The notes beneath the pieces were generated by a model. That model worked only from the letters and a program-made list of their open reading frames with translations. It had not been told where the DNA came from and searched no databases. Shown here piece after piece: positions 1 through 64,000 of a stretch of DNA of 64,000 bases (the first letter of the stretch is position 1; every line of letters starts with the position of its first letter). This stretch comes from Methanoculleus sp. 7T. Its GTDB lineage: Archaea > Halobacteriota > Methanomicrobia > Methanomicrobiales > Methanoculleaceae. The DNA is taken from contig NZ_JALPRP010000001.1 of NCBI RefSeq assembly GCF_023195915.1, forward strand, positions 806,001 to 870,000, read 5' to 3'. Position numbers and translations under genes: made by a program.

Positions 1-495
1 GTGATCAAACCCGCTCTGACCGGTAAATTTTACATTTGGCGTGTACCGGATCTCATGCGCCTCAAGCCAGGCGACAACATCTTCGTAAAACAGGCTCGCC
101 GTCATCGGTGTTGCAAGAGCGAAGAGATCGTCGACGACGAGCATCGCCTGTATCAGGTTATGCTTACTGGCTGCAAAATTTGCAGCAGAGGTGTGCACTT
201 CGAGCATGTCCCCATTCAACTTCACACCAAACCCCCTGAGTGTCATCATCAACAACGCTTTCCTCTTCGGTGTATCAAGTTTGCAGCCGGAGAGTTCCAG
301 GTCCTGAAGGATGTATCCAGCATCGGTAAGGGTATAACCGTTGTTCTGACGCCGGACGTAGATCTGGAGATAGTCGTTGTGCCGGTCGAGATAGGGTGTT
401 GTGATCTCCACCCACTCGTCCACCTGCCTCACCTGCGTCTTCTCCTTGAGCCAGCGTGTGTACTCGTCCAGCAGGCTCTGGATTTCGTTGATCAT
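1..495 (-). CDS. DUF1828-domain protein (3' end outside window)
   Basis: The reverse-strand frame is open from ATG at 495 to the window edge and gives 165 residues without a stop, beginning MINEIQSLLDEYTRWLKEKT. The pattern, with a YLQIYVRRQNNGYTLTDAGY segment, matches my memory of the DUF1828 family, often followed by a DUF1829-like C-terminal part; function is unknown. Its ATG overlaps the stop of the upstream DUF6978 gene (ATGA at 492-495), so the two are probably translationally coupled. It is the third gene of a reverse-strand cassette headed by a phosphatase. Family assignment is from recall; the reading frame itself is clear. Confidence 0.75.
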   Translation of the reverse strand, partial: MINEIQSLLDEYTRWLKEKTQVRQVDEWVEITTPYLDRHNDYLQIYVRRQNNGYTLTDAGYILQDLELSGCKLDTPKRKALLMMTLRGFGVKLNGDMLEVHTSAANFAASKHNLIQAMLVVDDLFALATPMTASLFYEDVVAWLEAHEIRYTPNVKFTGQSGFDH

Positions 496-938
496 TGAAT
501 CCCCTTCTGAATTTTTGGAGGGACTATAATATTGCAGTACCGCATAAAATCCTGCAACGCTTGCCAGGGGTCATGGATCTCAGTGAACTGATCCGATGGT
601 ACTTCAAAAGCCCACTTATCTCCATATCCTTCCCGGTATATATGGAGATGGGGTGAGGGCACCTCCCTACCATCGGGGTTCCTGTGCGGGGCGCCGCCAA
701 AGTCCAGCCTGACAAGCACGACGACCTGCCTCGCGCGGTTCTGGTACGTGCCCTTCCTGAGATCGATCCTGCCCCTCCAGATGTCAAGTTGAAATGATTC
801 CCGCCCGTCGCTGGAGAGGAGGGGCAACGAGATGCGACCTCCTATCCCGGGATAGTAGGACACCTCGTCGTTTGCCCTGACTTTTGAGACAGCAATGAGC
901 GCGTCCGCGGTCGCCTGGTCAAGGATGATAGAACTCAT
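492..938 (-). CDS. DUF6978 family protein
   Basis: This 148-residue protein contains the string LDIWRGRIDLRKGTYQNR followed by PHRNPDGREVPSPHLHIYRE and a GDKWAFEVP segment, which I recognise as the DUF6978 type; no biochemical role is known to me. It starts 5 nt after the stop of the phosphatase gene and its stop overlaps the start of the DUF1828 gene, so all three look like one transcript. The conserved His/Arg/Asp-rich centre could be an active site, but that is inference. The cassette has lower GC than most of the window, in line with an accessory origin. Confidence 0.75.
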   Translation of the reverse strand: MSSIILDQATADALIAVSKVRANDEVSYYPGIGGRISLPLLSSDGRESFQLDIWRGRIDLRKGTYQNRARQVVVLVRLDFGGAPHRNPDGREVPSPHLHIYREGYGDKWAFEVPSDQFTEIHDPWQALQDFMRYCNIIVPPKIQKGIQ

Positions 939-943
939 TGTTG

Positions 944-1477
944 TCAGCCCTTACCTTTGAGTCTGGTTGGCGGGTCTGGCTGCCTATGAACTGCATACCT
1001 GCCCCAGTTGGCCATCGTGTATCCTCTTATGCCTTGTTTTGGGCTATAGGGCGGATATATCGAGCGGAACACCACTTCAGCCTGGATGAAATCGTCTCCG
1101 GGAAGCCGGTCTGTGTACTTCGCGAGATATAGCAGACCTATCCCGGGTGACCGCGAGCGCCCTTCGTTGCAGTGGACGAGAACCCGGTTGCCGGCTCTCA
1201 GGCAGGTGTCGATGTACTCAAGTGCTGTGTCGATAATTTCCCCGGGGATGTAAGCCGGGTCCGGGGCGTCCACCAGGTTCAGAATGAGCCGGTTTCCCCT
1301 CCGCGCAATAAGATATTCCGGGTGGTCTTTCGGGGCGGCCCGGCCGGTATACCCCAGCGCCTGACGGTGGTATGGCTCCTTACAGGCATGGATCACACAC
1401 CACCCCGGCTCGTGCCGGACCTTTGATACGTAATCGTGCTCATCGCCAATGAATACGTTTGGATGGATTTCGATCAT
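944..1477 (-). CDS. Dual-specificity/tyrosine-type protein phosphatase
   Basis: The 177-residue product has the cysteine phosphatase P-loop HCNEGRSRS at residues 102-110 (Cys103, Arg109, the CX5R signature) and an upstream Asp70 in a NLVDAPDP segment that could be the general acid. The length fits a single-domain cytosolic dual-specificity phosphatase. It is the first gene of a three-gene reverse-strand cassette with DUF6978 and DUF1828 proteins. No Shine-Dalgarno is visible before ATG 1477, so a leaderless or short-leader mRNA is likely. The substrate cannot be told from sequence; association with two DUF proteins suggests an accessory rather than housekeeping role. Confidence 0.8.
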   Translation of the reverse strand: MIEIHPNVFIGDEHDYVSKVRHEPGWCVIHACKEPYHRQALGYTGRAAPKDHPEYLIARRGNRLILNLVDAPDPAYIPGEIIDTALEYIDTCLRAGNRVLVHCNEGRSRSPGIGLLYLAKYTDRLPGDDFIQAEVVFRSIYPPYSPKQGIRGYTMANWGRYAVHRQPDPPTRLKGKG

Positions 1478-1487
1478 GGGGCATCTT

Positions 1488-1530
1488 ATAATGGTATTAT
1501 GTAGAGCCTTTGCTGAAGGCTATATATTTG
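1488..1530 (-). promoter_or_regulatory. Promoter and inverted repeats of the phosphatase cassette
   Basis: Upstream of the phosphatase start lies a TATA-like AT run (about 1520-1529 on the reverse strand). Between it and the ATG are two perfect inverted repeats: ATAAT-GGT-ATTAT at 1488-1500 and AGCCTT-TGCTG-AAGGCT at 1505-1521. Placement between TATA box and start codon suits repressor operators, which would mean autoregulation. This is inferred from position only. Confidence 0.45.
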
Positions 1531-1610
1531 TTCTGAAACGGTCCTTTGATCCGGATTCATTATAATTGGTAAATGTCGGTTTTCTTGCTTAGATCTTAGA
1601 AACGGAGGAG

Positions 1611-2000
1611 ATGCCCCCATCCAGACGCCTTATACATGTTGATCTACATTCTCCAATTGATGAGAAATACTCAACAACTGTTGAATATTATCCAACAGGA
1701 GGGAGACCAGAACCATCTGTTCCGAAAAGAGGGTGCGTCCGTGACTTGGAGGACGTGACGACGAACGTCATCCTGTACGGCAGTTGCGCGAGAGGGGAGG
1801 ATACCCTCACCAGCGATATCGACCTGTCTATCGAAACCCCCGCAAAAGAGCCTGTCCTGGAGATCCTGCAGAGACACCAGAAGACCCTGCCGCGGGACCT
1901 CTCCCCCATCGTCCATACGCCGGACGAAACATACCGGTTAACGGTTGAAGATGCCCCGTTCTTCGATAGCATCCAGCAGGGCATTGTCCTCTGGGGGTGA
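1611..2000 (+). CDS. MNT-type nucleotidyltransferase domain protein
   Basis: The C-terminal half carries the minimal nucleotidyltransferase signature GSCARGEDTLTSDIDLSIE (G-S-x3-G ... S-D-I-D). Proteins of this type act as AMPylating antitoxins of HEPN toxins or are orphan MNT proteins. The N-terminal ~50 residues resemble nothing I know, and the start is uncertain: ATG 1611 follows GGAGGAG at 1602-1608, but the domain would fit a start further in. A HEPN-like reading frame follows 5 nt after the stop but is broken, so this is probably the surviving half of a decayed MNT/HEPN pair. Confidence 0.6.
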   Translation: MPPSRRLIHVDLHSPIDEKYSTTVEYYPTGGRPEPSVPKRGCVRDLEDVTTNVILYGSCARGEDTLTSDIDLSIETPAKEPVLEILQRHQKTLPRDLSPIVHTPDETYRLTVEDAPFFDSIQQGIVLWG

Positions 2001-2004
2001 ATCC

Positions 2005-2115
2005 ATGTCGTACAGGTTCCAGGACTGCATGAGCCGCCGGGGTGTGGTCAAACAACCCAATGCATGAACGTATATCCCGGGGCTTGAGCCACGCACACTC
2101 AGACCTGAAGCCCCC
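2005..2115 (+). pseudogene. Truncated, frameshifted HEPN-domain toxin remnant
   Basis: ATG at 2005 gives MSYRFQDCMSRRGVVKQPNA and then TGA at 2065. In the +1 frame the sequence continues ERISRGLSHAHSDLK, which fits the opening helix of HEPN proteins (R-x-x-R-E-L-x-x-A-x-x-D-L pattern). Joined, the two pieces look like the first ~40 residues of a HEPN toxin, after which similarity stops and the 3' end of a reverse-strand gene begins. It lies directly behind an MNT gene, the usual partner order. The frameshift is an interpretation; a sequencing error is the alternative, but the rest of the domain is also missing. Confidence 0.5.
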
Positions 2116-2131
2116 CGTGGTAAACACTCAC

Positions 2132-2138
2132 AAAAAAA
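2132..2138 (-). terminator. T-run terminator of the exported-protein operon
   Basis: Seven consecutive A on the plus strand (T on the transcribed strand) lie 6 nt after the stop of the 1060-residue reverse-strand gene. Archaeal RNA polymerase stops at such T runs. Confidence 0.5.
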
Positions 2139-2143
2139 GAGAA

Positions 2144-5100
2144 TTACCCTATCCTCTGGTTGGTCTTCGGGTCCATGTAGAGGGGGTCACGCGGTTCGCA
2201 GGCGGATCCCGGCTCCGCGGTCGGGAACGGGAACGTCTCGTAGAGCGACGTGAAGATGTAATCCAGGAGTTTGTCGGCCGCTTTGATCGGGTTCACGATG
2301 ACATACCACTCCTCGAGCTCCCGCTCCGAACCGGGGACATCTACCGTCACCTTCACATAGAGGGTCTCGGCAGCAGCCTTTCCTAATTCCTCCGTCACGT
2401 AGGACGCACCGACACCGAAGAGCCCCTCGACGTACTTCTGGAGGATGGGGCCTATCGCTACGTCTTCCGTGAGAGTGTTCACGCCCGGGACCGCGAGTTT
2501 ACCTTCGGGCATCATATCCTCGAGCATCTTGACCGCCGACGAGTCCAGGAGCTTGGAGATGCTGGATTTCGGGTCGCTGAGTTTGCCCTTGAGGAAATCG
2601 CCGAACTTGCTCGAGAAGAACTCGAGCGAGATGTCGGAGAACGACGAGATGATCGCGTTGTACAGGCTGCGTTTGCCGTTCTCGTCGAGATCGAAGGTGT
2701 AGTGGCGCACCAGGTTGAAGACGCAGAGTCCCGCGATCACTTGGGCGAGCTTCTTCGGGTTCGCCTTCGCCAGATCCTCGAAGCACGACTTGGTGTAGTT
2801 CTCGATCATCTCCGAGATGTGCACACCGACCTTTATCTCATCCCAGTTCACCCCGTTGCCCATGAAGAGGTCGGCCGAGAGCTCGCCGATCAGTTCGACC
2901 GTAAGCTCCTTCGTCGGGGTGATGATCGCCTCTCCCGCAGGCCCCGTGTAGATGGTCATGAGGTACGAGAACGCCTGATCGCCGAACCACTTCACAATGG
3001 AGAGGTAGGTGATCCAGCTGTCCATGGTGTCGGCGGTCTCCATGAAGTCCGCCGACTCCTGGGTGTAGTAGACGATCGAGTCGTAGACGATCTTCTTGCT
3101 CACCAGGCGGAGCTCTGCGGCGGAGAGATTATCCACGTTCTCCCGCAGGAACCGGGCGGTATCGGCGTTGATGCCGAACTTCTGGATCCTCTGCTTCAGA
3201 AGCGCCAGTTCGGTCTCGCGGTCCTTGCGCACCCCGAGCTTATCGCCTATGAGGCGGATGGGGAGATCGAGTTCGTAGGTCTCGTCACCGTAACCGCAGG
3301 AGATCGGAAGCGTCAGGAAGTACGGGTTCTTCTCATCCTCACCGATCTGCTGGGCGGGGGTGAACTTGTAGGCCTTGTTGGTGTTGTCCGGCTTCTTCTC
3401 GATGGTGTACTTGAACCTCGAAGCAAGGACCTCCGTCCTCGGGTCGGTTCCCTTGAGCTCGCCGAACTCGGGCGTGTACTCAGTCCCGTCCAGGAGTTTC
3501 ACCAGTTCCTTGCCGTTCTCGGTCACCCTGACGGCGAGGTTCACGGCAAAGCCGGTCGCTGCAACGTCGTCCTCTTCCGTGTCAAGATCGTCGTAGGCCG
3601 CAAACCTGGCGTGCCCCTCGTCGTCGTAGACGATGTCGGTGACGCTGATGCCCTCGGGGTAGAAGATCACCGTGAACGCTTCCTCGACGACCCTGTCATC
3701 CTCGCAGGTGGCGATGACTCTCGCACCGTATCTCGTCACCCGTGCGCCCGTCTCAGGGAGCGGGCTCGTGTTGACGATCTTTGCAATGTAGTGCGTATCG
3801 TCGATCTGCTCTAACGAGCTCGTGAACGGCGCCTCGTCTGTTTGAGTGATCGTGACCTCTTTGGGCGGCTCTATGAAGTCGACGAGTTCGACCTCGACGT
3901 CGTAGGTCTTCCCGTCGCCGTAGAGTACATTCAGCCGCAGGTCCATGGCCTCCCCCTGCTCGGGGAACGTGACTCTCGGCTCGCCGATGATCCGGAAGTG
4001 AATATTGTTCGTGAACGACCCGCCCTTTCCTTCGTAGGCCACCTTGACGATGCCTTCCTCCGCGAGTTCGTTCTCGTCTGCTGAGACAAACGCTCCCATG
4101 TAACTGCCGGCGAGCGTCTGGTCCTCGACCCGGAGCCCGCCGCCGGAGGTTATCGAGAGCGTCGCGGTGAGGTCGTCGCGTTCAATCGTCTCGCCTTCCG
4201 CGGTGATCTCGATCATCTGGGCGTATATGGTCTCGGGGCTCTTCCCGCAGACGATGTAATCCTCAAAGTCTTTGCGGATCCTCATCCGGTAGGTGCTGGT
4301 GCGCTCCGTCTCGCTGCCGCCTTTGCCGCCGCCGGCCGCCGCTGCAGCGCCCGCAACCGCGGCTCCTGCAGAGAAGATCCCGGTCACAACCGCAAGCGGT
4401 ATGCCGTAATCGCTCTCACCGGCACCCCCGCCCGGGGTATCGATGGAGAAGATGCCGCCGCCGTAGCCACCGAAGACCTCGTCATAGGTTCCGACGATGA
4501 GTTTTGCCTTTGCGTTCGCCGCATCGGCGATCACCGAGTCCACGACCCCGTTCGCTTCCTGGTAAGCCTTCCTCATCTCGGAGCGTGCCGTACCCACCTG
4601 GCTCTCCGAGGGGTACGGATCATACGTCAAACTCCTGCCATTGTCATGCTCGAAACCGACATGGCCTCGTATCTTGAAGTAAGCAAGCCCCGAGCCCGCC
4701 GGGTAGAAATCCTCGCGGATCACGTAGTAGGTGAACGTGTTCTCCAGGTGATTATCCGCGACGTTGCCGCCGGCCGCCCAGTTGAGGTCGTCCGTCAACT
4801 CGCGCACACCGACGACACGGTGTCCGTTTATGGTTGTATCCACGTACTCGATCTCCGCGCTGGAAGTCTCAACCGATTTCTCGAGAACGGTCTTTAAGTA
4901 GGCGGCATACTCACCCACCGTCTTGTATTTCTGGTTGATACCGAACTCGGTAAACATGTAGCGGCCGGCGGTGACTTTTCCTGTAAGCTGTCTGGTTTCG
5001 CTGCCTGAGGTGCCCTGGTAGGTGTAACTGTAAACCTCCGTGGGAATCTCGGTTAAGACAAGCCGTTCTGCCTCGGGATCTACCTTCCCGAGGTTGCCGA

Positions 5101-5326
5101 TGATCAGCAGCGTATTTTCGGTTGCAAGAAGGTTGTCCGTCCCTTTCTTGTAGACGCCGATCGGCATCTCGACGACGAATTCGTCGCCTTCCATGCTGTG
5201 AACGTATTTGCTCGCCAGTTTGTAGTCGTAGTTGTTGGTGTCAGTGAGCGAGTAACTCGCAGCCGCAGTTCCGGAAAGGAAGAAGACTGCAAGGATTACG
5301 ACCAGCAGTTTCGCCGTCAACCTCAT
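2144..5326 (-). CDS. Large exported protein of unknown function (1060 aa)
   Basis: The protein opens with a classical signal peptide (MRLTAKLLVVILAVFFLSGTA, then ASA-type cleavage region) and so is secreted or displayed on the surface. A Gly/Ala-rich hydrophobic stretch (AVVTGIFSAGAAVAGAAAA) lies around residues 310-330. The middle, roughly 350-700, alternates short beta-rich segments that look like Ig-like sandwiches; the last 350 residues look mainly helical. No catalytic motif, lipobox or C-terminal sorting tail was recognised. Its start overlaps the stop of the upstream membrane protein gene by ATGA (5323-5326), so the two are made together and probably act together at the cell envelope. 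I do not recognise the family. Confidence 0.75.
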   Translation of the reverse strand: MRLTAKLLVVILAVFFLSGTAAASYSLTDTNNYDYKLASKYVHSMEGDEFVVEMPIGVYKKGTDNLLATENTLLIIGNLGKVDPEAERLVLTEIPTEVYSYTYQGTSGSETRQLTGKVTAGRYMFTEFGINQKYKTVGEYAAYLKTVLEKSVETSSAEIEYVDTTINGHRVVGVRELTDDLNWAAGGNVADNHLENTFTYYVIREDFYPAGSGLAYFKIRGHVGFEHDNGRSLTYDPYPSESQVGTARSEMRKAYQEANGVVDSVIADAANAKAKLIVGTYDEVFGGYGGGIFSIDTPGGGAGESDYGIPLAVVTGIFSAGAAVAGAAAAAGGGKGGSETERTSTYRMRIRKDFEDYIVCGKSPETIYAQMIEITAEGETIERDDLTATLSITSGGGLRVEDQTLAGSYMGAFVSADENELAEEGIVKVAYEGKGGSFTNNIHFRIIGEPRVTFPEQGEAMDLRLNVLYGDGKTYDVEVELVDFIEPPKEVTITQTDEAPFTSSLEQIDDTHYIAKIVNTSPLPETGARVTRYGARVIATCEDDRVVEEAFTVIFYPEGISVTDIVYDDEGHARFAAYDDLDTEEDDVAATGFAVNLAVRVTENGKELVKLLDGTEYTPEFGELKGTDPRTEVLASRFKYTIEKKPDNTNKAYKFTPAQQIGEDEKNPYFLTLPISCGYGDETYELDLPIRLIGDKLGVRKDRETELALLKQRIQKFGINADTARFLRENVDNLSAAELRLVSKKIVYDSIVYYTQESADFMETADTMDSWITYLSIVKWFGDQAFSYLMTIYTGPAGEAIITPTKELTVELIGELSADLFMGNGVNWDEIKVGVHISEMIENYTKSCFEDLAKANPKKLAQVIAGLCVFNLVRHYTFDLDENGKRSLYNAIISSFSDISLEFFSSKFGDFLKGKLSDPKSSISKLLDSSAVKMLEDMMPEGKLAVPGVNTLTEDVAIGPILQKYVEGLFGVGASYVTEELGKAAAETLYVKVTVDVPGSERELEEWYVIVNPIKAADKLLDYIFTSLYETFPFPTAEPGSACEPRDPLYMDPKTNQRIG

Positions 5327-6312
5327 GCCGGGACACCCCCTGCTTTCTTCTCAACGGCAACCATGAGAACAGCACCGACCGCCAGAAGGATGAACCCGGT
5401 GATGTAGCAGATGTATCCGCCGAAGACGGAGAGGACGACGCCGAGAGCGAACCCTCCCGCCCATCCTGCCGTCATCCTCGTAAGCAGTCCGGAGTCGACT
5501 CTGCCGTCTCTCGCAAAGACTGAGGCAAAGACCTGCCTCACGCAGCCCGTTCTGTTCGCCAGCGCACGGGCCGCGATGAGGAACGCCACGATTCCCACCA
5601 TGCAGTTCATGATCGTCGACGTTCCCGCGAGGAAGTTGTAGACGAAGAGGGCCGCGCCGCCGCCGACAAGAAGGGGCGAAACCGAGGCGAGATCCCATGT
5701 ACCCCCGGAAAATTGCGCAAAAAGAGAACGAATGCTTGAGACAATACTATCACCGGAGATTCCCCCGACGATGAGCAGCGTCACGAAGTAGGCGATCAGG
5801 CCTTTTCCGATAAGACCGCCGATGAATCCGGGCACACCCCCGGTCAGTCCTCCCTGCGCAAAGGTCAGGAAGGAAAGGGACTGCACGGGAGGAGGATTGA
5901 ATCCCACGGCCGGAAGTATGGAGAGAACCAGCCAGACAAGGGCCATCGTTCCCGCGGTTATCAGCAGTTTTCGGTCGTGCAAACCGCTTTTGAATCCGTC
6001 GATTCTGTTTTGCACGCACTTTTTCACGACTTCGCCCGGGGGGTGTCCGACCTTTGCGTCCGCCGCACCGGATACGGATAATTCGCCTGAAAGCACGCAC
6101 TCGCCAGCCTCTGTTGCATAGGCATCCCCATCACGGGAATAACCGCCGTCGCCCGCACCCGGTGGAGACGCCGACTGCTCGCGCATCTCTTTGACACCTG
6201 CCGAAATATTGGCTGATGCAGAGTCCGCCATCACAGTTGCCTTATCGGCAGCAACAGACGCGACATTCTTGCACCTACTAAGAATTTTGTTCACTTTGTC
6301 ATTGTCCGTCAT
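5323..6312 (-). CDS. Polytopic membrane protein partner of the large exported protein
   Basis: The first ~110 residues are hydrophilic, charged and low-complexity (MTDNDKVNKILSRCKNVASV, then Ala/Ser/Gly-rich). The remaining ~210 residues hold about six hydrophobic segments, for example LLITAGTMALVWLVLSILPA, IAYFVTLLIVGGI, GIVAFLIAARALA and ITGFILLAVGAVLMVAV. No enzyme or transporter signature was found. It is the promoter-proximal gene of a two-gene unit and overlaps the exported protein gene by 4 nt. A role as a membrane anchor or export partner is an inference from this coupling only. Confidence 0.7.
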   Translation of the reverse strand: MTDNDKVNKILSRCKNVASVAADKATVMADSASANISAGVKEMREQSASPPGAGDGGYSRDGDAYATEAGECVLSGELSVSGAADAKVGHPPGEVVKKCVQNRIDGFKSGLHDRKLLITAGTMALVWLVLSILPAVGFNPPPVQSLSFLTFAQGGLTGGVPGFIGGLIGKGLIAYFVTLLIVGGISGDSIVSSIRSLFAQFSGGTWDLASVSPLLVGGGAALFVYNFLAGTSTIMNCMVGIVAFLIAARALANRTGCVRQVFASVFARDGRVDSGLLTRMTAGWAGGFALGVVLSVFGGYICYITGFILLAVGAVLMVAVEKKAGGVPA

Positions 6313-6357
6313 CGTAACTCAACACTCCAAGCAATAATGCTACTTTAACAATCTGGA

Positions 6358-6372
6358 GGATATATACCCACT
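6358..6372 (-). promoter_or_regulatory. TATA-type promoter of the membrane/exported protein pair
   Basis: On the reverse strand GTGGGTATATATCC precedes the ATG at 6312 by about 48 nt, in a generally AT-rich stretch (6340-6440), unlike the flanking coding DNA. This spacing fits an archaeal TATA box with a short 5' leader. Confidence 0.5.
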
Positions 6373-6950
6373 AATTCGTGATTAAAGAAATCTAAAGGGT
6401 CTCCCATAATGGGAAATAATATATCATCAATTTAAGCATATATAAACATACCCTAAACGTTTCGCCTAACCCCAGGTCGGCCGGCATTTCACAACAGTCA
6501 CGATACCGAGGTATGACCGTGCTCGGGGTTAGAGGGGTACTCCCAAAAACGCCTGATTCAAGATGCGCCGGTCTGCCTATGTACCGTATTTTGCGATCCC
6601 GGATCGAACCGTTGGATAACCGGCGAGCCGCTGAAGTTCGCCGACTCATTCCACGGCATTATAATGGATTCACTCCACTTTTTTGTCTCTGAAGGTAAGT
6701 CCGGACATAGCCCGGGGAATGAGATCACCGGGGAAGAAGGCCGCCTCCTTGGATTCTACAACGCGAGGCCCGGAGAACGGAAGGTGGCAAGGACAAGGGA
6801 TTTGGGGAGATTCAGGGGGCCGGGTTTAAGGGGTTTCGTGGCGGCTTCGCGGTCGTTCGCCCTCCAGACCTCGCTCATTGCTTCGATCCTTATTATCCAT
6901 CAGTTTGGTGCATTCGGATGATATCGTAAACGAGGTGATGAAGAGGTTGC
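6373..6950 (+). other. Intergenic stretch without a convincing gene
   Basis: About 580 nt between the membrane protein promoter and the hairpin repeat. The first ~80 nt are AT-rich and include a CCCATAATGGG-type inverted repeat near 6402. Possible reading frames here lack ribosome sites, codon bias and recognisable domains, so I call no gene. Confidence 0.5.
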
Positions 6951-6954
6951 CCCG

Positions 6955-7245
6955 GAACACCTTTGCCGGAGGGAGGGGACACCCGATTGCACCATCGGTG
7001 CTCATGCACCCGCTGTTCTGCCGGACACACCTCCACAGCCCCAGAAAGACCTCCGGTCTTCTCGAACTCCTGCCTCGCACCTCCGGTGCTCACACTCCTG
7101 TCCTACGAACAGTCGTTCCTCGAAACCCTTTGGGTTTCTCAAGCTCCGGTTCTCACGAACCATCGCACATTCCGGCAGTCGCTCCCCGCGTGGCGATATG
7201 CGACTGGCTGAAGGGCAGGAGCACCGGAGGTGCGGCTTACAATAG
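6955..7245 (+). repeat. Hairpin-string intergenic element, copy 1
   Basis: A run of short perfect inverted repeats with 3-4 nt loops: AAGACC-TCC-GGTCTT (7046-7060), GCACC-TCC-GGTGC (7077-7089), GAAC-AGTC-GTTC (7107-7118), GAAACCC-TTT-GGGTTTC (7122-7138) and GCACC-GGA-GGTGC (7221-7233). The word GATATGCGACTGGC near 7194-7207 also occurs in the 38.2-kb copy, which shows they belong to one family. Plus-strand frames across it are not protein-like. Confidence 0.7.
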
Positions 7246-7307
7246 ATACATTCGCTGTATCAGCCCTTTATAAGAAAAAATGAAACCAGTTGGAAGTTCC
7301 AGGCGGC

Positions 7308-7445
7308 TCACTTGATCTTTTTCTCGAGCTTCTTGAGTTTCTTCTTGGCGGCTTGGCTGCCCGCAGCCGCCTGCTGCGCGAGCTCTTCTGCCTTGGCCTT
7401 CTTTGCTTTGTTTAACTTCTCCATTTGTTTCTTACTCGTCGGCAT
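7308..7445 (-). CDS. Small Lys/Ala-rich helical protein (45 aa)
   Basis: This short frame encodes MPTSKKQMEKLNKAKKAKAE, then an Ala/Gln-rich middle and a Lys/Leu-rich end (KKKLKKLEKKIK) before TGA. The composition, continuous helix propensity and strong positive charge point to a nucleic-acid-binding or ribosome-associated peptide, or a coiled coil; that is inference. An AGGTAAC sequence ahead of the ATG is a weak ribosome site. It stands alone between the hairpin repeat and an RHH-type gene. I know no named family for it. Confidence 0.55.
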   Translation of the reverse strand: MPTSKKQMEKLNKAKKAKAEELAQQAAAGSQAAKKKLKKLEKKIK

Positions 7446-7624
7446 ACAGTTACCTTGCTACCTCTTTGACTGGTTCTATTCATCGTTTTCCTATGTATAA
7501 ATATCCTTGAACGGGCTGAATTTTCAAAATACCCTGGCATCTTCTCATTGACAGCAGGTGCTGTCATCGTCGGGGTCGCCGTCCGGAGCATCTCCTCTTT
7601 CCGCGGAGTAACCTCCATACACCG

Positions 7625-8005
7625 GTGCGGCCCATAGTCTCTATAGTTACCACGATCCGGCTCCGGCAGGAGACCAAGGTCCGCTTGGATGCCGTGAAAG
7701 TACACCCGCGGGAGACCTACGACGCGGCATTAAACCGCCTCCTGGATGCAGTATACGACCCGGAACCCCCAAGCGAGGAGACGCTGCAGAAGATCGAAGA
7801 AGCCATCGCCGATATCCGCCCGGCACCTCAAGAAACTAAGGGGAACCGGGACCCCGCTCATGCCCCCCGGCGAGACGGTTATCTGCGTGATTCTCATCGT
7901 CGAGGGCGACGTACTGATGTCCTTCGTGATCGGAGACCAGAGCAGTATCTACCGGGAATACTGAACCGTGAAAACCCTCTTCTCCTTCGACCTCGGAAGT
8001 GCTAA
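7625..8005 (+). CDS. RHH/antitoxin-like protein, C-terminal frame doubtful
   Basis: Residues 8-60 (TTIRLRQETKVRLDAVKVHP, then a helix ending in LLDAVYDP) look like a ribbon-helix-helix or VapB-type DNA-binding antitoxin. GTG 7625 is the only start early enough; no clear Shine-Dalgarno is present. Beyond residue ~72 the translation becomes Arg-rich and unlike the family, while the +1 frame reads MPPGETVICVILIVEGDVLM, ending at 7964 and looking more like real protein. Either the antitoxin gene is frameshifted or two short genes overlap. No intact toxin follows. Confidence 0.5.
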   Translation: MRPIVSIVTTIRLRQETKVRLDAVKVHPRETYDAALNRLLDAVYDPEPPSEETLQKIEEAIADIRPAPQETKGNRDPAHAPRRDGYLRDSHRRGRRTDVLRDRRPEQYLPGILNRENPLLLRPRKC

Positions 8006-8055
8006 ATGCGGTGTAACGTCAGGCCGGGGAATGCCGCCGGCCCGACAAAACCCCA

Positions 8056-10107
8056 TCACCAGATGACCGGCCTCTCCTCGACCTCGCGGTAGAGGGCGTC
8101 TCCGGGCCTGATTTCCGGAAACGCCTCGTAGAACTCCGGGATATTGAACAGGACACCGTTCACCCGGAACCTCTCCGGGGCATGAGGGTTGGTCAACACC
8201 AGGTTACGTAGCGTTTCCTCACGGTCGTTCGCCCTCCAGATGTGCGGGGCCGCCAAGAAGAACCGCCGGTCCGCGGCGGGATCGGCCGTCTCAGACCGGT
8301 TCTCCGTCTTCTTCCACGCGTGATAGGCGAGAGTCAGGCCCCCGAAGTCGGCGATGTTCTCCCCGAGGGTGAGGTTCCCGTTCACATAGAGACCAGGGAG
8401 GGCCTCGAACCCGTTATATTCAGCCACGAGCAGGGCAGTCCGGCTGTTGAAGTTCACGGCATCCTCCCCCGTCCACCAGTCCCTCAGGTTCCCGTCTCTG
8501 TCGTACTGCCTTCCTTGGTCGTCGAACCCGTGTGTCATCTCGTGCCCGATCAACCAACCGAGAGCAGCATAATTGAGGGCGGGGTCCGCGTTGGGGTCGA
8601 AGATCGGCGGCTGGAGAATGCCTGCAGGAAATAACATCTCGTTCTGGGTCGGATCGTAGTAGGCGTTCACCGTCTGCGGGGGCACAAACCAGGTGCTCCG
8701 GTCGACCGGTCTACCGATCTTCTCAAGCCCTTCCGGCCCGTGAACGAGGGCGTAGGCCTGGGCGGCCCGGACGTTAGCCACGTACGAGTCGGAGAGATTC
8801 AGTCCGGAGTAATCCATCCACCGGTCGGGATACGCGATCTTCTCCCCCATGGCGGCAAGCTTCTCGTGGGCGGCAACTTTTGTGGAGTTGCCCATCCAGG
8901 TGAGGGCTTCGATCCGCCTATCAAAGGTCTCCCGGATAGTGTGGGACATCTCCGAGACCATCTCGCGGGTCCGAGGGTCCACGTATTCGGCAACGTATAC
9001 CCTCCCGACGAGGTCGCCGAGGAGATTGTTCTCCGTGGCTACGACGCGCTTCCACCTGGGTTTCATCTCCTCGACGCCGTTGAGCGTCGCATCGTAGAAG
9101 GCAAAGTGCTCCTCCTCGAACGATGAAGAAAGGTAGGGAGACGCCTGATCGATCAGCCGGTAGCGCAGATAGACCTTCCAGTCCTCAAGCGGGGTTGTCT
9201 CGAGCAGGGAGTTCAGTTCCTCCACGTACCCGGGCTGGTAGACATGCACTCGGCCGACCGGCCCGGAACCCGGGATGGCGGACAGGGCCTCCCACCCGAT
9301 CGCGGGATACTGTTCTTCGAGTTCGGCAAGCGTATAGAGGTTGGTGGTCTTTGCAGGGTCACGGTTTTCCTCCGAACGCAGGTGGGCCGCGGCGAGGGTC
9401 TTTTCCATCGTATAGATGGTCTCCGCATCGACGCGAGCCTGTTCAGCGGGCTTCCCTGCGAGCACCAGCACCCGGGCTACATGATCCCGGTAGGCACCCT
9501 GGATCTCTACGCTTTTCGTATCGTTTCGGAGGTAATAATCCCGGTCCGGCAGTCCGAGCCCGCCTTGGTAGAGGCCCGGAATCATCTCGTCGCTGTTCTT
9601 GGGGTCGACCTCCGCCCAGTAGTAGTACACCGGGCCGAACCCCTGTTCCAGAAGAATAATCGTCGCGTTGGCCAGATCGCTGCGCGAATCGATCGCGTCG
9701 ATCGCCGCGAGGAGATCGGCGAGCCCACCGAGTCCTTCCCGATCGATCGTCTCGGTATCCATCCCCGACCGGTAGAACCGTCCAAGGAGGGTGATATTCC
9801 GGTCCTCACCCTCCGGCGGGGCGTCAGCCGCCTTCTCGAGGAGGGCGTGGAGGTCGTCGTCTACCCTATCCCGCATTTCCGTGAACGTCGCGTAATACTG
9901 CTTATCGGCAGGAATGGGGTGCTCTGCAATCCATGCATCGTTCACGTAGGCATAGAAGTCGTCGCCCGGCCGGACGGACTCGTTGAGGACGAATCCGCTC
10001 TCCGGCGCCTGCGATACGTTGCCCGGAATCTTCGTATCGGCTGGGCCGGAACACCCGGCCGATACGAGACAGGCGAGCAGGAGAAGAGTGAACAGAACGT
10101 GTTTCAC
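8056..10107 (-). CDS. M13 family zinc metalloendopeptidase, lipoprotein (neprilysin/PepO type)
   Basis: The N-terminus is a lipoprotein signal (MKHVLFTLLLLACLVSAGCS, lipobox VSAGC), so the enzyme should be anchored outside the cytoplasmic membrane. The zinc motif HEMTH is at residues 522-526 in IGHEMTHGFDDQGRQYDRDG and the third ligand Glu583 lies in GENIADFGGLTLAYHAW, both hallmarks of M13 peptidases. The C-terminal NPHAPERFRVNG and NIPEFYEAF segments also match. The 683-residue length is normal for the family. It should cleave peptides outside the cell; the substrate is unknown. It stands as a single gene with its own start. Confidence 0.92.
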   Translation of the reverse strand: MKHVLFTLLLLACLVSAGCSGPADTKIPGNVSQAPESGFVLNESVRPGDDFYAYVNDAWIAEHPIPADKQYYATFTEMRDRVDDDLHALLEKAADAPPEGEDRNITLLGRFYRSGMDTETIDREGLGGLADLLAAIDAIDSRSDLANATIILLEQGFGPVYYYWAEVDPKNSDEMIPGLYQGGLGLPDRDYYLRNDTKSVEIQGAYRDHVARVLVLAGKPAEQARVDAETIYTMEKTLAAAHLRSEENRDPAKTTNLYTLAELEEQYPAIGWEALSAIPGSGPVGRVHVYQPGYVEELNSLLETTPLEDWKVYLRYRLIDQASPYLSSSFEEEHFAFYDATLNGVEEMKPRWKRVVATENNLLGDLVGRVYVAEYVDPRTREMVSEMSHTIRETFDRRIEALTWMGNSTKVAAHEKLAAMGEKIAYPDRWMDYSGLNLSDSYVANVRAAQAYALVHGPEGLEKIGRPVDRSTWFVPPQTVNAYYDPTQNEMLFPAGILQPPIFDPNADPALNYAALGWLIGHEMTHGFDDQGRQYDRDGNLRDWWTGEDAVNFNSRTALLVAEYNGFEALPGLYVNGNLTLGENIADFGGLTLAYHAWKKTENRSETADPAADRRFFLAAPHIWRANDREETLRNLVLTNPHAPERFRVNGVLFNIPEFYEAFPEIRPGDALYREVEERPVIW

Positions 10108-10286
10108 AAAGAGCGTGCCTCTTTTTCGGGAATAAGGGTTTTGATCCGTTGTAATCCGATCTCCGGGGCTGTGGGATGGGCAACGCCCGATACAGGGTAA
10201 GCCCGCGCGCCGGTACGCACCCTCTCCGTCACGGCCACCCCGAGGATGGCCCCGTCCGTGTCCTTCAACGCAAAAGAGAAAGAAAG

Positions 10287-11207
10287 TTATGCTGCATTAT
10301 CCCGGTTCAGGGTCAGGGTCCCTGCTACCGTTGCCGTACTGTCGCCGGGGTTCGTCCAGGCGATGAACAGGCTGTCCGGTTCGACCAGGGATCCCATCGC
10401 CCACTCTCCCTGCTGGTCGACGAACATTATGGTCTCTCCATCAGGAACGAATATACCTACAAACGTCTGGTTCTGTACGGTCCCGTCCGGCAGGGAGAAC
10501 GTCTTGGACCCGCTGATGACCCGGCCGTCCTGCGAGTTGACCACCCACGTGTTCTCACCAGTGGGCGTCTTCTCGATTGTATCGTTCAGGAAGTATACGA
10601 GCCCGCCATCCGCTCTCCAGACTCCAATCATCTCGGGGTAATCAGCCGGCGCCGCCGGAGTTGCCGGTAGAGGCAGGTCAGCAGGGCCCGTGTAGACTCC
10701 GGAACCCAGCCACCAGTCTTCGTCTACCTGCTTCCCGTACGCCAGTTTCGATTCGAGCGTTCCGTTGTGCGCGGGGTTGATGTATGTAATTCGGTGGAAA
10801 CCGTCCCCGTTCTTGACCGCATCGTTCATTTCCACAAGGAAAATTCCCACATCAGCCTCAGTCTCATTCAGGCGGTTCACACCGACCTTCTCCGGGTTGA
10901 CCGGGTGGGCGAGGGTGGTGCCGTTGAAATCATAGGCGTAGATATAGAGTTCACCCCTGACAAACAAACCGTTCGGGTTGTTGAACTCAGCGAGGGCATT
11001 CTCCTTGCCGTTTTCTTTCACGTAGGCAGCCGCGCTCTCAACGAAGGCGACGAGCGTCTCGTTCGAGGTGTACTGCGTCTGTTGTACAGTGTCGTTACTT
11101 CCCGGCGTCGATATGGTCGTACCGGGCTCGCTCTGCATGCAACCGGCCGAGATAAGAGCGAGGCCGAGAACAAGCACGATTGAGAATGAAATGGAGGTAA
11201 ATTTCAT
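10287..11207 (-). CDS. Cache-domain lipoprotein with C-terminal beta domain
   Basis: From ATG 11207, preceded by AGGA five bases upstream, the product is 306 residues; the longer open frame upstream is out of character. A lipoprotein signal ends ALISAGCM. Residues ~45-170 form a single-Cache-like sensor domain (LVAFVESAAAYVKENGKENA, then YAYDFNGTTLAHP and the W-W-x-G-S-G-V-Y-T end), a type that binds small molecules outside the cell. The rest (MIGVWRADGGLVYF onwards) looks like a beta-barrel domain. There is no kinase or transporter in the same gene, so it may be a stand-alone binding protein. Confidence 0.75.
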   Translation of the reverse strand: MKFTSISFSIVLVLGLALISAGCMQSEPGTTISTPGSNDTVQQTQYTSNETLVAFVESAAAYVKENGKENALAEFNNPNGLFVRGELYIYAYDFNGTTLAHPVNPEKVGVNRLNETEADVGIFLVEMNDAVKNGDGFHRITYINPAHNGTLESKLAYGKQVDEDWWLGSGVYTGPADLPLPATPAAPADYPEMIGVWRADGGLVYFLNDTIEKTPTGENTWVVNSQDGRVISGSKTFSLPDGTVQNQTFVGIFVPDGETIMFVDQQGEWAMGSLVEPDSLFIAWTNPGDSTATVAGTLTLNRDNAA

Positions 11208-11359
11208 TTTTCCTGGTGGGTTTTGCCCGGAGATAAACTTTATCGGCAATGTAACCCCCGATGGCCCAAGGGGCCGCATTCCGGCCGGGGATGATCGTTT
11301 GGGAGCCTCCCCGCGGCGCCGTCCCATAAGGAGGAGATCCTGGCGGTGAGCCCGTGTTT

Positions 11360-11839
11360 CTACCTCACTGCCCGCTCCGTCAGCCACGAATAGAACTTCC
11401 GGTGCCAGAACGGCACGTCCACCGGCCGGGAGAGCGATTGCCAGATCGCCCACAGAACCCGCTCGGACGCGGTCTGCCACTCAGCCGCCCGCCTGGCCAT
11501 ATCGTCCGCAGGTTGTCCGATCGCGTGCAGGATCTCATGCCAGATGCGCAGGACAATCGCCTCATCATCCCTGTCCTCGCGCGTGACCCGGACGCTCGCC
11601 CGCATATCCATCCCGCCCCCGAGCGCCCGGGCCGGGATTGCATCGTCAAAGACATAGACGGTCCCTGCAGGCACCGGGAAGGGGAAGCCCTTCCACATCG
11701 GATCTTTCTGGTCAAAGTAGCGGACCTCCGGGGTGCCCGTCCGGACGGTGAACTCGAAGAACGGCGGGATGACCTTGAGGTGCGGCTCAAGCCTCCGCCG
11801 CAGGTCGTCGGTCTTGAAGAAGAGGTCGAAGTGAGGCAT
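11360..11839 (-). CDS. Small zinc-metalloprotease-like protein
   Basis: This 159-residue cytosolic protein contains LRIWHEILHAIGQPADDMA, an HExxHxxG motif typical of zinc peptidases of the metzincin/Wss1-like kind, and a long preceding beta region. No signal peptide is present. It is well conserved in style (balanced codons, few rare residues), and a 60-nt gap separates it from another reverse-strand gene. I cannot name the family; a peptidase fold is inferred from the single motif. Confidence 0.6.
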   Translation of the reverse strand: MPHFDLFFKTDDLRRRLEPHLKVIPPFFEFTVRTGTPEVRYFDQKDPMWKGFPFPVPAGTVYVFDDAIPARALGGGMDMRASVRVTREDRDDEAIVLRIWHEILHAIGQPADDMARRAAEWQTASERVLWAIWQSLSRPVDVPFWHRKFYSWLTERAVR

Positions 11840-11899
11840 CGGGGCCGGAGTGGTAGGGGGTAGAGAAAAAACCTTCAGTTGTGCCCGGTCGGAGCGCGC

Positions 11900-12220
11900 C
11901 TACCCCCGCGGGGTCTCTTCCGGAAACCCCTTCCGCCGCTCATCGATCCAGGCCCGGGTCCAGACCCGCAAGTCGTCGATGGTGGCGGACCCCTGCGCGG
12001 CACGCATCGCCCGCAGATGATCCTCAAGTTCGTCGGCCAGCGCAAAGATCAGCGCCTCGGACGCCTCTTCGGACGGCGGTTCTTCCGCCCGCAGGCAGGC
12101 GCTGCCTAGGTCGAGGAAGTGCTTCAACTCGCCCGTTGCCTCGAGGATCGTAGTGAGATCCAGCCTGGCGGTAGGCCCCATGATGAGGGGATCGACCCAC
12201 TGGTAGATAACATCATCCAT
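11900..12220 (-). CDS. Hypothetical protein, acidic and helical (106 aa)
   Basis: The frame runs from ATG 12220 to TGA 11900. The translation is acidic and mostly helical, with Leu-rich stretches (LDLTTILEATGELKHFLDLG) and a C-terminal VWTRAWIDERRKGF segment. No domain was recognised. It precedes the small zinc-peptidase-like gene in the same direction with a 60-nt gap, so the two may share a transcript. Confidence rests on codon use and length only. Confidence 0.5.
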   Translation of the reverse strand: MDDVIYQWVDPLIMGPTARLDLTTILEATGELKHFLDLGSACLRAEEPPSEEASEALIFALADELEDHLRAMRAAQGSATIDDLRVWTRAWIDERRKGFPEETPRG

Positions 12221-12449
12221 TTGTTCCGGAGCATCGGAAGGCCGCCTCTGCCGGGACCTACACTATTACAGACGGCAATGTCTCTGTCGGCGCACTTATC
12301 CCCGCCGCTCCGAAGCGCTTCCCGCGTACCCCTACGGCTCGGGGGGAGAGCCGAGAGGACAATCATTAAGTAGTCCCGGCACGCTTGCACCCCCGCCTCA
12401 AGAGGCACAGCCCGCCTTCTCGAAGGGGAAGGCGACGGAGGTGAATACG

Positions 12450-12932
12450 ATGCCGGAAGGAACTTCGGAGATTATCATGGAACGCAGGACGCGGACTACC
12501 GGAGAAGAGTGGTTCATGTCGGCAGACGACGTCATGGGAAAGAAAGTTATCAACCCCGAGGGGGATGACCTCGGAGAGATCGCGGATATGCGGATCGCAT
12601 TTCCCGAGGGAAGGGTGGAGTACGTCGTGCTCAAGTACGGGGGCATGCTCGGCATGGGGGCGAAGAGGTTCGCCGTTCCCCCAGAGGCGCTTGCCTACCG
12701 CCCGGGGGACGATAACTTTGTCGTGAACATCGATAAACAGCGGCTGGACGACCGGGCCGGCTTCGACGAGGACAACTGGCCCCGAGAGGCTGACTGGGAC
12801 CTGATCCGGTCGGCCCGGCCCACTACGACCCCGCCGAGCAGGGAGGAGGCGGAGGCAGTGGCACGAGCGGAGACCCCGCCGCCGGAGGTCGTGACGACCG
12901 AGCGGGTCGAGGCCCGGAGACGGTCCCGATAG
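12450..12932 (+). CDS. PRC-barrel domain protein
   Basis: The 160-residue product has one PRC-barrel domain (about residues 20-85: DVMGKKVINPEGDDLGEIAD, then VVLKYGGMLGMGAKRFAVP), followed by a charged tail. PRC-barrels occur in RNA-processing and stress proteins; here the substrate is unknown. The ATG at 12450 is preferred over GTG 12441 because GGAGGTG at 12437-12443 then sits at ideal ribosome-site distance. It is monocistronic with a T run behind it. Confidence 0.8.
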   Translation: MPEGTSEIIMERRTRTTGEEWFMSADDVMGKKVINPEGDDLGEIADMRIAFPEGRVEYVVLKYGGMLGMGAKRFAVPPEALAYRPGDDNFVVNIDKQRLDDRAGFDEDNWPREADWDLIRSARPTTTPPSREEAEAVARAETPPPEVVTTERVEARRRSR

Positions 12933-12965
12933 AGGTTACCCTGAGCAGCGGGAAACCAGATCTTC

Positions 12966-12971
12966 TTTTTT
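12966..12971 (+). terminator. T-run terminator after the PRC-barrel gene
   Basis: Six consecutive T, within CTTCTTTTTTCCC, lie 34 nt after the stop codon on the coding strand, as expected for archaeal termination. Confidence 0.45.
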
Positions 12972-13110
12972 CCCTGACGGCAAGGACTCCCAGCAGTATC
13001 AGCGATACCCAGGTGGGCATACCTCTGCCGCCGCCATCCTGTGCGGTCCCGGGTAGATGACCGGAAGTAAGATTAACCCGGAGCGATGATCGAGCCGTGT
13101 CGTGCCCGTC

Positions 13111-14412
13111 ATGACAGAACCTGCAGATGTTCCGGAGCCGTCGGCAGCACAGGCAGGCAACGACCCCGAGAACCGGGGCGGAACCCTGAAGTTATGGCAG
13201 ATCTTCCTCATTGCGCTCATAGCCATCATCTTTACGGTCGCCTACTTGAGTCTCTACGGGCTGCTCAACAACGCCATCTGGTTTCAGGGCGGCACCCTGA
13301 AGCCGCCCCGCTGGGCGATCCCGGTCGGCGTCCTCGCATTCTCGCTCCTCGTCGGCCTCTGCCGCAAATACCTGCACGCGCCGACCGTCATCCATGGCGG
13401 ATTCACGGATTCGCTCAAAGGGGGCGGTGAGAAGCCCGATTACAGAACCTTTCCCGGCGCTTTCCTCTCTTCGCTCTTCTCGCTCCTCTCCGGGGCAAGC
13501 ATCGGGCCGGAAGGAACCATCACCGTCCTCATCGGGTATATCTCGCCCTATACCAGGGACAAACTGAAGATCGGGATAGGTTCCCCGGGGACCGCGCTCG
13601 GGTTCGACGTGGCCGCTCTCGCCTCGGCGTTCAACGGCATCATCGGCAACGTGCTCTTTACCGGGATATTCGCCACCGAGTTTCAGGTCGGCGGCAGTAA
13701 AGACGCCCTGAAACTCCTCACATGGAACCTGCTCGCAGGCACCATCGGCTTCCTCTTCTACCTGCTCCTCGGGCTCCCCTCCTTTGCCAGGAGCATCCCT
13801 TTCGCACCGATCGCCCAACTCTACCCCGCCCACATCCTCTACGCGGTCATCCTCGGCATCCTCGGGGGGCTGCTCGCGGTCTTTATGGGGCTCTCCATGC
13901 AGGCCATCGGAACCGTCATGGAGAGGGTCTTTGGGGACGCGGTCGTGGTGCGCGTCCTCGCCGCAGGAGTAATCATCGCATGCATCGGCTACTTCATCCC
14001 GGAGGTGCTCTTCTCCGGGGAGAACCAACTCCACGGGATCATCGCCGATTCGGCCCGGATCGGGGTCGGGATGCTCCTCTTCATGGCGGTCCTGAAGGTT
14101 CTGCTGCTCGGGCTCTCGTTCAAGAGCGGGTATATCGGCGGCCCGCTCTTCCCGATCATGTTCTCGTCCACGCTCATAGGGCTCGCCTTGAACCTGCTCT
14201 TTCCGAGCGTGCCGGTCGCCATCTTCGTGCTCTGCATCGAGGTCGCCGCCATCACCCTGGCCCTCGGAGCACCCCTGACCGCCATCCTTCTCGTCGTGGT
14301 CGTGGGCACGGCCAACCAGAATATGGTCGTGCTTCTCGTGATCTCCGCCGTCACCGCCATGCTCCTCGCCGTCGCCATGAAAGAGCGGACGGCACAGCCT
14401 TCTGTGGATTAA
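13111..14412 (+). CDS. ClC family chloride channel/transporter
   Basis: The polytopic protein (433 residues from ATG 13111; GTG 13102 in the same frame is an alternative and neither has a ribosome site) shows the ClC selectivity motifs GASIGPEGTI and GYIGGPLFPIM, and about ten hydrophobic segments. There is no C-terminal CBS pair, as in many prokaryotic members. It would move chloride or exchange chloride for protons across the cytoplasmic membrane. It stands alone between a PRC-barrel gene and a DUF3303-like gene. Confidence 0.85.
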   Translation: MTEPADVPEPSAAQAGNDPENRGGTLKLWQIFLIALIAIIFTVAYLSLYGLLNNAIWFQGGTLKPPRWAIPVGVLAFSLLVGLCRKYLHAPTVIHGGFTDSLKGGGEKPDYRTFPGAFLSSLFSLLSGASIGPEGTITVLIGYISPYTRDKLKIGIGSPGTALGFDVAALASAFNGIIGNVLFTGIFATEFQVGGSKDALKLLTWNLLAGTIGFLFYLLLGLPSFARSIPFAPIAQLYPAHILYAVILGILGGLLAVFMGLSMQAIGTVMERVFGDAVVVRVLAAGVIIACIGYFIPEVLFSGENQLHGIIADSARIGVGMLLFMAVLKVLLLGLSFKSGYIGGPLFPIMFSSTLIGLALNLLFPSVPVAIFVLCIEVAAITLALGAPLTAILLVVVVGTANQNMVVLLVISAVTAMLLAVAMKERTAQPSVD

Positions 14413-14492
14413 GTATTAATACAGGAAGATCGTTGACGCCGATCGTTCACCCCGGCGTGCCGGGGTGCGGCGTAGAACGAGAGGTTGGGAAC

Positions 14493-14753
14493 ATGCAGTT
14501 CATGAGTATCTTCACTTGGGAGCCCGGGAAGACGGGCGAAGTTATGGAGACGCGGGCCGCGGAGAAGTCCCCTGAAGGGATGATCGTCATCAACGAGTGG
14601 ATCGATCTCGGCAGCAACACGGTCTTTCGGTTGATTGAGACTGACGACCCCGTAGCGCTCCTGAAAGCCGGTCATCCTTGGAACGACCTCGGCTACAAAG
14701 AAATGCACCCGGTCATGGAAGCAAAAGAGGCACTGGAACGCCTTAAGGGTTGA
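14493..14753 (+). CDS. DUF3303-like small protein
   Basis: The 86-residue protein MQFMSIFTWEPGKTGEVMET ends with a PVMEAKEALERL helix. It matches the ferredoxin-like fold small proteins labelled DUF3303 in methanogens, from recall. GAGGT 8 nt upstream supports ATG 14493 although the open frame extends further. Function is unknown. Its last 11 nt overlap the end of a dGTPase-like fragment on the other strand. Confidence 0.7.
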   Translation: MQFMSIFTWEPGKTGEVMETRAAEKSPEGMIVINEWIDLGSNTVFRLIETDDPVALLKAGHPWNDLGYKEMHPVMEAKEALERLKG

Positions 14754-14997
14754 GGGGAGGCGGCTCTACGCCCCCCCGCAGCCACCCGGTCCCCCGGTAC
14801 CTCGACCGGACCCTCTCGGGGAGGATGCGCCGCCGGAACATCTGCTCGAAGTAGCGATCCGTCATTCCGGCGATGAAGTCCCTCGTGAGTTCCGCCGGGG
14901 CGGCTGCGACGATATACCGCTCGGATGCCCACGGCGCCTCGATCAGATCTTCGTAGGCCGGCGAGTCCATGTTCGCGTAGTGTGTCGCCCAGGTCAT
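14743..14997 (-). pseudogene. C-terminal fragment of a dGTPase-like HD hydrolase
   Basis: The 84-residue frame contains ELTRDFIAGMTDRYFEQMF, the conserved tail of deoxyguanosinetriphosphate triphosphohydrolases (usually 350-450 residues). The HD catalytic part is missing, and upstream the frame meets a TAG stop six codons before the ATG. It is probably a remnant of a deleted gene; a short functional protein cannot be excluded because the frame itself is clean. The identification rests on the I-A-G-M-T-D-R signature. Confidence 0.55.
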
Positions 14998-15129
14998 GGA
15001 GGGTCGTCTCTAACCAGTTCTCCCCATGGTGCCCCTCATAGCTTCGGCGGGCCGAGAGTTCGGTGCGCCGTCCCGAGCGATCAGGCCCGTCATTCGCCGG
15101 CCCTTCGGATCGACGTTGAGCATTACGAT

Positions 15130-15145
15130 ACCTTTATATAACCGC
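15130..15145. promoter_or_regulatory. TATA element upstream of the small lipoprotein gene
   Basis: CTTTATATAACC at 15132-15143 is about 55 nt before ATG 15198 and reads as a TATA box on either strand. It is the only strong AT element in this gap. Confidence 0.4.
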
Positions 15146-15197
15146 TCTAATTATCCGGTCCCGAGCAGTCGTTTCCCATTCTGCTCGGGAGGAAGGT

Positions 15198-15614
15198 ATG
15201 AAAACATGGGTGTTTTTCGTCTCTGTGGTCCTCATCTTGGCCAGTGCTGCCGCCGGCTGCGTCCAGCCGAGCCAGGAAGAGGCGCAGGCACAGCTCTGCC
15301 AGGATCTCGGACAACTCGGAGTAGCGCTTGAGAATATGCAGGACCTCAATGCAACTTCATCTGTGGGAGATATCCGGGATGCACGGGACCAGGTGCAGTC
15401 TGCCATGGAGGATGTCAGGAGCTCTGCAGACCAGGTCACGAACATACGGGTCGACGAGCTCAACGCGGCGTATGATGAACTCGATCGAACCGTGCAGAGT
15501 GTTCCTGACGATGCATCCGTCCCTGAGGCCTTACAGACCATCCGTCCAAAGGTACAGGACGTCGTGGATGCACGCCAGAACCTCACTGCAGAGTTGAACT
15601 GTCCGCAACAGTGA
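15198..15614 (+). CDS. Small helical lipoprotein (138 aa)
   Basis: A signal peptide ends in a lipobox (ASAAAGC), so the protein is expected to be lipid-anchored at the outer face of the membrane. The rest is almost entirely heptad-like helix, with Gln/Asp/Val repeats (DIRDARDQVQSAMEDVRSSA) suggesting a coiled coil. GGAGGAAGG just ahead of ATG 15198 is a strong ribosome site. There is no catalytic motif and no neighbour in an operon; function is unknown. Similar short helical lipoproteins are common in methanogens. Confidence 0.75.
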   Translation: MKTWVFFVSVVLILASAAAGCVQPSQEEAQAQLCQDLGQLGVALENMQDLNATSSVGDIRDARDQVQSAMEDVRSSADQVTNIRVDELNAAYDELDRTVQSVPDDASVPEALQTIRPKVQDVVDARQNLTAELNCPQQ

Positions 15615-15898
15615 GATGCGGGCAAGGGCCCCGAATTAGGTCGGATAGAGTTTGAGGGAACCGGCGACCGGCGTGGAGGGGGATGCGGGGGGAGCACCAC
15701 GGGAAAGGGGTGATCGATCCGGCCCTCCACCCGGGTAACCTCACCAGTTTCCCGCTTCAACCGCAGGTCGCCGTCAGGGCTGCGGGCGTTAGCGTCCATA
15801 CCAGCAGGCCGTGAAATATTGGGCCAAATCGTTATGCGTCAACGCGAACATTTGTGCTCTGTACCCGCAGCGATATGCAGGGCAAGGGGGAACGGTAC

Positions 15899-16252
15899 AT
15901 GCAGAAAGTAGACCAGCGGACCTTCTGGACTGGGGTAATTGTCGGGCTCTTTGTTGCACTCATCGTTAATTACCTGATAACGATCGGCGGTGCGTTTGTC
16001 GGCGGCATCTTTGCGGGTTGGATCGCCGGAGAAAAGAAAACCGGAGGAAAAGCAGGTGTCTATACCGGCCTCTTAAACGCACTTGTCCTGGCAATGATCC
16101 TTGCGGTGCTGGGCATCGAAGCTGCTCCAGGCGATCTCATTCTTCTTCGCTTCCTCGGATCGACGTTCTACATCACTCTGATACTCTTCCCGGTCCTCGG
16201 CTTCATCGGCTATCTGGGAGGAGTGCTGGGAGGGGCCCTGAAGGAGCGCTGA
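15899..16252 (+). CDS. DUF5518-like small membrane protein
   Basis: From ATG 15899, which follows AGGGGGA at about 9 nt, the product is 117 residues with four hydrophobic segments (TGVIVGLFVALIVNYLITI, FVGGIFAGWIAG, NALVLAMILAVLGI, FYITLILFPVLGFIGYLG) rich in Gly. This is the look of the DUF5518 membrane family in haloarchaea and methanogens. The frame extends upstream to 15854, but the extra residues are hydrophilic and unlike the family. Function is unknown. Confidence 0.7.
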   Translation: MQKVDQRTFWTGVIVGLFVALIVNYLITIGGAFVGGIFAGWIAGEKKTGGKAGVYTGLLNALVLAMILAVLGIEAAPGDLILLRFLGSTFYITLILFPVLGFIGYLGGVLGGALKER

Positions 16253-16374
16253 ACCAAGACCTGTAACGATCTCCGCCGGATGGCCGCATGAGCACTCCCG
16301 AGGGCAATGTTGAAGAGGGGAGAGTATGCCGGAGCCGCCGGGAGTGACAGGCACAGGTACCCCAGGTATAATAC

Positions 16375-16405
16375 ACAGTATATAAAAAATCTTTTATAGT
16401 AAATA
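16375..16405 (+). promoter_or_regulatory. AT-rich promoter
   Basis: TATATAAAAAATC at 16379-16391 followed by TTTTATAGTAAATAC is the strongest TATA-like element here. It lies about 45 nt before a 31-codon frame at 16435 and ~200 nt before the DUF6325-like gene. Confidence 0.5.
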
Positions 16406-16434
16406 CCCTTCTTTACCCTGAACCCGCCTCCAGC

Positions 16435-16530
16435 ATGAGCACGCCTGAAGACGCCGACACAGAACTCCCGGTGAAAGAGCAGCGATCCGCGCCTTCGGGG
16501 TACTTTCGCGGTTTCAGGCCGGCACCATGA
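16435..16530 (+). CDS. Possible 31-aa leader ORF
   Basis: ATG 16435 opens MSTPEDADTELPVKEQRSAP and ends at TGA 16528-16530. Its position about 45 nt behind a TATA box suits a short-leader mRNA, and its stop overlaps an in-frame ATG (16527) of the next gene's extended frame. It has no ribosome site or known homologue, so coding is only a possibility. Confidence 0.25.
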   Translation: MSTPEDADTELPVKEQRSAPSGYFRGFRPAP

Positions 16531-16586
16531 ACGGCACAGATGCGGCGGGCCGGGTACGAACAGGTTCTGTAAGGGAGGATATGGGA

Positions 16587-17144
16587 ATGGCTAAAGTATT
16601 GTATGGACCGATGCACCTCCTGGTCGTCGGATTCAAGAATCCTGACTTCCACGGCCAGATCCGGCGGGCGCTCGGGTCGGCGATGGAGGCGGGCACCGTC
16701 AGGCTGATCGATCTCAGGTTCGTGTACAAGGACGCGGACGGGAACGTCAACTCCCTGGAGGCCTCGCAACTGAGCGACGAGGAACGGCAGCGCTTCGGCG
16801 CCGCCGTCGGAGCGCTCATAGGCCTCGGCGCCGGCGGGGTGGAAGGAGCACGAAGAGGCGCCGAGGCCGGTGCCGTGGCGGCTGCCCATCGGACCTTCGG
16901 TATGACCGAGGAGAACGTCCGGCGGATCTCCGAAATTATCCCGAGCAACAGCGCCGCCGCGGTCTTCCTCATCGAGCACCTCTGGGCAAAGGACCTCAAA
17001 GAGGCGCTCCGGGATGCCAACGCATACCTCATCGCCGAGGGCATAGTCACACCGGAAGCGCTTGTGATGGCCGGGGCGGCACTCGAGGAGGCGGTCGAGG
17101 CTGCGGAAGAAGAGAAGAGGCCGATGGCAGCACCGGCACAGTAG
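16587..17144 (+). CDS. DUF6325/DUF1269-like protein with glycine zipper
   Basis: The 185-residue protein begins MAKVLYGPMHLLVVGF, the typical opening of this family, has an Ala/Gly-rich central stretch (VGALIGLGAGGVEGARRGAE) that could insert in a membrane or form a glycine zipper, and a second alpha/beta half (SAAAVFLIEHLWAKDLKEAL). GGAGG at 16574-16578 places ATG 16587 at the best distance; ATG 16581 and 16527 in the same frame are alternatives. Function is unknown; family members are often stress-linked. Confidence 0.7.
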   Translation: MAKVLYGPMHLLVVGFKNPDFHGQIRRALGSAMEAGTVRLIDLRFVYKDADGNVNSLEASQLSDEERQRFGAAVGALIGLGAGGVEGARRGAEAGAVAAAHRTFGMTEENVRRISEIIPSNSAAAVFLIEHLWAKDLKEALRDANAYLIAEGIVTPEALVMAGAALEEAVEAAEEEKRPMAAPAQ

Positions 17145-17373
17145 GCGGTGCCGGATAGACGTTCCCATTTTTATAAGGAGATCCTGCCCCAATGCATATG
17201 CTGAACCGATGGGGCTTGCTTTCAGCGGAATCAAGCGATTCAGTTCTGAAATCTCATTACCGGAGAGGTGGGACGGCGTAGCGAGTGCTCGGTAGATTTA
17301 GAACCGCTTCACATAGACCGCGGCATTCCAGATAGAAGAGAAAGGTTTTGGAAAACGGACTTCACAGATGAAT

Positions 17374-18402
17374 TCATTTCAGCGGCCTTTTCTTCAGCCG
17401 GCCCCGTTTGCCGCCACTCATCTGAACTCCTAATTTTTTCAACATCTTCTCGATAGACCATCGTCCGCGACCGAGTTCTTCTTCTAACGTCTCTATCGCC
17501 GCCCTCTTCGTCTCACCGGATTCAATGAGTTGGGTGAACCGGAGAACCAAGGTATCCATATCGTCGTCTCTCCATGATTTGCCCTGATTCGCCGGTTCCT
17601 CGATCTCGGGACACCTTAACGTAGGTAAAAGGTATCCGGGCTCAAGGCTACGCATCTCCTCGATCATCGCATCAAACATCCAAGGAGAGATCTCGAAACC
17701 CGTCGCTCGCCGATTGAGGCCGACGGCTGTCTTTGCAGTCGAAAATCCTCCGAGGAAGAGATCGCATACCAGATCGCCCTCATTGCTGCTGTATTGCATC
17801 ATTTTAACAAGCAACTCGGTCGGCAACTCATTCTTGTTTTTTATCTGCCCGGGCTTATATTCACGATTGATGACCCAGACATCTTCACGGTCTTGGTAGT
17901 TCAATGAGCCGTTTGTGGGATCTTTTTCCTTAACCCCAAATCGAGATTCTAGGTTAAATATCCTCTCTCCACCAGGCTTTTCATAAAATAGGATATGATA
18001 ATGCGACGATACGTACTTTCGGCTGGTGTACACGCCGAAGTTGTATTTCCAAATGATATGGTTGATCTCTTCAAGGTTTGTCTGTCGGAGAGCGTGGAGA
18101 ATATCGTACAGATGCGTATAACCGGAAACAATGTAAATAGACCCGCCCGGCTTGAGGATACGTTCGGCTTCCCGTATCCAATTCAGGCTAAACTCTCCGT
18201 ATTCTGATGCGGGAACCTCGACGTAGCCTTCAACGACGAACTCTTCGTTTCTGTTATAGTGTTTGTGCAGTTGGTCACCGTTGATGCCATACGGCGGATC
18301 GGTGATGATCAGATCAACGGAGTTATCGGGAATACGCTCCTTTGCCCCGGTAATACAATCGCCGTTAAAGTAGGTGTTGCCGTTGACCTTCTCATATCTC
18401 AT
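17374..18402 (-). CDS. Site-specific DNA methyltransferase (N4/N6, beta-type)
   Basis: The 342-residue enzyme has motif IV TDPPYG (DPPY at residues 35-38) near the N-terminus and motif I-like CDLFLGGFSTAKTAVGLNRR in the second half, the order of beta-class amino-methyltransferases of type II or III systems. The C-terminal ~70 residues (LEEELGRGRWSIEKMLKKLG, Lys/Arg tail) may be a recognition or DNA-binding extension. Its start overlaps by ATGA a 112-residue gene of unknown role. GC content is clearly lower than in surrounding genes and a tRNA lies next door, so transfer is likely. No recognised restriction enzyme is present. Confidence 0.9.
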   Translation of the reverse strand: MRYEKVNGNTYFNGDCITGAKERIPDNSVDLIITDPPYGINGDQLHKHYNRNEEFVVEGYVEVPASEYGEFSLNWIREAERILKPGGSIYIVSGYTHLYDILHALRQTNLEEINHIIWKYNFGVYTSRKYVSSHYHILFYEKPGGERIFNLESRFGVKEKDPTNGSLNYQDREDVWVINREYKPGQIKNKNELPTELLVKMMQYSSNEGDLVCDLFLGGFSTAKTAVGLNRRATGFEISPWMFDAMIEEMRSLEPGYLLPTLRCPEIEEPANQGKSWRDDDMDTLVLRFTQLIESGETKRAAIETLEEELGRGRWSIEKMLKKLGVQMSGGKRGRLKKRPLK

Positions 18403-18737
18403 GCTGTTTTCCCCAGGTACGGTGCATCAAGACTGTCCGGCGGTGCACGGACGAATCGAGAACACACGGAGGTATATTCACTCTCAAGCCAGAAAGATGT
18501 CATGATCTTCTGGCCGCCCGCGTGCGCAAGGAAGCAGTCGTCACCTATGGTAATCGTTGATGGCCGGTCATAGAGGTATCCCAAAATGCCTCTGCCGGGA
18601 GATCCGGCCGAATGCATAGCGAAGGAGGAGAGGAGATTGAACCTCGCGACATCCGAAGAGGCCTGCAAACCGTGCACGAATGTGTTCGGATTGATTTGGC
18701 CTCGCGTAATAAGCGCTAGAACAGGATTAAAGTTCAT
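18399..18737 (-). CDS. Unknown protein overlapping the DNA methyltransferase gene
   Basis: The 112-residue product starts MNFNPVLALITRGQINPNTF and ends VRAPPDSLDAPYLGKTA; no domain was recognised. The ATGA overlap with the methyltransferase (18399-18402) and shared low GC show both were acquired together. The gene may be an intact small partner (controller, inhibitor or specificity factor) or the truncated N-terminus of a restriction endonuclease. No PD-(D/E)XK, HNH or GIY-YIG motif is visible. Confidence 0.6.
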   Translation of the reverse strand: MNFNPVLALITRGQINPNTFVHGLQASSDVARFNLLSSFAMHSAGSPGRGILGYLYDRPSTITIGDDCFLAHAGGQKIMTSFWLESEYTSVCSRFVRAPPDSLDAPYLGKTA

Positions 18738-18763
18738 AATAATGACTGTTTTGAAAAACGGAG

Positions 18764-18835
18764 AGCCGCTGGAGGGATTCGAACCCCCGACCTGCTGATT
18801 ACGAATCAGCCGCTATACCACTAAGCCACAGCGGC
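18764..18835 (-). tRNA. tRNA-Thr (CGT)
   Basis: The reverse strand reads GCCGCTG at the 5' end pairing with CAGCGGC at the 3' end, discriminator T, a GGTTCGAATCC T-loop and an anticodon arm GCTGA-TTCGTAA-TCAGC, giving anticodon CGT. No intron and no encoded CCA are seen. A TTTTTAATTC promoter element lies about 30 nt upstream (18862-18871). Confidence 0.95.
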
Positions 18836-18908
18836 AACTGCCTTATAACATTGCACGTTCAGAATTAAAAAGGTATCACCTGTCGGGAACTCGTCGGCCC
18901 GGTTCCCT

Positions 18909-19205
18909 TCAGGAGTAACCCCGGATGGTGACGTTGCTCTCCTGGTGCGGGGCGGCCTCCGGGGCGGCAATCTGGCCGAACTTCTGCTCGTAGTCGGCCA
19001 CGCTCTTCGCGAGCACCTCGACCAGGTTCTTCGCGTGCCGTGGGCTGATGGAGACGATCGCCTTTGCCCGCGCCTGGTTCGTGCCGGGAATCTCGTGCAG
19101 GAAGAGGAACGTGAACTCATCCTCCTTGTAGGCGATCTGAATCCTGTTGGAGTAGACCGGGTCGAGGTCGCCGGGGATGTTGACCGATATCTCTCGGGTT
19201 GCCAT
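18909..19205 (-). CDS. DUF3467 family protein
   Basis: The 98-residue protein has the DUF3467 pattern YSNRIQIAYKEDEFTFLFLH and ISPRHAKNLVEVLAKSVADYE. The family is widespread in archaea and bacteria and of unknown function, with a secretory or heat-shock link suggested for the fold only. It is monocistronic, with ATG 19205 and a stop at 18909 just before the tRNA-Thr promoter. Confidence 0.85.
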   Translation of the reverse strand: MATREISVNIPGDLDPVYSNRIQIAYKEDEFTFLFLHEIPGTNQARAKAIVSISPRHAKNLVEVLAKSVADYEQKFGQIAAPEAAPHQESNVTIRGYS

Positions 19206-19465
19206 ACCCTCACTCTTCGATCCGCTCCGGCATAAGAGTTGGTCTTCTCCGGCCCCGGTGCGGGCGCCGGCACGCAGACGGAAAACCGCTCAATCCCGGA
19301 ACCGCCGACCGAGAGGTCGACAGAGATGGCGGCAGTCATCGATCGCAGAGCCCTGCAGAACGGGCACAACAAAAAGAGTTTGAGTCCGTACCCGCCAAGA
19401 CTGCAATATGCCCCCTTTTTTATAGAGGGAGGTCACAGGTGTTTTAAAAGCGGGATCGGTTGCGT

Positions 19466-20128
19466 ATGGATGATTACATCCCGGTATCCGGCGTCGTCGC
19501 CTGCCACGTCTGTCCCCGGCGCTACTACTTTGAGCGGTCGGAGGAGCGCGGAGAGTCGCCCCGCTACACCGTCTGCAAACAGGTCTCCGCGCATCTCGGA
19601 GAAGCGCTCGACGCGGAGCAGATCTGGCGGGAGGTGCTCTGTGTCCTCCCCGAAGCACCCCCGGAGACGAGGGAACTCCTCGAAGAGTGCATCGGCGCCT
19701 GCCGGGAGACGACCTGGCAGAAGCCGGTCCAGTCCGACCTCGCCGTCGAGTCGGACCTGCTCGGCATCAGAGGCAGGGTGGATAAAGTATTCGAGGACGG
19801 CACCTTCGCAGTCGCCCGGTCGAGCACTGCGCCCCGCGCCGGCGTCTACGGCACCGACCGCCTCCGGATCGCCTGCTACGCCGCCTGCCTCAAAGAGACC
19901 CTCGGGGGCGCCGTCACCGGCGGCTACGTCGAGTACGTCGCAAGCGGCGTCTGCCGGTTCGTGGAACCCCAGCCCCGCGACCGCAGGGAGATGATCAAGG
20001 CAATACGGGCGGCAAAACGGGTCGTCGCGGGCGAGATCCCGCCGCGGCCCCTTCGGGCCCCCTGCGAGGGCTGCCCCCACCTCGAGCGATGCACTGCCGG
20101 TCCAAGAAGGCTCTCGGACCTCCTCTGA
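19466..20128 (+). CDS. Cas4-like PD-(D/E)XK-fold protein with degenerate active site
   Basis: The protein (220 residues from ATG 19466; TTG 19460 is a weaker start) has an N-terminal CHVCPRRYYF and a C-terminal CEGCPHLERC, the four-cysteine Fe-S arrangement of Cas4/Dna2-type nucleases. The core keeps the Asp of IRGRVDKVFED, but where Cas4 has an E-x-K catalytic triplet the sequence reads FAVARSSTAP, without Glu or Lys, and the Q-x3-Y motif reads RLRIACY. So it probably binds DNA or a partner but does not cut. No CRISPR array or other cas gene is in the window. Confidence 0.75.
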   Translation: MDDYIPVSGVVACHVCPRRYYFERSEERGESPRYTVCKQVSAHLGEALDAEQIWREVLCVLPEAPPETRELLEECIGACRETTWQKPVQSDLAVESDLLGIRGRVDKVFEDGTFAVARSSTAPRAGVYGTDRLRIACYAACLKETLGGAVTGGYVEYVASGVCRFVEPQPRDRREMIKAIRAAKRVVAGEIPPRPLRAPCEGCPHLERCTAGPRRLSDLL

Positions 20129-20129
20129 C

Positions 20130-21059
20130 CTACCCTGAACTCTCGAGCAGGGTCTTTGATATGATATACTCGCTCTTCGCTTCCCGAGTCGTGCCGACGA
20201 TCAGCCACCGCTCGCCGCCGTGCTGCTCCACGACGCCTTGGGCCTCGATGACCTCTCCAGCCAGCGCCTGCCCCGAGTAGGTGTGAGTGAAGGAGAGCAC
20301 CCGGGATATCTCGTCGTGGTCCACGGCGTAGACCGCCGGACTGTCGAAGGATAGGGAAGCGTCGGTGACCGTGGCCTCGATCGTCGCCCGGCCGAGCACC
20401 GTGCCTGCGCCGGGGGGGACCGCATCCAGGTTCCCGTAGGCCCGGGTGTAGAGGAGGTCGAAGTAGGTCCCCTCGAACTCCCCCCGGTTCCACTTCCGCT
20501 GCTCGTGCAGGACAAAGGCGTCGAACGAGATCTCGGGCGTCCTCTTCTCGTAGACCTTCCGCCACATCTCGGCGCTCATCATCGGGATAACCCCGGTCCC
20601 CACCAAGTGCCGGAGCTGACGCTGGGCCGAGAACCAAGCATCCCCGTAGACCACCATATCGATATCGGAGGCGGCGTTCTCGAGGCCGCAGAGGAGCGAG
20701 CCCGTGCACCCGAACGAGCCCGCCGGGAGGTTGAAGTGGGAGAGAAGCCTCCGCACCCGGACGTTTCTCGCCGCCACCTTCCCGATCTCCTCCTCGGGCT
20801 TGTACACCCGGACCACGTCGCTGTAGGGCACCCGGTGGACCATACCCAGATATTCGGGTTTATGCTCCCGGATCCACGCAAAGGATTCGGCAAAATCGTA
20901 TTTACGGTACCGGCGGCCGGAGAGGCTCGTCCGTTCCCCGTCCGGCTCCGGAACGTAACGGAGAATGCACCCGATCCGATCGCTGTTGTCGTAGTTTGAG
21001 ACCGCATAGAGGCACCCCTCCCGGTCCTCGATGAAGTCACGGAGTCTTACTGATCTCAT
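20130..21059 (-). CDS. Nucleotidyltransferase-domain protein, pol-beta type
   Basis: Residues ~105-150 hold GCTGSLLCGLENAASDIDMV, a nucleotidyltransferase-fold signature (G-S ... D-I-D). About 100 residues precede it and 150 follow, so it is larger than MNT antitoxins. The type occurs in methanogens as a conserved protein without known substrate. It ends next to the Cas4-like gene on the other strand (1-nt gap) and its ATG 21059 follows the Sua5-like gene stop by 3 nt, so it is likely the last gene of a three-gene reverse-strand unit. Confidence 0.75.
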   Translation of the reverse strand: MRSVRLRDFIEDREGCLYAVSNYDNSDRIGCILRYVPEPDGERTSLSGRRYRKYDFAESFAWIREHKPEYLGMVHRVPYSDVVRVYKPEEEIGKVAARNVRVRRLLSHFNLPAGSFGCTGSLLCGLENAASDIDMVVYGDAWFSAQRQLRHLVGTGVIPMMSAEMWRKVYEKRTPEISFDAFVLHEQRKWNRGEFEGTYFDLLYTRAYGNLDAVPPGAGTVLGRATIEATVTDASLSFDSPAVYAVDHDEISRVLSFTHTYSGQALAGEVIEAQGVVEQHGGERWLIVGTTREAKSEYIISKTLLESSG

Positions 21060-21062
21060 GGA

Positions 21063-21638
21063 TCACCGTACCGTCTCTAGGAACGCTTCCACTGCTTCCC
21101 ATTTCGCACCCTTCCGCAGGATACGCCGGGTGGTCAGGTCCACCACCGTGCTCGGCGTCCCGGGGAGTTCTCCGCCGTCGACCAGGTAGTCGTTTGGGAC
21201 ATAGACGTCCTCGGGCCGGGTCGGCGGGATCTCATCCGATATATTCGCGCTGGTGGCGGTGATCGGAGAGTCGAGCCGCGCGATGATCGCAAGCGCGACC
21301 TCGTGATCAGGCCACCTAATACCGATAAGCCCGGTGCCGCCGGTGAGGATTGCCGGCAGGCAGGACTTCGCCGGGAGGACCACCGTCACCGGGCCGGGCA
21401 GGAACCGCTCGATGAAAGCCCGGGCGGCGGCGTCCACCACCGCGACGGCGGTGAGCATATCCATATCCGAGACCGCAATCGATATCGGTTTTGAAAGCGG
21501 CCGATTCTTGGCCTCGTAGACGCGCATCACCGCATCCTCGGAGAGGGCGTCCGCCCCGAGGCCGTAGACCGTCTCGGTGGGATAGACGACGAGTCCGTCC
21601 CTCTGCAGTACCCTGACTGCCATATCGATGGAATCCAT
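21063..21638 (-). CDS. L-threonylcarbamoyladenylate synthase (Sua5/YrdC family)
   Basis: The 191-residue protein has the YrdC-fold signatures VVYPTETVYGLGADA, NRPLSKPISI and ITATSANISDE. It makes threonylcarbamoyl-AMP from Thr, bicarbonate and ATP for the t6A modification of ANN-decoding tRNAs, upstream of the KEOPS complex, whose Pcc1 subunit is also in this window. It is of the short, single-domain type without the Sua5 C-terminal extension. The start overlaps the stop of the preceding ACT-domain gene by one base (TGATG). Confidence 0.9.
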   Translation of the reverse strand: MDSIDMAVRVLQRDGLVVYPTETVYGLGADALSEDAVMRVYEAKNRPLSKPISIAVSDMDMLTAVAVVDAAARAFIERFLPGPVTVVLPAKSCLPAILTGGTGLIGIRWPDHEVALAIIARLDSPITATSANISDEIPPTRPEDVYVPNDYLVDGGELPGTPSTVVDLTTRRILRKGAKWEAVEAFLETVR

Positions 21639-22315
21639 CAGAATTCACGACCGCGCACGCGGTTGATATCAAATACTGCCTTGCCGCTGACGTGCATCAC
21701 GGCAAAGACGCCGGCTTGGATGGGGTCGGTCACGACCAGATCGGCATGCTGCGGGACGCTCCCCGCCATCTTGAGGGCGATCACCGGAATACCCGTCTGC
21801 CTGACCCGGTCCACAGCCCGGGAGACCTCGCCGCCCATCAGCGACCCGGCGAGCACCAGGATGGACGCCCGGGGAAGCCGGGCCACCGCATCCACGGCAA
21901 GCGCGAGGTTCTGCTCGCCGACGAGCGGGATTGTATCCACCGATATCCGTTCGCCGCGGATGTTGTGGCGGTCGGCCTCGTTCACGGCGCCCATCGCCAC
22001 CTGCGCCACCTGTGCGCCGCCGCCGATGATGATCACCCTCGACCCGAATATCCGGGAGAACGGCGGATAGATGGTGACTTCGACGACGGACGGGACCTGC
22101 GCGAGGTCGGCGATGAGTTTTCCGTGGTCGCCGCACTCCTCGAACTCGAAGTAGAGGTAGGCCTTCCCGGTGTTCGGGCCGGTGGTGATGATCGACTGCT
22201 GGATCATCTGGATGTTGGCCTCGTAATCCGCCATCACCGTGGCCACATCGCGCAGCACGCCGGCCCTGTTCTCAGTGATGATGCTCAGGGCGTACATATC
22301 GGTATCGGTGGTCAT
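21638..22315 (-). CDS. ACT-domain protein with DUF5612-like C-terminus
   Basis: The first ~75 residues form an ACT domain (YALSIITENRAGVLRDVATVMADYEANI), a small-molecule-binding regulatory fold. The second part (IIIGGGAQVAQVAMGAVNEA onwards) is a Rossmann-like domain, with GSLMGG and VFAVMHVSGKAVFD segments, which I recall as DUF5612 in methanogens. It likely senses an amino acid, but the ligand is unknown. It is the first gene of a unit with the Sua5-type enzyme and a nucleotidyltransferase. Confidence 0.75.
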   Translation of the reverse strand: MTTDTDMYALSIITENRAGVLRDVATVMADYEANIQMIQQSIITTGPNTGKAYLYFEFEECGDHGKLIADLAQVPSVVEVTIYPPFSRIFGSRVIIIGGGAQVAQVAMGAVNEADRHNIRGERISVDTIPLVGEQNLALAVDAVARLPRASILVLAGSLMGGEVSRAVDRVRQTGIPVIALKMAGSVPQHADLVVTDPIQAGVFAVMHVSGKAVFDINRVRGREF

Positions 22316-22416
22316 GCTCCTCCCTCGCCGGAGATCCGGATGCTCTCCGATCGTTTCATTAACGGGATATTTTTGGTCATATCCGTGTTAATGGATAGAT
22401 CTGGGTTTCATAAGGG

Positions 22417-23499
22417 TTATAGGTTTTCAATGCGGGGGGCATCCGTATCCCCCTCGCCGGCCTGTCCGGACTGCTCCCTCTCCGCAAAAGCGCCCGCGAG
22501 GAGGCCGATCGGGATATTGAGGTAGTAGAGGGTCAGCCGCCAGAGGACGACGAAGAGGCCGAGGAGGTAGGCGGGCACGATCCGGCTGTAGAGGGTGGCG
22601 GCACCGACCTCGGATATTCCCGACGCGCCCGGGATGAGCGGGATGTTTGCGACCATCTGGAGGATCCCCTGGAAGAGATACGACTCCGCGAGGGACGGCG
22701 GCAGCCCAAGCGCGACGAGAAGGGCCGATGCCACGGAGAAGAGGGAGACCCACTCGAGAATGGTGAACGCGAGCGCACCGGCGACGGCCCGGCGGCCGGT
22801 CCTTATAAATCGAGAGAAGCCTGCGGCAAAGGCCTCGACCTCGTGATCGATCCTACCCGCAAGAGATCCTGCGTCTCCCACGCCCGGACAGAACCGGAGC
22901 CAACGCCGGCTCCGGCCGCACCGGTCCATGATGCGGCCGGCAACGCCGCCGACCACCCGTTTCATGAGCGCGGGGCGACTGATAAGGACGATGAGGGCGA
23001 GCAGGAGGCCGAAGACGAGGAGCAGAAAGACGACAACCGGATAGAGGACGGTGGCGGCGAGATAGCCCCAGAGGTGCCTGACGGTAAGAAGGGCTGCGAG
23101 GGTGAGGGAGAAGAAGACCACGAGGTCCAGGACCCGCTCCACGACAGCGACGGCGACGGCATCCCCGACGGCGAGCCCGGAACGCGAGAGCCGGTGAATC
23201 CGGACGGGTTCGCCGCCCACCTGACCGGGGGTGATCGAGCCCGCGAAGAGCGAGAGGAGGAGGGTGACCGTGAGGCTCCGGAGCGGTACGGTGTAGCCGA
23301 GGCCGCGGCAGAGGACCCGGAGCCGCAGTATCCTGCAGAGGACCGCCGAGGCTTGGAGCCCGACGGCGATGAGGAGGGCGGCGATGCTGACCTCTCCCAG
23401 ATAGGCCCGCGTCTCGGGCGTGAAGGTCACTGCGAGCAGCCCAAGAAGAGCCGCGCCGCTGACCAAAAGCGAGAGCGCGATCCAACGCCGGCTCTTCAT
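22417..23499 (-). CDS. Lysylphosphatidylglycerol synthase-type flippase-like membrane protein
   Basis: The 360-residue polytopic protein (about eight hydrophobic segments) carries FAGSITPGQVGGEPVRIHRL, the family's conserved loop, and PGASGISEVGA near the C-terminal end. This is the UPF0104/LPG-synthase-TM family (also AglD-like proteins), thought to handle lipid or lipid-linked sugars. Only the membrane part is present, without the tRNA-dependent aminoacyltransferase domain. It is likely a single gene; the 340 nt upstream (23500-23839) hold no gene. Confidence 0.8.
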   Translation of the reverse strand: MKSRRWIALSLLVSGAALLGLLAVTFTPETRAYLGEVSIAALLIAVGLQASAVLCRILRLRVLCRGLGYTVPLRSLTVTLLLSLFAGSITPGQVGGEPVRIHRLSRSGLAVGDAVAVAVVERVLDLVVFFSLTLAALLTVRHLWGYLAATVLYPVVVFLLLVFGLLLALIVLISRPALMKRVVGGVAGRIMDRCGRSRRWLRFCPGVGDAGSLAGRIDHEVEAFAAGFSRFIRTGRRAVAGALAFTILEWVSLFSVASALLVALGLPPSLAESYLFQGILQMVANIPLIPGASGISEVGAATLYSRIVPAYLLGLFVVLWRLTLYYLNIPIGLLAGAFAEREQSGQAGEGDTDAPRIENL

Positions 23500-23839
23500 G
23501 CCCGTTCATCCCCCTGCCGACCGTCCTTCGTGTGCGACGCCACGACGGATAGATGCCGCGCATCGTGATTACGTTTCCTGCGGAAGCGGACACTACCTCC
23601 CGCGCCGCGATTCCGGTCGGGACATCGGCGGCGTTCGCATCATGAGGTTTAAGGGTTTGCCGCACCGGAGGGCTGAAAAAGAGTATCGATCCCGGAGGTC
23701 TTCCGGGAAATGGTACCTGGACGATCTGTCTGGCATATTGCGGGCGCCCGGCGGGTCTCGCAGGCGGTGGGATGTTCCCGAAAGACCCGCAGGATGCCCT
23801 CGGTATTATCGGAGGATGCCGCGGAGAGGGGGGCGGGCG
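23500..23839. other. Intergenic gap without a gene
   Basis: The 340 nt between the flippase-like gene start and the fprA stop contain no frame with domain or ribosome-site support. Long plus-strand readings crossing it are shadows of fprA. The promoter of the flippase-like gene should be here, but I see only a weak AT element (GAGGTTTAAGGG) near 23644. Confidence 0.4.
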
Positions 23840-25054
23840 TTACCGGGCGCGGATCTCCCGCGCCACTCTCCGCCCGAGTTCGTAAGCCCGCGCAAGTTCG
23901 TCGGCATCAGGCCGGTAGTTCACATGGAACCCGCCGTCGATGACCTCGATCCCGGCCACCTTCAGGGCCTCCTCGGCCTGAGCGACCGCGCCGCCCATGC
24001 CGCCGTGCGACCCGAACGCGCACCCGATCTTCTTCGCCCCAAGGCGGCCCGGCCGGAGCCCGCGGAGGTAACTGAGGAACCCGGCCACCGTGGGGAGGAC
24101 CTCGTCCTGGAGCGTCGGCGACCCGATGAGGACGGCCTTCGAGTCGAGGACGTCAGTGACGACATCGCTCCGGTGCGTCCCTTCGTAGCGGCCGTCGCGG
24201 AGGAGGCAGACCCGGACGTCGGCGCCTTCGGCCATGACGCCTTCGGCGATCGCCTGCGCCATCATCGTGGTCGAGCCGTGCATGGTGTCGTAGACGATCG
24301 TGACCTTATCCTTCGAGACGCCCAGGCTCCAGTCGGTGTAGGCCTTGAGGATATCCCCGGCATACGACCGCCAGATGACGCCGTGGCTCGGCGCAATCAT
24401 CTTGATGTCGATGCCAAGTCTCCCGACTTCGTCGAGTTTCTTCAAGACCTTCGGCGCGAGCGGTATGATCAGGTTCGCAAAGAACTTCTGCGCGTGGGCA
24501 AGCGACTCGTCCTTTCCGAGCTGGTCGTCGAACCGGGCTGCGCTCGCGACGTGCTGCCCGAAAGCGTCGTTCGGGAAGAGAATGGCGTCCTCGGCAAGGT
24601 AGGTGAACATCGAGTCGGGCCAGTGGAGCATCGGGGCTTCGAGGAAGGTGAGCGTCTTCCCGCCGAGGTCGAGGGTATCGCCGGTCTTGACGACCCGGAT
24701 GTTCCAATTGGTGGTGTCGTAGTGGCGCGCAAGCCCGGCCTTCGCCCGCTCCGTACAGTAGATGGGGATGCCCGGCATCTTTCGCACGAGCGTGGGCAGA
24801 CAGCCGGAGTGGTCCATCTCGATGTGGTTCACGACGAGGTAGTCGATCTCATCCGGGTCGCAGACCGACCCCACTCGGCCGAGGACCTGTCCCTCGAACC
24901 CGGCGTAGGCGCTGTCGATGAGTGCGGTCTTCTCGCCTTGGACAAGGTAGGCGTTGTAGGTCGTTCCCGGGAGGGTGTAGCCGTGATACTCCCTCAGGTT
25001 CCAGTCGATTGCCCCGACCCAGTGGACGCCGGGGGCAAGTTTCGTAGCCATCAT
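23840..25054 (-). CDS. fprA: F420H2 oxidase, A-type flavoprotein (flavodiiron)
   Basis: The 404-residue protein has an N-terminal metallo-beta-lactamase-like diiron domain with VVNHIEMDHSGCLP (H-x-E-x-D-H) and later His ligands, and a C-terminal flavodoxin domain (VTIVYDTMHGSTTMMAQAIA). In methanogens this enzyme reduces O2 to water with electrons from F420H2, in the cytosol, as an oxygen defence. It is divergent from an MsvR-like redox regulator across an 84-nt gap with operator-like repeats. GAGGG about 10 nt before the ATG ATG pair supports the start at 25054. Confidence 0.93.
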   Translation of the reverse strand: MMATKLAPGVHWVGAIDWNLREYHGYTLPGTTYNAYLVQGEKTALIDSAYAGFEGQVLGRVGSVCDPDEIDYLVVNHIEMDHSGCLPTLVRKMPGIPIYCTERAKAGLARHYDTTNWNIRVVKTGDTLDLGGKTLTFLEAPMLHWPDSMFTYLAEDAILFPNDAFGQHVASAARFDDQLGKDESLAHAQKFFANLIIPLAPKVLKKLDEVGRLGIDIKMIAPSHGVIWRSYAGDILKAYTDWSLGVSKDKVTIVYDTMHGSTTMMAQAIAEGVMAEGADVRVCLLRDGRYEGTHRSDVVTDVLDSKAVLIGSPTLQDEVLPTVAGFLSYLRGLRPGRLGAKKIGCAFGSHGGMGGAVAQAEEALKVAGIEVIDGGFHVNYRPDADELARAYELGRRVAREIRAR

Positions 25055-25072
25055 TTCATATCCCTCACATCG

Positions 25073-25118
25073 TTCGACATTATACGAACGTTCTACTATA
25101 TCCGAACATTTGATATAT
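25073..25118. promoter_or_regulatory. Divergent fprA/msvR promoters with MsvR-type operators
   Basis: Two similar inverted repeats lie 18 nt apart: TTCG-N6-TACGAA (25073-25088, perfect in its TTCG/CGAA arms) and TTCT-N6-TCCGAA (25091-25106, imperfect). The perfect palindrome GAACGTTC at 25086-25093 links them. A TATA element (TGATATATCT, 25111-25120) serves msvR, and reverse-strand GATATAGTAG (25093-25102) suits fprA. As I recall, MsvR of Methanothermobacter binds TTCG...TACGAA repeats; the spacer there may differ. Confidence 0.6.
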
Positions 25119-25138
25119 CTCCCTTTCGATCTAACTCT

Positions 25139-25948
25139 ATGAAGAATGGGATGAGCGACGGCGAGGGAACTGGCCCGCTGAAGTCAAACCGGGAGATCGA
25201 CCTGTACTCGACGCCGGCCGGGGCGCGGGCGGTCGAAAATCCGGTGCGGCGTGCGATTCTTGCGGCGCTCCGCGAACGCGAGCACACGTTCGACGAGATT
25301 GTCACCCTCGCGGGCCGGGCGAAGTCGACGGTCTCGGTGCATCTCCAAGACCTCACGGCGGCGGGCGTGATCAGGTTCCGATCCGACCCGGGGGACGCCA
25401 GGAGAAAGATCTTCTTCCTCGCCGGCGACCTCGTGGGGAGCGTCTCTTCAGACGACCGGATAGCCGACGCCCTCGCCGCATACGCAGGCGTGTACCGGGC
25501 GGGATCGAGCGACCCCTTCGCGTTCTACAAGTTGACCTTCCGGACGATCAGAGTTGCGCTCATGCAGGAGGGGATCCTCCTTGACCCGCTCCTCACCCGA
25601 GCCGGCGAGCGGATAGGGGAGGAACTCTACCCGGCGGTTGCCGACCCGGAGACCGAGGCCTTCTGCACCAACATCGCCCGGTTCTGGGAGGACCACCGGC
25701 TCGGGCGGGTCGAGGTCGCCGGGACGGAGCCGTTGACACTCCTCGTCTACGACTGCTTCGAGTGCGCCGACCTGCCCGTAACCGGCCGGCCCGCGTGCGC
25801 GTTTGACTCCGGCATCCTCCGGGCGCTCTTCTCCCGCCACTACGGGCGGCCGACGGCGGCGGTCGAGACCAGGTGCTACTCGATGGGGTTCGACCACTGC
25901 CGGTTCGAGGTGGTGCCGGAGGGAAACGGCAGGGGTACTCCGAGGTGA
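25139..25948 (+). CDS. msvR: MsvR-like redox-sensing transcription regulator (HTH + V4R)
   Basis: The 269-residue protein has an ArsR-type winged helix (NPVRRAILAALREREHTFDE, TLAGRAKSTVSVHLQDL) and a C-terminal V4R domain with cysteines in VYDCFECADLPV, RPACAFDSG, ETRCYSMGFDHCRFEV. This domain order and the divergent flavodiiron partner are those of MsvR, a methanogen regulator that represses its own gene and the oxidase gene and responds to oxidation of its cysteines. ATG 25139 sits ~25 nt behind the TATA box without a ribosome site, so the mRNA may be leaderless; ATG 25151 is the alternative. Confidence 0.82.
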   Translation: MKNGMSDGEGTGPLKSNREIDLYSTPAGARAVENPVRRAILAALREREHTFDEIVTLAGRAKSTVSVHLQDLTAAGVIRFRSDPGDARRKIFFLAGDLVGSVSSDDRIADALAAYAGVYRAGSSDPFAFYKLTFRTIRVALMQEGILLDPLLTRAGERIGEELYPAVADPETEAFCTNIARFWEDHRLGRVEVAGTEPLTLLVYDCFECADLPVTGRPACAFDSGILRALFSRHYGRPTAAVETRCYSMGFDHCRFEVVPEGNGRGTPR

Positions 25949-26091
25949 ACGGCCCAACCGGGTAAGGCAAACCCGGATACCATCAGGTTACCGACATACC
26001 GGGGAACCCGCAAACGGCCCGTTAAGGGACAAAAATAACCGAACCCCTCGGCGTGGCTTGAGAGGATAGTTTCTAAAGGCCAAGAAAAGGC

Positions 26092-26097
26092 AAAAAA
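26092..26097 (-). terminator. T-run terminator of tRNA-Gly
   Basis: Six consecutive T on the reverse strand start 13 nt behind the 3' end of the tRNA, as expected for archaeal tRNA termination. Confidence 0.5.
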
Positions 26098-26109
26098 TCG
26101 GAACCCTGA

Positions 26110-26180
26110 TGCGATAGCCGGGAATCGAACCCGGGCTAGAGGCTTGGGAAGCCCCTGTCCTACCGCTAGACTACTATCGC
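26110..26180 (-). tRNA. tRNA-Gly (CCC)
   Basis: The reverse strand begins GCGATAG and ends CTATCGC plus A. The anticodon arm GGGGC-TTCCCAA-GCCTC (one G-T pair) gives anticodon CCC; the T-arm is CCCGGGTTCGATTCCCGG-like. No intron is visible. The 3' neighbour is a T run. Confidence 0.94.
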
Positions 26181-26225
26181 TCCGGTACCACTATATGTTG
26201 GCTCGGGAGGTGATAAATATTCGGC

Positions 26226-28526
26226 TTACTCACCCGCCGGGCGATACCGCGGCAGAGTGAACGTTATGGCCGCCCCCTCTTCAGGCCGGCCGGGGACGCG
26301 GTCCCCCGCCAGGACGCTGCCCCCGTAGCGCTCCGCAAGCATCCGGACGATACAGAGTCCGAGACCTTTCCCGCTCTTCTTTGTCCTCCCGCGCAGGTAG
26401 CGCTCGAACAGGTGCGGCTTGAGATCGTCGGGAATCCCGGGGCCGGTGTCGGCAACCGTCACCGCAACCCGGTCCTCCCCCGTCTCCCTGACGCTGATGG
26501 CGACCTCGACGCTCGGCCCCCCGAACTTGACGGCGTTGCCGATGAGGTTTGCAAAGATCTCACCGAGGAGGTCGTCGGCCAAGACCGTCGCATCCGGTCC
26601 CTCGTAGACGATCCGAGTATCGGCATAGTAGTTGCGCATCCCCCGGATCACAGGCTCAAGCCGCACCGGCCGAAGTTCCGCAGGCCCGCATTTGAGCCTG
26701 CGGATCGTCGAGACGTTCCTGATGATGTCGTTGCTCCGGTAGACGGCCGCAAGCGACTTCCGGACGACCTCGCAGGCCTGTCCGTCCGCAGACTCAAGAA
26801 ACATATGCAGATAGCCCATCGCGGCGGTGTTTGCGTTGTTGATGTCGTGCGTGAGGATATCCACGTAGAGGTTCATCTCATCGGTCGCGGCGTTCGCCTC
26901 GTCAAGGTAACGGTTGGCGGACGAAAGCGCTGCCTCAAGTTCCTCAAGGAGCATCCCCTTCACGACAGCACTACCGAGCCCTTCGCCGATCGCCGTAAGG
27001 ATCTGGCGGTCGCTCTCCGGAATCACCTCCCGGGTCCTGCTCGCGACGGCGATGCATCCCACCGGCCTGTCGTCGCCCGGGATGGGCACCGCCGCAAACG
27101 ACCGGACGTCAAGGTCATCGTGCCCCGGATACTTCTCCCGGAACCGGTCGACGAACCGCGCCTCTCCGTCGACGAGCACATATCGATAGAGCGGTTCGTC
27201 CCGGCGCACAGAGGGCGGCGCAGCACAGCCATCCCCGACGCAGGCGCGCAGGTGCGCGAGGTCGCTCCCCGGAGAGACCAGATAGGCCGCACCCAGGTCG
27301 AACCCCAAGAGCGCGAGGGTCTTCTCCAGCGAGACGGGAAGAAGTTCGCCGAGGCGGCGGGAAGCAGTTGCGGCGGCGATGACCTCGTTGACGATCGAGA
27401 GGTGCCTGTTCTCCTCCCGCATCGCTTCTTCGGCCCGATGTCGCTCCGTAATATCCCGGACGGCCAGGATCAAGCGTTCCGGGGCATCCCCGTTCTTCTT
27501 CAGGAGAGTGACCGAGACCTCCGCAGGCCACTCGGCCCCGTCGAGCCTACGGAGCGTGCACTCCACCGGGGCGAGCGTCTCTTCGCGCAGAGCCCGCTCC
27601 CGGTAAGCCCTGACCATCCCCAGGTCCCCCTCTGCAACCAGGACCTCCGGGTCCTTCCCGACCAGGTCCTCCCGCTCGGTCCCGCCGCAGAGCCGGACCG
27701 CCGCCTCGTTCACCTCGACAATCCGGCTTCCCGGGTCGGTGACGACAACCCCCACATCGACGGTATTGAGGATGACCCGGAACGTCTCTTCCGAACGGCG
27801 GAGCAGACGCTCCATCCTCTTCCACTCTGTCGTATCGGTGACCACCGCACAGACCACCTTTCGATCGGGAAGAGGATTTGTGGAGAGAAGCGCAGGGAAC
27901 CGCGTCCCGTCGCAACGGAGAAACTCACAGTCGAGACCGGTGATCCCCTCGCCGGCGCTAACCCACGCCGGACGGTCCGGCCAGAACGCCGCGACGTTCT
28001 GGGGCGGCATCGTCTCGGGAGGATACCCGAGCATCCCGGCGCACCGCCGGTTCATCTCCTCGACCTTCCCGTCATTCGGCCGGAAGAGGAAGACGCCTGC
28101 CCGGGACGTCTCGAAGATACCTCGATACCGGCTCTCTCGCGCCTGGAGACAGCCTGCGAGGTGCGATACGACGGCGGCCACGATGAGAAACACCCCGGCA
28201 CGGATCAGGGCGTTTGCAGTTTCCATCCCGACAGGGGAGAGGAGCAGGACCTCGGCGATGTAGGCGGCGGCGAGCATCCCGGCGAATCCGACGCCCCGGT
28301 CCGGATAGCGATAGGCGGCAAGGACGATCGGGATGTAGAAGAGGTGCGAGCAGACGATGAAGACTCCGGCGGAGAGGCAGTATGCGGTGGCGCCGAGCGC
28401 GACCAGCGCCGATGCGGCGATGCCGCAGGAGAGAAGAAACTCCTCAGGGAACACACCGCCGACCACGCGGCCCATCCCGCCCTCTTCCATAGAATAAAAT
28501 CGCTGTAGACCAAAATAAACCCCCAC
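26226..28526 (-). CDS. Membrane-anchored PAS-PAS-GAF sensor histidine kinase
   Basis: Residues ~25-125 hold four to five hydrophobic segments (a membrane sensor), then a PAS (YRGIFETSRAGVFLFRPND), a second PAS (FRVILNTVDVGVVVTDPGSR, with a DITERHR end), a GAF domain (LPVSLEKTLALLGFDLGAAY) and a kinase core. The H-box is YVDILTHDINNANTAAMGYL, the N-box FANLIGNAVKFGG and the G-boxes DTGPGIPDD and KGLGLCIVRML. Phosphotransfer to a separate receiver is expected, but no response regulator is nearby. ATG 28526 is taken as start; ATG 28490 is also possible. Confidence 0.9.
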   Translation of the reverse strand: MGVYFGLQRFYSMEEGGMGRVVGGVFPEEFLLSCGIAASALVALGATAYCLSAGVFIVCSHLFYIPIVLAAYRYPDRGVGFAGMLAAAYIAEVLLLSPVGMETANALIRAGVFLIVAAVVSHLAGCLQARESRYRGIFETSRAGVFLFRPNDGKVEEMNRRCAGMLGYPPETMPPQNVAAFWPDRPAWVSAGEGITGLDCEFLRCDGTRFPALLSTNPLPDRKVVCAVVTDTTEWKRMERLLRRSEETFRVILNTVDVGVVVTDPGSRIVEVNEAAVRLCGGTEREDLVGKDPEVLVAEGDLGMVRAYRERALREETLAPVECTLRRLDGAEWPAEVSVTLLKKNGDAPERLILAVRDITERHRAEEAMREENRHLSIVNEVIAAATASRRLGELLPVSLEKTLALLGFDLGAAYLVSPGSDLAHLRACVGDGCAAPPSVRRDEPLYRYVLVDGEARFVDRFREKYPGHDDLDVRSFAAVPIPGDDRPVGCIAVASRTREVIPESDRQILTAIGEGLGSAVVKGMLLEELEAALSSANRYLDEANAATDEMNLYVDILTHDINNANTAAMGYLHMFLESADGQACEVVRKSLAAVYRSNDIIRNVSTIRRLKCGPAELRPVRLEPVIRGMRNYYADTRIVYEGPDATVLADDLLGEIFANLIGNAVKFGGPSVEVAISVRETGEDRVAVTVADTGPGIPDDLKPHLFERYLRGRTKKSGKGLGLCIVRMLAERYGGSVLAGDRVPGRPEEGAAITFTLPRYRPAGE

Positions 28527-28632
28527 GGGATGAAATACACCTCAGTGCGCCGAAACCCCGAGAAACAAAGCCCGACCATCCTCCCGCGCACCTTCCCGAT
28601 ACCCTTAAGCCGCACCCCGGAGAATATGATGC

Positions 28633-28700
28633 AGCACATCATGTGCTGGCTGTGGTAAGTCCGACGTGCTCCCGTAAGCACTGCCCGCAAGGGCTCGGGA
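28633..28700 (+). other. Hairpin cluster upstream of rps15
   Basis: Three stem-loops lie in 70 nt: AGCACAT-C-ATGTGCT (28633-28647), GTGCT-CCCGTA-AGCAC (28666-28681) and GCCC-GCAA-GGGC (28683-28694), the last with a GNRA-type loop and flanked by TCCCG/CGGGA, which could pair in an alternative fold. They could be a small RNA, a leader regulating rps15 or relics of a repeat. No protein frame is credible here. Confidence 0.4.
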
Positions 28701-28769
28701 TTACAGAGAATAGTCAGTTAGCAGACTTTTTTCTGGACTTAACATAGTGTATCCAACGGAGGTGTATAA

Positions 28770-29228
28770 ATGGCAAGAATGTACGCTCGGCGCCGCGGAA
28801 CCGCGGGTTCCGTCAGACCCTACCGGAAAGAAGCACCCGAGTGGTCCAACACGGACGCAACGGAGATCGAGAAGATCGTCGTCGATCTCCGCAAAGACGG
28901 CATGTCGAGCAGTCAGATTGGCCTTGCATTGCGGGACAAGCATGGTGTCCCCGACGTCAAGCTCGCCACCGGCAAACGCGTGAACGAGATCCTCCGCGAG
29001 AAGGGCCTTGAGTCAGAGATCCCTGAAGACCTGCGAAACTTGATGCAGAAGGCGCTCGGGCTGAGGAAGCACCTCGCGGAGAACAAGAAAGACGTGCACA
29101 ACACCCGGCAGCTTCAGGTCACCGAATCCAAGGTGCGCAGGCTGGTCAGGTACTACGTCAAGGCCGGACGGTTGCCGGAAGGCTGGACTTACAAACCGGA
29201 GACTGCGGAGATCCTGCTTTCCAGATGA
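28770..29228 (+). CDS. rps15: 30S ribosomal protein S15 (uS15)
   Basis: The 152-residue archaeal-type uS15 has the N-terminal extension MARMYARRRGTAGSVRPYRK found in archaea and eukaryotes and the rRNA-binding core (LRKHLAENKKDVHNTRQLQV, RRLVRYYVKAG). It binds helix 22 of 16S rRNA early in assembly. GGAGGTG at 28757-28763 is a strong ribosome site. It heads the conserved unit rps15-recJ-like-pcc1-rps3ae. Confidence 0.97.
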   Translation: MARMYARRRGTAGSVRPYRKEAPEWSNTDATEIEKIVVDLRKDGMSSSQIGLALRDKHGVPDVKLATGKRVNEILREKGLESEIPEDLRNLMQKALGLRKHLAENKKDVHNTRQLQVTESKVRRLVRYYVKAGRLPEGWTYKPETAEILLSR

Positions 29229-29231
29229 TCC

Positions 29232-30449
29232 ATGTCGCTTGATGCCGCTGCTGCTCACCTGGCCGACCACCTGCTTGAGCAGGAGTTTGTGGAAGTGCTG
29301 GCGCACCATGATGCGGACGGGATAGCCGCCGCATCGATCCTCTGCCATGCCATGTTCCGTGAGGGCAGGCAGTTCCGGTTGAGGATCCGCTCAAGCATCA
29401 CCACGGCGGATATCCCCCAGGACAGCAGCGTGCTCCTCTGCGACTTCGGATCGGCGCTATCGGACCTCCCGGGCGACGTGATGGTCGTGGACCACCACGT
29501 GCCCCACTTCGAGGGCGACTACCACGTGAACCCGCGCCTCGCCGGGATCGACGGCGATCGGAACCTCTCTGCGGCCGGTGCGGCATACCTCGTCGCACAA
29601 CGCATGGGAGACAACCGGGACCTCGCGGGGCTTGCGCTCCTCGGCATCATCGGAGACGGCCAGGAACTCGAGGGGCCGAACCGCGACATCACGAGCGAAG
29701 GCATCGCCAACGGGTTCATCGCACCCCGCCGCGGCCTCTGCCTCCCGGGAAGGGGCCTTGTCGAGCAGCTCGCGCTCGCCGTCAACCCGTATCTTGCCGG
29801 GTTCTCAGGTGTTCCCGACGCCGCTCGGGCTCTGGTCGCGCAGGTCACCGATGAGGACGATGTCGATTATGAGGCCCTCCTCTCCCGGGTCGTGCTCGCG
29901 ACCGCCCCGAAAGCGTCGCTCTCCGCGATCTACGGGCTCTGGGGCACCACCTACAGCCTCGGCAGGGAGGTTATCGACGAGGCCGCGAACCTCGCCGCCG
30001 TCGTCGACGCCTGCGGCAAGGCAGGGTCAGGAGACATCGGCGCATCGCTCTGCCTCCGTTCGACCTACGCACTGCAGGAGGCTTGGGAGATCGCCGTTCG
30101 CTACCGGCAGGGAGTCATCGCCGGCATCCGCGGAGCGCGCCGTCTTGACGAGCACCTCGCCCTCTTCGAGGTGGACGACGGGTCCGCGGCGAGCGACGTC
30201 GCAGACGCCCTCGCAAACGACCTCGTCCAGAACGGTCCCGTCTTCGTCATCGGCCGGAGAGGTGACCGCTACTCCGTGTCGGCACGCTGCCCGCCGGGCA
30301 TCGACCTCGACCTTGAGGCGCTGATGCGGACGCTCGCGGAGGCGTGCGGGGGCCAGGGGGGCGGACACCACCGGAGGGCCGGCGCCCTGATCGGAGCCGA
30401 CCAGGTGGACCGGTTCAGGCAGGGGCTTCTGGAGGCGGTTCCCGCATGA
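29232..30449 (+). CDS. Archaeal RecJ-like DHH phosphoesterase
   Basis: The 405-residue protein has the DHH motifs VLAHHDADGIAAASILCHA, VLLCDFGSA and VVDHHVPHFEG, and a DHHA1-type end with GGGHHRRAGALIGADQ. It belongs to the archaeal RecJ/GAN group, single-strand exonucleases associated with the replication complex (GINS) or RNA decay. It starts 3 nt behind rps15 and overlaps pcc1, the usual archaeal arrangement. The substrate polarity cannot be told from sequence. Confidence 0.9.
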   Translation: MSLDAAAAHLADHLLEQEFVEVLAHHDADGIAAASILCHAMFREGRQFRLRIRSSITTADIPQDSSVLLCDFGSALSDLPGDVMVVDHHVPHFEGDYHVNPRLAGIDGDRNLSAAGAAYLVAQRMGDNRDLAGLALLGIIGDGQELEGPNRDITSEGIANGFIAPRRGLCLPGRGLVEQLALAVNPYLAGFSGVPDAARALVAQVTDEDDVDYEALLSRVVLATAPKASLSAIYGLWGTTYSLGREVIDEAANLAAVVDACGKAGSGDIGASLCLRSTYALQEAWEIAVRYRQGVIAGIRGARRLDEHLALFEVDDGSAASDVADALANDLVQNGPVFVIGRRGDRYSVSARCPPGIDLDLEALMRTLAEACGGQGGGHHRRAGALIGADQVDRFRQGLLEAVPA

Positions 30450-30670
30450 TCAGGGTCGAGGGCAGCATCGAGACCCCGCACCGCCACCCCGAATGCGTGG
30501 CGGCGGCGCTCGAGCCCGACAACCTCACCCTGATCAGGACGTACGCGACGGAGAGAGGCGTGCGGGCCGAGATCGAGGGGACCAAGCTCCGGTCGATCAT
30601 CGCATCGGTGGACGATTACCTCATGAATCTGGCAATAGCGGAGGACGTATGCACCTGCGCCTCCCGGTAA
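30446..30670 (+). CDS. pcc1: KEOPS complex subunit Pcc1
   Basis: The frame starting at ATG 30446 overlaps the recJ-like stop (ATGA) and gives 74 residues, MIRVEGSIETPHRHPECVAA, ending DYLMNLAIAEDVC, matching the small Pcc1 dimerisation subunit of KEOPS. KEOPS completes the t6A modification of tRNA begun by the Sua5-type enzyme (gene at 21.1-21.6 kb). The open frame begins earlier, but the overlap and homology fix the start here. Confidence 0.85.
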   Translation: MIRVEGSIETPHRHPECVAAALEPDNLTLIRTYATERGVRAEIEGTKLRSIIASVDDYLMNLAIAEDVCTCASR

Positions 30671-30770
30671 CGGCAGGTTCCTCCGCGGCTCCGGCGACAG
30701 AGCGAGTTGGGAAGTCTGGAAGCGCATTTCGGTTCCTATAGGCTGAAAAACGAGATAGAGAAGTGATACC

Positions 30771-31364
30771 ATGGCAAAGAAGAAACAGGTTGGAAGAAGG
30801 GTGGAAGGCTGGAAGGCCAAGAAGTGGTACCGTGTCTACGTGCCCGAGGCCTTCGGCAAAGTTGAGATCGGCGACACCATCTCGGCCGACCCCGAGAACA
30901 TGGTCGGCCGGGTCATGACCGCGACGCTCGGCGAAGTGGTGCAGGACTACTCCAAGTCCCACATCAAGATGAGGTTCAAGATCAACAACGTGGCCGGCGA
31001 CGCCGCTTACACCGAGTTCGTCGGTCACGAGGTGACCCGGGACTACCTGCGGTCGATGGTCAAGCGGCGGGCATCCCGCATCGACACCATCCACCCGGTC
31101 ATCAGCAAGGACGGCAAACTCCTGCGGGTGACGGTCGTCTGTCTCACCCTCTCGAGGGCCGAGCAGAGCCAGGTCCACGCCGTGCGGCAGGCGATCTCGC
31201 AGGCCCTGACGGCAAAGGCGGCCGAGAGCGACCTTGAGACCCTGGTCAAGGAGATCGTCTCAGGCGACATGGCCCGGGACGTCTTCAAGGTCGTCAAGAC
31301 GATCTACCCGGTCCGCCGGGTCGAGATCACCAAATCCAAACTCGAGCAGATCGCGGTCGTATAA
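30771..31364 (+). CDS. rps3ae: 30S ribosomal protein S3Ae (eS1)
   Basis: This 197-residue protein begins MAKKKQVGRRVEGWKAKKWY and contains GRVMTATLGEVVQDYSKSHI and HEVTRDYLRSMVKRRASRID, the archaeal/eukaryotic eS1 pattern. It sits at the mRNA exit platform of the small subunit. AGAAGTGA precedes the ATG weakly. It is the last gene of the rps15 unit. Confidence 0.96.
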   Translation: MAKKKQVGRRVEGWKAKKWYRVYVPEAFGKVEIGDTISADPENMVGRVMTATLGEVVQDYSKSHIKMRFKINNVAGDAAYTEFVGHEVTRDYLRSMVKRRASRIDTIHPVISKDGKLLRVTVVCLTLSRAEQSQVHAVRQAISQALTAKAAESDLETLVKEIVSGDMARDVFKVVKTIYPVRRVEITKSKLEQIAVV

Positions 31365-31488
31365 GGCCGGCTGCTCAACTTATTTTTCGGCGCCCACGAT
31401 CGAGGAGCCCCCGCCGTCGATCCGTGCGCGAAGGGTATATGCCTCATGACCGGCATAACTCCGCACGAAGCGTGCAGAGGAGGTGAAG

Positions 31489-31935
31489 ATGGTGACGGCC
31501 TACCAGCAACATACAACTCAGCGGCCGGCAAAACGAGTCGTGCTCTGTCCCGGGCCCCCGGAAGAGCAGCAGAAGATGGCCCGAGGGATCATCAGGAGAA
31601 TGCTCGTCCAGTTCCACCAGGAGTGGGCCGGCCTTCAGAGCAGGGAGAGCGGCGAGGCATGGGTCGCGGCCGCGAACGCGCTCCTCGACCGGTATTCGCA
31701 CCAGTTGTACGACACCGTACGCGACGTGGAGGCAGTCGTCGGTGAGGACCTCGCGGTGGAGATCCGGTGTCTTTCTGCCGATATGATCAAGACAACCAAC
31801 ATCCTCATCATGATCGGTTGCGAGGACGAGTGCCGCGAGCGGGGCGACACCCTCGCGAAAGAGGCGCTCCGCCACGCCGAACAGTGTCTGAAGAGGCTTG
31901 CGGGCCGGTATGAGAGAGAGGAGGAGGTCCCATGA
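31489..31935 (+). CDS. Hypothetical helical protein (148 aa)
   Basis: GAGGAGGT at 31477-31484 fits ATG 31489 better than GTG 31483. The product is almost all helix, with Cys-containing C-terminal half (IGCEDECRERGDTLAKEALR) and no known domain. It lies alone between rps3ae and apgM in the same direction. I could not assign function; the codon usage and ribosome site argue that it is real. Confidence 0.6.
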   Translation: MVTAYQQHTTQRPAKRVVLCPGPPEEQQKMARGIIRRMLVQFHQEWAGLQSRESGEAWVAAANALLDRYSHQLYDTVRDVEAVVGEDLAVEIRCLSADMIKTTNILIMIGCEDECRERGDTLAKEALRHAEQCLKRLAGRYEREEEVP

Positions 31936-31994
31936 CCCGGGCCTCACCCCTCCACCGGGAAGAGTAATCAGGTTCGCGATCTCACCTGTTCTCG

Positions 31995-33230
31995 ATGATT
32001 GCTCACAAGGTGCTGTTTCTGGTACTGGACGGGATATCAGACCGTCCCTGTGAAGCGCTGAACGGATTGACCCCTCTCTCCGCCGCACGGACCCCGGTCC
32101 TCGACCGGGTTGCTGCAGAGGGCGTATGCGGGATCATGGACTCCGTCGCTCCCGGCATACGCCCCGGGTCCGACACCTCCCACCTCGCCCTGCTCGGCTA
32201 CCCGCCGCAGGAGTACTACACCGGCAGGGGCCCGCTCGAGGCCGAGGGGACCGGTATCCACATGACCGCCGGCATGATCGGCTTTCGGTGCAACTTCGCC
32301 ACCGTGGATAAGAACGGCCTCATTACCGACCGGCGAGCCGGGCGGATCTCCGAGACCGAAGCGCTCGCCGAGGCGATCCGCAATGGCGTGGACCTCTCCC
32401 CGCTCGGTCTCGGGTTCAGGTTCGAGTCGGGCGCCGGTCACCGGGCGGCCCTCGCCCTCACGGGAGACGGCCTCGGCGATAAGGTCTCGTCGAACGATCC
32501 GAAGAAGGAAGGGGTAAGACCCCTCACGGTCCGGGCCTGCACCGACGATCCGGCGGACGCAAAGACCGCCGCGGCCTGCAACGAGTTCATCCGCCAGTCT
32601 GCGGATATCCTCTCCAACCATCCCCAAAACGTCCGGCGCACCGAGCAGGGACTGCCCCCGGCAAACCTCCTCCTGATCCGGGGCGCCGGGAAGATGGGTT
32701 CCTTCCCGCCGTTCCAGGAGCGCTACGGGCTCTCCGGGAGCGTCATCTCCGCAGCCACGCTCATCTCCGGGATCGGGAAGGTCGTGGGGCTCGAACATGT
32801 TCCAGTGCCGGGAACGACCGGGTCGGTCGACTCCGACCTGGACGCCAAGGTGAAGGCGGCCGTACGGGAACTCGACCGGAAAGACTTCGTGCTGATGAAC
32901 ATCAAGGGTGCAGACGAGGCCGGTCACGACGGAAAAGCGGTGCAGAAGCGTGACTTCATCGAGGTGATCGATGCGGCGCTCGAGCCGCTGCTCGCGCTTC
33001 AGGATACCCTGATCGTCGTCTGCGCCGACCACAGCACCCCTTGTTCGATCAAAGACCACAGCGCCGACCCGGTGCCGGTCGTCATCAGGGGCCCGGGGGT
33101 CAGGGTGGACCGGACGGTCAGGTTCGATGAGGTCTCATGTGCGGAAGGCGGCCTCAACCGCATCCGCGGCTGCGATCTCATGCCGATCGTCCTGGATCTA
33201 ATTAATAAGAGTCATAAGTATGGGGCATGA
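31995..33230 (+). CDS. apgM: 2,3-bisphosphoglycerate-independent phosphoglycerate mutase
   Basis: The 411-residue protein of the archaeal aPGM type (alkaline phosphatase superfamily) has LVLDGISDRPCEALNGLTPL, the metal/Ser region PGSDTSHLALLGYPP, MNIKGADEAGHDGK and CADHSTPCSIKDHSADPVPV. It interconverts 3- and 2-phosphoglycerate in glycolysis and gluconeogenesis. The length is normal. The start ATG 31995 has no strong ribosome site, so a short-leader mRNA is likely. Confidence 0.95.
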   Translation: MIAHKVLFLVLDGISDRPCEALNGLTPLSAARTPVLDRVAAEGVCGIMDSVAPGIRPGSDTSHLALLGYPPQEYYTGRGPLEAEGTGIHMTAGMIGFRCNFATVDKNGLITDRRAGRISETEALAEAIRNGVDLSPLGLGFRFESGAGHRAALALTGDGLGDKVSSNDPKKEGVRPLTVRACTDDPADAKTAAACNEFIRQSADILSNHPQNVRRTEQGLPPANLLLIRGAGKMGSFPPFQERYGLSGSVISAATLISGIGKVVGLEHVPVPGTTGSVDSDLDAKVKAAVRELDRKDFVLMNIKGADEAGHDGKAVQKRDFIEVIDAALEPLLALQDTLIVVCADHSTPCSIKDHSADPVPVVIRGPGVRVDRTVRFDEVSCAEGGLNRIRGCDLMPIVLDLINKSHKYGA

Positions 33231-33246
33231 AGATCATACCACGTAA

Positions 33247-34095
33247 ATGGAACCGACAGGAGACCACGACTGGAACAGGGCCTGCACTCTCCCGGACAAC
33301 ACCGAACTCCAGGAGAGGACGCTCAAGACCGATCGAGACATCGTCATCGGCGACCGGTGCCGGATCGATTACGGCCTTTCAGGCAATGAGATCGTGGTCT
33401 GCGAATTCAGCAAGATAAACGGCAATATCGTTGCGGGCGGGGACGTCAGGATCGACAACTGGTGCGAGATCGGCGGCGACGTCGTCGCGGAGGAGGATGC
33501 CTATCTCGGCGAAGGCGTGAAGATCCAGGGCAAACTGGTCGTCAAAGGCGACCTCGATATCGGGGACAACGTCCAGATCGAGCGCGGGTTCGAGGCGAAA
33601 GGCTGGATCTCCATCCGCAACCCTATGCCGGTCATCATCTACATCATGATGTATCTGGTGGCCGTCCTCGGGATCGAGAAGGAAGAAGAACTGAACTCCG
33701 TCTTCGAGAAACTCTTCGGCGATGACGAGACCCCAGCCGAGACGCCGCTGATGATCCCAGCGGGCGCCGTCCTCGACATGCAGACGTTCTCGGTCCCCGA
33801 GAGGATGTCCGTCGGGTCGGGGTGCCGGCTACACGGGAACATCCGCGCCGGGGCGATCGCGGTTCGGGAGGAGACGACCATCTTCGGAAGCCTCCATGCG
33901 AAGGAGGCCGTCGGCATCGCTCCCGGTTCGGTCGTTCACGGCGACATCCGAAGCGACGGCGACGTGACGATCGAGCAGAATGCGCACGTCCTCGGGAACG
34001 TCTCTTGCCGGGCCCTCACCCTGCATGAGGATGCCCGCGTGGACGGGGTCATCAGGGCGCCGGGGGGCTTGAAGATCGAGAGGCGAGAGGCATGA
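33247..34095 (+). CDS. Bactofilin-like polymer-forming / beta-helix protein
   Basis: The 282-residue protein consists of two runs of short beta turns (DIVIGDRCRIDYGLSGNEIV, GNIVAGGDVRIDNWCEIGGD, and later SVVHGDIRSDGDVTIEQNAH) separated by a helical hydrophobic spacer (PMPVIIYIMMYLVAVLGIEK). The repeats are those of bactofilins and of acyltransferase-like beta-helices. It could self-assemble as a membrane-linked filament. Its stop overlaps the start of a methyltransferase-like gene (ATGA at 34092). Confidence 0.7.
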   Translation: MEPTGDHDWNRACTLPDNTELQERTLKTDRDIVIGDRCRIDYGLSGNEIVVCEFSKINGNIVAGGDVRIDNWCEIGGDVVAEEDAYLGEGVKIQGKLVVKGDLDIGDNVQIERGFEAKGWISIRNPMPVIIYIMMYLVAVLGIEKEEELNSVFEKLFGDDETPAETPLMIPAGAVLDMQTFSVPERMSVGSGCRLHGNIRAGAIAVREETTIFGSLHAKEAVGIAPGSVVHGDIRSDGDVTIEQNAHVLGNVSCRALTLHEDARVDGVIRAPGGLKIERREA

Positions 34096-34928
34096 AGGTT
34101 GCAGATATCCTTGAGGTCGACGGATGCGGGCTGGTCGAGCCGTCGTTTGCGGAACTGACAATAGACTCCTATACGGCACTCCTGCTGCAGGCAACAGCGG
34201 ATGAGGCTCGGTTGCTGGTCGATGAGAACGAGGAGCCGCTCGCACTCGCCCTGCACGATGAATCGGGGTGGAACGCCGCCTCGTTCCTCTTCCGGGAGCC
34301 GACCATCGCCGCCATCGAGTGTTTTGAGGCTGTCGGCGGCGATATCTACCAAGAGAGCCGGGCCGCGTGGCTCTCGGCGGTCCGTGAGTATTACAGCCTC
34401 GATATCTGCGAAAACGTCCTTCCGGCCCTCGAAGACCTGCCTCCCGACCGCGAAGGAAAGATCCGCGACCTCGTGGCCGAGGTCTGGGGCGACCGGCCGG
34501 GAGCAACCTGCCTCGACTGCTGCTGCGGGTCGGGTGTCGGGACCGCAGCCCTCCGGGCGGTCGGGATGCGGGCGCTCGCCTACGACAACGACCCGTCGCT
34601 TCTCGCGCTCGGGCTCTCTAGGGGCCGCCTCGCGCCGGAGGACACCATGTGCATCGACGCACGAGTAGCGTCCCGTTACGTCGCGCCGGTGCCTCTCGGT
34701 GCTCTCTTTATGGCCGGAGAGATCTACTCCTACAACACCGACCTCTGGGAACCGGTCGTCGCCGAACTCCTCGCCCTGACCGATGAGACGCTGATCACCG
34801 TCGGCACAAAGCCCGAAGCGGACCGGGTGGAGGGGTGGTTCACCGAGCAGGGGCGGAACGCCGAGGTCTTCGAGAACCGGCGCGACCCCATCTACGACCG
34901 GTGGTGCTGCATCGCTCGGCGGATGTGA
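34092..34928 (+). CDS. Methyltransferase-fold protein, coupled to the bactofilin-like gene
   Basis: The 278-residue protein has a Rossmann glycine-rich loop CLDCCCGSGVGTAALRAVGM followed by AYDNDPSLLALGLSRG, the SAM-binding motif I and acidic motif II of class I methyltransferases. The first ~130 residues are a family-specific helical domain. No target-recognition motif (NPPY etc.) is visible, so the substrate is unknown. The 4-nt overlap with the upstream gene indicates coupled translation. Confidence 0.7.
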   Translation: MKVADILEVDGCGLVEPSFAELTIDSYTALLLQATADEARLLVDENEEPLALALHDESGWNAASFLFREPTIAAIECFEAVGGDIYQESRAAWLSAVREYYSLDICENVLPALEDLPPDREGKIRDLVAEVWGDRPGATCLDCCCGSGVGTAALRAVGMRALAYDNDPSLLALGLSRGRLAPEDTMCIDARVASRYVAPVPLGALFMAGEIYSYNTDLWEPVVAELLALTDETLITVGTKPEADRVEGWFTEQGRNAEVFENRRDPIYDRWCCIARRM

Positions 34929-34944
34929 TTTCAGCCGGCGATCG

Positions 34945-34972
34945 AGATAATATATAAATCACAATATATTCA
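34945..34972 (+). promoter_or_regulatory. TATA-rich promoter of the MFS transporter
   Basis: GATAATATATAAATCACAAT at 34945-34964 is a strong AT-rich TATA region ~80 nt before ATG 35038, following the stop of the methyltransferase-like gene. Confidence 0.5.
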
Positions 34973-35037
34973 ACGTATTTTACCTCGGAACGTCTGCCTG
35001 ATCTCTTCTGGATCTGTTCCATATAGGTGCATCATTC

Positions 35038-36219
35038 ATGGATACCGCAAAGCGCATCTACAACGTCTTATTCATCTCCGTCTTCGCCACCATGCTCGGG
35101 CTCGGCATCGTCAGCCCGCTCCTCCCCATATACGCGGAGAACCTCGGAGCGACCGGTATCTGGCTTGGTATCGTCTTCTCTGCCTTCGCGCTCTCTCGTT
35201 CGATCTTCATGCCCATCATCGGGCGGATATCCGACCGGCAGGGGAGGAAGTGGATCATCCTCATCGGCATGTTCGCCTACGCGGTCACGTCGCTTGCCTA
35301 CCTCATCGCCGGCAGCGTCTACTCCCTGACGGCCGTCCGGCTGATCCACGGGCTTGCGTCGGCGATGGTCGTCCCGATAGCCATGGCCTACATAGCAGAC
35401 CTCTCGGAGAAGGGGAGAGAGGGGAGCCACATGGGGAACTTCTCCATATCCATGTTCCTCGGCATGGGGGCCGGACCGTTTCTCGGAGGGTTCCTGAACG
35501 ATATGTTCGGGATGCCGTCGGTCTTCTACGTCATGGCCGGCCTCTCTGCGTTCGCCACGCTCCTCGTCGCCGTATCCCTTCCGGAGGTAAAACCGGGATC
35601 GTTCGGACACCGACAGGAGAACTCCGTCCCGATGCGCTCGATCTTCACGATACCGAGCATGCGGGGGATCATGGTCTTCACCTTCATCAGCGCCCTCGGC
35701 CGCGGGGGCATGATGGTCTTCATCCCGGTCTTCGCACCACTGATCGCGATCAGCCCGTTCGAGGTGGGCATCGTCCTCTCGGTCAACACCTTCCTGATGG
35801 CGCTCCTTCAGGTGCCGATCGGGAGGCTCACCGACACCGGGAACAAGGTCGTCCTGATCGTCGTCGGCTCGGCCATAGCAGCGGTAGCGCTCGCCGCAAT
35901 CCCCTTCGCTCGGTCGTTCTGGCCCCTGCTCGCGATCACCTCGGTCATCGGCGTCGGGGGCGCCATCCAACAACCGTCGATCATGGCCCTGACGGTCGAT
36001 GCTGGCCGGAGCATCGGGATGGGAACCTCGATGGGCGCCTACAACACGGTCTTCGGCGTCGGCATGATCATCGCGCCGCTGATCGGGGGTGCGTTCATGG
36101 ACTTCATCGGCGTCGAGGCCGTCTTCTACGTAGGCGGGGCGATAAGCCTCGTCGGGACCGGAATATTCGCTGTGATGATGCAGAGGGATGTGCGTGGAGA
36201 CGCCCCCGAGACCGAATGA
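35038..36219 (+). CDS. MFS transporter
   Basis: The 393-residue protein shows about twelve hydrophobic segments, the MFS loop motif GRISDRQGRKWIILIGMF between helices 2 and 3 and a second-half variant GRLTDTGNKVVLIVVG. It resembles drug-efflux-type MFS permeases (DHA1). The substrate is unknown. It is a single gene behind an AT-rich promoter. Confidence 0.9.
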   Translation: MDTAKRIYNVLFISVFATMLGLGIVSPLLPIYAENLGATGIWLGIVFSAFALSRSIFMPIIGRISDRQGRKWIILIGMFAYAVTSLAYLIAGSVYSLTAVRLIHGLASAMVVPIAMAYIADLSEKGREGSHMGNFSISMFLGMGAGPFLGGFLNDMFGMPSVFYVMAGLSAFATLLVAVSLPEVKPGSFGHRQENSVPMRSIFTIPSMRGIMVFTFISALGRGGMMVFIPVFAPLIAISPFEVGIVLSVNTFLMALLQVPIGRLTDTGNKVVLIVVGSAIAAVALAAIPFARSFWPLLAITSVIGVGGAIQQPSIMALTVDAGRSIGMGTSMGAYNTVFGVGMIIAPLIGGAFMDFIGVEAVFYVGGAISLVGTGIFAVMMQRDVRGDAPETE

Positions 36220-36340
36220 ACTCGGAGCCCCGTGTATCTCCCCTAGATCCGCACCAGAAGGCAGGCCGGCCCCAACCCCCGATGCACAAGAGCATCCTCA
36301 CGCCTCGCGGAAAACAGATCTTGGAACCGTAAACGGCTCC

Positions 36341-36366
36341 CCCATATGGGATAGTTATATATACTA
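36341..36366 (+). promoter_or_regulatory. Palindrome plus TATA region upstream of the PAS protein
   Basis: The perfect palindrome CCCATATGGG (36341-36350) directly precedes an AT-rich ATAGTTATATATACTAAT run, within the 280-nt gap between the MFS transporter and the PAS gene. It could be a promoter with an operator. Confidence 0.4.
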
Positions 36367-36519
36367 ATTCTGCCATCTTGAGGTACGACGGCGCGCGGAG
36401 AGAAGGCGCGCCGGTATCGGAGCAATGAACTCCTGCAGAAGCGACCCGACGAACTCGTCCGGATGCACCTGCAGGCTTATGGGCGGGTGTCTGCCCGGTA
36501 AGTGACACGATGCACCAGC

Positions 36520-37596
36520 ATGGATCTCCGCAAGCATGCACTCCGGCTCCCGGCCACCCCCCTTGCGGGCTTTAGTACACTCCGTGCCCGCGGCCCGGCA
36601 CCCCTCCTCGTAATCGCCTTCCTGCCCGGCCTCCCGGAGGGAGTCTGGGGTTCTCCCGCCGTCCTGCTGACAGAGATCCTTCTTATCGGGATCGCCTTCG
36701 GGCTGCTCGGCGTCTGGCTCAAGGAGAGGGATGTGGCGGCCCGCCTCGCCGGCATGGATGCGGACATCGAGGCTATCAGGACTGGCGGCGAAGCCCCCGC
36801 CCACCTCCCAGCCGGCGGAGACGACCCGATAGCGGAGTTCGCCGGCGGAATCAACCTGATGCTCGACGAACTGGAACGCTCACGACGGGAACTTCAGGAG
36901 AGCAGGGACCGCTATCACCTCCTCTTTACCAGCGGCAACGACTTCCTGCTCGTCTGTGCCGTCGGAAAGGAGGGGACGCCCTACAGGATACTGGATGCAA
37001 ACGCGCTCGCCTGCCGGTGCCTCGGCTATACCCGGGAAGAACTCCTCACCGTCGCTCCGCAGTCGGTCATCCTCATCAGGAGCGACTTTGCAAGGAATGA
37101 ACGCCGTCTCCACAGCGCCGACCTGATCCCCAAGCAGGGCGAGCGGATTCCCGTCGAGGCGACCATCCACCGTATCAGCCTCAAGGGCACCCCGGCCATC
37201 CTCATCATCGCCCGCGACGTGACGGAGAGGCGGCGGGCCGAGAAGGAACTGATGGACTACCGCTACCGCTTGGAAGAACTGGTTACGCAGAGGACCAGTG
37301 AACTCCGGATAGCAAACGAGAGCCTTAAAAGGGAGATCAAGGAGCGTGAGAGGATGGAACTGGAGAGGATGGAGGCATACCGGCAGATCGAGAGAAACAT
37401 CGAGCAGTTCGCGGTCCTGACCGACCACATCAGAAACCCCCTCCAGGTCATCCAGGGAATGGCCGACATCATCGACGACCAGCGGGCGGACAAGATCCGT
37501 GAGCAGGTCGGGCAGATCAAAGCGATCCTCCGGCAGCTCGACGACGGGTGGGTGGAGTCCGAGAAGGTGCGGGAGTATCTGGTGCGGTACCGGTGA
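36520..37596 (+). CDS. PAS protein with histidine-kinase phosphoacceptor helix but no ATPase domain
   Basis: After an N-terminal hydrophobic region (TPLLVIAFLPG, LLTEILLIGIAFGLLGVWL) come a HAMP-like linker (AARLAGMDADIEAIRTGGEA), a PAS domain (YHLLFTSGNDFLLVCAVGKE, ARDVTERRRAEKE), a coiled coil (LEELVTQRTSELRIANESLK) and an H-box-like segment VLTDHIRNPLQVIQGMADII. The gene then ends, with no N, G1 or G2 boxes, so it cannot autophosphorylate unaided. ATG 36520 is taken; GTG 36502 is in the same frame. Such half kinases are typical of Methanomicrobiales. Confidence 0.8.
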   Translation: MDLRKHALRLPATPLAGFSTLRARGPAPLLVIAFLPGLPEGVWGSPAVLLTEILLIGIAFGLLGVWLKERDVAARLAGMDADIEAIRTGGEAPAHLPAGGDDPIAEFAGGINLMLDELERSRRELQESRDRYHLLFTSGNDFLLVCAVGKEGTPYRILDANALACRCLGYTREELLTVAPQSVILIRSDFARNERRLHSADLIPKQGERIPVEATIHRISLKGTPAILIIARDVTERRRAEKELMDYRYRLEELVTQRTSELRIANESLKREIKERERMELERMEAYRQIERNIEQFAVLTDHIRNPLQVIQGMADIIDDQRADKIREQVGQIKAILRQLDDGWVESEKVREYLVRYR

Positions 37597-37689
37597 GGGT
37601 AAGAGGGATTCGCCTGACCCGCACCCGGCGGAACAGGCAGGCGTGAAGAGCGGTCAAATTTTGAGGAAAATAGGGTTCTGTTGAAACCC

Positions 37690-37990
37690 TACCTGTGGGC
37701 TCTCGATAGTCGCACTCATGGGGCACTCCAGTACACGGTTTTCCACCGGACTGCGCATCTAGCGATGTTCGAACGCCCACCAGCACGCCCGGGCGTTTAT
37801 CGCGCCTGGGGAGAGGCGATTCGCGGGGAGGGGGGCCCACCCCCAATCGAAACTCTTCGAGTTTCTCATGCTCCCTTCGGTCGCACTGCGCACCTAGCGG
37901 TGCTCGAGCTCCGCTCCTCCGGAGCATCGCACTCACCGGTCCCCACCCCCGGAGCGATACCCAGTCAAAATCCGTGCTCGGGGATGCGCT
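37690..37990 (+). repeat. Hairpin-string intergenic element, copy 2a
   Basis: Perfect inverted repeats GAAACTC-TTC-GAGTTTC (37849-37865) and GCTCC-TCC-GGAGC (37913-37925), a G-run/C-run hairpin (GGGGG-CCCA-CCCCC, near 37830-37843) and three copies of TCGCAC (near 37711, 37881 and 37927). The hairpin with TTC loop is identical to that at 60142-60158. Adjacent element 2b continues after 50 nt. Confidence 0.75.
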
Positions 37991-38039
37991 GAACTGGTAA
38001 AAGATCGGGTGTTGGATGCAGGAGAGTTACAAGGGTATG

Positions 38040-38400
38040 CAGGACCCTGATTTTCCTGACTGTTCCCGGACACTGGACCGTGGTGCTCTCGCCCTTGGGG
38101 GTGGGGCCGACGGGGAGGGGGGGCAAGCCCCCCTCCCCTGTCTCTCACAAGGGGATACCCTCAAACCCCCACCCCGCCCCTTGCGAGGCAGGGGCAGCCA
38201 TGGGGATATGCGACTGGCCGACGGGTGCGACGGACAACGTCCGGAGCTCGAGAAACCCGAAGGGTTTCGAGTCAGGAACACGAACACCGGAGGTGCGCAG
38301 TACGACGGACGCATGTCCGGAGTTCGAGTACCGTCAGGTGCGCAAGATACCACGGTTCACTGCAGGGAGACAAGCCAAGGGAAAAAGCCGATCCTAGGGG
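38040..38400 (-). repeat. Hairpin-string intergenic element, copy 2b (opposite orientation)
   Basis: Hairpins GGGGAGGGGGG-GCAAG-CCCCCCTCCCC (38112-38138), CGGAC-AAC-GTCCG (38231-38243), GAAACCC-GAA-GGGTTTC (38252-38268), CACC-GGA-GGTG (38285-38295) and GGAC-GCAT-GTCC (38307-38318). The loops GAA and GGA are complements of the TTC and TCC loops of copy 2a, suggesting the element lies inverted. GATATGCGACTGGCC near 38204 is shared with copy 1. No gene is credible between 37597 and 38503. Confidence 0.75.
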
Positions 38401-38481
38401 CAAACTAGGTCCAGCACCACCCTCAGCGGGGCAGGGAAAGACCTGAACAGGGTTTCAACAAAGCCGGAAAGAGAGCATTTC

Positions 38482-38487
38482 AAAAAA
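38482..38487 (-). terminator. T-run terminator of the helicase operon
   Basis: Six consecutive A on the plus strand (T in the transcript sense of the reverse-strand operon) are 16 nt behind the helicase stop codon at 38504. Confidence 0.5.
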
Positions 38488-38503
38488 GGATCGCAGATCA
38501 CCT

Positions 38504-40513
38504 CTACGGCGCTTCCTCCACAGCGCACTCGAGTTCTGCGACGATCTCGGCCGCATCGTCCATCCTCCGGACCAGGTCCTTGATCTCAAGCAGACGCTCG
38601 ATGCCGATGAAGTGCTCGGCCATCACCCGAGCCATATCGGTGAGCTCGATTCGGCCGGCCCGCCGCCTGACCAGGTTGGCGTCGAGGAGCGCAGGCAGGG
38701 CCGGCTCCAGCGTCCCGACCATTACGCGGCTCATCCGGATGACCTGTTGCTCGTCGCCGCCGCAGACTACGGCGTTCGCCACAAACTCCTCCGAACTCTG
38801 CTCCATGTCGTACTCGGGAGCGACCTCCTCCATCTCGCCCCGCAGAAGGCCGACGGCGACCTCCTCTTCGGTCTTTCCGGACGTCCGGGAGTACGACCCG
38901 CCGGGTTCCGCCATGACGACCACCCGGCCAAGGTCATGGTAGTCGGGCCGGCCGGCCCGGCCCATCATCTGGTGGAACTCCTGGACGGTGAGCCACTGGA
39001 TGCCCATGGCGAGCGCGTCGAAGATCACCTGCGACGCCGGGAAGTCGACGCCGGCGGCAAGCGCCGCCGTGGTCACGACGGCGGCGATCTCCCCGTTGGC
39101 AAAGCGCCGTTCCACGTCCCGGCGCTCTTGGGCGGTCAGCCCCGCGTGGTAGGGAGCGGCCTTCTTGCCGAGGGCGTCGGCGATGACATGGCAGCGGGCC
39201 CGGGAATTGGTGAAGACGATCGTCTGGCCCCGGTAGCCCTTGGACGACCGGACCTTGTACTCCTCGGCGACCATCTGCTTGATGAACCCTATCTTTTTAG
39301 CCCGCTCCACGAAGATGAGATGTCGTTCCAAGGCCACCGGCCGTTCGGCATAGCGGACCAGGTTCGCCCGGAGTTTCTCAGCAAGCAGTCCGGGGAGCCC
39401 GATGGTGGCCGAGAGGTAGAGGAACTGGGCGTCGGGAGCGACGTGCTTGAGCCGAGCGATCAGCCCGTCGAGGCGGTGGCCCCGCTCGGGGTCTTCAAGC
39501 ATCTGGACCTCGTCGATGACGACGGTCCCGATATCCTTCAGGGGCCGCCCGGTGCGGAGGGCGTGGTCGATCCCCTCGTAGGTCCCCACCACGACGGGGG
39601 CATTGATGTCCCGCTCCCCTGCCGGCCGAGTCTCGGGGAGGTTGAGACGGCTCACCCCGGTCTGCAGGGCGACCCGCACCAGGTGGCCGTAGCGGTCGCG
39701 GAACCGCTGGTACTTCTGGTTCGCGAGTGCGACCAGCGGGACCAGAAAGAGCATCCTTCCCCGCCCTTCGAGGAAGTTCTTCATCCCGGCCATCTCCCCG
39801 ATGAAGGTCTTGCCGCTCGCGGTGGCGGAGACGACGAGGAGGTGCTGCCCTTCGAGGAGCCCGTTCTGAACGGCGAGCTGCTGGACGGGCATCAGGTACT
39901 CGACCCCGGCAGCCTTCGCAAAGGCGGGAGGCAGCGGAAGGTCGGTGATGTGAGCCGTTTTCTGGACCTCATGCGCCTCGAGCCGGTCGAAGAGGGTCCG
40001 GGACCGGTCGGGACGGTCGGGCCCTACCGACGCCAGCACACGGTCGAGGTCCCTGACTTGAGCGAGGAGTTTTTCAAGATGGACCAGCACGGAGCCGCCG
40101 AACCTGCCCATGTAACCGAGCTCCCGGCGCATCTCGCGCTTTGCGCACTCCATACAGATCCATTCCCCCCCGTACCGGACGCCGGTCGCCTTATCGACCG
40201 GCGTAAAACGGTCCTCAAGTTGACAGAACCGGCAGATATCGATCCGTGAAGAGGGGATCTGAAGATCCGAGAGAAACGACTCGAACTCCGGGCTCTTCCC
40301 TGCGAGGTGCACCGAAGATCGGCGCAGTAGCGTTATCAGGTCCCGCGTCGGGGTGGGCTTGAGCTGTTTGCCCCGCTTGCGCATCTTGAAGTTCTTCGGC
40401 CGCTGGCCCTTCGGGGTCGCCGTCAGATCGACGAATCCGGACCCCTCGACGCGGCCGCCTTCGACAAATAATAACTTATACGTGCCTTTCTGGGGCTGAA
40501 CGATAACCTTCAT
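38504..40513 (-). CDS. DEAD/DEAH-box helicase with internal zinc-finger (DUF5814-type)
   Basis: The 669-residue SF2 helicase has Walker A SATASGKTFIGEM, DEVQ box VIDEVQMLEDPE, motif III LYLSATIGLPG and motif VI MMGRAGRPDYHD, close to Ski2/Hel308-like enzymes. An N-terminal region carries CRFCQLEDRF and ICMECAKREM, a four-Cys zinc site. Euryarchaeal proteins of this architecture are conserved, with unknown nucleic-acid role. Its ATG overlaps the stop of the upstream HTH gene (ATGA, 40510-40513). Confidence 0.9.
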   Translation of the reverse strand: MKVIVQPQKGTYKLLFVEGGRVEGSGFVDLTATPKGQRPKNFKMRKRGKQLKPTPTRDLITLLRRSSVHLAGKSPEFESFLSDLQIPSSRIDICRFCQLEDRFTPVDKATGVRYGGEWICMECAKREMRRELGYMGRFGGSVLVHLEKLLAQVRDLDRVLASVGPDRPDRSRTLFDRLEAHEVQKTAHITDLPLPPAFAKAAGVEYLMPVQQLAVQNGLLEGQHLLVVSATASGKTFIGEMAGMKNFLEGRGRMLFLVPLVALANQKYQRFRDRYGHLVRVALQTGVSRLNLPETRPAGERDINAPVVVGTYEGIDHALRTGRPLKDIGTVVIDEVQMLEDPERGHRLDGLIARLKHVAPDAQFLYLSATIGLPGLLAEKLRANLVRYAERPVALERHLIFVERAKKIGFIKQMVAEEYKVRSSKGYRGQTIVFTNSRARCHVIADALGKKAAPYHAGLTAQERRDVERRFANGEIAAVVTTAALAAGVDFPASQVIFDALAMGIQWLTVQEFHQMMGRAGRPDYHDLGRVVVMAEPGGSYSRTSGKTEEEVAVGLLRGEMEEVAPEYDMEQSSEEFVANAVVCGGDEQQVIRMSRVMVGTLEPALPALLDANLVRRRAGRIELTDMARVMAEHFIGIERLLEIKDLVRRMDDAAEIVAELECAVEEAP

Positions 40514-41319
40514 GGCGCGATCAGGTCATGGATCGTGTAGGCGAGCCCCACCGTCTCCAGCCGTTTGAGGAAATCGGTAAACTCTTCATCGACAATAAGC
40601 AGTGCGCACTCCCGACCGTGGAACGCCGCCTCGATGACCCCTTCCCGGGATCCGAAGAACATATCCGGCTCGACGCCCGCCTTCTTGAGGGCTACGTAGG
40701 ACTCGAGGCCCACGGCGGCCACCATCTCCGCGTCACGGATAGCATCCTTGAGGAGGTCGGCACGGATCTGCCGGGAGCCGCCCCGCTCGATCCGCGGCAC
40801 CTTGCAGACATGGACGAGCCCTTCCTCGTGGTCGATGATGCCGCATAAGTGGGCGACACCCACATCCTCCCCCGGTTGTGCGTCCATGGTCGCCTTGCCC
40901 ATGGCGCTCTGCTCCTGTTTCGTCGCATAGAGCCAGCCGTCCTGCATGAAGACGCCGACCGTATCGCCTTTGCGGATCTCGTCTCGGGATATGGCCGTCC
41001 AGACCGCAACCTGCTGGATGATGTCCCGGGTGATGTGGCGGGCGTAGGATTCAAGCACCTCGGCGTGCCGCAGGACCCACTCGATCCCGCTCTTCGTCAC
41101 CTCATACCGGCCCCGGCCGTGAGCGGTGACCAGCCCTTCGTCCACCATCTCCCTGATGTATTCGGAGACGGCCTGCGGCGTCACGCCAAGTTTTTCTGCG
41201 ATCTCCTGCTGGCGGATGGCCGGTTGGTGTTCGGCGATCTCAACGAGGATCTGGAACCTTGTGGCTTCTCGTTTGCTGCGCAGGATCACGTAGAGTGGGT
41301 CTTCACTGAAGTCGGTCAA
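40510..41319 (-). CDS. Winged-helix transcriptional regulator (MarR-like, DUF7839-type)
   Basis: The 269-residue protein has an N-terminal winged helix (ATRFQILVEIAEHQPAIRQQ, EIAEKLGVTPQAVSEYIREM) followed by a ~180-residue ligand-like domain conserved in methanogens (GDTVGVFMQDGWLYATKQEQ and CALLIVDEEFTDFLKRLE). The C-terminal domain has no known ligand. It is encoded between an ArsR-like gene (17-nt overlap) and the helicase (4-nt overlap), so the three genes form one operon. Confidence 0.8.
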   Translation of the reverse strand: MTDFSEDPLYVILRSKREATRFQILVEIAEHQPAIRQQEIAEKLGVTPQAVSEYIREMVDEGLVTAHGRGRYEVTKSGIEWVLRHAEVLESYARHITRDIIQQVAVWTAISRDEIRKGDTVGVFMQDGWLYATKQEQSAMGKATMDAQPGEDVGVAHLCGIIDHEEGLVHVCKVPRIERGGSRQIRADLLKDAIRDAEMVAAVGLESYVALKKAGVEPDMFFGSREGVIEAAFHGRECALLIVDEEFTDFLKRLETVGLAYTIHDLIAP

Positions 41320-41815
41320 GCAACACCATTCCCTGTCCTTTCACATCGAGACTTGGGATCCTCTTCGCCAGCCCCTTGATGAAGATCGGACTGACCCCGT
41401 ATTTTCTGGATATATCGCTGATCGAGGAGGTTCCTGCCGCGATCTCTTGCTCGACGGAGTCCACGATTGCACGGAGCCCCTCGTCGTTTGAGACGGCAAT
41501 GTGCAGCAGGTCTCCGATATCGCCCATGGAACACTGAAAACTGGCTCTGAATTTGCTGTATGTCGTCCGGTATTCCTTCATCGGCTTCTGCCCGGGTTTG
41601 GGCATCCGCCACTGCTCTTCGATCAAGTTCCCCTTCTTGAGGATAGAGAGGCACTCGGTCACCGTTCCGGTGTCGGCGTAGGTCCCAAGCTCCTCCTCAG
41701 TCAGCCAGGTCTTGTTCAAGAGCTCGTAAATTTTTTTATAATCCGCATTATTGAACGTTATGAGAAGAGGAACCAGGTCTACCGGATCGTTAAGAATTTT
41801 AATGTGTCCCGTCAA
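41303..41815 (-). CDS. ArsR-like winged-helix regulator
   Basis: The 170-residue protein (MTGHIKILNDPVDLVPLLIT, KKIYELLNKTWLTEEEL) looks like a methanogen ArsR-family regulator with an additional C-terminal helix-turn-helix-like region (SISDISRKYGVSPIFIKGLA). It is the first gene of the operon with the DUF7839-type regulator and the helicase and is divergent from hypF. Its 3' end overlaps the next gene by 17 nt. Confidence 0.7.
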   Translation of the reverse strand: MTGHIKILNDPVDLVPLLITFNNADYKKIYELLNKTWLTEEELGTYADTGTVTECLSILKKGNLIEEQWRMPKPGQKPMKEYRTTYSKFRASFQCSMGDIGDLLHIAVSNDEGLRAIVDSVEQEIAAGTSSISDISRKYGVSPIFIKGLAKRIPSLDVKGQGMVLLDRLQ

Positions 41816-41821
41816 TGCGAT

Positions 41822-41862
41822 ACCCTATTATTATATCGTTGTATAACTCCATAAATTTTTGC
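41822..41862. promoter_or_regulatory. Divergent promoter between the regulator operon and hypF
   Basis: The 57-nt gap between the two divergent starts is very AT-rich: TATTATTATATCG near 41827-41839 and CATAAATTTTTGC near 41852. These serve as TATA elements for both directions; hypF would have a very short leader. Confidence 0.5.
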
Positions 41863-41872
41863 TGAATTTTCG

Positions 41873-44083
41873 ATGCGTACACGGGGCATAATCATTATTC
41901 GAGGCATCGTTCAGGGAGTCGGGTTTCGGCCCTTCGTCTACGCGAAAGCCCAGGAATTCGGGATCGCCGGAACCGTCAAGAATCTCGGGAGCGAAGTTGA
42001 GATCCACGCGTTCGGAGACCGGTTTGAGGAATTTTTAGCGGCCGTCTCCCAAGGAACGCCGTTATCTCACATAGATTCCGTAGAGGTCCAGGATCTGCGC
42101 GGCAGCCCTCCAAAGGGATTTAGCATCCTTGAGAGCGGTTCCGGGAGCCTCACTGGGTTCATCCCGGCCGACGTCGCCATCTGCGATGACTGCATTGCCG
42201 ACATCTCCATGCCGGGGGGGCGGTACGAAGGCTACTGGGCCACCTCCTGCGTCAACTGCGGCCCGCGGTACAGCATCACCAACACCATCCCCTACGACCG
42301 GGAGCGTACGACCATGCAGGCGTTTCCGATGTGCACCGCCTGCAGGAGCGAGTACACCGACCCCTCATGCCGGCGCCACCACGCCCAGACGATCGCCTGT
42401 GCGGCCTGCGGGCCGCACCTTGCGCTGCTCCGGGCCGACGGGGCGCCCCTTGCGGCAAAAGATCCCGTCAGGGAGACGGCGGCCCTCCTCGATGCAGGCT
42501 CGATTGTCGCCATCCGGGGAATCGGGGGGTTCCATATCGCCTGCACCGAGGAGGCGGCCCCTGAACTGAAACGCCGTCTGGGCCGGACGGAGCAGCCGCT
42601 CGCGGTGATGGCGACCGCCGATGAGGTAGAGCGGATCGCGGCCGTGTCCGAAGAGGAACGGCGGATCCTCCACTCTCGTGAACGCCCGATCGTGGTGCTC
42701 ACGAAGAAGGACCCCGCGTCCCACCCGGGAATCTCGAACCTCCACACCATCGGATGCATGCTCCCCTACACCGGGCTGCACCACCTCCTCTTTGCGAACC
42801 TCGCCCATCCGCTCCTGATCATGACGAGCGCGAACCTGCCGGGCTACCCGATGATCACCGACCTTGCGACCGCCCTCGAACGACTCACGAGGCAGGTGGA
42901 CTATATCCTCACTCACGACCGCAGGATCGTCAATCGGTGCGACGACTCGGTCGCGAGAGACGGCTACATCATCCGCCTATCACGGGGCCTCGCCCCGAAG
43001 CGGACGGCGATCGACCTCGGGGACCGGGGCATCCTCGGCGTCGGACCCGAACTGAACGCGAACATCTCGATATACCAGCGGGGGTTCTGCATCACTTCCC
43101 CGCACGTCGGAAACGTCAGGAACCCCCAGACCCTCGCCTACCTGCAGGAGACGGCAGAGAAGATCGGGGGACTGGTCGGCGCTCGGTACGACCGGGTCGT
43201 CCACGACCTCCACCCGCAGTTCCTCTCAACTCGCTACGCGAGAGAGGTCGCCGAAGCGGCCGGGGCGGAACTCCTCGCCGTCCAGCACCACCGGGCGCAC
43301 ATAGCGGCCGCGACCCGAGAGGAGTGCGTCGGGATCGCCATCGACGGCGTGGGCTACGGCGACGACGGCACGGTCTGGGGCGGCGAGGTCTTTGCCGGGA
43401 AGGTCCCCAACCTCGACCGGGTCGCCCACCTCGAGGTCGTCCCGATGCCGGGAGGCGACCTTGCCACCAGGTTCCCGGAACGGATGCTCTACGGCATCCT
43501 GCCGACGAACGGGATCCGCGACCTGCTCGCGTCGCGGGGATGGAGCGATATCGAACTTGCGGTCCTTGCCCGGCAGGTGGATCGGGGCTTGAACGTCGCC
43601 GCCACGAGCAGCACCGGCCGGGTGCTGGACGCCGCCGCGGCCCTCCTCGGGATCTGCCGGGAGCGGACGTACGACGGCGAACCGGCGATGAAACTCGAGT
43701 CGGCGGCATACGCCGGGAAGCCCTCGGCTTGGGACCTCGAATACCGGCGCGGAGACGGGGGTTGCGAGGTCCTCTCGACCCGTTCGCTCCTTGAAGAGGC
43801 GTACCGGCGGTCTTCTGCCGGCGAGCGGGTAAGCGACACCGCCGCATCGATCCAGTACAACCTGGCCAGAGGCGTCGCCGCGATGGCTATCCGGGCGGCC
43901 GAAGAGCGGGGAACCCCCCGGGTGGCGCTCTCGGGCGGGGTGGCCTACAACCGGGCGATCCGAGAGACGATACGGAGCGAGATCCTTGCCGCCGGGCTTG
44001 AGTTCGTCATCAACCGGGACTACCCGCTCGGGGACGGGTGCATCAGTTTCGGGCAGGTGGTGTACGGGGGAAGCGTAGAGTAA
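41873..44083 (+). CDS. hypF: Carbamoyltransferase HypF ([NiFe]-hydrogenase maturation)
   Basis: The 736-residue protein has all HypF parts: acylphosphatase (GIVQGVGFRPFVYAKAQEFG), two zinc fingers (CDDCIADI ... CVNCGP and CTACRSEY ... CAACGP), the YrdC-like carbamoyl-adenylate domain (IRGIGGFHIACTEEA, then RPIVVLTKK) and the Kae1-like domain (QHHRAHIAAATREE, IDGVGYGDDGTVWGGE). It converts carbamoyl phosphate to the precursor of the CN ligands, passed to HypE, for [NiFe]-hydrogenases such as Frh, Mvh and Ech in methanogens. No other hyp gene is next to it. Confidence 0.96.
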   Translation: MRTRGIIIIRGIVQGVGFRPFVYAKAQEFGIAGTVKNLGSEVEIHAFGDRFEEFLAAVSQGTPLSHIDSVEVQDLRGSPPKGFSILESGSGSLTGFIPADVAICDDCIADISMPGGRYEGYWATSCVNCGPRYSITNTIPYDRERTTMQAFPMCTACRSEYTDPSCRRHHAQTIACAACGPHLALLRADGAPLAAKDPVRETAALLDAGSIVAIRGIGGFHIACTEEAAPELKRRLGRTEQPLAVMATADEVERIAAVSEEERRILHSRERPIVVLTKKDPASHPGISNLHTIGCMLPYTGLHHLLFANLAHPLLIMTSANLPGYPMITDLATALERLTRQVDYILTHDRRIVNRCDDSVARDGYIIRLSRGLAPKRTAIDLGDRGILGVGPELNANISIYQRGFCITSPHVGNVRNPQTLAYLQETAEKIGGLVGARYDRVVHDLHPQFLSTRYAREVAEAAGAELLAVQHHRAHIAAATREECVGIAIDGVGYGDDGTVWGGEVFAGKVPNLDRVAHLEVVPMPGGDLATRFPERMLYGILPTNGIRDLLASRGWSDIELAVLARQVDRGLNVAATSSTGRVLDAAAALLGICRERTYDGEPAMKLESAAYAGKPSAWDLEYRRGDGGCEVLSTRSLLEEAYRRSSAGERVSDTAASIQYNLARGVAAMAIRAAEERGTPRVALSGGVAYNRAIRETIRSEILAAGLEFVINRDYPLGDGCISFGQVVYGGSVE

Positions 44084-44351
44084 GGAGACAGGCGCCCGCA
44101 TTTTTCCACGGAGCGCCCTGGCGACGACCGGGGCGATCGGGCATATCCCGAGATCATCTCCTATCAGCAATCCGCACTTAGAAGTCGTCGCAGAGAGGCA
44201 TGCCGCCGAAAAGTCCCGCACAGGGATAGATACCCGGACGTGCGCCTAATGAGTTACTCCGATCGGCAGGCCCATGTAGCCTATATCGGAACATCGGCCG
44301 GGAGAAGAGGCATTCTGGGAGAAATCACTGTAACATAGAACTCATGAGATA

Positions 44352-44379
44352 CCGGCGAACCGCCGGCGAAAGGAAAAAA
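44352..44379 (-). terminator. T-run and hairpin behind the ribosomal operon
   Basis: Six consecutive A (44374-44379; T on the reverse strand) begin 4 nt behind the rpl12 stop, followed by the perfect hairpin CCGGCG-AAC-CGCCGG (44352-44366). The T run alone suffices for archaeal termination. Confidence 0.5.
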
Positions 44380-44382
44380 GGT

Positions 44383-44700
44383 TTAGCCGAAGAGGGCACC
44401 GAGACCGGCCATGCCGCTCTCTTCTTCCTCTTCCTTCTTTGCCTCTTCCTTTGCCTCTTCCTCGGCTGCGGGTGCGGCGGCTGCAGGGGCAGCGGCTGCG
44501 GGTGCAGCGGCGGCGACCGGCGCGACGGCGGCCTTGCTGATGGCCTCCTCGATGTTCACATCCTCGAGTGCGGCGACGAGCGCCTTCACACGGGCGTCCT
44601 CGACGGCAACGCCGGCCGCCTTCAGGACAGCAGTCACATTCTCTTCAGTTACGTCTTTGCCTGCGTTGTGCAGGAGCAGTGCAGCGTAGATGTACTCCAT
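44383..44700 (-). CDS. rpl12: 50S ribosomal protein P1 (archaeal L12)
   Basis: The 105-residue acidic stalk protein begins [20 protein letters not shown], has an Ala-rich hinge ([20 protein letters not shown]) and ends [16 protein letters not shown], the conserved C-terminus that binds elongation factors. Last gene of the L11-L1-P0-P1 operon. Note the tail is nearly identical in DNA to that of P0 (44734-44790). Confidence 0.97.
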
Positions 44701-44733
44701 AATTCATTCACCTTCTTTTGATTGAATAAAGTA

Positions 44734-45759
44734 TTAGCCGAAGAGGGCACCAAGACCGGCCATGCCGCTCTCTTCTTCCTCTTCCTTCTTCTCCTCTTCC
44801 TTCGTCTCTTCCTCGGGCTTTGCCTCGGCTGCCGCCGGCGCGCTCGCGGGTGCGGCGGCGGTTGCAGCGGAAGCGGCCTTCAGGGTCGCCTCATCGAGTT
44901 CGAAGCCGCGGTCCTGTGCCGCGAGCGCGACGACCAGCATCTCGCGCTGGGCCCGTCCGATGATCAGGTCGATGATGTCCTTCTCGTAGATGCTCGCCTC
45001 GACGCCCACGTTCCGAGCTTCCCGAACCGCCTTGCCGATGATGGCGCTGATGGTAAGCTTGGTCGGGACGGCGGCATTGACCGAGAGGTTGAACGCCTGC
45101 TGGGCCGCAAGCACGATGTTGCTCACGTAGGCCTCTTCATCGATGGCCAGGAGATCCGGCGTGAAGATGGTGTCCCGATAGTATGCAGCCTGCAGGACGA
45201 GACCGACGTCCATCGGCTTGATATCGAGTTTCACGAGCGCATCGGCAACCTTCTTGCTGATGACCTCGCCTTCCTTCACGACCGTCTTGGTCTCTCTGAT
45301 CTTGACCTTTCCGCCCTCGATGGCTGCAGGAATCCCTACCTGCTGAAGCTCGCCCACAATGGGGCCGGGCTTGAAGGAGGTCGGACCCTTCGGGACGACG
45401 ATATCCTCAGGCGCAGTCTCGCCGGGCTTCGCCGCCATCTTGGTCTTCGTCTTCTCCAGCAGCTTGAAGAGCTTGAAGGGATTCTCGTTCGTGAAGATCA
45501 GAGCGCTCTGGCCCGTGGCGTGCTCCTTCAGCGCCTCGACACTGCCGCCGAGCTCGCCTAACGCATGCTCGATCAGCGTGTTGCGGGCCATCTTCACCGT
45601 CGCCGTGCCGCGGAGATTCCGCCGGATATGCTGGACCTGCGAGGCAGGGATGCCGTACATGTCCACAACGCCGACGAGCGTGTACTCCTCGACACCGCGC
45701 TTGATCTCGTCTACTTCTTCCTTCTTCCACCGGGGCAGGTGGCGCGTATATACTGCCAT
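44734..45759 (-). CDS. rplP0: 50S ribosomal protein P0 (uL10)
   Basis: The 341-residue stalk base protein has the rRNA-binding domain (ARNTLIEHALGELGGSVEAL), an internal archaeal domain (EKDIIDLIIGRAQREMLVVA) and an acidic tail ending [16 protein letters not shown] as in P1. It anchors P1 dimers on the ribosome. ATG 45759 shares a base with the rpl1 stop (TGATG-like overlap). Confidence 0.97.
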   Translation of the reverse strand: MAVYTRHLPRWKKEEVDEIKRGVEEYTLVGVVDMYGIPASQVQHIRRNLRGTATVKMARNTLIEHALGELGGSVEALKEHATGQSALIFTNENPFKLFKLLEKTKTKMAAKPGETAPEDIVVPKGPTSFKPGPIVGELQQVGIPAAIEGGKVKIRETKTVVKEGEVISKKVADALVKLDIKPMDVGLVLQAAYYRDTIFTPDLLAIDEEAYVSNIVLAAQQAFNLSVNAAVPTKLTISAIIGKAVREARNVGVEASIYEKDIIDLIIGRAQREMLVVALAAQDRGFELDEATLKAASAATAAAPASAPAAAEAKPEEETKEEEKKEEEEESGMAGLGALFG

Positions 45760-46400
45760 CAGATCACCCTCACTGCCGGCCCCATGGTTGTCTTCACGTA
45801 GACCGAGTGAATATTCATCGCCCCGCTCTCGAGCACGGCCTCGACCCTCCGCAGGATCACATCGATGTTCTCAGCGACCTCTTCGGGATTCATTCCGGCC
45901 GATCCGACCTTTGCGTGGAAAACCTTCTTATCCTTCGTCCGGATCTTCACGGAACTGCGCAGACGCTGGACGATAGGCCTGATATCCGTTCCCTGAGGAA
46001 TCGGCATCGGCATCCTCCCGCGCGGCCCGAGTCTAACACCGAGATAGCGACCGACGAGAGGCATCATTGCCGTCTCTGCAAGGAAGAACTGATACTCCCC
46101 CGCCATCTTGCGTGCTTCGCGGGGCTCTCCGCCGAGCCGCTCGATCTCCTCAGGTCCGATGATAAGGTCCACATCCGCATCCTTTGCCTGCGTGGTGATG
46201 TCGCCCTTCCCGAGAACTGCGATCTTGATGTTGTCAAAACCGTTCGGGAGGAGAATCGTCTCATCGATACGATTCTTGGGCTGGGACATGTCGATATTCC
46301 TGAGGTTGACGGTGATATCCACGCTCTCCTTGAACTTCCGTTCCGGAGCCTTCTCCAGTGCCGTCTTTACGGCATTCAGTATACTGGTTTTGTCAACCAT
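45759..46400 (-). CDS. rpl1: 50S ribosomal protein L1 (uL1)
   Basis: The 213-residue protein has the L1 signature (KTALEKAPERKFKESVDITV, GRYLGVRLGPRGRMPMPIP). It binds the L1 stalk of 23S rRNA. In Methanococcus, L1 represses its own operon by binding a site in its mRNA; a similar site here was not identified. Second in the L11 operon. Confidence 0.97.
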   Translation of the reverse strand: MVDKTSILNAVKTALEKAPERKFKESVDITVNLRNIDMSQPKNRIDETILLPNGFDNIKIAVLGKGDITTQAKDADVDLIIGPEEIERLGGEPREARKMAGEYQFFLAETAMMPLVGRYLGVRLGPRGRMPMPIPQGTDIRPIVQRLRSSVKIRTKDKKVFHAKVGSAGMNPEEVAENIDVILRRVEAVLESGAMNIHSVYVKTTMGPAVRVI

Positions 46401-46451
46401 CCTTTGCCTCCATAGTACGCGACCTCACGATCTTCTATGGTTGTCTGACAT

Positions 46452-46928
46452 CTATGCGACGAGTACGCCGTCGTATGTCCCGTCGTTGATGGCTTGGATC
46501 ATCTCGCAGGGCTTTTTGCCCTCAACGGTGACCCCGACGCTCACGCACGTTCCAACGACCTCTTTGACAGCCGATTTCAGGTCGTACGAGAGCATGTCAT
46601 CAAGTTTCATACGGGCAATACGGACAGCGGCCTCCAGCGGCAGATCGCCCGCCACCTGGGTACCAGGCGTTGCGGCGCCCTTCCCGATGCCGGCCTCTTT
46701 CATAACGAGAGCCGCCGTGGGCGGAATGCCCACCTCAATCGTGAAGTTCCGCTTCTCGTCGACCGTGACCGTCACCGGCACCTGCATGCCGTTGAAATCG
46801 GCCGTCTTCTTGTTGATCTCGTCGACGACTGCCTTCACGTTGATACCGAGAGGTCCGAGCGCTGGCCCGAGAGGCGGGCCTGCTGTAGCCTTGCCGCCGG
46901 GTACCAATACCTCGACCGTTTCTGTCAT
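46452..46928 (-). CDS. rpl11: 50S ribosomal protein L11 (uL11)
   Basis: The 158-residue protein has the uL11 pattern GGKATAGPPLGPALGPLGIN and a C-terminal rRNA-binding half (KLDDMLSYDLKSAVKEVVGT). It lies at the GTPase centre of the ribosome. A 205-nt gap with a TATA-like TTTAAA precedes it, so it probably has its own promoter in addition to readthrough from spt5. Confidence 0.97.
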   Translation of the reverse strand: MTETVEVLVPGGKATAGPPLGPALGPLGINVKAVVDEINKKTADFNGMQVPVTVTVDEKRNFTIEVGIPPTAALVMKEAGIGKGAATPGTQVAGDLPLEAAVRIARMKLDDMLSYDLKSAVKEVVGTCVSVGVTVEGKKPCEMIQAINDGTYDGVLVA

Positions 46929-46989
46929 ACAAATTCACCAGCCTATCCCTCAGGGGAATAGTTGCCTGGGTTATCTAAGGTCATCGTAA

Positions 46990-47010
46990 GGGGATTTAAA
47001 GGTATAGTGC
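46990..47010 (-). promoter_or_regulatory. TATA-like promoter of the L11-L1-P0-P1 genes
   Basis: On the reverse strand ACTATACCTTTAAATCC (TTTAAA at 46995-47000) lies ~65 nt before the rpl11 ATG in the only long gap of the ribosomal cluster. Confidence 0.45.
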
Positions 47011-47133
47011 CGGGTGCGGAACCACACCTGCGCCCGGGTTTTCCAAGGGGCGAATGCACCCCACCCGTGCGAACGCACATCCGGCGTGGAGACCCCGTTA
47101 GGATTTCAGAAAAAAGTGACGAGGCGGTCTATC

Positions 47134-47616
47134 TCAACCGGCCTCTTCAGTCCGCTCCACGACGCGGACGGAGTCGCCGCGTACCGTGATCGGAATCGGG
47201 ACCATACTTTCGTAGAGTTCGACCGTGATCTCTTCCTTCGCAGAATCGATCCTCTTCACAACCGCCTTCTCGCCCTTGAACGGGCCCGCGATGATCTCGA
47301 CGATCGTGCCTTCGGTGATGCCGCTGACCACCGGTTTCGGCACCAGGAAGTGCTCAACCTCCGAGAGGTTGGTCGAGCCCTGCACCACTGCGCGCGCGTG
47401 GGGGATCAACTCCACCAACTGTTCCATCCTGGCGATGGGGTCGGGGCTCTCCACAAGGACGTAGCCCTTCAGTTCCTCAGGGACCATGACGGCCATCACA
47501 TGGATGTCCTTCTGCTCCCGAGTCACCTTCTCGATATTGTCGGCTACAGTCCGTTCCTGCTTTGCGGTCGTCTTTATTGCATATACTCTGTTTACGCTCT
47601 CAGCCATATCCATCAT
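47134..47616 (-). CDS. spt5: Transcription elongation factor Spt5 (NusG family)
   Basis: The 160-residue protein has an NGN domain (VYAIKTTAKQERTVADNIEK, KDIHVMAVMVPEELKGYVLV) and a KOW domain (GPFKGEKAVVKRIDSAKEEI). It binds the RNA polymerase clamp with Spt4 to keep transcription processive. Its start overlaps the secE stop (ATGA, 47613-47616). Confidence 0.95.
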   Translation of the reverse strand: MMDMAESVNRVYAIKTTAKQERTVADNIEKVTREQKDIHVMAVMVPEELKGYVLVESPDPIARMEQLVELIPHARAVVQGSTNLSEVEHFLVPKPVVSGITEGTIVEIIAGPFKGEKAVVKRIDSAKEEITVELYESMVPIPITVRGDSVRVVERTEEAG

Positions 47617-47822
47617 TTGGGCAGTACCAGCATGATCTCATAGATGATAAAGCCGACAAGGCCGATGAGCATGATGCCGGCCGCCGCCACGATCGCGATC
47701 TTGGAGAACTCATCGCGGGTCGGCGTCCGTGCCAGTTTCAGTACGCGCCAGTACTTCTTGAAGAGCTCCTCTTCGACCTTGAAAGACTTTGCTTCCTTAA
47801 CTTTCTCTTTGTAGTCCATCAT
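47613..47822 (-). CDS. secE: Protein translocase subunit SecE (Sec61 gamma)
   Basis: The 69-residue protein has an amphipathic N-terminus and one C-terminal membrane span (IAIVAAAGIMLIGLVGFIIY) with the usual V-L-x-x-A-R-x-P-T-R-x-E-F motif. It clamps the SecY channel. Start at 47822 follows the ftsZ stop by 6 nt. Confidence 0.95.
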   Translation of the reverse strand: MMDYKEKVKEAKSFKVEEELFKKYWRVLKLARTPTRDEFSKIAIVAAAGIMLIGLVGFIIYEIMLVLPK

Positions 47823-47828
47823 TCCGGC

Positions 47829-48926
47829 TCACTTCAGGAAGTCGATCTCGAACTGTTTCATCATTCGTGGCATACTCTTTTCATTTCTCCCATATATTTG
47901 TGGTGACCGGACACCGGTGACCACGAGCAGCGTCCGCATCTTGCCCTGCATGTCGGGATCGACCTGGGCACCCCAGATGATACGGGCGTCCGGGTCGATA
48001 CGGTCGTAGACTTCCTGGATGACGCCTTCAGCCTCGACCATCGTCATATCGGGCCCGCCGACCACGTTGACGAGCGCCGCGGTCGCCCCGGAGATATCCA
48101 CGTCGAGCAACGGGGAGCGCAGTGCTTTCTTGACCGAGTCGGCGGCTTTGTCCTCGCTGTCGCTCTCGCCCATACCGATCATCGCAACGCCTCCGCGCTC
48201 CATGACGGTCCTGACATCGGCGAAGTCGAGGTTCACGAGCCCGGGCATCGTGATCAGCTCGGTGATGCCCTTGACCGCCCGCATCAGCACCTCATCCGAG
48301 ACTTTAAAGGCGGCGTGGAGCGGGAGACGGGGCACGACTTCGAGCAAGCGGTCGTTCGGCACGACGATGACGGTATCGGCCACTTCACGGAGGCGTTCGA
48401 GGCCGGCCTCGGCATTCTGCGCCCGGATGGCCCCTTCCGCCGTGAACGGCAGGGTGACCACGGCGATGGTCAGGGCCCCCTCCTCGCGGGCGGACTTCGC
48501 GACCACGGGTGCGGAGCCGGTGCCGGTGCCGCCTCCAAGTCCGGTGGTGATGAAGACCATGTCGCACCCCTCGACGGCACGCTTGATGTCGTCCTCATTC
48601 TCAAGCGCCGCCTCCTCACCGACCTGCGGGATCGAACCTGCGCCGAGACCGCGGGTCCTCTGCCTCCCGATCAGGATACGGGTCTCTGCCCGTGTCCTGA
48701 TGAGGTGCTGGGCATCGGTGTTGAGGGCGATCAAGCGCGCCCCGTTGATGCCTTCCTCCGCCATCCGGGTGACCGTGTTCGAACCGCCGCCTCCGCACCC
48801 GACGACTGCGATCTCAGTCCGGAGCTCCATGAGGATATCCTCGAGCTCCTTGTCGACCTCTGTGGGTTCAGCAAAGCGCTGTTCCTCTCGTGCCCGTGAA
48901 AGTGCCTCTTCTACGATAGATTTCAT
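47829..48926 (-). CDS. ftsZ: Cell division GTPase FtsZ
   Basis: The 365-residue tubulin-fold GTPase has [20 protein letters not shown], the signature [18 protein letters not shown] and the T7-type [15 protein letters not shown]. It forms the division ring. ATGA (48923-48926) couples it to the upstream deacylase gene, and it precedes secE and spt5, a conserved euryarchaeal order. Confidence 0.96.
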
Positions 48927-50236
48927 GTGTTTCTCTCCAATCCCGGGATATGTATCCTCTTTGCGCTGGTTGTCTGCACTGCATCGGGTGTGATCCTCCG
49001 CCCCTCAATCTCAACCGCTTTCCCACCGGCAAGCATGGCAAAGAGCGGCCCTTTCGGAACCCCATATCTGCGCGCCTTCTCAGGGTCGAACCGCACCTTC
49101 CGAAGGACGAGGTGATCACCGTCGATAACAGCGTTTTCACAGATAAGTAAGAGTTTTACACATAAGGTAGTTATATCACTTGCGAGTCGGGAGGACCCAT
49201 TCTCGAAGGCGATGAACGTCGGTAAGACTTCCGTCGACCCTTTTGAGAGGTGGGCAACCGGAAATTCTTCAAGGGCTTCGAGAAAACCATCCTTATTAAT
49301 TTTTACGGTTTCTTCGACAAGATCCGGTACTACCCGGACGGGAACGGGTGTTCCGTGCCCTGCGAGGCCGTGAATATGGATGCGTGATCCGGGAGCGATC
49401 TCTTCCGCGAGGTCCCTGACCCGAAGATAGGTGGCCCACTCGAGGTCCCCGATCTCGAGGATCTCCGACTCGGAGAGGTGGATGACCCCGGCGTCGTCAA
49501 GCATCCGCTCGATCCGCTCGGTCTCCTCGGAAGGAAGCGATTTCTTGTCGATATAGGCCGCCACGGCACGGCTCGCCTCCTGCATCCGCCTGATGAGGTC
49601 GGGGCCAAGGGCGGCTGCTTGCCGGGCCGGCGCGATGTGGCCGAAGGCTCCCCTTGATGCGAGGGCAATCTCGGTCTGCCACACCGCGTAGTGGGTCCCG
49701 CCGAAACCGATGAGGTTGATCGTCTCCCCCGGTGCCGCGGAGAGAATGCTCTCCGCCACCGCTCTCCCGGCGGCCGGGTCGGCCCACTCGGTGGCGGTGG
49801 ACCCGATCTCGACGAAGAGGGATGGCGTGGAGAGGGCCGTCGGACCGTGGTGCGTCACCTCGTAGGAGACACGGTAGCCCTCCGGAGCTCGGGCGGCGAG
49901 ATTTCGCAGGACGGCATGCATCCACGCAGGCGCCGCCGGGGCGAGCGCTCCCGGTTCCCCGCCGAGGTCGGCGGTATCGTAGTTGCCGGTCACGTGCACG
50001 GTCAGGGCGGGCGTCGGCTGCGCACTCGAGTGCCGCGAGATAAAGATGATCAGATCGGCATCGACCGCCTCATCGATCCGGTCTTGGTAGATCAGCCGCC
50101 CGTCGACCTCGTGGAACGTCAACGTGTGCAGGGCCCCAAGCGGCCATCCCCCGCCCTCCGCAAGCAGGGCTTCGAGGTGATGCCGGATGTTTACCCCCGC
50201 AACGTCCTGTTTTGAATGTATGAGCGCGATCCGCAT
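48923..50236 (-). CDS. dtdA: D-aminoacyl-tRNA deacylase (archaeal DtdA) with C-terminal extension
   Basis: The first ~260 residues match archaeal DTD2/DtdA ([40 protein letters not shown]), an enzyme that removes D-amino acids from mischarged tRNAs. The remaining ~170 residues ([20 protein letters not shown] onwards) form an extra domain seen in Methanomicrobiales versions, of unknown role. It is the first gene of the ftsZ-secE-spt5-ribosomal operon. Confidence 0.85.
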
Positions 50237-50332
50237 CGGGTATATATGTAGGCGGGCGGCATGCTAAATGGTAGTGCTCGATTGACCTCCACAGTAAATC
50301 CTATCTTTCTACAGGCATATCATGTGTGTACT

Positions 50333-50515
50333 ATGGATGAAGAGAAGATACGGAAAGCGTTCGAAGCGTACGGCATAAAAAATGAGATCACCTGCCCGCA
50401 GGCGTTCGAGATCTCGGAGAAATACAATATCCCGAAGATGGATATCGCCCGGTACTGCAACCAGCGCGAACCGAGAATCAAGATCCGGAACTGCCAGTTG
50501 GGCTGCTTCAGATGA
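50333..50515 (+). CDS. Small conserved methanogen protein upstream of moeA (60 aa)
   Basis: MDEEKIRKAFEAYGIKNEIT ... QREPRIKIRNCQLGCF: a 60-residue protein with an HTH-like helix (TCPQAFEISEKYNIPKMDIA) and two cysteines near the end. ATG 50333 is chosen because upstream residues in the same frame are unlike it. Its stop overlaps the moeA start (ATGA, 50512). A regulatory or metal-binding role in the molybdenum cofactor operon is inference. Confidence 0.65.
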   Translation: MDEEKIRKAFEAYGIKNEITCPQAFEISEKYNIPKMDIARYCNQREPRIKIRNCQLGCFR

Positions 50516-51714
50516 GCCTCTTCCTCGAGGTCGTCCCGGTCGGCGAGGCTGTGGAGACGGTGCGGAGGATCGCGCCTCCGCCCCGGTGTGAGGAAGTCCC
50601 GCTCGAGGAAGCCCTCCATCGAGTCCTCGCGAAGGATGTCTGCGCCGATGTCGACATCCCGGGGTTCGACCGGTCGACGGTCGACGGTTATGCGGTCGCC
50701 GCAGCAGACACCACCGGAGCCGGGGAAGCCATCCCGGCGATGCTCCAATGCCGGGGCCGGGTGGGTATGGGAAGCACGGATGCCGGAAGCATCTCGCCGG
50801 GGTCGTGCAGGTACGTCCCCACCGGCGGCGCTCTGCCGGAGGGTGCGGATGCGGTCGTGATGATCGAGCACACCGAGCAGATCGGGGACGACGTCCTGAT
50901 TCACCGCCCGGTGGCCCCCGGCGAGAACGTGGTCTCCCGGGGCGAGGACTTCCGGGCTGGGCAGGTGGTCTTGGAGCACGGTCGTGTGCTCTCGCCGCGG
51001 GACATCGGGGTCGCCGCCGCGGTCGGGGCCGAACGAGTGCAGGTGGTGACGGCACCGAAGATCGGCATCATATCCACGGGAAACGAGCTCGTCCCCGTCG
51101 TCGAGGTTCCGGGGCCGGGCAGGGTCCGAGACGCGAACTCCTACCTTGCCGGCTCCTTCGTGATGGAGCGGGGCTGCCATCCGGTCTACTTCGGCATCGT
51201 CAGAGATGAGCGGGAGGCGCTCGAGAGAGCGATCTCTTCGGCGCTTGATACGTGCGACGCGGTCTTGGTATCGGGGGGGTCTTCAAAGGACGAGCGGGAC
51301 AACACTGCGGCGGTCATCGCAGACCTCGGCGAGGTGCTGGTGCACGGGATCGCCCTTGCGCCCGGGAAACCCACCATCATCGGGACGGCACGGGGAAAGC
51401 CGATCATCGGGCTCCCCGGGCACCCGGCATCCGCGTATGTCGTGCTCGTCGCCATCGTCGACCATCTGCTCGCGACGATACGCAGGACCACAGTCTCCCG
51501 GCGGACCCTCCACGCACGGCTGACGCAGAATATCCCTTCCGCCCGCGGGCGGGAGGACTATGTCCGGGTCAGCGTCAAGGACGGCGAGGCCACGCCGGTC
51601 TTCGGGAAGTCCGGCCTCCTCAACACCCTGGTGCGGAGCGAGGGGCTGGTCCGGGTCGCGGCGTCGAGCGAGGGGTTCGAGGTCGGTGAGGAGGTGGAGG
51701 TGATCCTATGGTAA
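50512..51714 (+). CDS. moeA: Molybdopterin molybdenumtransferase MoeA
   Basis: The 400-residue protein has FDRSTVDGYAVAAADT, an MPT-binding MoCF domain (DAVLVSGGSSKDERDNTAAV, GKPIIGLPGHPASAYVVLVA) and the barrel end typical of MoeA. It inserts molybdate or tungstate into adenylyl-molybdopterin, needed for formylmethanofuran and formate dehydrogenases. Its last 7 nt overlap the next moeA-like gene. Confidence 0.94.
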   Translation: MSLFLEVVPVGEAVETVRRIAPPPRCEEVPLEEALHRVLAKDVCADVDIPGFDRSTVDGYAVAAADTTGAGEAIPAMLQCRGRVGMGSTDAGSISPGSCRYVPTGGALPEGADAVVMIEHTEQIGDDVLIHRPVAPGENVVSRGEDFRAGQVVLEHGRVLSPRDIGVAAAVGAERVQVVTAPKIGIISTGNELVPVVEVPGPGRVRDANSYLAGSFVMERGCHPVYFGIVRDEREALERAISSALDTCDAVLVSGGSSKDERDNTAAVIADLGEVLVHGIALAPGKPTIIGTARGKPIIGLPGHPASAYVVLVAIVDHLLATIRRTTVSRRTLHARLTQNIPSARGREDYVRVSVKDGEATPVFGKSGLLNTLVRSEGLVRVAASSEGFEVGEEVEVILW

Positions 51715-53570
51715 AACGCTATCTCTCGGTCATATCGCTTACAGAGGCGCTGGCGCTCGTGGAGCGCTCCTTTCCGGCGGTACCGGGGATCGTGCGGGTC
51801 CCGGTGACCACCGGGGCGGTCGGGAGGGTCACCGCGGCGCCCATATTCGCCCGGTTCTCGGTCCCCGCCATCCACATCTCGGCGATGGACGGGATTGCGG
51901 CGAGAAGCGCCGACACTCGCGGGGCGAGCGAGCAGCACCCGGTGACCCTCCCCGATGCGGCGAGGGTCAACACGGGGAACATCGTCCCGCCCGGCTACGA
52001 TGCGGTGATCATGATCGAAGACGTCTGGGTCGACGGCGAGACTTACACCATCAGAAAGTCGGTCAGCCCCTGGCAGCACATCCGCCCGGTCGGCGAGGAT
52101 ATCGCGGAGTCGGAGATGATCCTCCCCTCGCACCGCCGGATCCGGCCGCAGGACGTGGGGGCGCTCGCGAATTACGGTGTCACCGACATTGCTGTTCTCA
52201 ATGTCCGTGCTGGCCTGATTCCCACCGGGAGCGAACTGGTGCCGGCAGGCGTCATGCCGCCGCCGGGGAAGGTGGTGGAGAGCAACACCCTGATGGCCGC
52301 GGCGATCCTCGAGGAGGCGGGCGCGGAAGCGCACCGCTACCCGATCGTCCCGGACGACTATGACCAGATCCGGGACGCCGTCCGCCGTGGTGTCGCCGAA
52401 AACGACATCCTGCTCGTCTCGGCGGGGTCGTCCGCCGGGACACGGGACTACACCGCCGATATCATCCGAGACCTCGGCGAGGTGCTTGCGCACGGTGTGG
52501 CGATCAAGCCCGGAAAACCGGTGATCATCGGCCGGATCGACGGGAAGCCGGTGATCGGCCTCCCGGGCTATCCGCTCGCGGCCGCGACCGTTCTCCGCGA
52601 GATTGTCCTGCCGCTCCTCGCACGCTACGGCCTCCCTGTCCCCGAGCCCGAGCGCGTCTCCGCCCGACTGACAACGAGCCTTGAGTCCGATATCGGGACC
52701 GACGAGTTCGTCCTCCTCTCGGTGGGGAGGGTCGGCGACCGCTGGGTAGCGGTGCCTCAGTCGCGGGGCGCGGGAGTCCAGATGAGCGCGGTTCGGGCGA
52801 ACGGCTACCTGCAGATCCCGGCGCAGAGAGAGGGTGCCGAGGCCGGCGAGACGGTGACCGTCAGGCTCTCGGTCCCCCGCACGGAAGCGGAGGAGGCGGT
52901 GCTCATCACCGGCAGCCACGACCCGGCACTCGATTATCTGGCCGACCTGGTGAGACCGCGCAGCGTCGATATCCACTCAACTCACACAGGAAGCATGGGC
53001 GGAGTGCTCGCGCTGAAGAAACAGGAATGCCACGCGGCACCGATGCACCTTCTCGCACCCGACGGCACCTATAACACTCACTACCTGGAGCGCTACATGC
53101 CGGGTGCGGACCTCGCCCTCCTCTGCGTGGCGGAGCGGCAGCAGGGGGTCATCTCCCGCGACGGCCTCTCGTTCGACGACCTTCCGGGGCGGACGTTCAT
53201 CAACCGGCAGAAGGGGTCGGGGACCCGGATGCTCCTCGATCACTGCCTCGCAAAGCGCGGTATCGACCCGGCATCCATCCCCGGCTACGGGCGTGAGGTG
53301 ACGACACACCTAGCGGTGGCCCTCGCGGTCCGGACCGGGGAGGCGGACGCGGGGATGGGCGTCTACAGCGCCGCAAAGGCGCTTGATCTGGCGTTCGTTC
53401 CGGTGGCGACGGAACGCTACGAACTCGTGATGCACCGCGCGATGCTCGACGACCCCCGGATCGAGGCCTTGGTCGAAGCGGTCTCGTCCGATGGGTTCAA
53501 GGATGTCCTCCGGGACCTCGGGGGCTACGAGACGGGCGAGACCGGCGTCCTGCGCGAACTGCAAGGGTGA
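51708..53570 (+). CDS. moeA: MoeA fused to a periplasmic-binding-protein-like domain
   Basis: Residues 1-395 are a second MoeA (HISAMDGIAARSADTRG, LLVSAGSSAGTRDYTADIIR, GKPVIGLPGYPLAAATV). The rest is the PBP-like domain common in archaeal MoeA2 proteins (INRQKGSGTRMLLDHCLAKR, ALAVRTGEADAGMGVYSAAK), which resembles the LysR/ModA substrate fold and may bind molybdate or tungstate. Two MoeA genes in tandem may serve two metals; that is inference. The 3' end overlaps the opposite-strand TIGR00725 gene by 74 nt. Confidence 0.92.
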   Translation: MVKRYLSVISLTEALALVERSFPAVPGIVRVPVTTGAVGRVTAAPIFARFSVPAIHISAMDGIAARSADTRGASEQHPVTLPDAARVNTGNIVPPGYDAVIMIEDVWVDGETYTIRKSVSPWQHIRPVGEDIAESEMILPSHRRIRPQDVGALANYGVTDIAVLNVRAGLIPTGSELVPAGVMPPPGKVVESNTLMAAAILEEAGAEAHRYPIVPDDYDQIRDAVRRGVAENDILLVSAGSSAGTRDYTADIIRDLGEVLAHGVAIKPGKPVIIGRIDGKPVIGLPGYPLAAATVLREIVLPLLARYGLPVPEPERVSARLTTSLESDIGTDEFVLLSVGRVGDRWVAVPQSRGAGVQMSAVRANGYLQIPAQREGAEAGETVTVRLSVPRTEAEEAVLITGSHDPALDYLADLVRPRSVDIHSTHTGSMGGVLALKKQECHAAPMHLLAPDGTYNTHYLERYMPGADLALLCVAERQQGVISRDGLSFDDLPGRTFINRQKGSGTRMLLDHCLAKRGIDPASIPGYGREVTTHLAVALAVRTGEADAGMGVYSAAKALDLAFVPVATERYELVMHRAMLDDPRIEALVEAVSSDGFKDVLRDLGGYETGETGVLRELQG

Positions 53571-53979
53571 CCGCCTCTTCAGGCGTCGAGCAGGCCGTCA
53601 CCCCCTCTATTTTCCAAGTCCCAAGGCCGAAGACGGGTTTTCCCGTCTTGAGGGCGACTGCGATCTCCGAGAGCGTGCCGTAGCCCCCGCCGACGGCGAT
53701 CACCGCGTCAGCGGAGTTGACCAGGATGACGTTCCTCGCATGGCCCATGCCGGTGCGGACCACCACGTCGAGGTAGGGGTTGCCCTCCCCGACGTCCGGG
53801 AGGATGCCGACCGTCGTACCGCCCGCCTCCTTCGCGCCCCTGCAGGCGGCCTCCATCACCCCGCCGAGGCCGCCGCAACAGACGGTCCCGCGGTTGCCGG
53901 CGACGAGGCGGCCGACGGCCTCCGCCGCCGCATACTCTTCGTCTGAGCAGTCCCCTCTCCCGATGACTGCAATCTGCAT
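53497..53979 (-). CDS. TIGR00725 / LOG-like nucleotide-binding protein
   Basis: The 160-residue Rossmann protein has CCGGLGGVMEAACRGAKEAG and VIAVGGGYGTLSEIAVALKTG, close to the P-G-G-x-G-T-x-x-E motif of LOG/lysine-decarboxylase-like phosphoribohydrolases. The TIGR00725 group has no proven reaction. The last ~25 residues (RRSRPSRSPRGPGGHP) overlap the moeA-like gene and look like frame read-through; the functional end may be earlier. Confidence 0.85.
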   Translation of the reverse strand: MQIAVIGRGDCSDEEYAAAEAVGRLVAGNRGTVCCGGLGGVMEAACRGAKEAGGTTVGILPDVGEGNPYLDVVVRTGMGHARNVILVNSADAVIAVGGGYGTLSEIAVALKTGKPVFGLGTWKIEGVTACSTPEEAVTLAVRAGRRSRPSRSPRGPGGHP

Positions 53980-54084
53980 GGATGAGAGTCGGGTTTGTGC
54001 CTATAAAGACCTGAGGGGGTCTGGGGAGACGGAAACATCCCTCGGGCAGGATGGGGAAGGTTTATACCATGCGGGAGTGCCCCT

Positions 54085-54380
54085 GCTCCGTTCCTCAAAA
54101 CTCTTCGAGTTTCTCATGCTCCGCTCCTCCAGAACATCGCACTTCGGAACGTCGCACTCTCCATGCACGGCTTTTCATCGGGTATCGCGTTTGGGGTGGG
54201 GCTGACGGGGAGGGGGGCCCGCCCCCCTCGTACCTAGCGGGTGCTCGAGCTCCCGCCCTTCGGCCGGTCGCACTCCCCATCGCCCCCTCCCCCCGGCGCG
54301 AGATCCACCACGGTCCACTGTACCGGGATACTTTCATCGTCCTGGCCGTCCCGATAGTCGCGACTCGCGCCTTCGGCCAC
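54085..54380 (+). repeat. Hairpin-string intergenic element, copy 3
   Basis: AAACTC-TTC-GAGTTT (54098-54112), the long hairpin GAGGGGGGC-CC-GCCCCCCTC (54210-54229) and TCGCAC at about 54137, 54151 and 54265. The neighbouring GGGGTGGGGCTGACGGGGAG matches copies 2b and 4. The element lies between the TIGR00725 gene start and ileS. Confidence 0.75.
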
Positions 54381-54580
54381 ATATGATGGGGTTACCCCTC
54401 GCACATTCGACAGGTACCCAACCCGCCCTCCTCCCTCTCTCCGGGGTGCTCACCCTCCGATACGCCGCTTTGTGCCTGTTGCCCCGGGCCCCGCGTGGGG
54501 CGCCACGGCATGAGCACTCACAAATGATTTGTTCCACGAGGACAAACGGTACACCAGAGTGTGAATATGAGGGATATGAG

Positions 54581-57500
54581 GTGAAAGAAGTCACCAGCAG
54601 TTACAACCCGCGTGACATCGAAACAGCAGTCCAGGATTACTGGAAGAAAGAGAATATCTATGCACGCGTCCAAGCGCTGCGCAAGGATGGAAAAGCGTTC
54701 TTTTTTGTCGACGGGCCGCCGTACACCACCGGCCACATCCACCTCGGCACCGCTTGGAATAAGATCATAAAAGACGCCATCCTCCGGTATCACCGGATGC
54801 GGGGCGCGAACGTCATCGAGCGGGCCGGCTACGACATGCACGGTCTCCCCATCGAGGTGAAGGTGGAGCACCAGCTCGGGTTCACCTCCAAGAAGGATAT
54901 TGAGGAGTACGGTATCGCCGAGTTTATCGAGCAGTGCCGGACGTTTGCGTTGACGCACATGGAGATCATGAGCGACCAGTTCCGGCGGCTCGGGATCTGG
55001 CTCGACTTCGAGAACCCCTATCAGACCATCAAAGAGGACTACATCGAATCGGCATGGTGGACGCTCAAGCGGGCCGATGAGCGCGGGCTCCTCGAGCGCG
55101 GCCACCGGGTCGTGAACTGGTGCCCCAGGTGCGAGACGGCGATCGCCGACTCCGAGGTGGAGTATTGGGACGAGACCGACCCCTCCATCTTCGTCAAGTT
55201 CCCCATCGTCGGGCGCGAGAACGAGTATCTCGTGATCTGGACGACGACGCCGTGGACCCTTCCCGCAAACGTGGCGGTGGCGGTCAACCCCGCGTTCACC
55301 TACGCCCGGGTGCAGGCGAAGAAGGACGGCGACGAAGAGACCCTCTGGATCGCCGAAGAACTCATCGAGTCGGTCCTGAAGATGGGTAGGTATCAGGAGT
55401 ACGCGGTCCTCGAGCGGGTCTCGGGGGGCGATCTGATCGGGACGGAGTATACATCGCCGCTCGCCGACCTCGTGCCGCGCCAGAAAGAGATCCGGCACCG
55501 AGTCGTGGCGGCCGACTATGTCGAACTCGAAAACACCGGGCTCGTCCACATCGCCCCCGGACACGGGTGGGACGACTACCTCGTCGGCATCAGGGAGGGG
55601 CTCGAGGTCTTCTGCCCGGTCGACGCCGGCGGGTGCTTCACCCCGGCAGCCGGTGCGTTTGCCGACATGTACGTCAGAGACGCGAACGACGTCATCATCG
55701 AAGCGCTTGGCGATTTCCTCCTCGCTCGGCGGACGATCACCCACCGCTACGGCCACTGCTGGCGGTGCAAGACCCCCATCATCTACCGGGCGACGGCGCA
55801 GTGGTTCCTGAAAGCCACGGAGATCCGCGACTCGATGCTTGACGAGATCGCAAGGGTGAAGTGGTACCCCGAGTGGGCGGGGAGCGCCCGGTTCCATGAT
55901 TTCGTCAAAGAATCCCGCGACTGGTGCATCTCCCGGCAGCGTTACTGGGGCATCCCCATCCCGGTCTGGCACTGCGAGCGGTGCGATGAATACACCGTCA
56001 TCGGCACCATCGCCGAACTCGAGGAGCGGTCGGGCGTAAAGGTCACCGACCCCCACCGCCCTTACGTGGATGCGATCACCATCCCGTGCTCCTGCGGCGG
56101 AGAGATGCACCGGGTGGCCGATATCTTCGATGTCTGGTTCGACTCGGCGGTCGCGTCGTGGGCGACCCTCGGGTTCCCGAGAGAGCGCGAGGCGTTCGAC
56201 CGCTACTGGCCGGCGGACTTCATCACCGAAGGACAGGACCAGACCCGGGGCTGGTTCTACTCCCAGCTCGGGGCGAGCAACGTGGCGTTCGGCCGCGCCC
56301 CCTACAAAAGCGTCCTGATGCACGGATTCGCGCTGGATGCCGAAGGGCGCAAGATGAGCAAGAGCATCGGCAACGTCGTGACGCCCGAAGAAGTGATGAA
56401 CCAGTTCGGCGTCGACGTCCTCCGGTTCTACGTCCTCTGGGCAAACGCCCCCTGGGACGACATGAAGTTCAACTGGGACGGCGTGAAGACGATCCACCGG
56501 ACACTCAACATCCTCTGGAATGTCTACCGGTTCCCGCTCCCGTACATGATCCTGGATGCGTTCCGGCCGGCATCCGCAGACGGCGAGCGGTGGGACGAAA
56601 CGTTTGTCCGGACTCATATCAGCGAGATGCCGGAGGAGGACCGCTGGATCGTCTCTCGGGTGAACACCCTCGCCCGGACGATCACCGGGGATATGCAGGA
56701 GTACCACCTCCACCGGGAGACGCGGGCGCTCGCCGCCTTCATCCTCGAAGACCTCTCCCGTTGGTACGTGCAACTCGTCCGGCCCCGGATGTGGCTCGAA
56801 GAGGACTCGCCGGAGAAGCGGTATGCCTACGAGACGTCCTACTACGTCATGCGCCGCCTGATAGCGCTTCTCGCACCGTTCGCGCCTCATATCACCGAGG
56901 AGATCTACCGGAACCTCCGCCTTGCAGGAGACCCGGAGAGCGTCCACATGCTCGACTGGCCGGAAGCGGACGACTCCCTGATCGACGCGCACCTGGAGGC
57001 CGAGATGGAGGTTATCAGGTCGTTTGACGATGCGGTCGCTACCGCCCGGCAGGCAGGTAAGCGGAAACTCCGCTGGCCGATCGGGGAGACCATGGTGGTC
57101 ACCGGGAGCGGCGAGGTGAAGGCAGCCCTCGAAGACCTAAACGACCTCGCCCTGACCCGGGCGAACGCCCGGTCGGTCAAGGTCGCCCTCGGGACGTGGG
57201 ACCGGATCCTCTGGCAGGCAGAGCCGGTTATGCGGGCCATCGGCCCGGAGTTCGGCAGGGAAGGCCCGAAGGTCAAAGCGCTGATCGAACAGGCGGACGG
57301 AACCGCCCTGAAGGCCGCCATCGAGCGGGAAGGAAAAGCCGAACTCGACGGCTACGAGATCGCTGCGCGCCATGTCACCTTCGCGGAGGCCCTCCCCGAG
57401 GGCGTCTTCGCCGCCCCCATGAAGGACGCGACGGTCTACGTGGACGTCACCCTCACGCCGGCGCTTGAGGCCGAGGGCTATGCCCGCGAGGTGATCCGGA

Positions 57501-57760
57501 GGATTCAGGAGATGCGCCGTCAGCTCGACCTGAACGTCGACGACTTCATCGTTGCGGCCGTGAACGTCAACGACGAGCGGGTTGCCGCGCTCATCGGGGT
57601 AGAGGAGTGGAAGAAGGAGATCGCCGAGGAGGTTCGGGCGGCAGCCCTCACCGTCCGCTACACCGACGGGAAGAAGCCGGCGGGACCCTTTGCGCTTGAG
57701 AAGGACTGGGATGTGGAAGGCGTGCAGATGCAGATGGGCATCTCACGCGCCGGTGAGTGA
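54581..57760 (+). CDS. ileS: Isoleucyl-tRNA synthetase
   Basis: From GTG 54581 (KEVTSSYNPRDIETAVQDYW, the archaeal opening) the enzyme is 1059 residues, normal for archaeal IleRS. It has the HIGH motif as HIHLGTAWNK, an editing domain (IVIWTTTPWTLPANVAVAVN), KMSKS at GRKMSKSIGNVV and the C-terminal anticodon-binding and Zn-like part. It charges tRNA-Ile. The frame is open 66 codons upstream but that part is repeat-like DNA; GAGGG ~8 nt before GTG supports this start. The stop overlaps thg1 on the other strand by 18 nt. Confidence 0.95.
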   Translation: MKEVTSSYNPRDIETAVQDYWKKENIYARVQALRKDGKAFFFVDGPPYTTGHIHLGTAWNKIIKDAILRYHRMRGANVIERAGYDMHGLPIEVKVEHQLGFTSKKDIEEYGIAEFIEQCRTFALTHMEIMSDQFRRLGIWLDFENPYQTIKEDYIESAWWTLKRADERGLLERGHRVVNWCPRCETAIADSEVEYWDETDPSIFVKFPIVGRENEYLVIWTTTPWTLPANVAVAVNPAFTYARVQAKKDGDEETLWIAEELIESVLKMGRYQEYAVLERVSGGDLIGTEYTSPLADLVPRQKEIRHRVVAADYVELENTGLVHIAPGHGWDDYLVGIREGLEVFCPVDAGGCFTPAAGAFADMYVRDANDVIIEALGDFLLARRTITHRYGHCWRCKTPIIYRATAQWFLKATEIRDSMLDEIARVKWYPEWAGSARFHDFVKESRDWCISRQRYWGIPIPVWHCERCDEYTVIGTIAELEERSGVKVTDPHRPYVDAITIPCSCGGEMHRVADIFDVWFDSAVASWATLGFPREREAFDRYWPADFITEGQDQTRGWFYSQLGASNVAFGRAPYKSVLMHGFALDAEGRKMSKSIGNVVTPEEVMNQFGVDVLRFYVLWANAPWDDMKFNWDGVKTIHRTLNILWNVYRFPLPYMILDAFRPASADGERWDETFVRTHISEMPEEDRWIVSRVNTLARTITGDMQEYHLHRETRALAAFILEDLSRWYVQLVRPRMWLEEDSPEKRYAYETSYYVMRRLIALLAPFAPHITEEIYRNLRLAGDPESVHMLDWPEADDSLIDAHLEAEMEVIRSFDDAVATARQAGKRKLRWPIGETMVVTGSGEVKAALEDLNDLALTRANARSVKVALGTWDRILWQAEPVMRAIGPEFGREGPKVKALIEQADGTALKAAIEREGKAELDGYEIAARHVTFAEALPEGVFAAPMKDATVYVDVTLTPALEAEGYAREVIRRIQEMRRQLDLNVDDFIVAAVNVNDERVAALIGVEEWKKEIAEEVRAAALTVRYTDGKKPAGPFALEKDWDVEGVQMQMGISRAGE

Positions 57761-58477
57761 CCGGACCAAGGCCGCTCCCTCTTCTGAGGAGAAGAGAGGG
57801 GTCTCTTCCGGTTCCCGGATGCAGGTCCGCACCGCCTGCACGGTCTCGCCCGTCAGGGGATTATACCCCTCTTTTCTGCACTCTTCCCGGTAGAGGAGCG
57901 TTCCCCGCCGCTGCCATGCCGGGGTTGCCGCCAGGTTGACGCCGCGCTCGAACATCATCTCGTGCATCGCATCCGACTGCATCCCCCTGAGCGCGGCTGC
58001 GGCCTCACGGGGGCTCATCCCTTCGTCGACCAGTGCGCTCTGGCAGTAGGCGTTGATGTGGTTCCGCCACGCCTCGTTCTGCCGCGAGATAAGATACTCG
58101 ACCGCAAACTCCCCCGTCGCAGGGATGGTCCTGGCATCGAACGCAAGGGGCACGGAGCACCCAAGTTCGATCGTCAGCACGCTTGCCGCAACCGCAGCGG
58201 TCACGGAATCGATCTTCTCCACCCGCCCTGAGAACGGCAGCGTCCGGAAGTAGAGGCTGATCTCATCGGAGAAGGTGTAGGCGAATGTGGGAGTAAGCCC
58301 GCTCTCGGTGAGGAGATAGCGGCAGACCGCCCGCATGCTCGCGTGGAACTTCGGGTCGAACGGCTTTTCAAGGTCGAGCGCACGGGCAAGACGGTGAAAG
58401 GCCCGGCCGTCGAGCCTGACAAAAACGGGGGGGAAGATAGCGAGATTCGAGAAGATCTCGCGGTTTTTGATATCCAT
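57743..58477 (-). CDS. thg1: tRNA(His) guanylyltransferase Thg1-like protein
   Basis: The 244-residue protein has VFVRLDGRAFHRLARALDLE (metal-binding Asp), AYTFSDEISLYF and INAYCQSALVDEGM, the reverse 3'-5' polymerase family pattern. Archaeal members add or repair G at tRNA 5' ends by Watson-Crick templating. The length is normal. It converges with ileS with an 18-nt overlap of coding ends. Confidence 0.9.
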   Translation of the reverse strand: MDIKNREIFSNLAIFPPVFVRLDGRAFHRLARALDLEKPFDPKFHASMRAVCRYLLTESGLTPTFAYTFSDEISLYFRTLPFSGRVEKIDSVTAAVAASVLTIELGCSVPLAFDARTIPATGEFAVEYLISRQNEAWRNHINAYCQSALVDEGMSPREAAAALRGMQSDAMHEMMFERGVNLAATPAWQRRGTLLYREECRKEGYNPLTGETVQAVRTCIREPEETPLFSSEEGAALVRSLTGA

Positions 58478-58517
58478 ATTGTATTGCGAAGGAGGGTCCC
58501 CGAGTAGAGTCTCGCGG

Positions 58518-58781
58518 TTATTCCTCTTTTGCCGGCGACCTGAATATTCCGGGGATGTGGCGGACGATCACGATGTCCCCGATGCTCTTTATGATACGGA
58601 AGGGAATCTGGAGTCCGGAGTAACCCTTAACCTCTCCGATCTCGGGGTTGAGTTCGCCGACTGCGAGGGAGTCGATCTTCTTCTGATCCACATCGATCAC
58701 GACATCATCAACGTTCCCGACAAAGACGGCCTTGTCGGTGTAGACGCTCAGTCCAAACAGCTCTGTGATCTGCGTTCTCAT
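58518..58781 (-). CDS. PRC-barrel domain protein (87 aa)
   Basis: From ATG 58781 the 87-residue product (MRTQITELFGLSVYTDKAVF, GYSGLQIPFRIIKSIGDIVI) is one PRC-barrel. The open frame upstream overlaps the site-2 protease on the other strand and is not protein-like. Single PRC-barrel genes of this size are frequent in methanogens, with an RNA-related role presumed. It is divergent from the protease gene across 52 nt. Confidence 0.8.
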   Translation of the reverse strand: MRTQITELFGLSVYTDKAVFVGNVDDVVIDVDQKKIDSLAVGELNPEIGEVKGYSGLQIPFRIIKSIGDIVIVRHIPGIFRSPAKEE

Positions 58782-58833
58782 CGGTATCCTCTGAAGGTAT
58801 ATTACTATAAACGATAAAAAGATACTCCTTCGC

Positions 58834-59970
58834 ATGGACGCCTCGCTGCAGATTGGAAACCTGGCCGGGATTCCGGTCAAATTGCACTGGAGTTTCCTCC
58901 TGGTTATCCCGCTCTTCGCCTGGATCATCGGGAGCCAGATTGTGCTCACGACCGAGTTGATCGCGGCTCTCTTCGGTGTCCCGATCGATATGAGACTGAT
59001 TGTGGCGGGGTTCAACCCCTACATCCTCGGGACCGTCGTCGCGCTCGGCCTCTTTGTCGGCGTCTTCATCCACGAAATGGCCCACTCGCTCATCGCCAAA
59101 GCGAAGGGGATCAAGATCCACAGCATCACGCTCCTCATCCTCGGCGGTGTCTCCCAGATGGAGGAGACCATGCCGGACCCGAAGATAGAACTCCCCATGG
59201 CGCTTGCGGGCCCGCTCACGAGCCTCGCCGTCGGCCTGATCAGCGGTGCCTTGGTGTATGTCTTCGATCTCGCCGTCCCCGACCCGGCAATCGCCGGGGT
59301 CCTGATCTTCGTCTTCGGATACTTGGGTCTCTTGAATATCCTGCTCTTCGGGTTCAACCTCCTCCCGGCGTTCCCCATGGACGGAGGGCGCGTGCTTCGG
59401 GCGTGGCTCGCGCGGAGGATGCCGCTCTCACGCGCGACACGGATCGCCGCCGACGTCGGAAGGGGGTTTGCCGTCCTCTTCGGGATCATCGGGTTCCTGC
59501 TCCTCAACCCCATCCTGATCATCATCGCCTTCTTCATCTACATCGGGGCGAACCAAGAGGCCACCTACCTGCGCTACAACATCCTGCTCCAGGACGTCAC
59601 GGTAGCGGATGCGATGAACTCCCCGGTCGTCACCGTGGAGCCGACGACGCCGCTCTCCCGTGTGGTCGAGATGATGTACGAGACGAAGCACCTCGGGTTT
59701 CCGGTGGTGGAACGGGGGGCGCTCGTCGGGATCATCGCCCTCGCGGACGTCCACAAGGTCACGCCGATCGACCGGGAGGCCATGCAGGTGCGGGACGTCA
59801 TGACCCGGAACCCGACCACCCTCCCGCCGTCGGCACCGCTCCTCGACGCATTGAGGGTCATGTCGAGTCTGGATATCGGGAGGATCCCGGTGGTCGCGGA
59901 CGGCATGCTGGTCGGGATCGTCACCCGGACGGACGTGCTCCGGGTGATGGAGTTACGGGAGGAGATGTAG
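58834..59970 (+). CDS. M50 site-2 protease with CBS domain pair
   Basis: The 378-residue membrane protein has the intramembrane zinc motif HEMAH (His80, Glu81, His84) in VFIHEMAHSLIAKAKG, the third ligand in NLLPAFPMDGGRVLRAWLAR, about six membrane spans and two C-terminal CBS domains (DVTVADAMNSPVVTVEPTTP, MQVRDVMTRNPTTLPPSAPL). It cleaves membrane-embedded substrates; CBS domains should make it responsive to adenine nucleotides. The target is unknown. Confidence 0.93.
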   Translation: MDASLQIGNLAGIPVKLHWSFLLVIPLFAWIIGSQIVLTTELIAALFGVPIDMRLIVAGFNPYILGTVVALGLFVGVFIHEMAHSLIAKAKGIKIHSITLLILGGVSQMEETMPDPKIELPMALAGPLTSLAVGLISGALVYVFDLAVPDPAIAGVLIFVFGYLGLLNILLFGFNLLPAFPMDGGRVLRAWLARRMPLSRATRIAADVGRGFAVLFGIIGFLLLNPILIIIAFFIYIGANQEATYLRYNILLQDVTVADAMNSPVVTVEPTTPLSRVVEMMYETKHLGFPVVERGALVGIIALADVHKVTPIDREAMQVRDVMTRNPTTLPPSAPLLDALRVMSSLDIGRIPVVADGMLVGIVTRTDVLRVMELREEM

Positions 59971-60049
59971 GGGTTCGGCGCAGGGGAAGGTGCCGTGCCT
60001 GGCGGCTTCTCAAACCCCGGAGTTCCATCCATCGCACCTTTTTGACCAG

Positions 60050-60350
60050 TTACGCTTCAGGATGTCGCACACCGGACACCGATTTACTGGGGTATCGCAC
60101 CTGGGGGTGGGGCCGACGGGGAGGGGGGATGCTCCCCCCTCGAAACTCTTCGAGTTTCTCATGCTCCCTTCGGTCGCACTCCCCTGTCCCCTCCCCCCTG
60201 CTTGCGATATCCTCCACGGTCCACTGCATGGGGACAAGTCCAAGGATAACCTGCATTCCACTTGCCACACCCTGGGCACGGCTTCCCACTAGATACCCCC
60301 ACAGTCCACTGTCCGGAGCGAGCCCGGAAAAAGAACCGGCAGACTGCCCC
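60050..60350 (+). repeat. Hairpin-string intergenic element, copy 4
   Basis: GAGGGGGG-ATGCT-CCCCCCTC (60121-60141), GAAACTC-TTC-GAGTTTC (60142-60158) and TCGCAC at 60065, 60094 and 60174. The preceding GGGGGTGGGGCCGACGGGGA matches copy 2b. The element fills the gap between the site-2 protease and the convergent radical SAM gene. Confidence 0.75.
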
Positions 60351-60396
60351 GCATCCCCAAAAAGTATCAACGGAGCCGATATCCTCAAATTCGAAC

Positions 60397-62040
60397 CTAA
60401 AAAACTATAAACTCATCAACCGGCGTCTCCCCCGCGACTTTCCGAAACTCTTCAAGACTCCGGAACGGCCGGCAGGCGGCGATGGCGGCGGCCCTCTTCT
60501 TGCCGACGCCCGGGATCCACCGGAGCGCCGCTATCGGCAGGGTGTTGACCTCCACCGGGAGGGGGAGGGCCGTCACCGACCGCATCCCCCAGTCCACCAC
60601 GACGGCGTCGAGCACGGTTCCCCTCGGGAGAACGAGTGGGATCCCGACGAGGATGGGGTATGAGCCCATCTGCCGCCCGAACGACGGTTTTCCGGAGATC
60701 TCGATGATAATGTCCGAGAGGATGGTGCCGGCAGGGAAGACCCGGCGGAGCATCGGTTCGTCGAACTCTCTCCGGGTCCACTCCTTGAAGGCCCGGAACC
60801 GGGCGTCGTGCAGCCCGAGAGTGTTCTCCTCGTAGGCCGCCGTCCCCTCAAACGGCATCACCTGCCTGATGTTCACCCGCCGCACCAGAAGCCCGGCGTC
60901 GAACACCCGGCGGAGGAACGCCTCGTTCGCGTCGAAGGTCGCCGGCGTCTCCCCCGCGAGGCCGACGATGAAGTTCAGGCCCGGGAGGAGCTCGGGGATA
61001 CCCCCGGTCCGCTTTCCCCCGACCTCATTCACGACCTCGATTGCACAGAAGACGTCGTCCGGCATGGCTTTGAGGTTGTTTGCCGCCACCACCGCCGGGT
61101 CGGCGGTCTCCATCCCGAAGGCCGCGATATCGCCGGGGGTGTGGCCGGCCACGATCGCCGCGAGCGCCTCCCGTGCCGCATCCTCGTGCCGGGCGATGGT
61201 GCCGGGGTTGATGTTGTCGATGTGCAGGGTCAGAAGGTCGGGGGCGCTCTCCCGGACGGCCGAGAAGAGGTCCCGAAGCACCTCCGGGCGCGGGATCGGG
61301 AACTCCCCGCCGCTACTCTGGTAGGCGAGGAGGTCCGGCTGCCGGCCGAGCCTGAAGTGGCGGGCGCCCGCCGCACGGAGCGCCGCCACCTCGCTTGCGA
61401 TCCCCTCGATGCTGCGGTAGCGCGGCAGCCCGTAGAAGGGCTCTGTGCAGAAGGAACACCCCCCGACCGTCGCACGGGAGCACCCGGTCGCGGTCTCGAG
61501 TTCGCACATCACGTAGGGGAACGCCGGGTGCTTGGAGATGATCCCGGCGCCGGCAACCGACCAAGGGTCGGTCAGGGAGTAGTCGACCGCACCGGCGGGC
61601 TCCCCGCCCGAGAGCCAGGCATCGAGCGCGACCGCCGGCGACCCCGAGAGCATGACGTCGAACCCGGCGATCGCCTGCCGGATGGCCTTCTTCCCGCCTC
61701 CGGGAGCGTAGCCGAAGGCGATCGGCCCGCCGATCGCGGTCGTCGGCTCTCGGAGCAGGGTTCCGAGTTGCTGAACCTCCGTCAGGGTCGCAGGCTTTCC
61801 TCCGATATAGGCGCCGGGCACGGTCAGCCCCGCTATCATCACCACGAGGTCGCCGCGGCCGCGGCCGGCGACGAGCGACGGGTCGGACCGGACCTGGTCG
61901 ATGGTAACGTAGTCGGGAGCGTAACCGTGCTCAAAGAGGACCCCGGCGACCTCTCTCACATAGGGAGAGATGTAGGGTGCGACCCCGAGGCATGCGGGCT
62001 CGTCGACGTAGCCGTCGATGATGAGGGCGTCAGAGGTCAT
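60397..62040 (-). CDS. Radical SAM protein with C-terminal helix-hairpin-helix
   Basis: The 547-residue protein has CSRATVGGCSFC (Cys-x7-Cys-x2-Cys, an unusual spacing for the SAM cluster) and a TIM-barrel-type body (LLTLHIDNINPGTIARHEDA). An N-terminal ~150 residues look like a cobalamin-binding or flavodoxin-like fold. The last ~50 residues hold HhH (ALRWIPGVGKKRAAAIAACR), a DNA/RNA-binding motif. Euryarchaeal members have no known reaction. ATG 62040 overlaps the mptE gene by 11 nt. Confidence 0.85.
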   Translation of the reverse strand: MTSDALIIDGYVDEPACLGVAPYISPYVREVAGVLFEHGYAPDYVTIDQVRSDPSLVAGRGRGDLVVMIAGLTVPGAYIGGKPATLTEVQQLGTLLREPTTAIGGPIAFGYAPGGGKKAIRQAIAGFDVMLSGSPAVALDAWLSGGEPAGAVDYSLTDPWSVAGAGIISKHPAFPYVMCELETATGCSRATVGGCSFCTEPFYGLPRYRSIEGIASEVAALRAAGARHFRLGRQPDLLAYQSSGGEFPIPRPEVLRDLFSAVRESAPDLLTLHIDNINPGTIARHEDAAREALAAIVAGHTPGDIAAFGMETADPAVVAANNLKAMPDDVFCAIEVVNEVGGKRTGGIPELLPGLNFIVGLAGETPATFDANEAFLRRVFDAGLLVRRVNIRQVMPFEGTAAYEENTLGLHDARFRAFKEWTRREFDEPMLRRVFPAGTILSDIIIEISGKPSFGRQMGSYPILVGIPLVLPRGTVLDAVVVDWGMRSVTALPLPVEVNTLPIAALRWIPGVGKKRAAAIAACRPFRSLEEFRKVAGETPVDEFIVF

Positions 62041-62653
62041 ACCCGATCAGGTGGAGGAGTTCCCCCGCCCAGAAGAGTTTGCCCCGCTTGACCGGGTCGA
62101 CGTTCCGGTCGGCGAGGTCGAACCCGATGATCCTGACCGACGCCGCACCGAGGTCGTCGGCGGCAAAGACCGCCCGGTCGCCGTCGGTGAACCCGCCGAA
62201 GTTGTGGACATGGGGCAAGGGCGCAGCCTGGGTGGTGGCGACCAGCGGGCCCGGGAGGAGGGGGATCCAGTGGCGGAGGAGCGGGATGTTGTCGCCGTGG
62301 GCGTGCACGACCATCACCGTCCCCTGCCGGGAGAGGTCGACGAAGAGATCGGTCGCCCCGTCGAGGTCGGTGAAGACCGCGTCGGGCCGGATACCGTGGT
62401 CTGCGAGGACCTCGGCGGCGGCATCGGCGGCGAGCACCGTCCCCTCGACCTGATCGAGTTCGTCGGGGAGCGAGGGAGCGTTCCCGCAGACCGTCACCCC
62501 TCTGCCCCGAACGAGCGACTCAAGGAGCCCGAGATCGTCCCGGTCGTCGGCGAGTTCCGCAAGCAGGCGGGCGGCCGCCTCGTCCGCCTCGCGCTCAAAC
62601 CCGAAATACTCAAGAATTGCGGTATAGTGAGGTTCCCAGTCCGTAAACCTCAT
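62030..62653 (-). CDS. mptE: 6-hydroxymethyl-7,8-dihydropterin pyrophosphokinase MptE
   Basis: The 207-residue DUF115-type enzyme has VTVCGNAPSLPDELDQ, ADAAAEVLADHGIRPDAVFT DLDG and VVHAHGDNIPLL. MptE makes the diphosphate ester used to build tetrahydromethanopterin, the C1 carrier of methanogenesis. It overlaps the stop of the DHH gene by 4 nt on one side and the radical SAM gene by 11 nt on the other. Confidence 0.85.
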   Translation of the reverse strand: MRFTDWEPHYTAILEYFGFEREADEAAARLLAELADDRDDLGLLESLVRGRGVTVCGNAPSLPDELDQVEGTVLAADAAAEVLADHGIRPDAVFTDLDGATDLFVDLSRQGTVMVVHAHGDNIPLLRHWIPLLPGPLVATTQAAPLPHVHNFGGFTDGDRAVFAADDLGAASVRIIGFDLADRNVDPVKRGKLFWAGELLHLIGYDL

Positions 62654-64000
62654 TGCTTACCCTCATCATTATCCAGGCCGACGATGTTGGAGAACCGCTT
62701 GAGGATCGGGTCGATGATCAGGTCGAGCAGGTCCTCCTTATCCTTCACCATGGTGAAGTAACTGAGCGGTATCATGGCGGCAGCCATCGTGGCGTGCCCG
62801 CCCGCCTCGCCGATCTGACCGAACGCCTCGGCCATCACGTTCCCGAGGTGGAGCCTGATATCCTTGTTCCGGCCCGAGATGACGATATTCTGGTCGCTGA
62901 TACCGTAGACCAGCGCCGTGTTCACCCCTTCGAGGTGGATCAGGATATCGGCCGCCTGGGGGAGCGCGTCGCGATTCCGGATGTAGCCGACGTTCGAGAA
63001 GAGGTAGCCGCTTCTGATCCGCCGGTTCCGAATGGCGTTCCCGATGATCTCCACGGTCTCCAGCGATATGGAGGGAGACGTGATCTTGTCGAGAAGGTCC
63101 GAGTCGGTCAGAGGGAGGAGGAATGCCGCGTAGTTGAGGTCCTGTGGCGTGACATTCCTCTTGAAGTCCCTCGTGTCCGCCCGGATGCCGTAGAGGAGCG
63201 CGGTGGCTACCGATTTGCTCACAGGGATGTCGAGTTCCATCAGGTACTGGGTCATGATGCTCGCCGTGGCGCCGACCCCGGGCCTGATATCGATGAAATC
63301 GGCGATGGTGGAAGGATGCTCGCCGTTCTTGTGGTGGTCGATGATGATGTTGACCCGAGCGGTCTTGGGGAGTTCGTTGTTCACGCCGGGCGCGGACGAG
63401 TCGACCAGAGCGATGTAGTTGCACTCCTCGAGGATCTGGGGGGTGAGCCGCTCCATCTTGATGTCGAGAAGGTTGATGAACGCCCGGTTCTCCTGGTGCC
63501 CGATATCCCCCCCGTAGACGATGCGGCACGTGAGTTTGTTGTGGCTTGCGTGCCTGGCGATCATCGAGAGCGCCATGGCGCTCGAGATCGAGTCGGGATC
63601 GGGGTTGAGGTGGGTTACGATGCAGAGCGTCCCCTCCCAAGAGGCGAGCATATCGTAGAGCCGCAGGGCCAGCCGTGAGGAATGGAGTTTCCTGATGTGG
63701 TGGATGGCGGTCCTCGCAACCACTTCCTGCGGGTAGAGGACGATATCAGCGCCTTCCTGCTGGAGGAGGTCGACGCTGACCGGGTCGGTGGCGCGTGCGA
63801 TGACGTAGGTCGCCGGGTACCGGGTCTTGACGGCCTTAAGTGCGGCGAGGTTGGCGTCTCTGTCGTTTGCGAGGATAAACGCGACCTCCGGCACAGGCAG
63901 CCCTTCCATGAAGTTCGGGTCGCGGAGATCGCGAACGAGCGCTTCGTATTTCTGGTCCCGGAGATCTTCTACCCTTTTTTCGTCTTTATCGACGATGATG
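62650..64000 (-). CDS. DHH phosphoesterase fused to TrkA-N domain (5' end outside window)
   Basis: The frame is open through the window edge, so the N-terminus is missing. The visible part has the end of a Rossmann TrkA-N/RCK domain (IIVDKDEKRVEDLRDQKYEA, VPEVAFILANDRDANLAALK), then DHH motifs THLNPDPDSISSAMAL and IIIDHHKNGEH, and a DHHA1 end (GEAGGHATMAAAMIPLSYF). This fusion occurs in archaea and may hydrolyse cyclic dinucleotides or short RNAs, as in GdpP/NrnA relatives. It is upstream of mptE. Confidence 0.88.
   Translation of the reverse strand, partial: IIVDKDEKRVEDLRDQKYEALVRDLRDPNFMEGLPVPEVAFILANDRDANLAALKAVKTRYPATYVIARATDPVSVDLLQQEGADIVLYPQEVVARTAIHHIRKLHSSRLALRLYDMLASWEGTLCIVTHLNPDPDSISSAMALSMIARHASHNKLTCRIVYGGDIGHQENRAFINLLDIKMERLTPQILEECNYIALVDSSAPGVNNELPKTARVNIIIDHHKNGEHPSTIADFIDIRPGVGATASIMTQYLMELDIPVSKSVATALLYGIRADTRDFKRNVTPQDLNYAAFLLPLTDSDLLDKITSPSISLETVEIIGNAIRNRRIRSGYLFSNVGYIRNRDALPQAADILIHLEGVNTALVYGISDQNIVISGRNKDIRLHLGNVMAEAFGQIGEAGGHATMAAAMIPLSYFTMVKDKEDLLDLIIDPILKRFSNIVGLDNDEGKQ

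Follow-up and report, generated by a model that had tools for sequence, protein, structure and literature searches.

The locus comprises two divergently transcribed genes, fprA and msvR, and the short gap between them (Table 1). The fprA product matched F420H2 oxidases over its full length of 404 aa, the closest solved relatives being 6frm (1.7e-128) and 2ohh, and a search of it for a rubredoxin domain gave no Pfam match. It is probably an F420H2 oxidase, as judged from its sequence, and the gene appears to be a single-gene unit. MsvR scored 300 bits against the curated NCBIfam equivalog NF053755 (cut-off 220), with HTH_5 (PF01022, N-terminal) and V4R (PF02830, C-terminal) both above cut-off. 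Five cysteines, including three in V4R and a CX2C pair, were conserved in 32 of 32 aligned sequences. The V4R cysteines C220, C246 and C254 (spacing 26 and 8) correspond to C206, C232 and C240 of M. acetivorans MsvR (MaMsvR), a correspondence made by spacing, with MaMsvR itself outside the alignment.

Two repeats were present in the gap where the initial annotation had placed them, offset by 18 nt from start to start. This spacing had been described as nearly two helical turns, but 18 bp amounts to about 1.7 turns at 10.5 bp per turn. Site A fits the pattern TTCGN8CGAA, here called the core, and matches 10 of the 12 bases of the longer form TTCGTAN4TACGAA. Site B would supply the second box of an MsvR operator, 18 bp from site A and with an imperfect left half (TTCT). 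Both lie on the TATA and start side of fprA, as had been proposed: site A between the inferred fprA TATA and the start, site B over that TATA, which its left half, TTCTA, overlaps. The end of site B is 3 nt ahead of the inferred msvR TATA, and the msvR start codon stands 19 nt past the latter, a distance suggesting that the msvR mRNA would be nearly leaderless. The element CTTTCGATC, downstream of the inferred msvR TATA and ahead of the start codon, was almost invariant in the Methanoculleus alignment, but not in other families. Scans of the region for sigma-70 promoters and terminators found nothing, and such scans are inapplicable to archaeal promoters.

The surroundings of the sites are AT-rich (G+C 0.45 over 136 nt). 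When the gap was subjected to 20,000 dinucleotide shuffles, a lone core arose in 0.5% of them, and a core accompanied at 18 bp by a second site of the TTC[GT] type arose 0 times. The exact form TTCGN6TACGAA had one copy in the window, i.e., the whole 64-kb stretch of DNA that was analysed.

Table 1. Features of the fprA/msvR locus (positions in the window) and partial matches in another Methanoculleus genome.
Feature	Position	Strand	Description
fprA	23840-25054	minus	Flavodiiron protein (ODP beta-lactamase and flavodoxin); Pfam PF19583 and PF00258
Divergent gap	25055-25138		84 nt, flanked by the start positions of fprA (25054) and msvR (25139)
Site A, TTCGACATTATACGAA	25073-25088		TTCG-ACATTA-TACGAA; strong MsvR-type candidate operator; 18 nt 5' of fprA ATG
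Site B, TTCTACTATATCCGAA	25091-25106		TTCT-ACTATA-TCCGAA; weaker second candidate site
Inferred fprA TATA, GGATATAG	25096-25103	minus	Inside site B; basis: position and conservation
Inferred msvR TATA, TTGATATATC	25110-25119	plus	Basis: conserved alignment columns
CTTTCGATC	25123-25131		
msvR	25139-25948	plus	ArsR-type HTH and V4R redox regulator, 269 aa
Partial MsvR match	G026:C3:215446-215583		
Partial DUF1894 match	G026:C4:14661-14813		

Conservation of the sites at fprA and msvR

Conservation in orthologous gaps, on which the initial annotation had made its proposal depend, was found at both genes. The core was located within 140 nt upstream of fprA in 24 of 26 Methanoculleus genes, and a pattern search over 30 regions upstream of msvR in the order recovered two sites 18 bp apart in 24 of them (13/16 in Methanoculleus and 11/14 in other genera), representing three of the four sampled families. 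Reading 17 msvR loci by eye, we saw TTCG-N8-CGAAC-[AG]-TTCTA...TATCCGAACA-TTTGATATATC as a recurrent arrangement, with exceptions. In the aligned gap the half-sites were kept, while the spacer of site A was variable. Three genomes (G006, G008 and G013) have fprA and msvR separated, and each gene there carries an exact site of its own. In four loci where fprA does not directly adjoin msvR (L016, L017, L019 and L021), TTCTA was lost and TATCCGAACA retained; the genomes being alike, this may reflect a single event.

There is a modest chance that site B is no operator, its conserved bases being the fprA TATA and an upstream promoter element of msvR, with MsvR acting on site A only. Such an explanation would fit the position of site B on both inferred core promoters and the four loci without adjoining fprA. 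Against it, the 18-bp spacing is kept at most msvR genes as counted above, and elsewhere in the order, outside this family, site B often equals or beats site A as a motif match, e.g., TTCTATTGTTTACGAA. Methanothermobacter likewise has a further box, a direct repeat of its box 3, according to the portion of PMC3729527 available to us. The weaker second site of the initial annotation is thus upheld as a conserved element, yet it may fall short of a complete operator, because its left half coincides in part with the fprA TATA and disappears from loci in which fprA no longer adjoins msvR.

Further sites and the predicted regulon

In the 2.6-Mb genome TTCGN6TACGAA occurred exactly in four places only: 5' of fprA/msvR, 5' of a rubrerythrin gene (rbr), 5' of a bacteriohemerythrin gene (hr), and in the gap between a DUF1894 gene and a nitroreductase gene. 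The genome scan suggested in the initial annotation therefore yielded three places beyond fprA/msvR. The core was found in 28 places, versus 14 for the reversed pattern. The other 24 copies were mostly within long open reading frames, none was of the TTCGN6TACGAA form, and 19 of them had surroundings with G+C of at least 0.54; one copy, at C2:357616 (L316), lay in no frame of note. The same genome also holds three near-identical inverted repeats, TTCGACCGRGATCGAAC, within about 5 kb (G000:C2:279182, 282343 and 284192; L313, L314 and L315), which differ in form from the MsvR TACGAA type.

Across the 35 genomes of the genus, 52 of the 90 exact places were at target genes, distributed as 17 at fprA and msvR together, 5 at fprA, 3 at msvR, 12 at rbr, 4 at hr and 11 at DUF1894 with or without nitroreductase. 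At these genes the half-sites were constant and the spacer bases varied. The other exact places were mostly inside long frames, one of them found in six genomes at the same position of a coding sequence. The core stood within 140 nt upstream of 14 of 18 rubrerythrin orthologues (74% or more), 5 of 6 hemerythrin genes and 25 of 28 DUF1894 genes, in the last case at a fixed distance; it was present at 6 of 9 nitroreductase orthologues, where the site is common to DUF1894. The sole hemerythrin gene missing the core has two internal stops, and its genome has no MsvR match over the cut-off. Paralogues of rubrerythrin (0/11) and of nitroreductase (0/21) had no core, and the chance expectation from shuffles was at most 0.13 per gene set. 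The upstream counts leave out L082 and L089 (no match), L264 (truncated DUF1894), L265 (a 30% paralogue), and L292 and L293 (fprA fragments without the 5' end). In one genome an exact TTCGN6TACGAA lies 19 nt 5' of a short ArsR-type regulator gene (position 1299 of L158, G012:C8:799288), with no counterpart among the other unassigned loci compared.

Outside the genus, the core was found at none of 40 rubrerythrin relatives, 19 of which come from genomes with MsvR and 21 from genomes without it (L352, from G041, among the latter). Two of 20 DUF1894 genes carried the core, both in the next genus; in one genus of another family 6 of 7 had TTCT/TTCC-N8-CGAA, and the remaining 11 of the 20 had neither form. 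Given these counts, the regulon beyond fprA/msvR would be mainly a trait of Methanoculleus. DUF1894 itself gave a weak match only to a solved relative, MTH0776 (1z9v, E 0.0012), and no informative paper on it was found in the literature.

MsvR exceeded the cut-off in 28 of the 35 genus genomes and in 123 of the 199 genomes of the order sample. Within the genus its presence went together with that of the predicted targets. FprA was found in 27/28 MsvR-positive versus 0/7 MsvR-negative genomes (Fisher p 1e-6), DUF1894 (64% identity or more) in 27/28 versus 1/7 (p 3e-5), and orthologous rubrerythrin in 17/28 versus 1/7 (p 0.04), with relatedness of the genomes ignored in all three values. In G026, a genome 99% complete and without FprA, MsvR is reduced to a 46-residue match to its C-terminus and the DUF1894 match spans residues 51-101 only, as though the switch and a target had decayed together.

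The rbr, hr and DUF1894 sites might instead be read by a different ArsR-type repressor, which we consider improbable. Several weaker matches to the MsvR model per genome indicate that related regulators exist, and two incomplete drafts with no MsvR match retain one site each, at rubrerythrin in G014 (85%) and at DUF1894 in G025 (93%). The scattered sites, on the other hand, share their half-sites and the 8-bp length of the spacer with the msvR promoter, and the co-occurrence of MsvR with DUF1894 and FprA also argues for MsvR, as counts weakened by the relatedness of the genomes.

Proposed regulation and comparison with known MsvR systems

From the sites, gene identities, conservation and TATA-relative geometry observed here, we infer that the repeats are very probably operators for the adjoining MsvR, which would bind and repress when reduced and be relieved by oxidation, within a small oxygen-defence regulon including rbr, hr and DUF1894. 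In the reduced, anoxic cell one MsvR dimer would occupy site A, between TATA and start of fprA, and another would cover the fprA TATA at site B, beside the TATA of msvR, so that occupancy of both would hold down the two divergent promoters. Oxidation of the V4R cysteines would be expected to alter or release binding, upon which the oxygen-reducing enzyme and the regulator would be produced. The same site on the core promoters of rubrerythrin, bacteriohemerythrin and DUF1894, with or without nitroreductase, would extend this control to an oxygen-defence regulon. As read by eye, the site is downstream of the inferred TATA at rubrerythrin, beside it at DUF1894 and over it at hemerythrin. These positions favour repression relieved by oxidation, since a protein so placed would obstruct transcription factors or polymerase. 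Counting against the proposed regulation are the missing core at rubrerythrin relatives outside the genus, the sites kept in G025 and G014, and the failure of MaMsvR, described below, to bind comparable promoters in its own species.

An OxyR-like MsvR, bound in both states and activating once oxidised, has in our view little probability. In the part of PMC3729527 accessible to us, MthMsvR is on its promoter under both conditions, which counts against simple release, and an OxyR-like model is proposed. The same source reports, however, that reduced MthMsvR represses in vitro and that MaMsvR binds in the reduced state only, its binding being DTT-dependent; thioredoxin re-activates MsvR binding, as far as the accessible text of PMC7278568 goes. 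Moreover, the sites of fprA and of the three further units (rbr, hr and DUF1894) are placed on the inferred TATA or past it, a location at which an activator would be expected to block polymerase. Chance matches in AT-rich DNA, finally, were rejected as virtually without probability: lone copies do arise by chance, the 38 off-target exact places in the genus being near the 46 strand-wise matches of a control pattern, but the sites recur at the same genes with conserved position and sequence, and the shuffles and the single exact copy in the window point the same way.

The MsvR-type switch that had been proposed for this lineage is supported by the gene identities, the match to the published motif and the conservation in orthologous gaps, as evidence from sequence. 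It is known in kind; what appears to be new is the regulon predicted for Methanoculleus, in which DUF1894 recurs as a target. The pattern suggests one small common switch for a few oxygen-defence genes. We consider it fairly probable that Methanoculleus MsvR is a dedicated repressor of a scattered regulon comprising fprA, msvR, rubrerythrin, bacteriohemerythrin and DUF1894/nitroreductase, unlike its counterpart in M. acetivorans, and that DUF1894, being retained as a target in much of the genus, probably takes part in the oxygen response. DUF1894, bacteriohemerythrin and a nitroreductase would thereby be linked to oxygen defence in Methanoculleus, which are hydrogen-using methanogens. Only two characterised MsvR proteins were found in the accessible literature, and in the portions available they disagree on control of oxygen-defence genes. 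The conservation seen across Methanoculleus argues for a real regulon of this kind and supplies concrete promoters. A literature search with most subscription papers outside its reach gave no description of Methanoculleus MsvR sites.

The published motif, TTCGTAN4TACGAA with the relaxed form TTCGN7-9CGAA, is stated to lie 5' of all known msvR genes (Isom 2013, PMC3729527, as far as available). Site A matches it, and site B resembles the further box of Methanothermobacter. The msvR/fpaA-rlp-rub locus of Methanothermobacter thermautotrophicus (Karr 2010, via the accessible part of PMC3729527) has the same divergent gene pair, and its boxes overlap the start of fpaA and the BRE/TATA of msvR. As described in that part, fpaA is the first gene of an operon and the msvR leader is 73 nt, whereas in Methanoculleus fprA looks single, rubrerythrin stands apart as a unit that has a site to itself, and msvR looks nearly leaderless. 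The M. acetivorans system (Isom 2013, PMC3729527, as far as the text was available) is alike in the TTCGN7-9CGAA motif, the three V4R cysteines by spacing, the boxes beside the msvR BRE/TATA and the near-leaderless msvR. It differs in its reach: in the same available text, MaMsvR did not bind the motif copy at rpoK, the fpaA promoter or the oxidative-stress promoters of its own species, whereas in Methanoculleus the candidate sites are found at exactly such oxygen-defence genes.

Follow-up and report, generated by a model that had tools for sequence, protein, structure and literature searches.

Double-hairpin units inside an IS5-type MITE of Methanoculleus are candidate single-stranded DNA insertion elements

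Introduction

The closest described analogues of the locus analysed here are the mitochondrial GC clusters (GC42) and the double-hairpin or repetitive hairpin-forming elements of fungi and sponges (PMC4478555, PMC2800124). These G+C-rich, intergenic elements of about 42 bp fold into two hairpins, among them hairpins with C-TTC-G loops (ACTCCTTCGGGGT), and are present in many copies. They show presence/absence polymorphism and merging of units and are flanked by short direct repeats (AG/ACT), and no mover has been identified for them. REP, BIME and REPIN elements, which are associated with RAYT transposases, are also short intergenic hairpins of high copy number that form clusters with inverted orientation, while IS200/IS605 elements make no larger target duplications (PMC2817692). 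The IS5-type MITEs of archaea have short terminal inverted repeats (TIRs) shared with insertion sequences encoding DDE transposases, 8-bp target duplications and no coding capacity. Finally, the searched passages of PMC8044849 describe G-rich hairpins termed recurrent potential G-quadruplexes (rPQS) in Methanomicrobiaceae, often located between gene ends.

Here we compare with these systems a locus of Methanoculleus sp. 7T at which an earlier note had reported strings of tiny hairpins whose stems change while pairing is kept. The window (the whole 64,000-nucleotide stretch that was analysed) comprises positions 806001-870000 of contig C1 of a 2.6 Mb genome.

Results

We counted perfect hairpins (stem of at least 5, loop of 3-4 nt) and compared the counts with 300 dinucleotide shuffles. 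Positions 37690-38400 contained nine hairpins against a shuffle mean of 1.9 (maximum 7), and 6980-7240 contained seven against a mean of 0.57 (maximum 3). The three hairpins at 60.0-60.3 kb were borderline, as 13/300 shuffles reached the same count, and at 54.1-54.3 kb the count alone was not significant (two hairpins; 41/300 shuffles as high). A covariance model of the unit detected full units at 6989-7233 and 54230-54272 (the latter with 46 bits, E 1e-11) and weak matches only, of 15.4 and 12.5 bits, at the 60 kb locus. Scanning with this model recovered further units in the window, in the genus and beyond, and the same hairpins were present in named loci of Methanoculleus and other Methanomicrobiales records. 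Together, these results confirm the hairpin strings at 37690-38400 and elsewhere and bear out the proposal that they form a dispersed element. Of the four hairpin-rich loci, two stand by count and the one at 54 kb by the model, while the one at 60 kb is borderline by count and weak by the model.

Examination of the flanks revealed that 37674-38465 is one IS5-type MITE with 17-bp inverted ends. The left TIR (37674-37690, + strand, GGTTCTGTTGAAACCCT; genus consensus GGCTYTGTTGAAACCCT) is 88% complementary over its 17 nt to the right TIR at 38449-38465. The conserved left arm (37674-37749, +) has 14 matches in the same genome and occurs in 22/35 genus genomes. The conserved right arm (38349-38465, +), which ends in the right inverted repeat, is 91% identical to the right-arm query and also has further copies in this genome. 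In the genus as a whole, 168-1233 bp lie between paired TIRs, and in the shortest complete copy (L039, about 199 bp) left and right arms are joined. Perfect 8-bp target duplications were found at 11 MITE loci of the genus (e.g., GGATAATC, CTTATGTC and GTATAATG); the duplication of the window copy has decayed. A full insertion sequence of 1010 bp with the same TIRs (L141; duplication CAAGCATC) encodes a 288-aa IS5-family transposase. This transposase had no match in the genome containing the window, and close relatives were found only in G001, G027 and G034. Since the partner transposase is missing from their genome, the window MITE copies look immobile now.

A second repeat, the 41-bp double-hairpin unit, fills the MITE interior and is far more abundant than the MITE itself. 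In a 1233-bp MITE copy of another genome (L121:1501-2733, G007:C1), which has a perfect 8-bp duplication, hairpin units of 47 bp are repeated in tandem over a long central stretch, which gives spurious long open reading frames (370-414 aa).

Each unit consists of hairpin 1, a fixed linker, hairpin 2 and a TCG linker, according to the formula GCACC-loop-GGTGC, TC(G/A)NNCTC, variable hairpin, (A/G)TCG(CA/TT). In a second version, hairpin 1 is GAAACTC, GAAACCC or GAAGACC. The core measured 40-42 bp in 248/259 units, tandem arrays had a period of 46-47 bp, and no terminal inverted repeats were found in the unit. Units occur between MITE arms and also at many MITE-free sites.

Within the window MITE, the + strand carries a GAAACTC-type unit at 37849-37885 (GAAACTC-TTC-GAGTTTC, linker TCATGCTCC, degenerate second hairpin; 12.5 bits) and a canonical unit at 37890-37931 (GCACC-TAGC-GGTGC, TCGAGCTC, GCTCC-TCC-GGAGC, ATCGCA; 60.6 bits, E 8e-16). 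The - strand carries a GAAACCC-type unit at 38226-38268, read on that strand as GAAACCC-TTC-GGGTTTC and CGGAC-GTT-GTCCG (25.2 bits), and at 38301-38341 a unit opposed to that at 37890-37931, with a decayed hairpin 1 and the hairpin 2 CGGAC-ATGC-GTCCG (41.4 bits). This layout had been read as two elements lying head to head. By the model the units in the two halves are indeed opposed; however, they are not two elements meeting, since both halves lie inside the one MITE. At 38112-38138 (+) we found a long G-rich hairpin, GGGGAGGGGGGGCAAGCCCCCCTCCCC, of the rPQS kind.

The second locus (6989-7233) contains model matches at 6989-7029 (+), 7077-7117 (+), 7134-7167 (+) and 7199-7233 (-). The third (54109-54272, +) adjoins a G-rich hairpin and has matches at 54109-54141 and 54230-54272. 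At the fourth (60121-60178, +), a G-rich hairpin is followed by a GAAACTC-type unit (12.5 bits), an arrangement that recurs elsewhere as site C.

L153, L154, L187 and other loci have a third, larger repeat between MITE and units; it spans about 250 bp, and its ends are near GGATATCGCCA. The recurrent unit sites A, B and C are located in it, as are two long G+C hairpins, one of which is the published rPQS. Among site C units (L299/L295/L344), those preceded by a 5-mer with a final C (CTCCC) have GGTGG rather than GGTGC at the end of hairpin 1, so that a target base supplies one side of the outermost stem pair; this ending may mark one lineage or be a sign of templated arm extension.

Most Methanoculleus genomes contained at least 30 model matches and a subset of smaller genomes few copies; these genome-wide figures come from searches and are lower bounds. 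The unit-poor genomes of the genus are G011, G014, G020-G024, G028, G030 and G033. Beyond Methanoculleus, one other genus of the family had at least 27 matches, and 12 of the remaining Methanomicrobiales had 1-5. The GAAACTC hairpin and linker of the 37849-37885 type were present in 24/232 Methanomicrobiales genomes.

To ask whether pairing persists as stems change, we used sets chosen without regard to pairing, and the earlier claim held in them. Anchoring on the linkers alone yielded 77 distinct hairpin 2 inserts, which were 87% paired compared to 54% in arm shuffles (maximum 63%), and 42/77 had perfect stems compared to 5.9 (maximum 14). The 13 stem types are linked into a network, each differing from at least one other by a single base-pair step. 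In 43 diverse units that we aligned, each of the six helix 2 pairs had changed on both sides, with a covariation score of 0.365 against 0.097 +/- 0.013 in shuffles, a control that leaves the relatedness of copies in the statistic, and 0.02-0.06 for slid partners. Pairing thus exceeds that of shuffled DNA, which supports the suggestion that there is selection on pairing or a copy process that makes palindromes. Among the at least 78 listed matches to the relaxed pattern GAAACYCNNNGRGTTTC, all were C/G or T/A and none were mixed, while the loops were many and different.

Orthologous loci gave the same picture. Among 605 stem pairs compared, 34 had compensated and 54 one-sided changes, whereas about two compensated pairs would be expected from independent change (our estimate, assuming a 10% arm difference). 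Clear single steps were CGGCCG to CTGCCG (L181/L242) and GAAACCC to GAAACTC (L093/L176). Orthologous differences of two to three compensated pairs may reflect whole-unit replacement rather than stepwise change.

Compensated stem changes are normally taken as proof of functional RNA, and we considered whether the hairpins are selected as terminators, processing signals or regulatory structures in 3' UTRs. The units are mostly intergenic, their folds are stable, and the linked G-rich hairpin often lies between gene ends in the searched passages of PMC8044849. The loops follow a different rule. On the CTCC strand, hairpin 1 loops were TNC in 115/131 and TNNC in 63/77, and hairpin 2 loops were TNC in 82/104 and TNNC in 16/23; every N was used and closure was mostly C-G. 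Among background hairpins of the window, the corresponding figures were 10/105 for TNC/GNA and 9/100 for TNNC/GNNA. The opposite strand of the units thus bears cGNAg and cGNNAg loops. Inversion of the loop, which some routes of template switching would predict, was rare, with GNA-type loops in the canonical orientation at about 3/335. RNA tetraloops of the GNRA type are not what is kept, as only 3/63 hairpin 1 TNNC loops give GNRA on the other strand. GNNA loops belong to the stable DNA minihairpin type. DNA minihairpins with GNA triloops are likewise known for extraordinary stability (Hirao 1994 and Yoshizawa 1997, cited in PMC6479982). This extra stability is a literature value; the DNA parameter set from which we took folding energies has no bonus for GNA loops.

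Stems with one mismatch had G.T in 25 cases and A.C in 34, and therefore G-U pairing is preferentially tolerated on neither strand. Unit strand relative to tandem genes was 25:25 by rough gene calls, which took the longest ORF and cannot be relied on, since the arrays themselves give rise to long open frames (143 units were placed "inside" ORFs). At the Rfam gathering score the units had no match. The window matched only tRNAs and, at 28633-28704, an ordinary S15-Methanomicrobia ribosomal protein leader (RF03137). Since the loops are GNA/GNNA rather than GNRA and G.T is not preferred, pairing appears to act at the level of DNA rather than RNA; the loop rule, mismatch spectrum and strand neutrality all point to this, and selection of the hairpins as RNA is quite improbable.

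We next consider mobility. At orthologous sites, close relatives differ cleanly by the presence or absence of a single unit or of two; of the 41 clean indels recorded, many measured 44-48 or about 92 bp. Exact 5-bp direct repeats, CTTCG or less often CTCCC, flanked 48 units versus 15 expected, 37 versus 11.5 when only isolated units were considered, and 14/104 versus 5.4 after thinning. Flanking repeats of 6 bp were not found, and those of 4 bp numbered one or two, as by chance. Empty sites with a single copy of the 5-mer were identified at L299, L166 and L311, with CTCCC as the direct repeat in the L299/L311 comparison. In L232, compared to L299, a unit lies inside the second hairpin of another, as CGTTC[CTTCG CACC...GTCGCG]CTTCGGAACG, and the empty site has one CTTCG; in L105, compared to L166, a unit is similarly nested in hairpin 1 of another. 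Such nesting in loops is explained by the most frequent target, CTTCG, being identical to the C-TTC-G loop that units carry. Counted by flank complementarity, loop insertions (14 versus 11.3 expected) were not significant overall; about nine of these cases were clear CTTCG nests. Judged from these sequences, the data support the idea that the unit acts as a very small insertion element.

Several isolated units (L216, L234, L280, L306 and L318) are embedded in a short repeat of the host, CTTCGCGGCTTCGCGTGAG, which is itself hairpin-like and looks like a preferred landing site.

The units could instead have no mover of their own and be passengers, spread when 46-47 bp are duplicated in tandem or deleted, when dispersed copies of the repeats around them undergo gene conversion and when MITEs transpose, with template switching alone keeping the palindromes perfect. 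Tandem 47-bp arrays (L121, G008:C23) fit such a process, sites A, B and C recur inside the same larger repeats, and template switching is documented as making and maintaining perfect hairpins (PMC8794818). The recurrent sites adjoin long G+C hairpins and GCGATA motifs of the larger repeat. At sites A and B the two flanking 5-mers differ, and therefore part of the presence/absence there may reflect deletion, or gene conversion among dispersed copies. Two observations count against passengers: isolated units whose flanks are unrelated still show specific 5-bp direct repeats, and units nested in another unit's loop are bordered by an exact CTTCG repeat where the empty site is also known. We regard the passenger explanation as rather unlikely, and the strongest of the alternatives.

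The same observations bear on whether the units are chromosomal binding sites for a nucleoid or replication-related protein, with hairpin shape under selection. Although shape is conserved while sequence varies and the linkers are fixed, whole units are gained and lost between close relatives, the nested and decayed copies have the look of debris left by mobile elements, and units are nearly absent from other genera. Protein-binding sites are thus a very unlikely explanation.

The earlier note had suggested looking for a RAYT-like gene, and REP-like elements mobilised by a hairpin-recognising Y1 (RAYT/IS200-IS605) transposase would also be short, intergenic, oriented by one strand and abundant. 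In family searches, Y1_Tnp (PF01797) was absent from the host genome and from 26/28 genomes with hairpin strings, and exceeded the cut-off in 6/35 genus genomes; it was found chiefly in genomes poor in units, and most Y1-rich genomes are without the repeat. No GT(A/G)G head was found before the palindromes, whose flanks in alignment A1 are TCG(CA/TT) and TCGARCTC, and the 5-bp direct repeats differ from the behaviour of IS200/IS605 (PMC2817692). A Y1/RAYT mover was therefore rejected, and a REP-like origin is largely refuted and extremely improbable. G033 has 19 Y1_Tnp matches and no double-hairpin units, and within the genus the two seem mutually avoiding.

Two other candidates were also rejected. 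Reverse transcriptase (RVT_1) was found in only 3/35 genus genomes and not in the host, and the transposase of the MITE partner insertion sequence is in three genomes only. Our searches found no candidate mover for the units.

Discussion

We favour as probably correct a model in which the locus consists of nested non-autonomous mobile elements, an IS5-type MITE holding double-hairpin units that act as single-stranded DNA insertion elements. The outer layer is the MITE itself. Within it and at many other intergenic sites, the 41-bp unit would often duplicate 5 bp of target, CTTCG or less often CTCCC, on insertion. It could also come to sit in the loop of another copy, because the motif that it targets most, C-TNC-G, is also that of its own loops. 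The two hairpins would work as single-stranded DNA: the strand with C-G-closed GNA/GNNA loops could fold into very stable minihairpins when exposed, for example at a replication fork. As arms drift, hairpin-templated copying (template switching) would be the simplest route by which perfect complementarity is restored. Pairing may also, or alternatively, be kept because only folded copies can be moved. By family search, the inserting enzyme is neither a Y1/RAYT transposase nor a reverse transcriptase encoded by the host.

More tentatively, and as a possibility rather than our expectation, the unit may be 41-bp archaeal mobile DNA without gene or inverted ends, entering C-TNC-G, the motif of its own hairpin loops, with a 5-bp duplication and propagated via a folded single strand, with stems that are rewritten yet never unpaired; it would then correspond, on a chromosome, to the mitochondrial double-hairpin elements.

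Several features had escaped the earlier note: the MITE around the strings, the 41-bp unit and its period of 46-47 bp, the direct repeats of 5 bp, the units nested in hairpin loops, and the TNC/GNA rule that loops follow. Covariation in these units is very strong, yet their features point to DNA, and such covarying repeats should not be called RNA genes. The family is a natural test bed for how palindromes arise, stay perfect and move.

Several components resemble known systems. The outer element matches archaeal IS5-type MITEs in its TIRs, 8-bp duplications and lack of coding capacity, and differs from them in being packed with unrelated hairpin units of variable number. The GGGGAGGGGGG..CCCCCCTCCCC part of 38112-38138 is the known rPQS motif, intergenic and from the same genus; in the searched passages of PMC8044849 the MITE, the double-hairpin unit, the covarying stems and the direct repeats are not described. 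Our search of the open-access literature found no paper on the double-hairpin unit. The units share with REP/BIME/REPIN elements their short intergenic hairpins, high copy number and clusters with inverted orientation; unlike them, they lack the GT(A/G)G head and, in most hosts, a RAYT/Y1 gene, and have variable stems, 5-bp direct repeats and nested loops.

The likeness to mitochondrial GC clusters is closest, and we offer it as an analogy only, claiming no sequence homology. The units are likewise dispersed two-hairpin sequences of about 40 bp, G+C-rich, intergenic and numerous, with presence/absence polymorphism, merging, C-TTC-G loops and no identified mover; short flanking direct repeats were found in a minority of them. 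If our model is correct, they would be a chromosomal counterpart of the mitochondrial elements. They differ from these elements in residing on an archaeal chromosome, in having CTTCG/CTCCC repeats instead of AG/ACT, and in stems that vary with compensation between fixed linkers.
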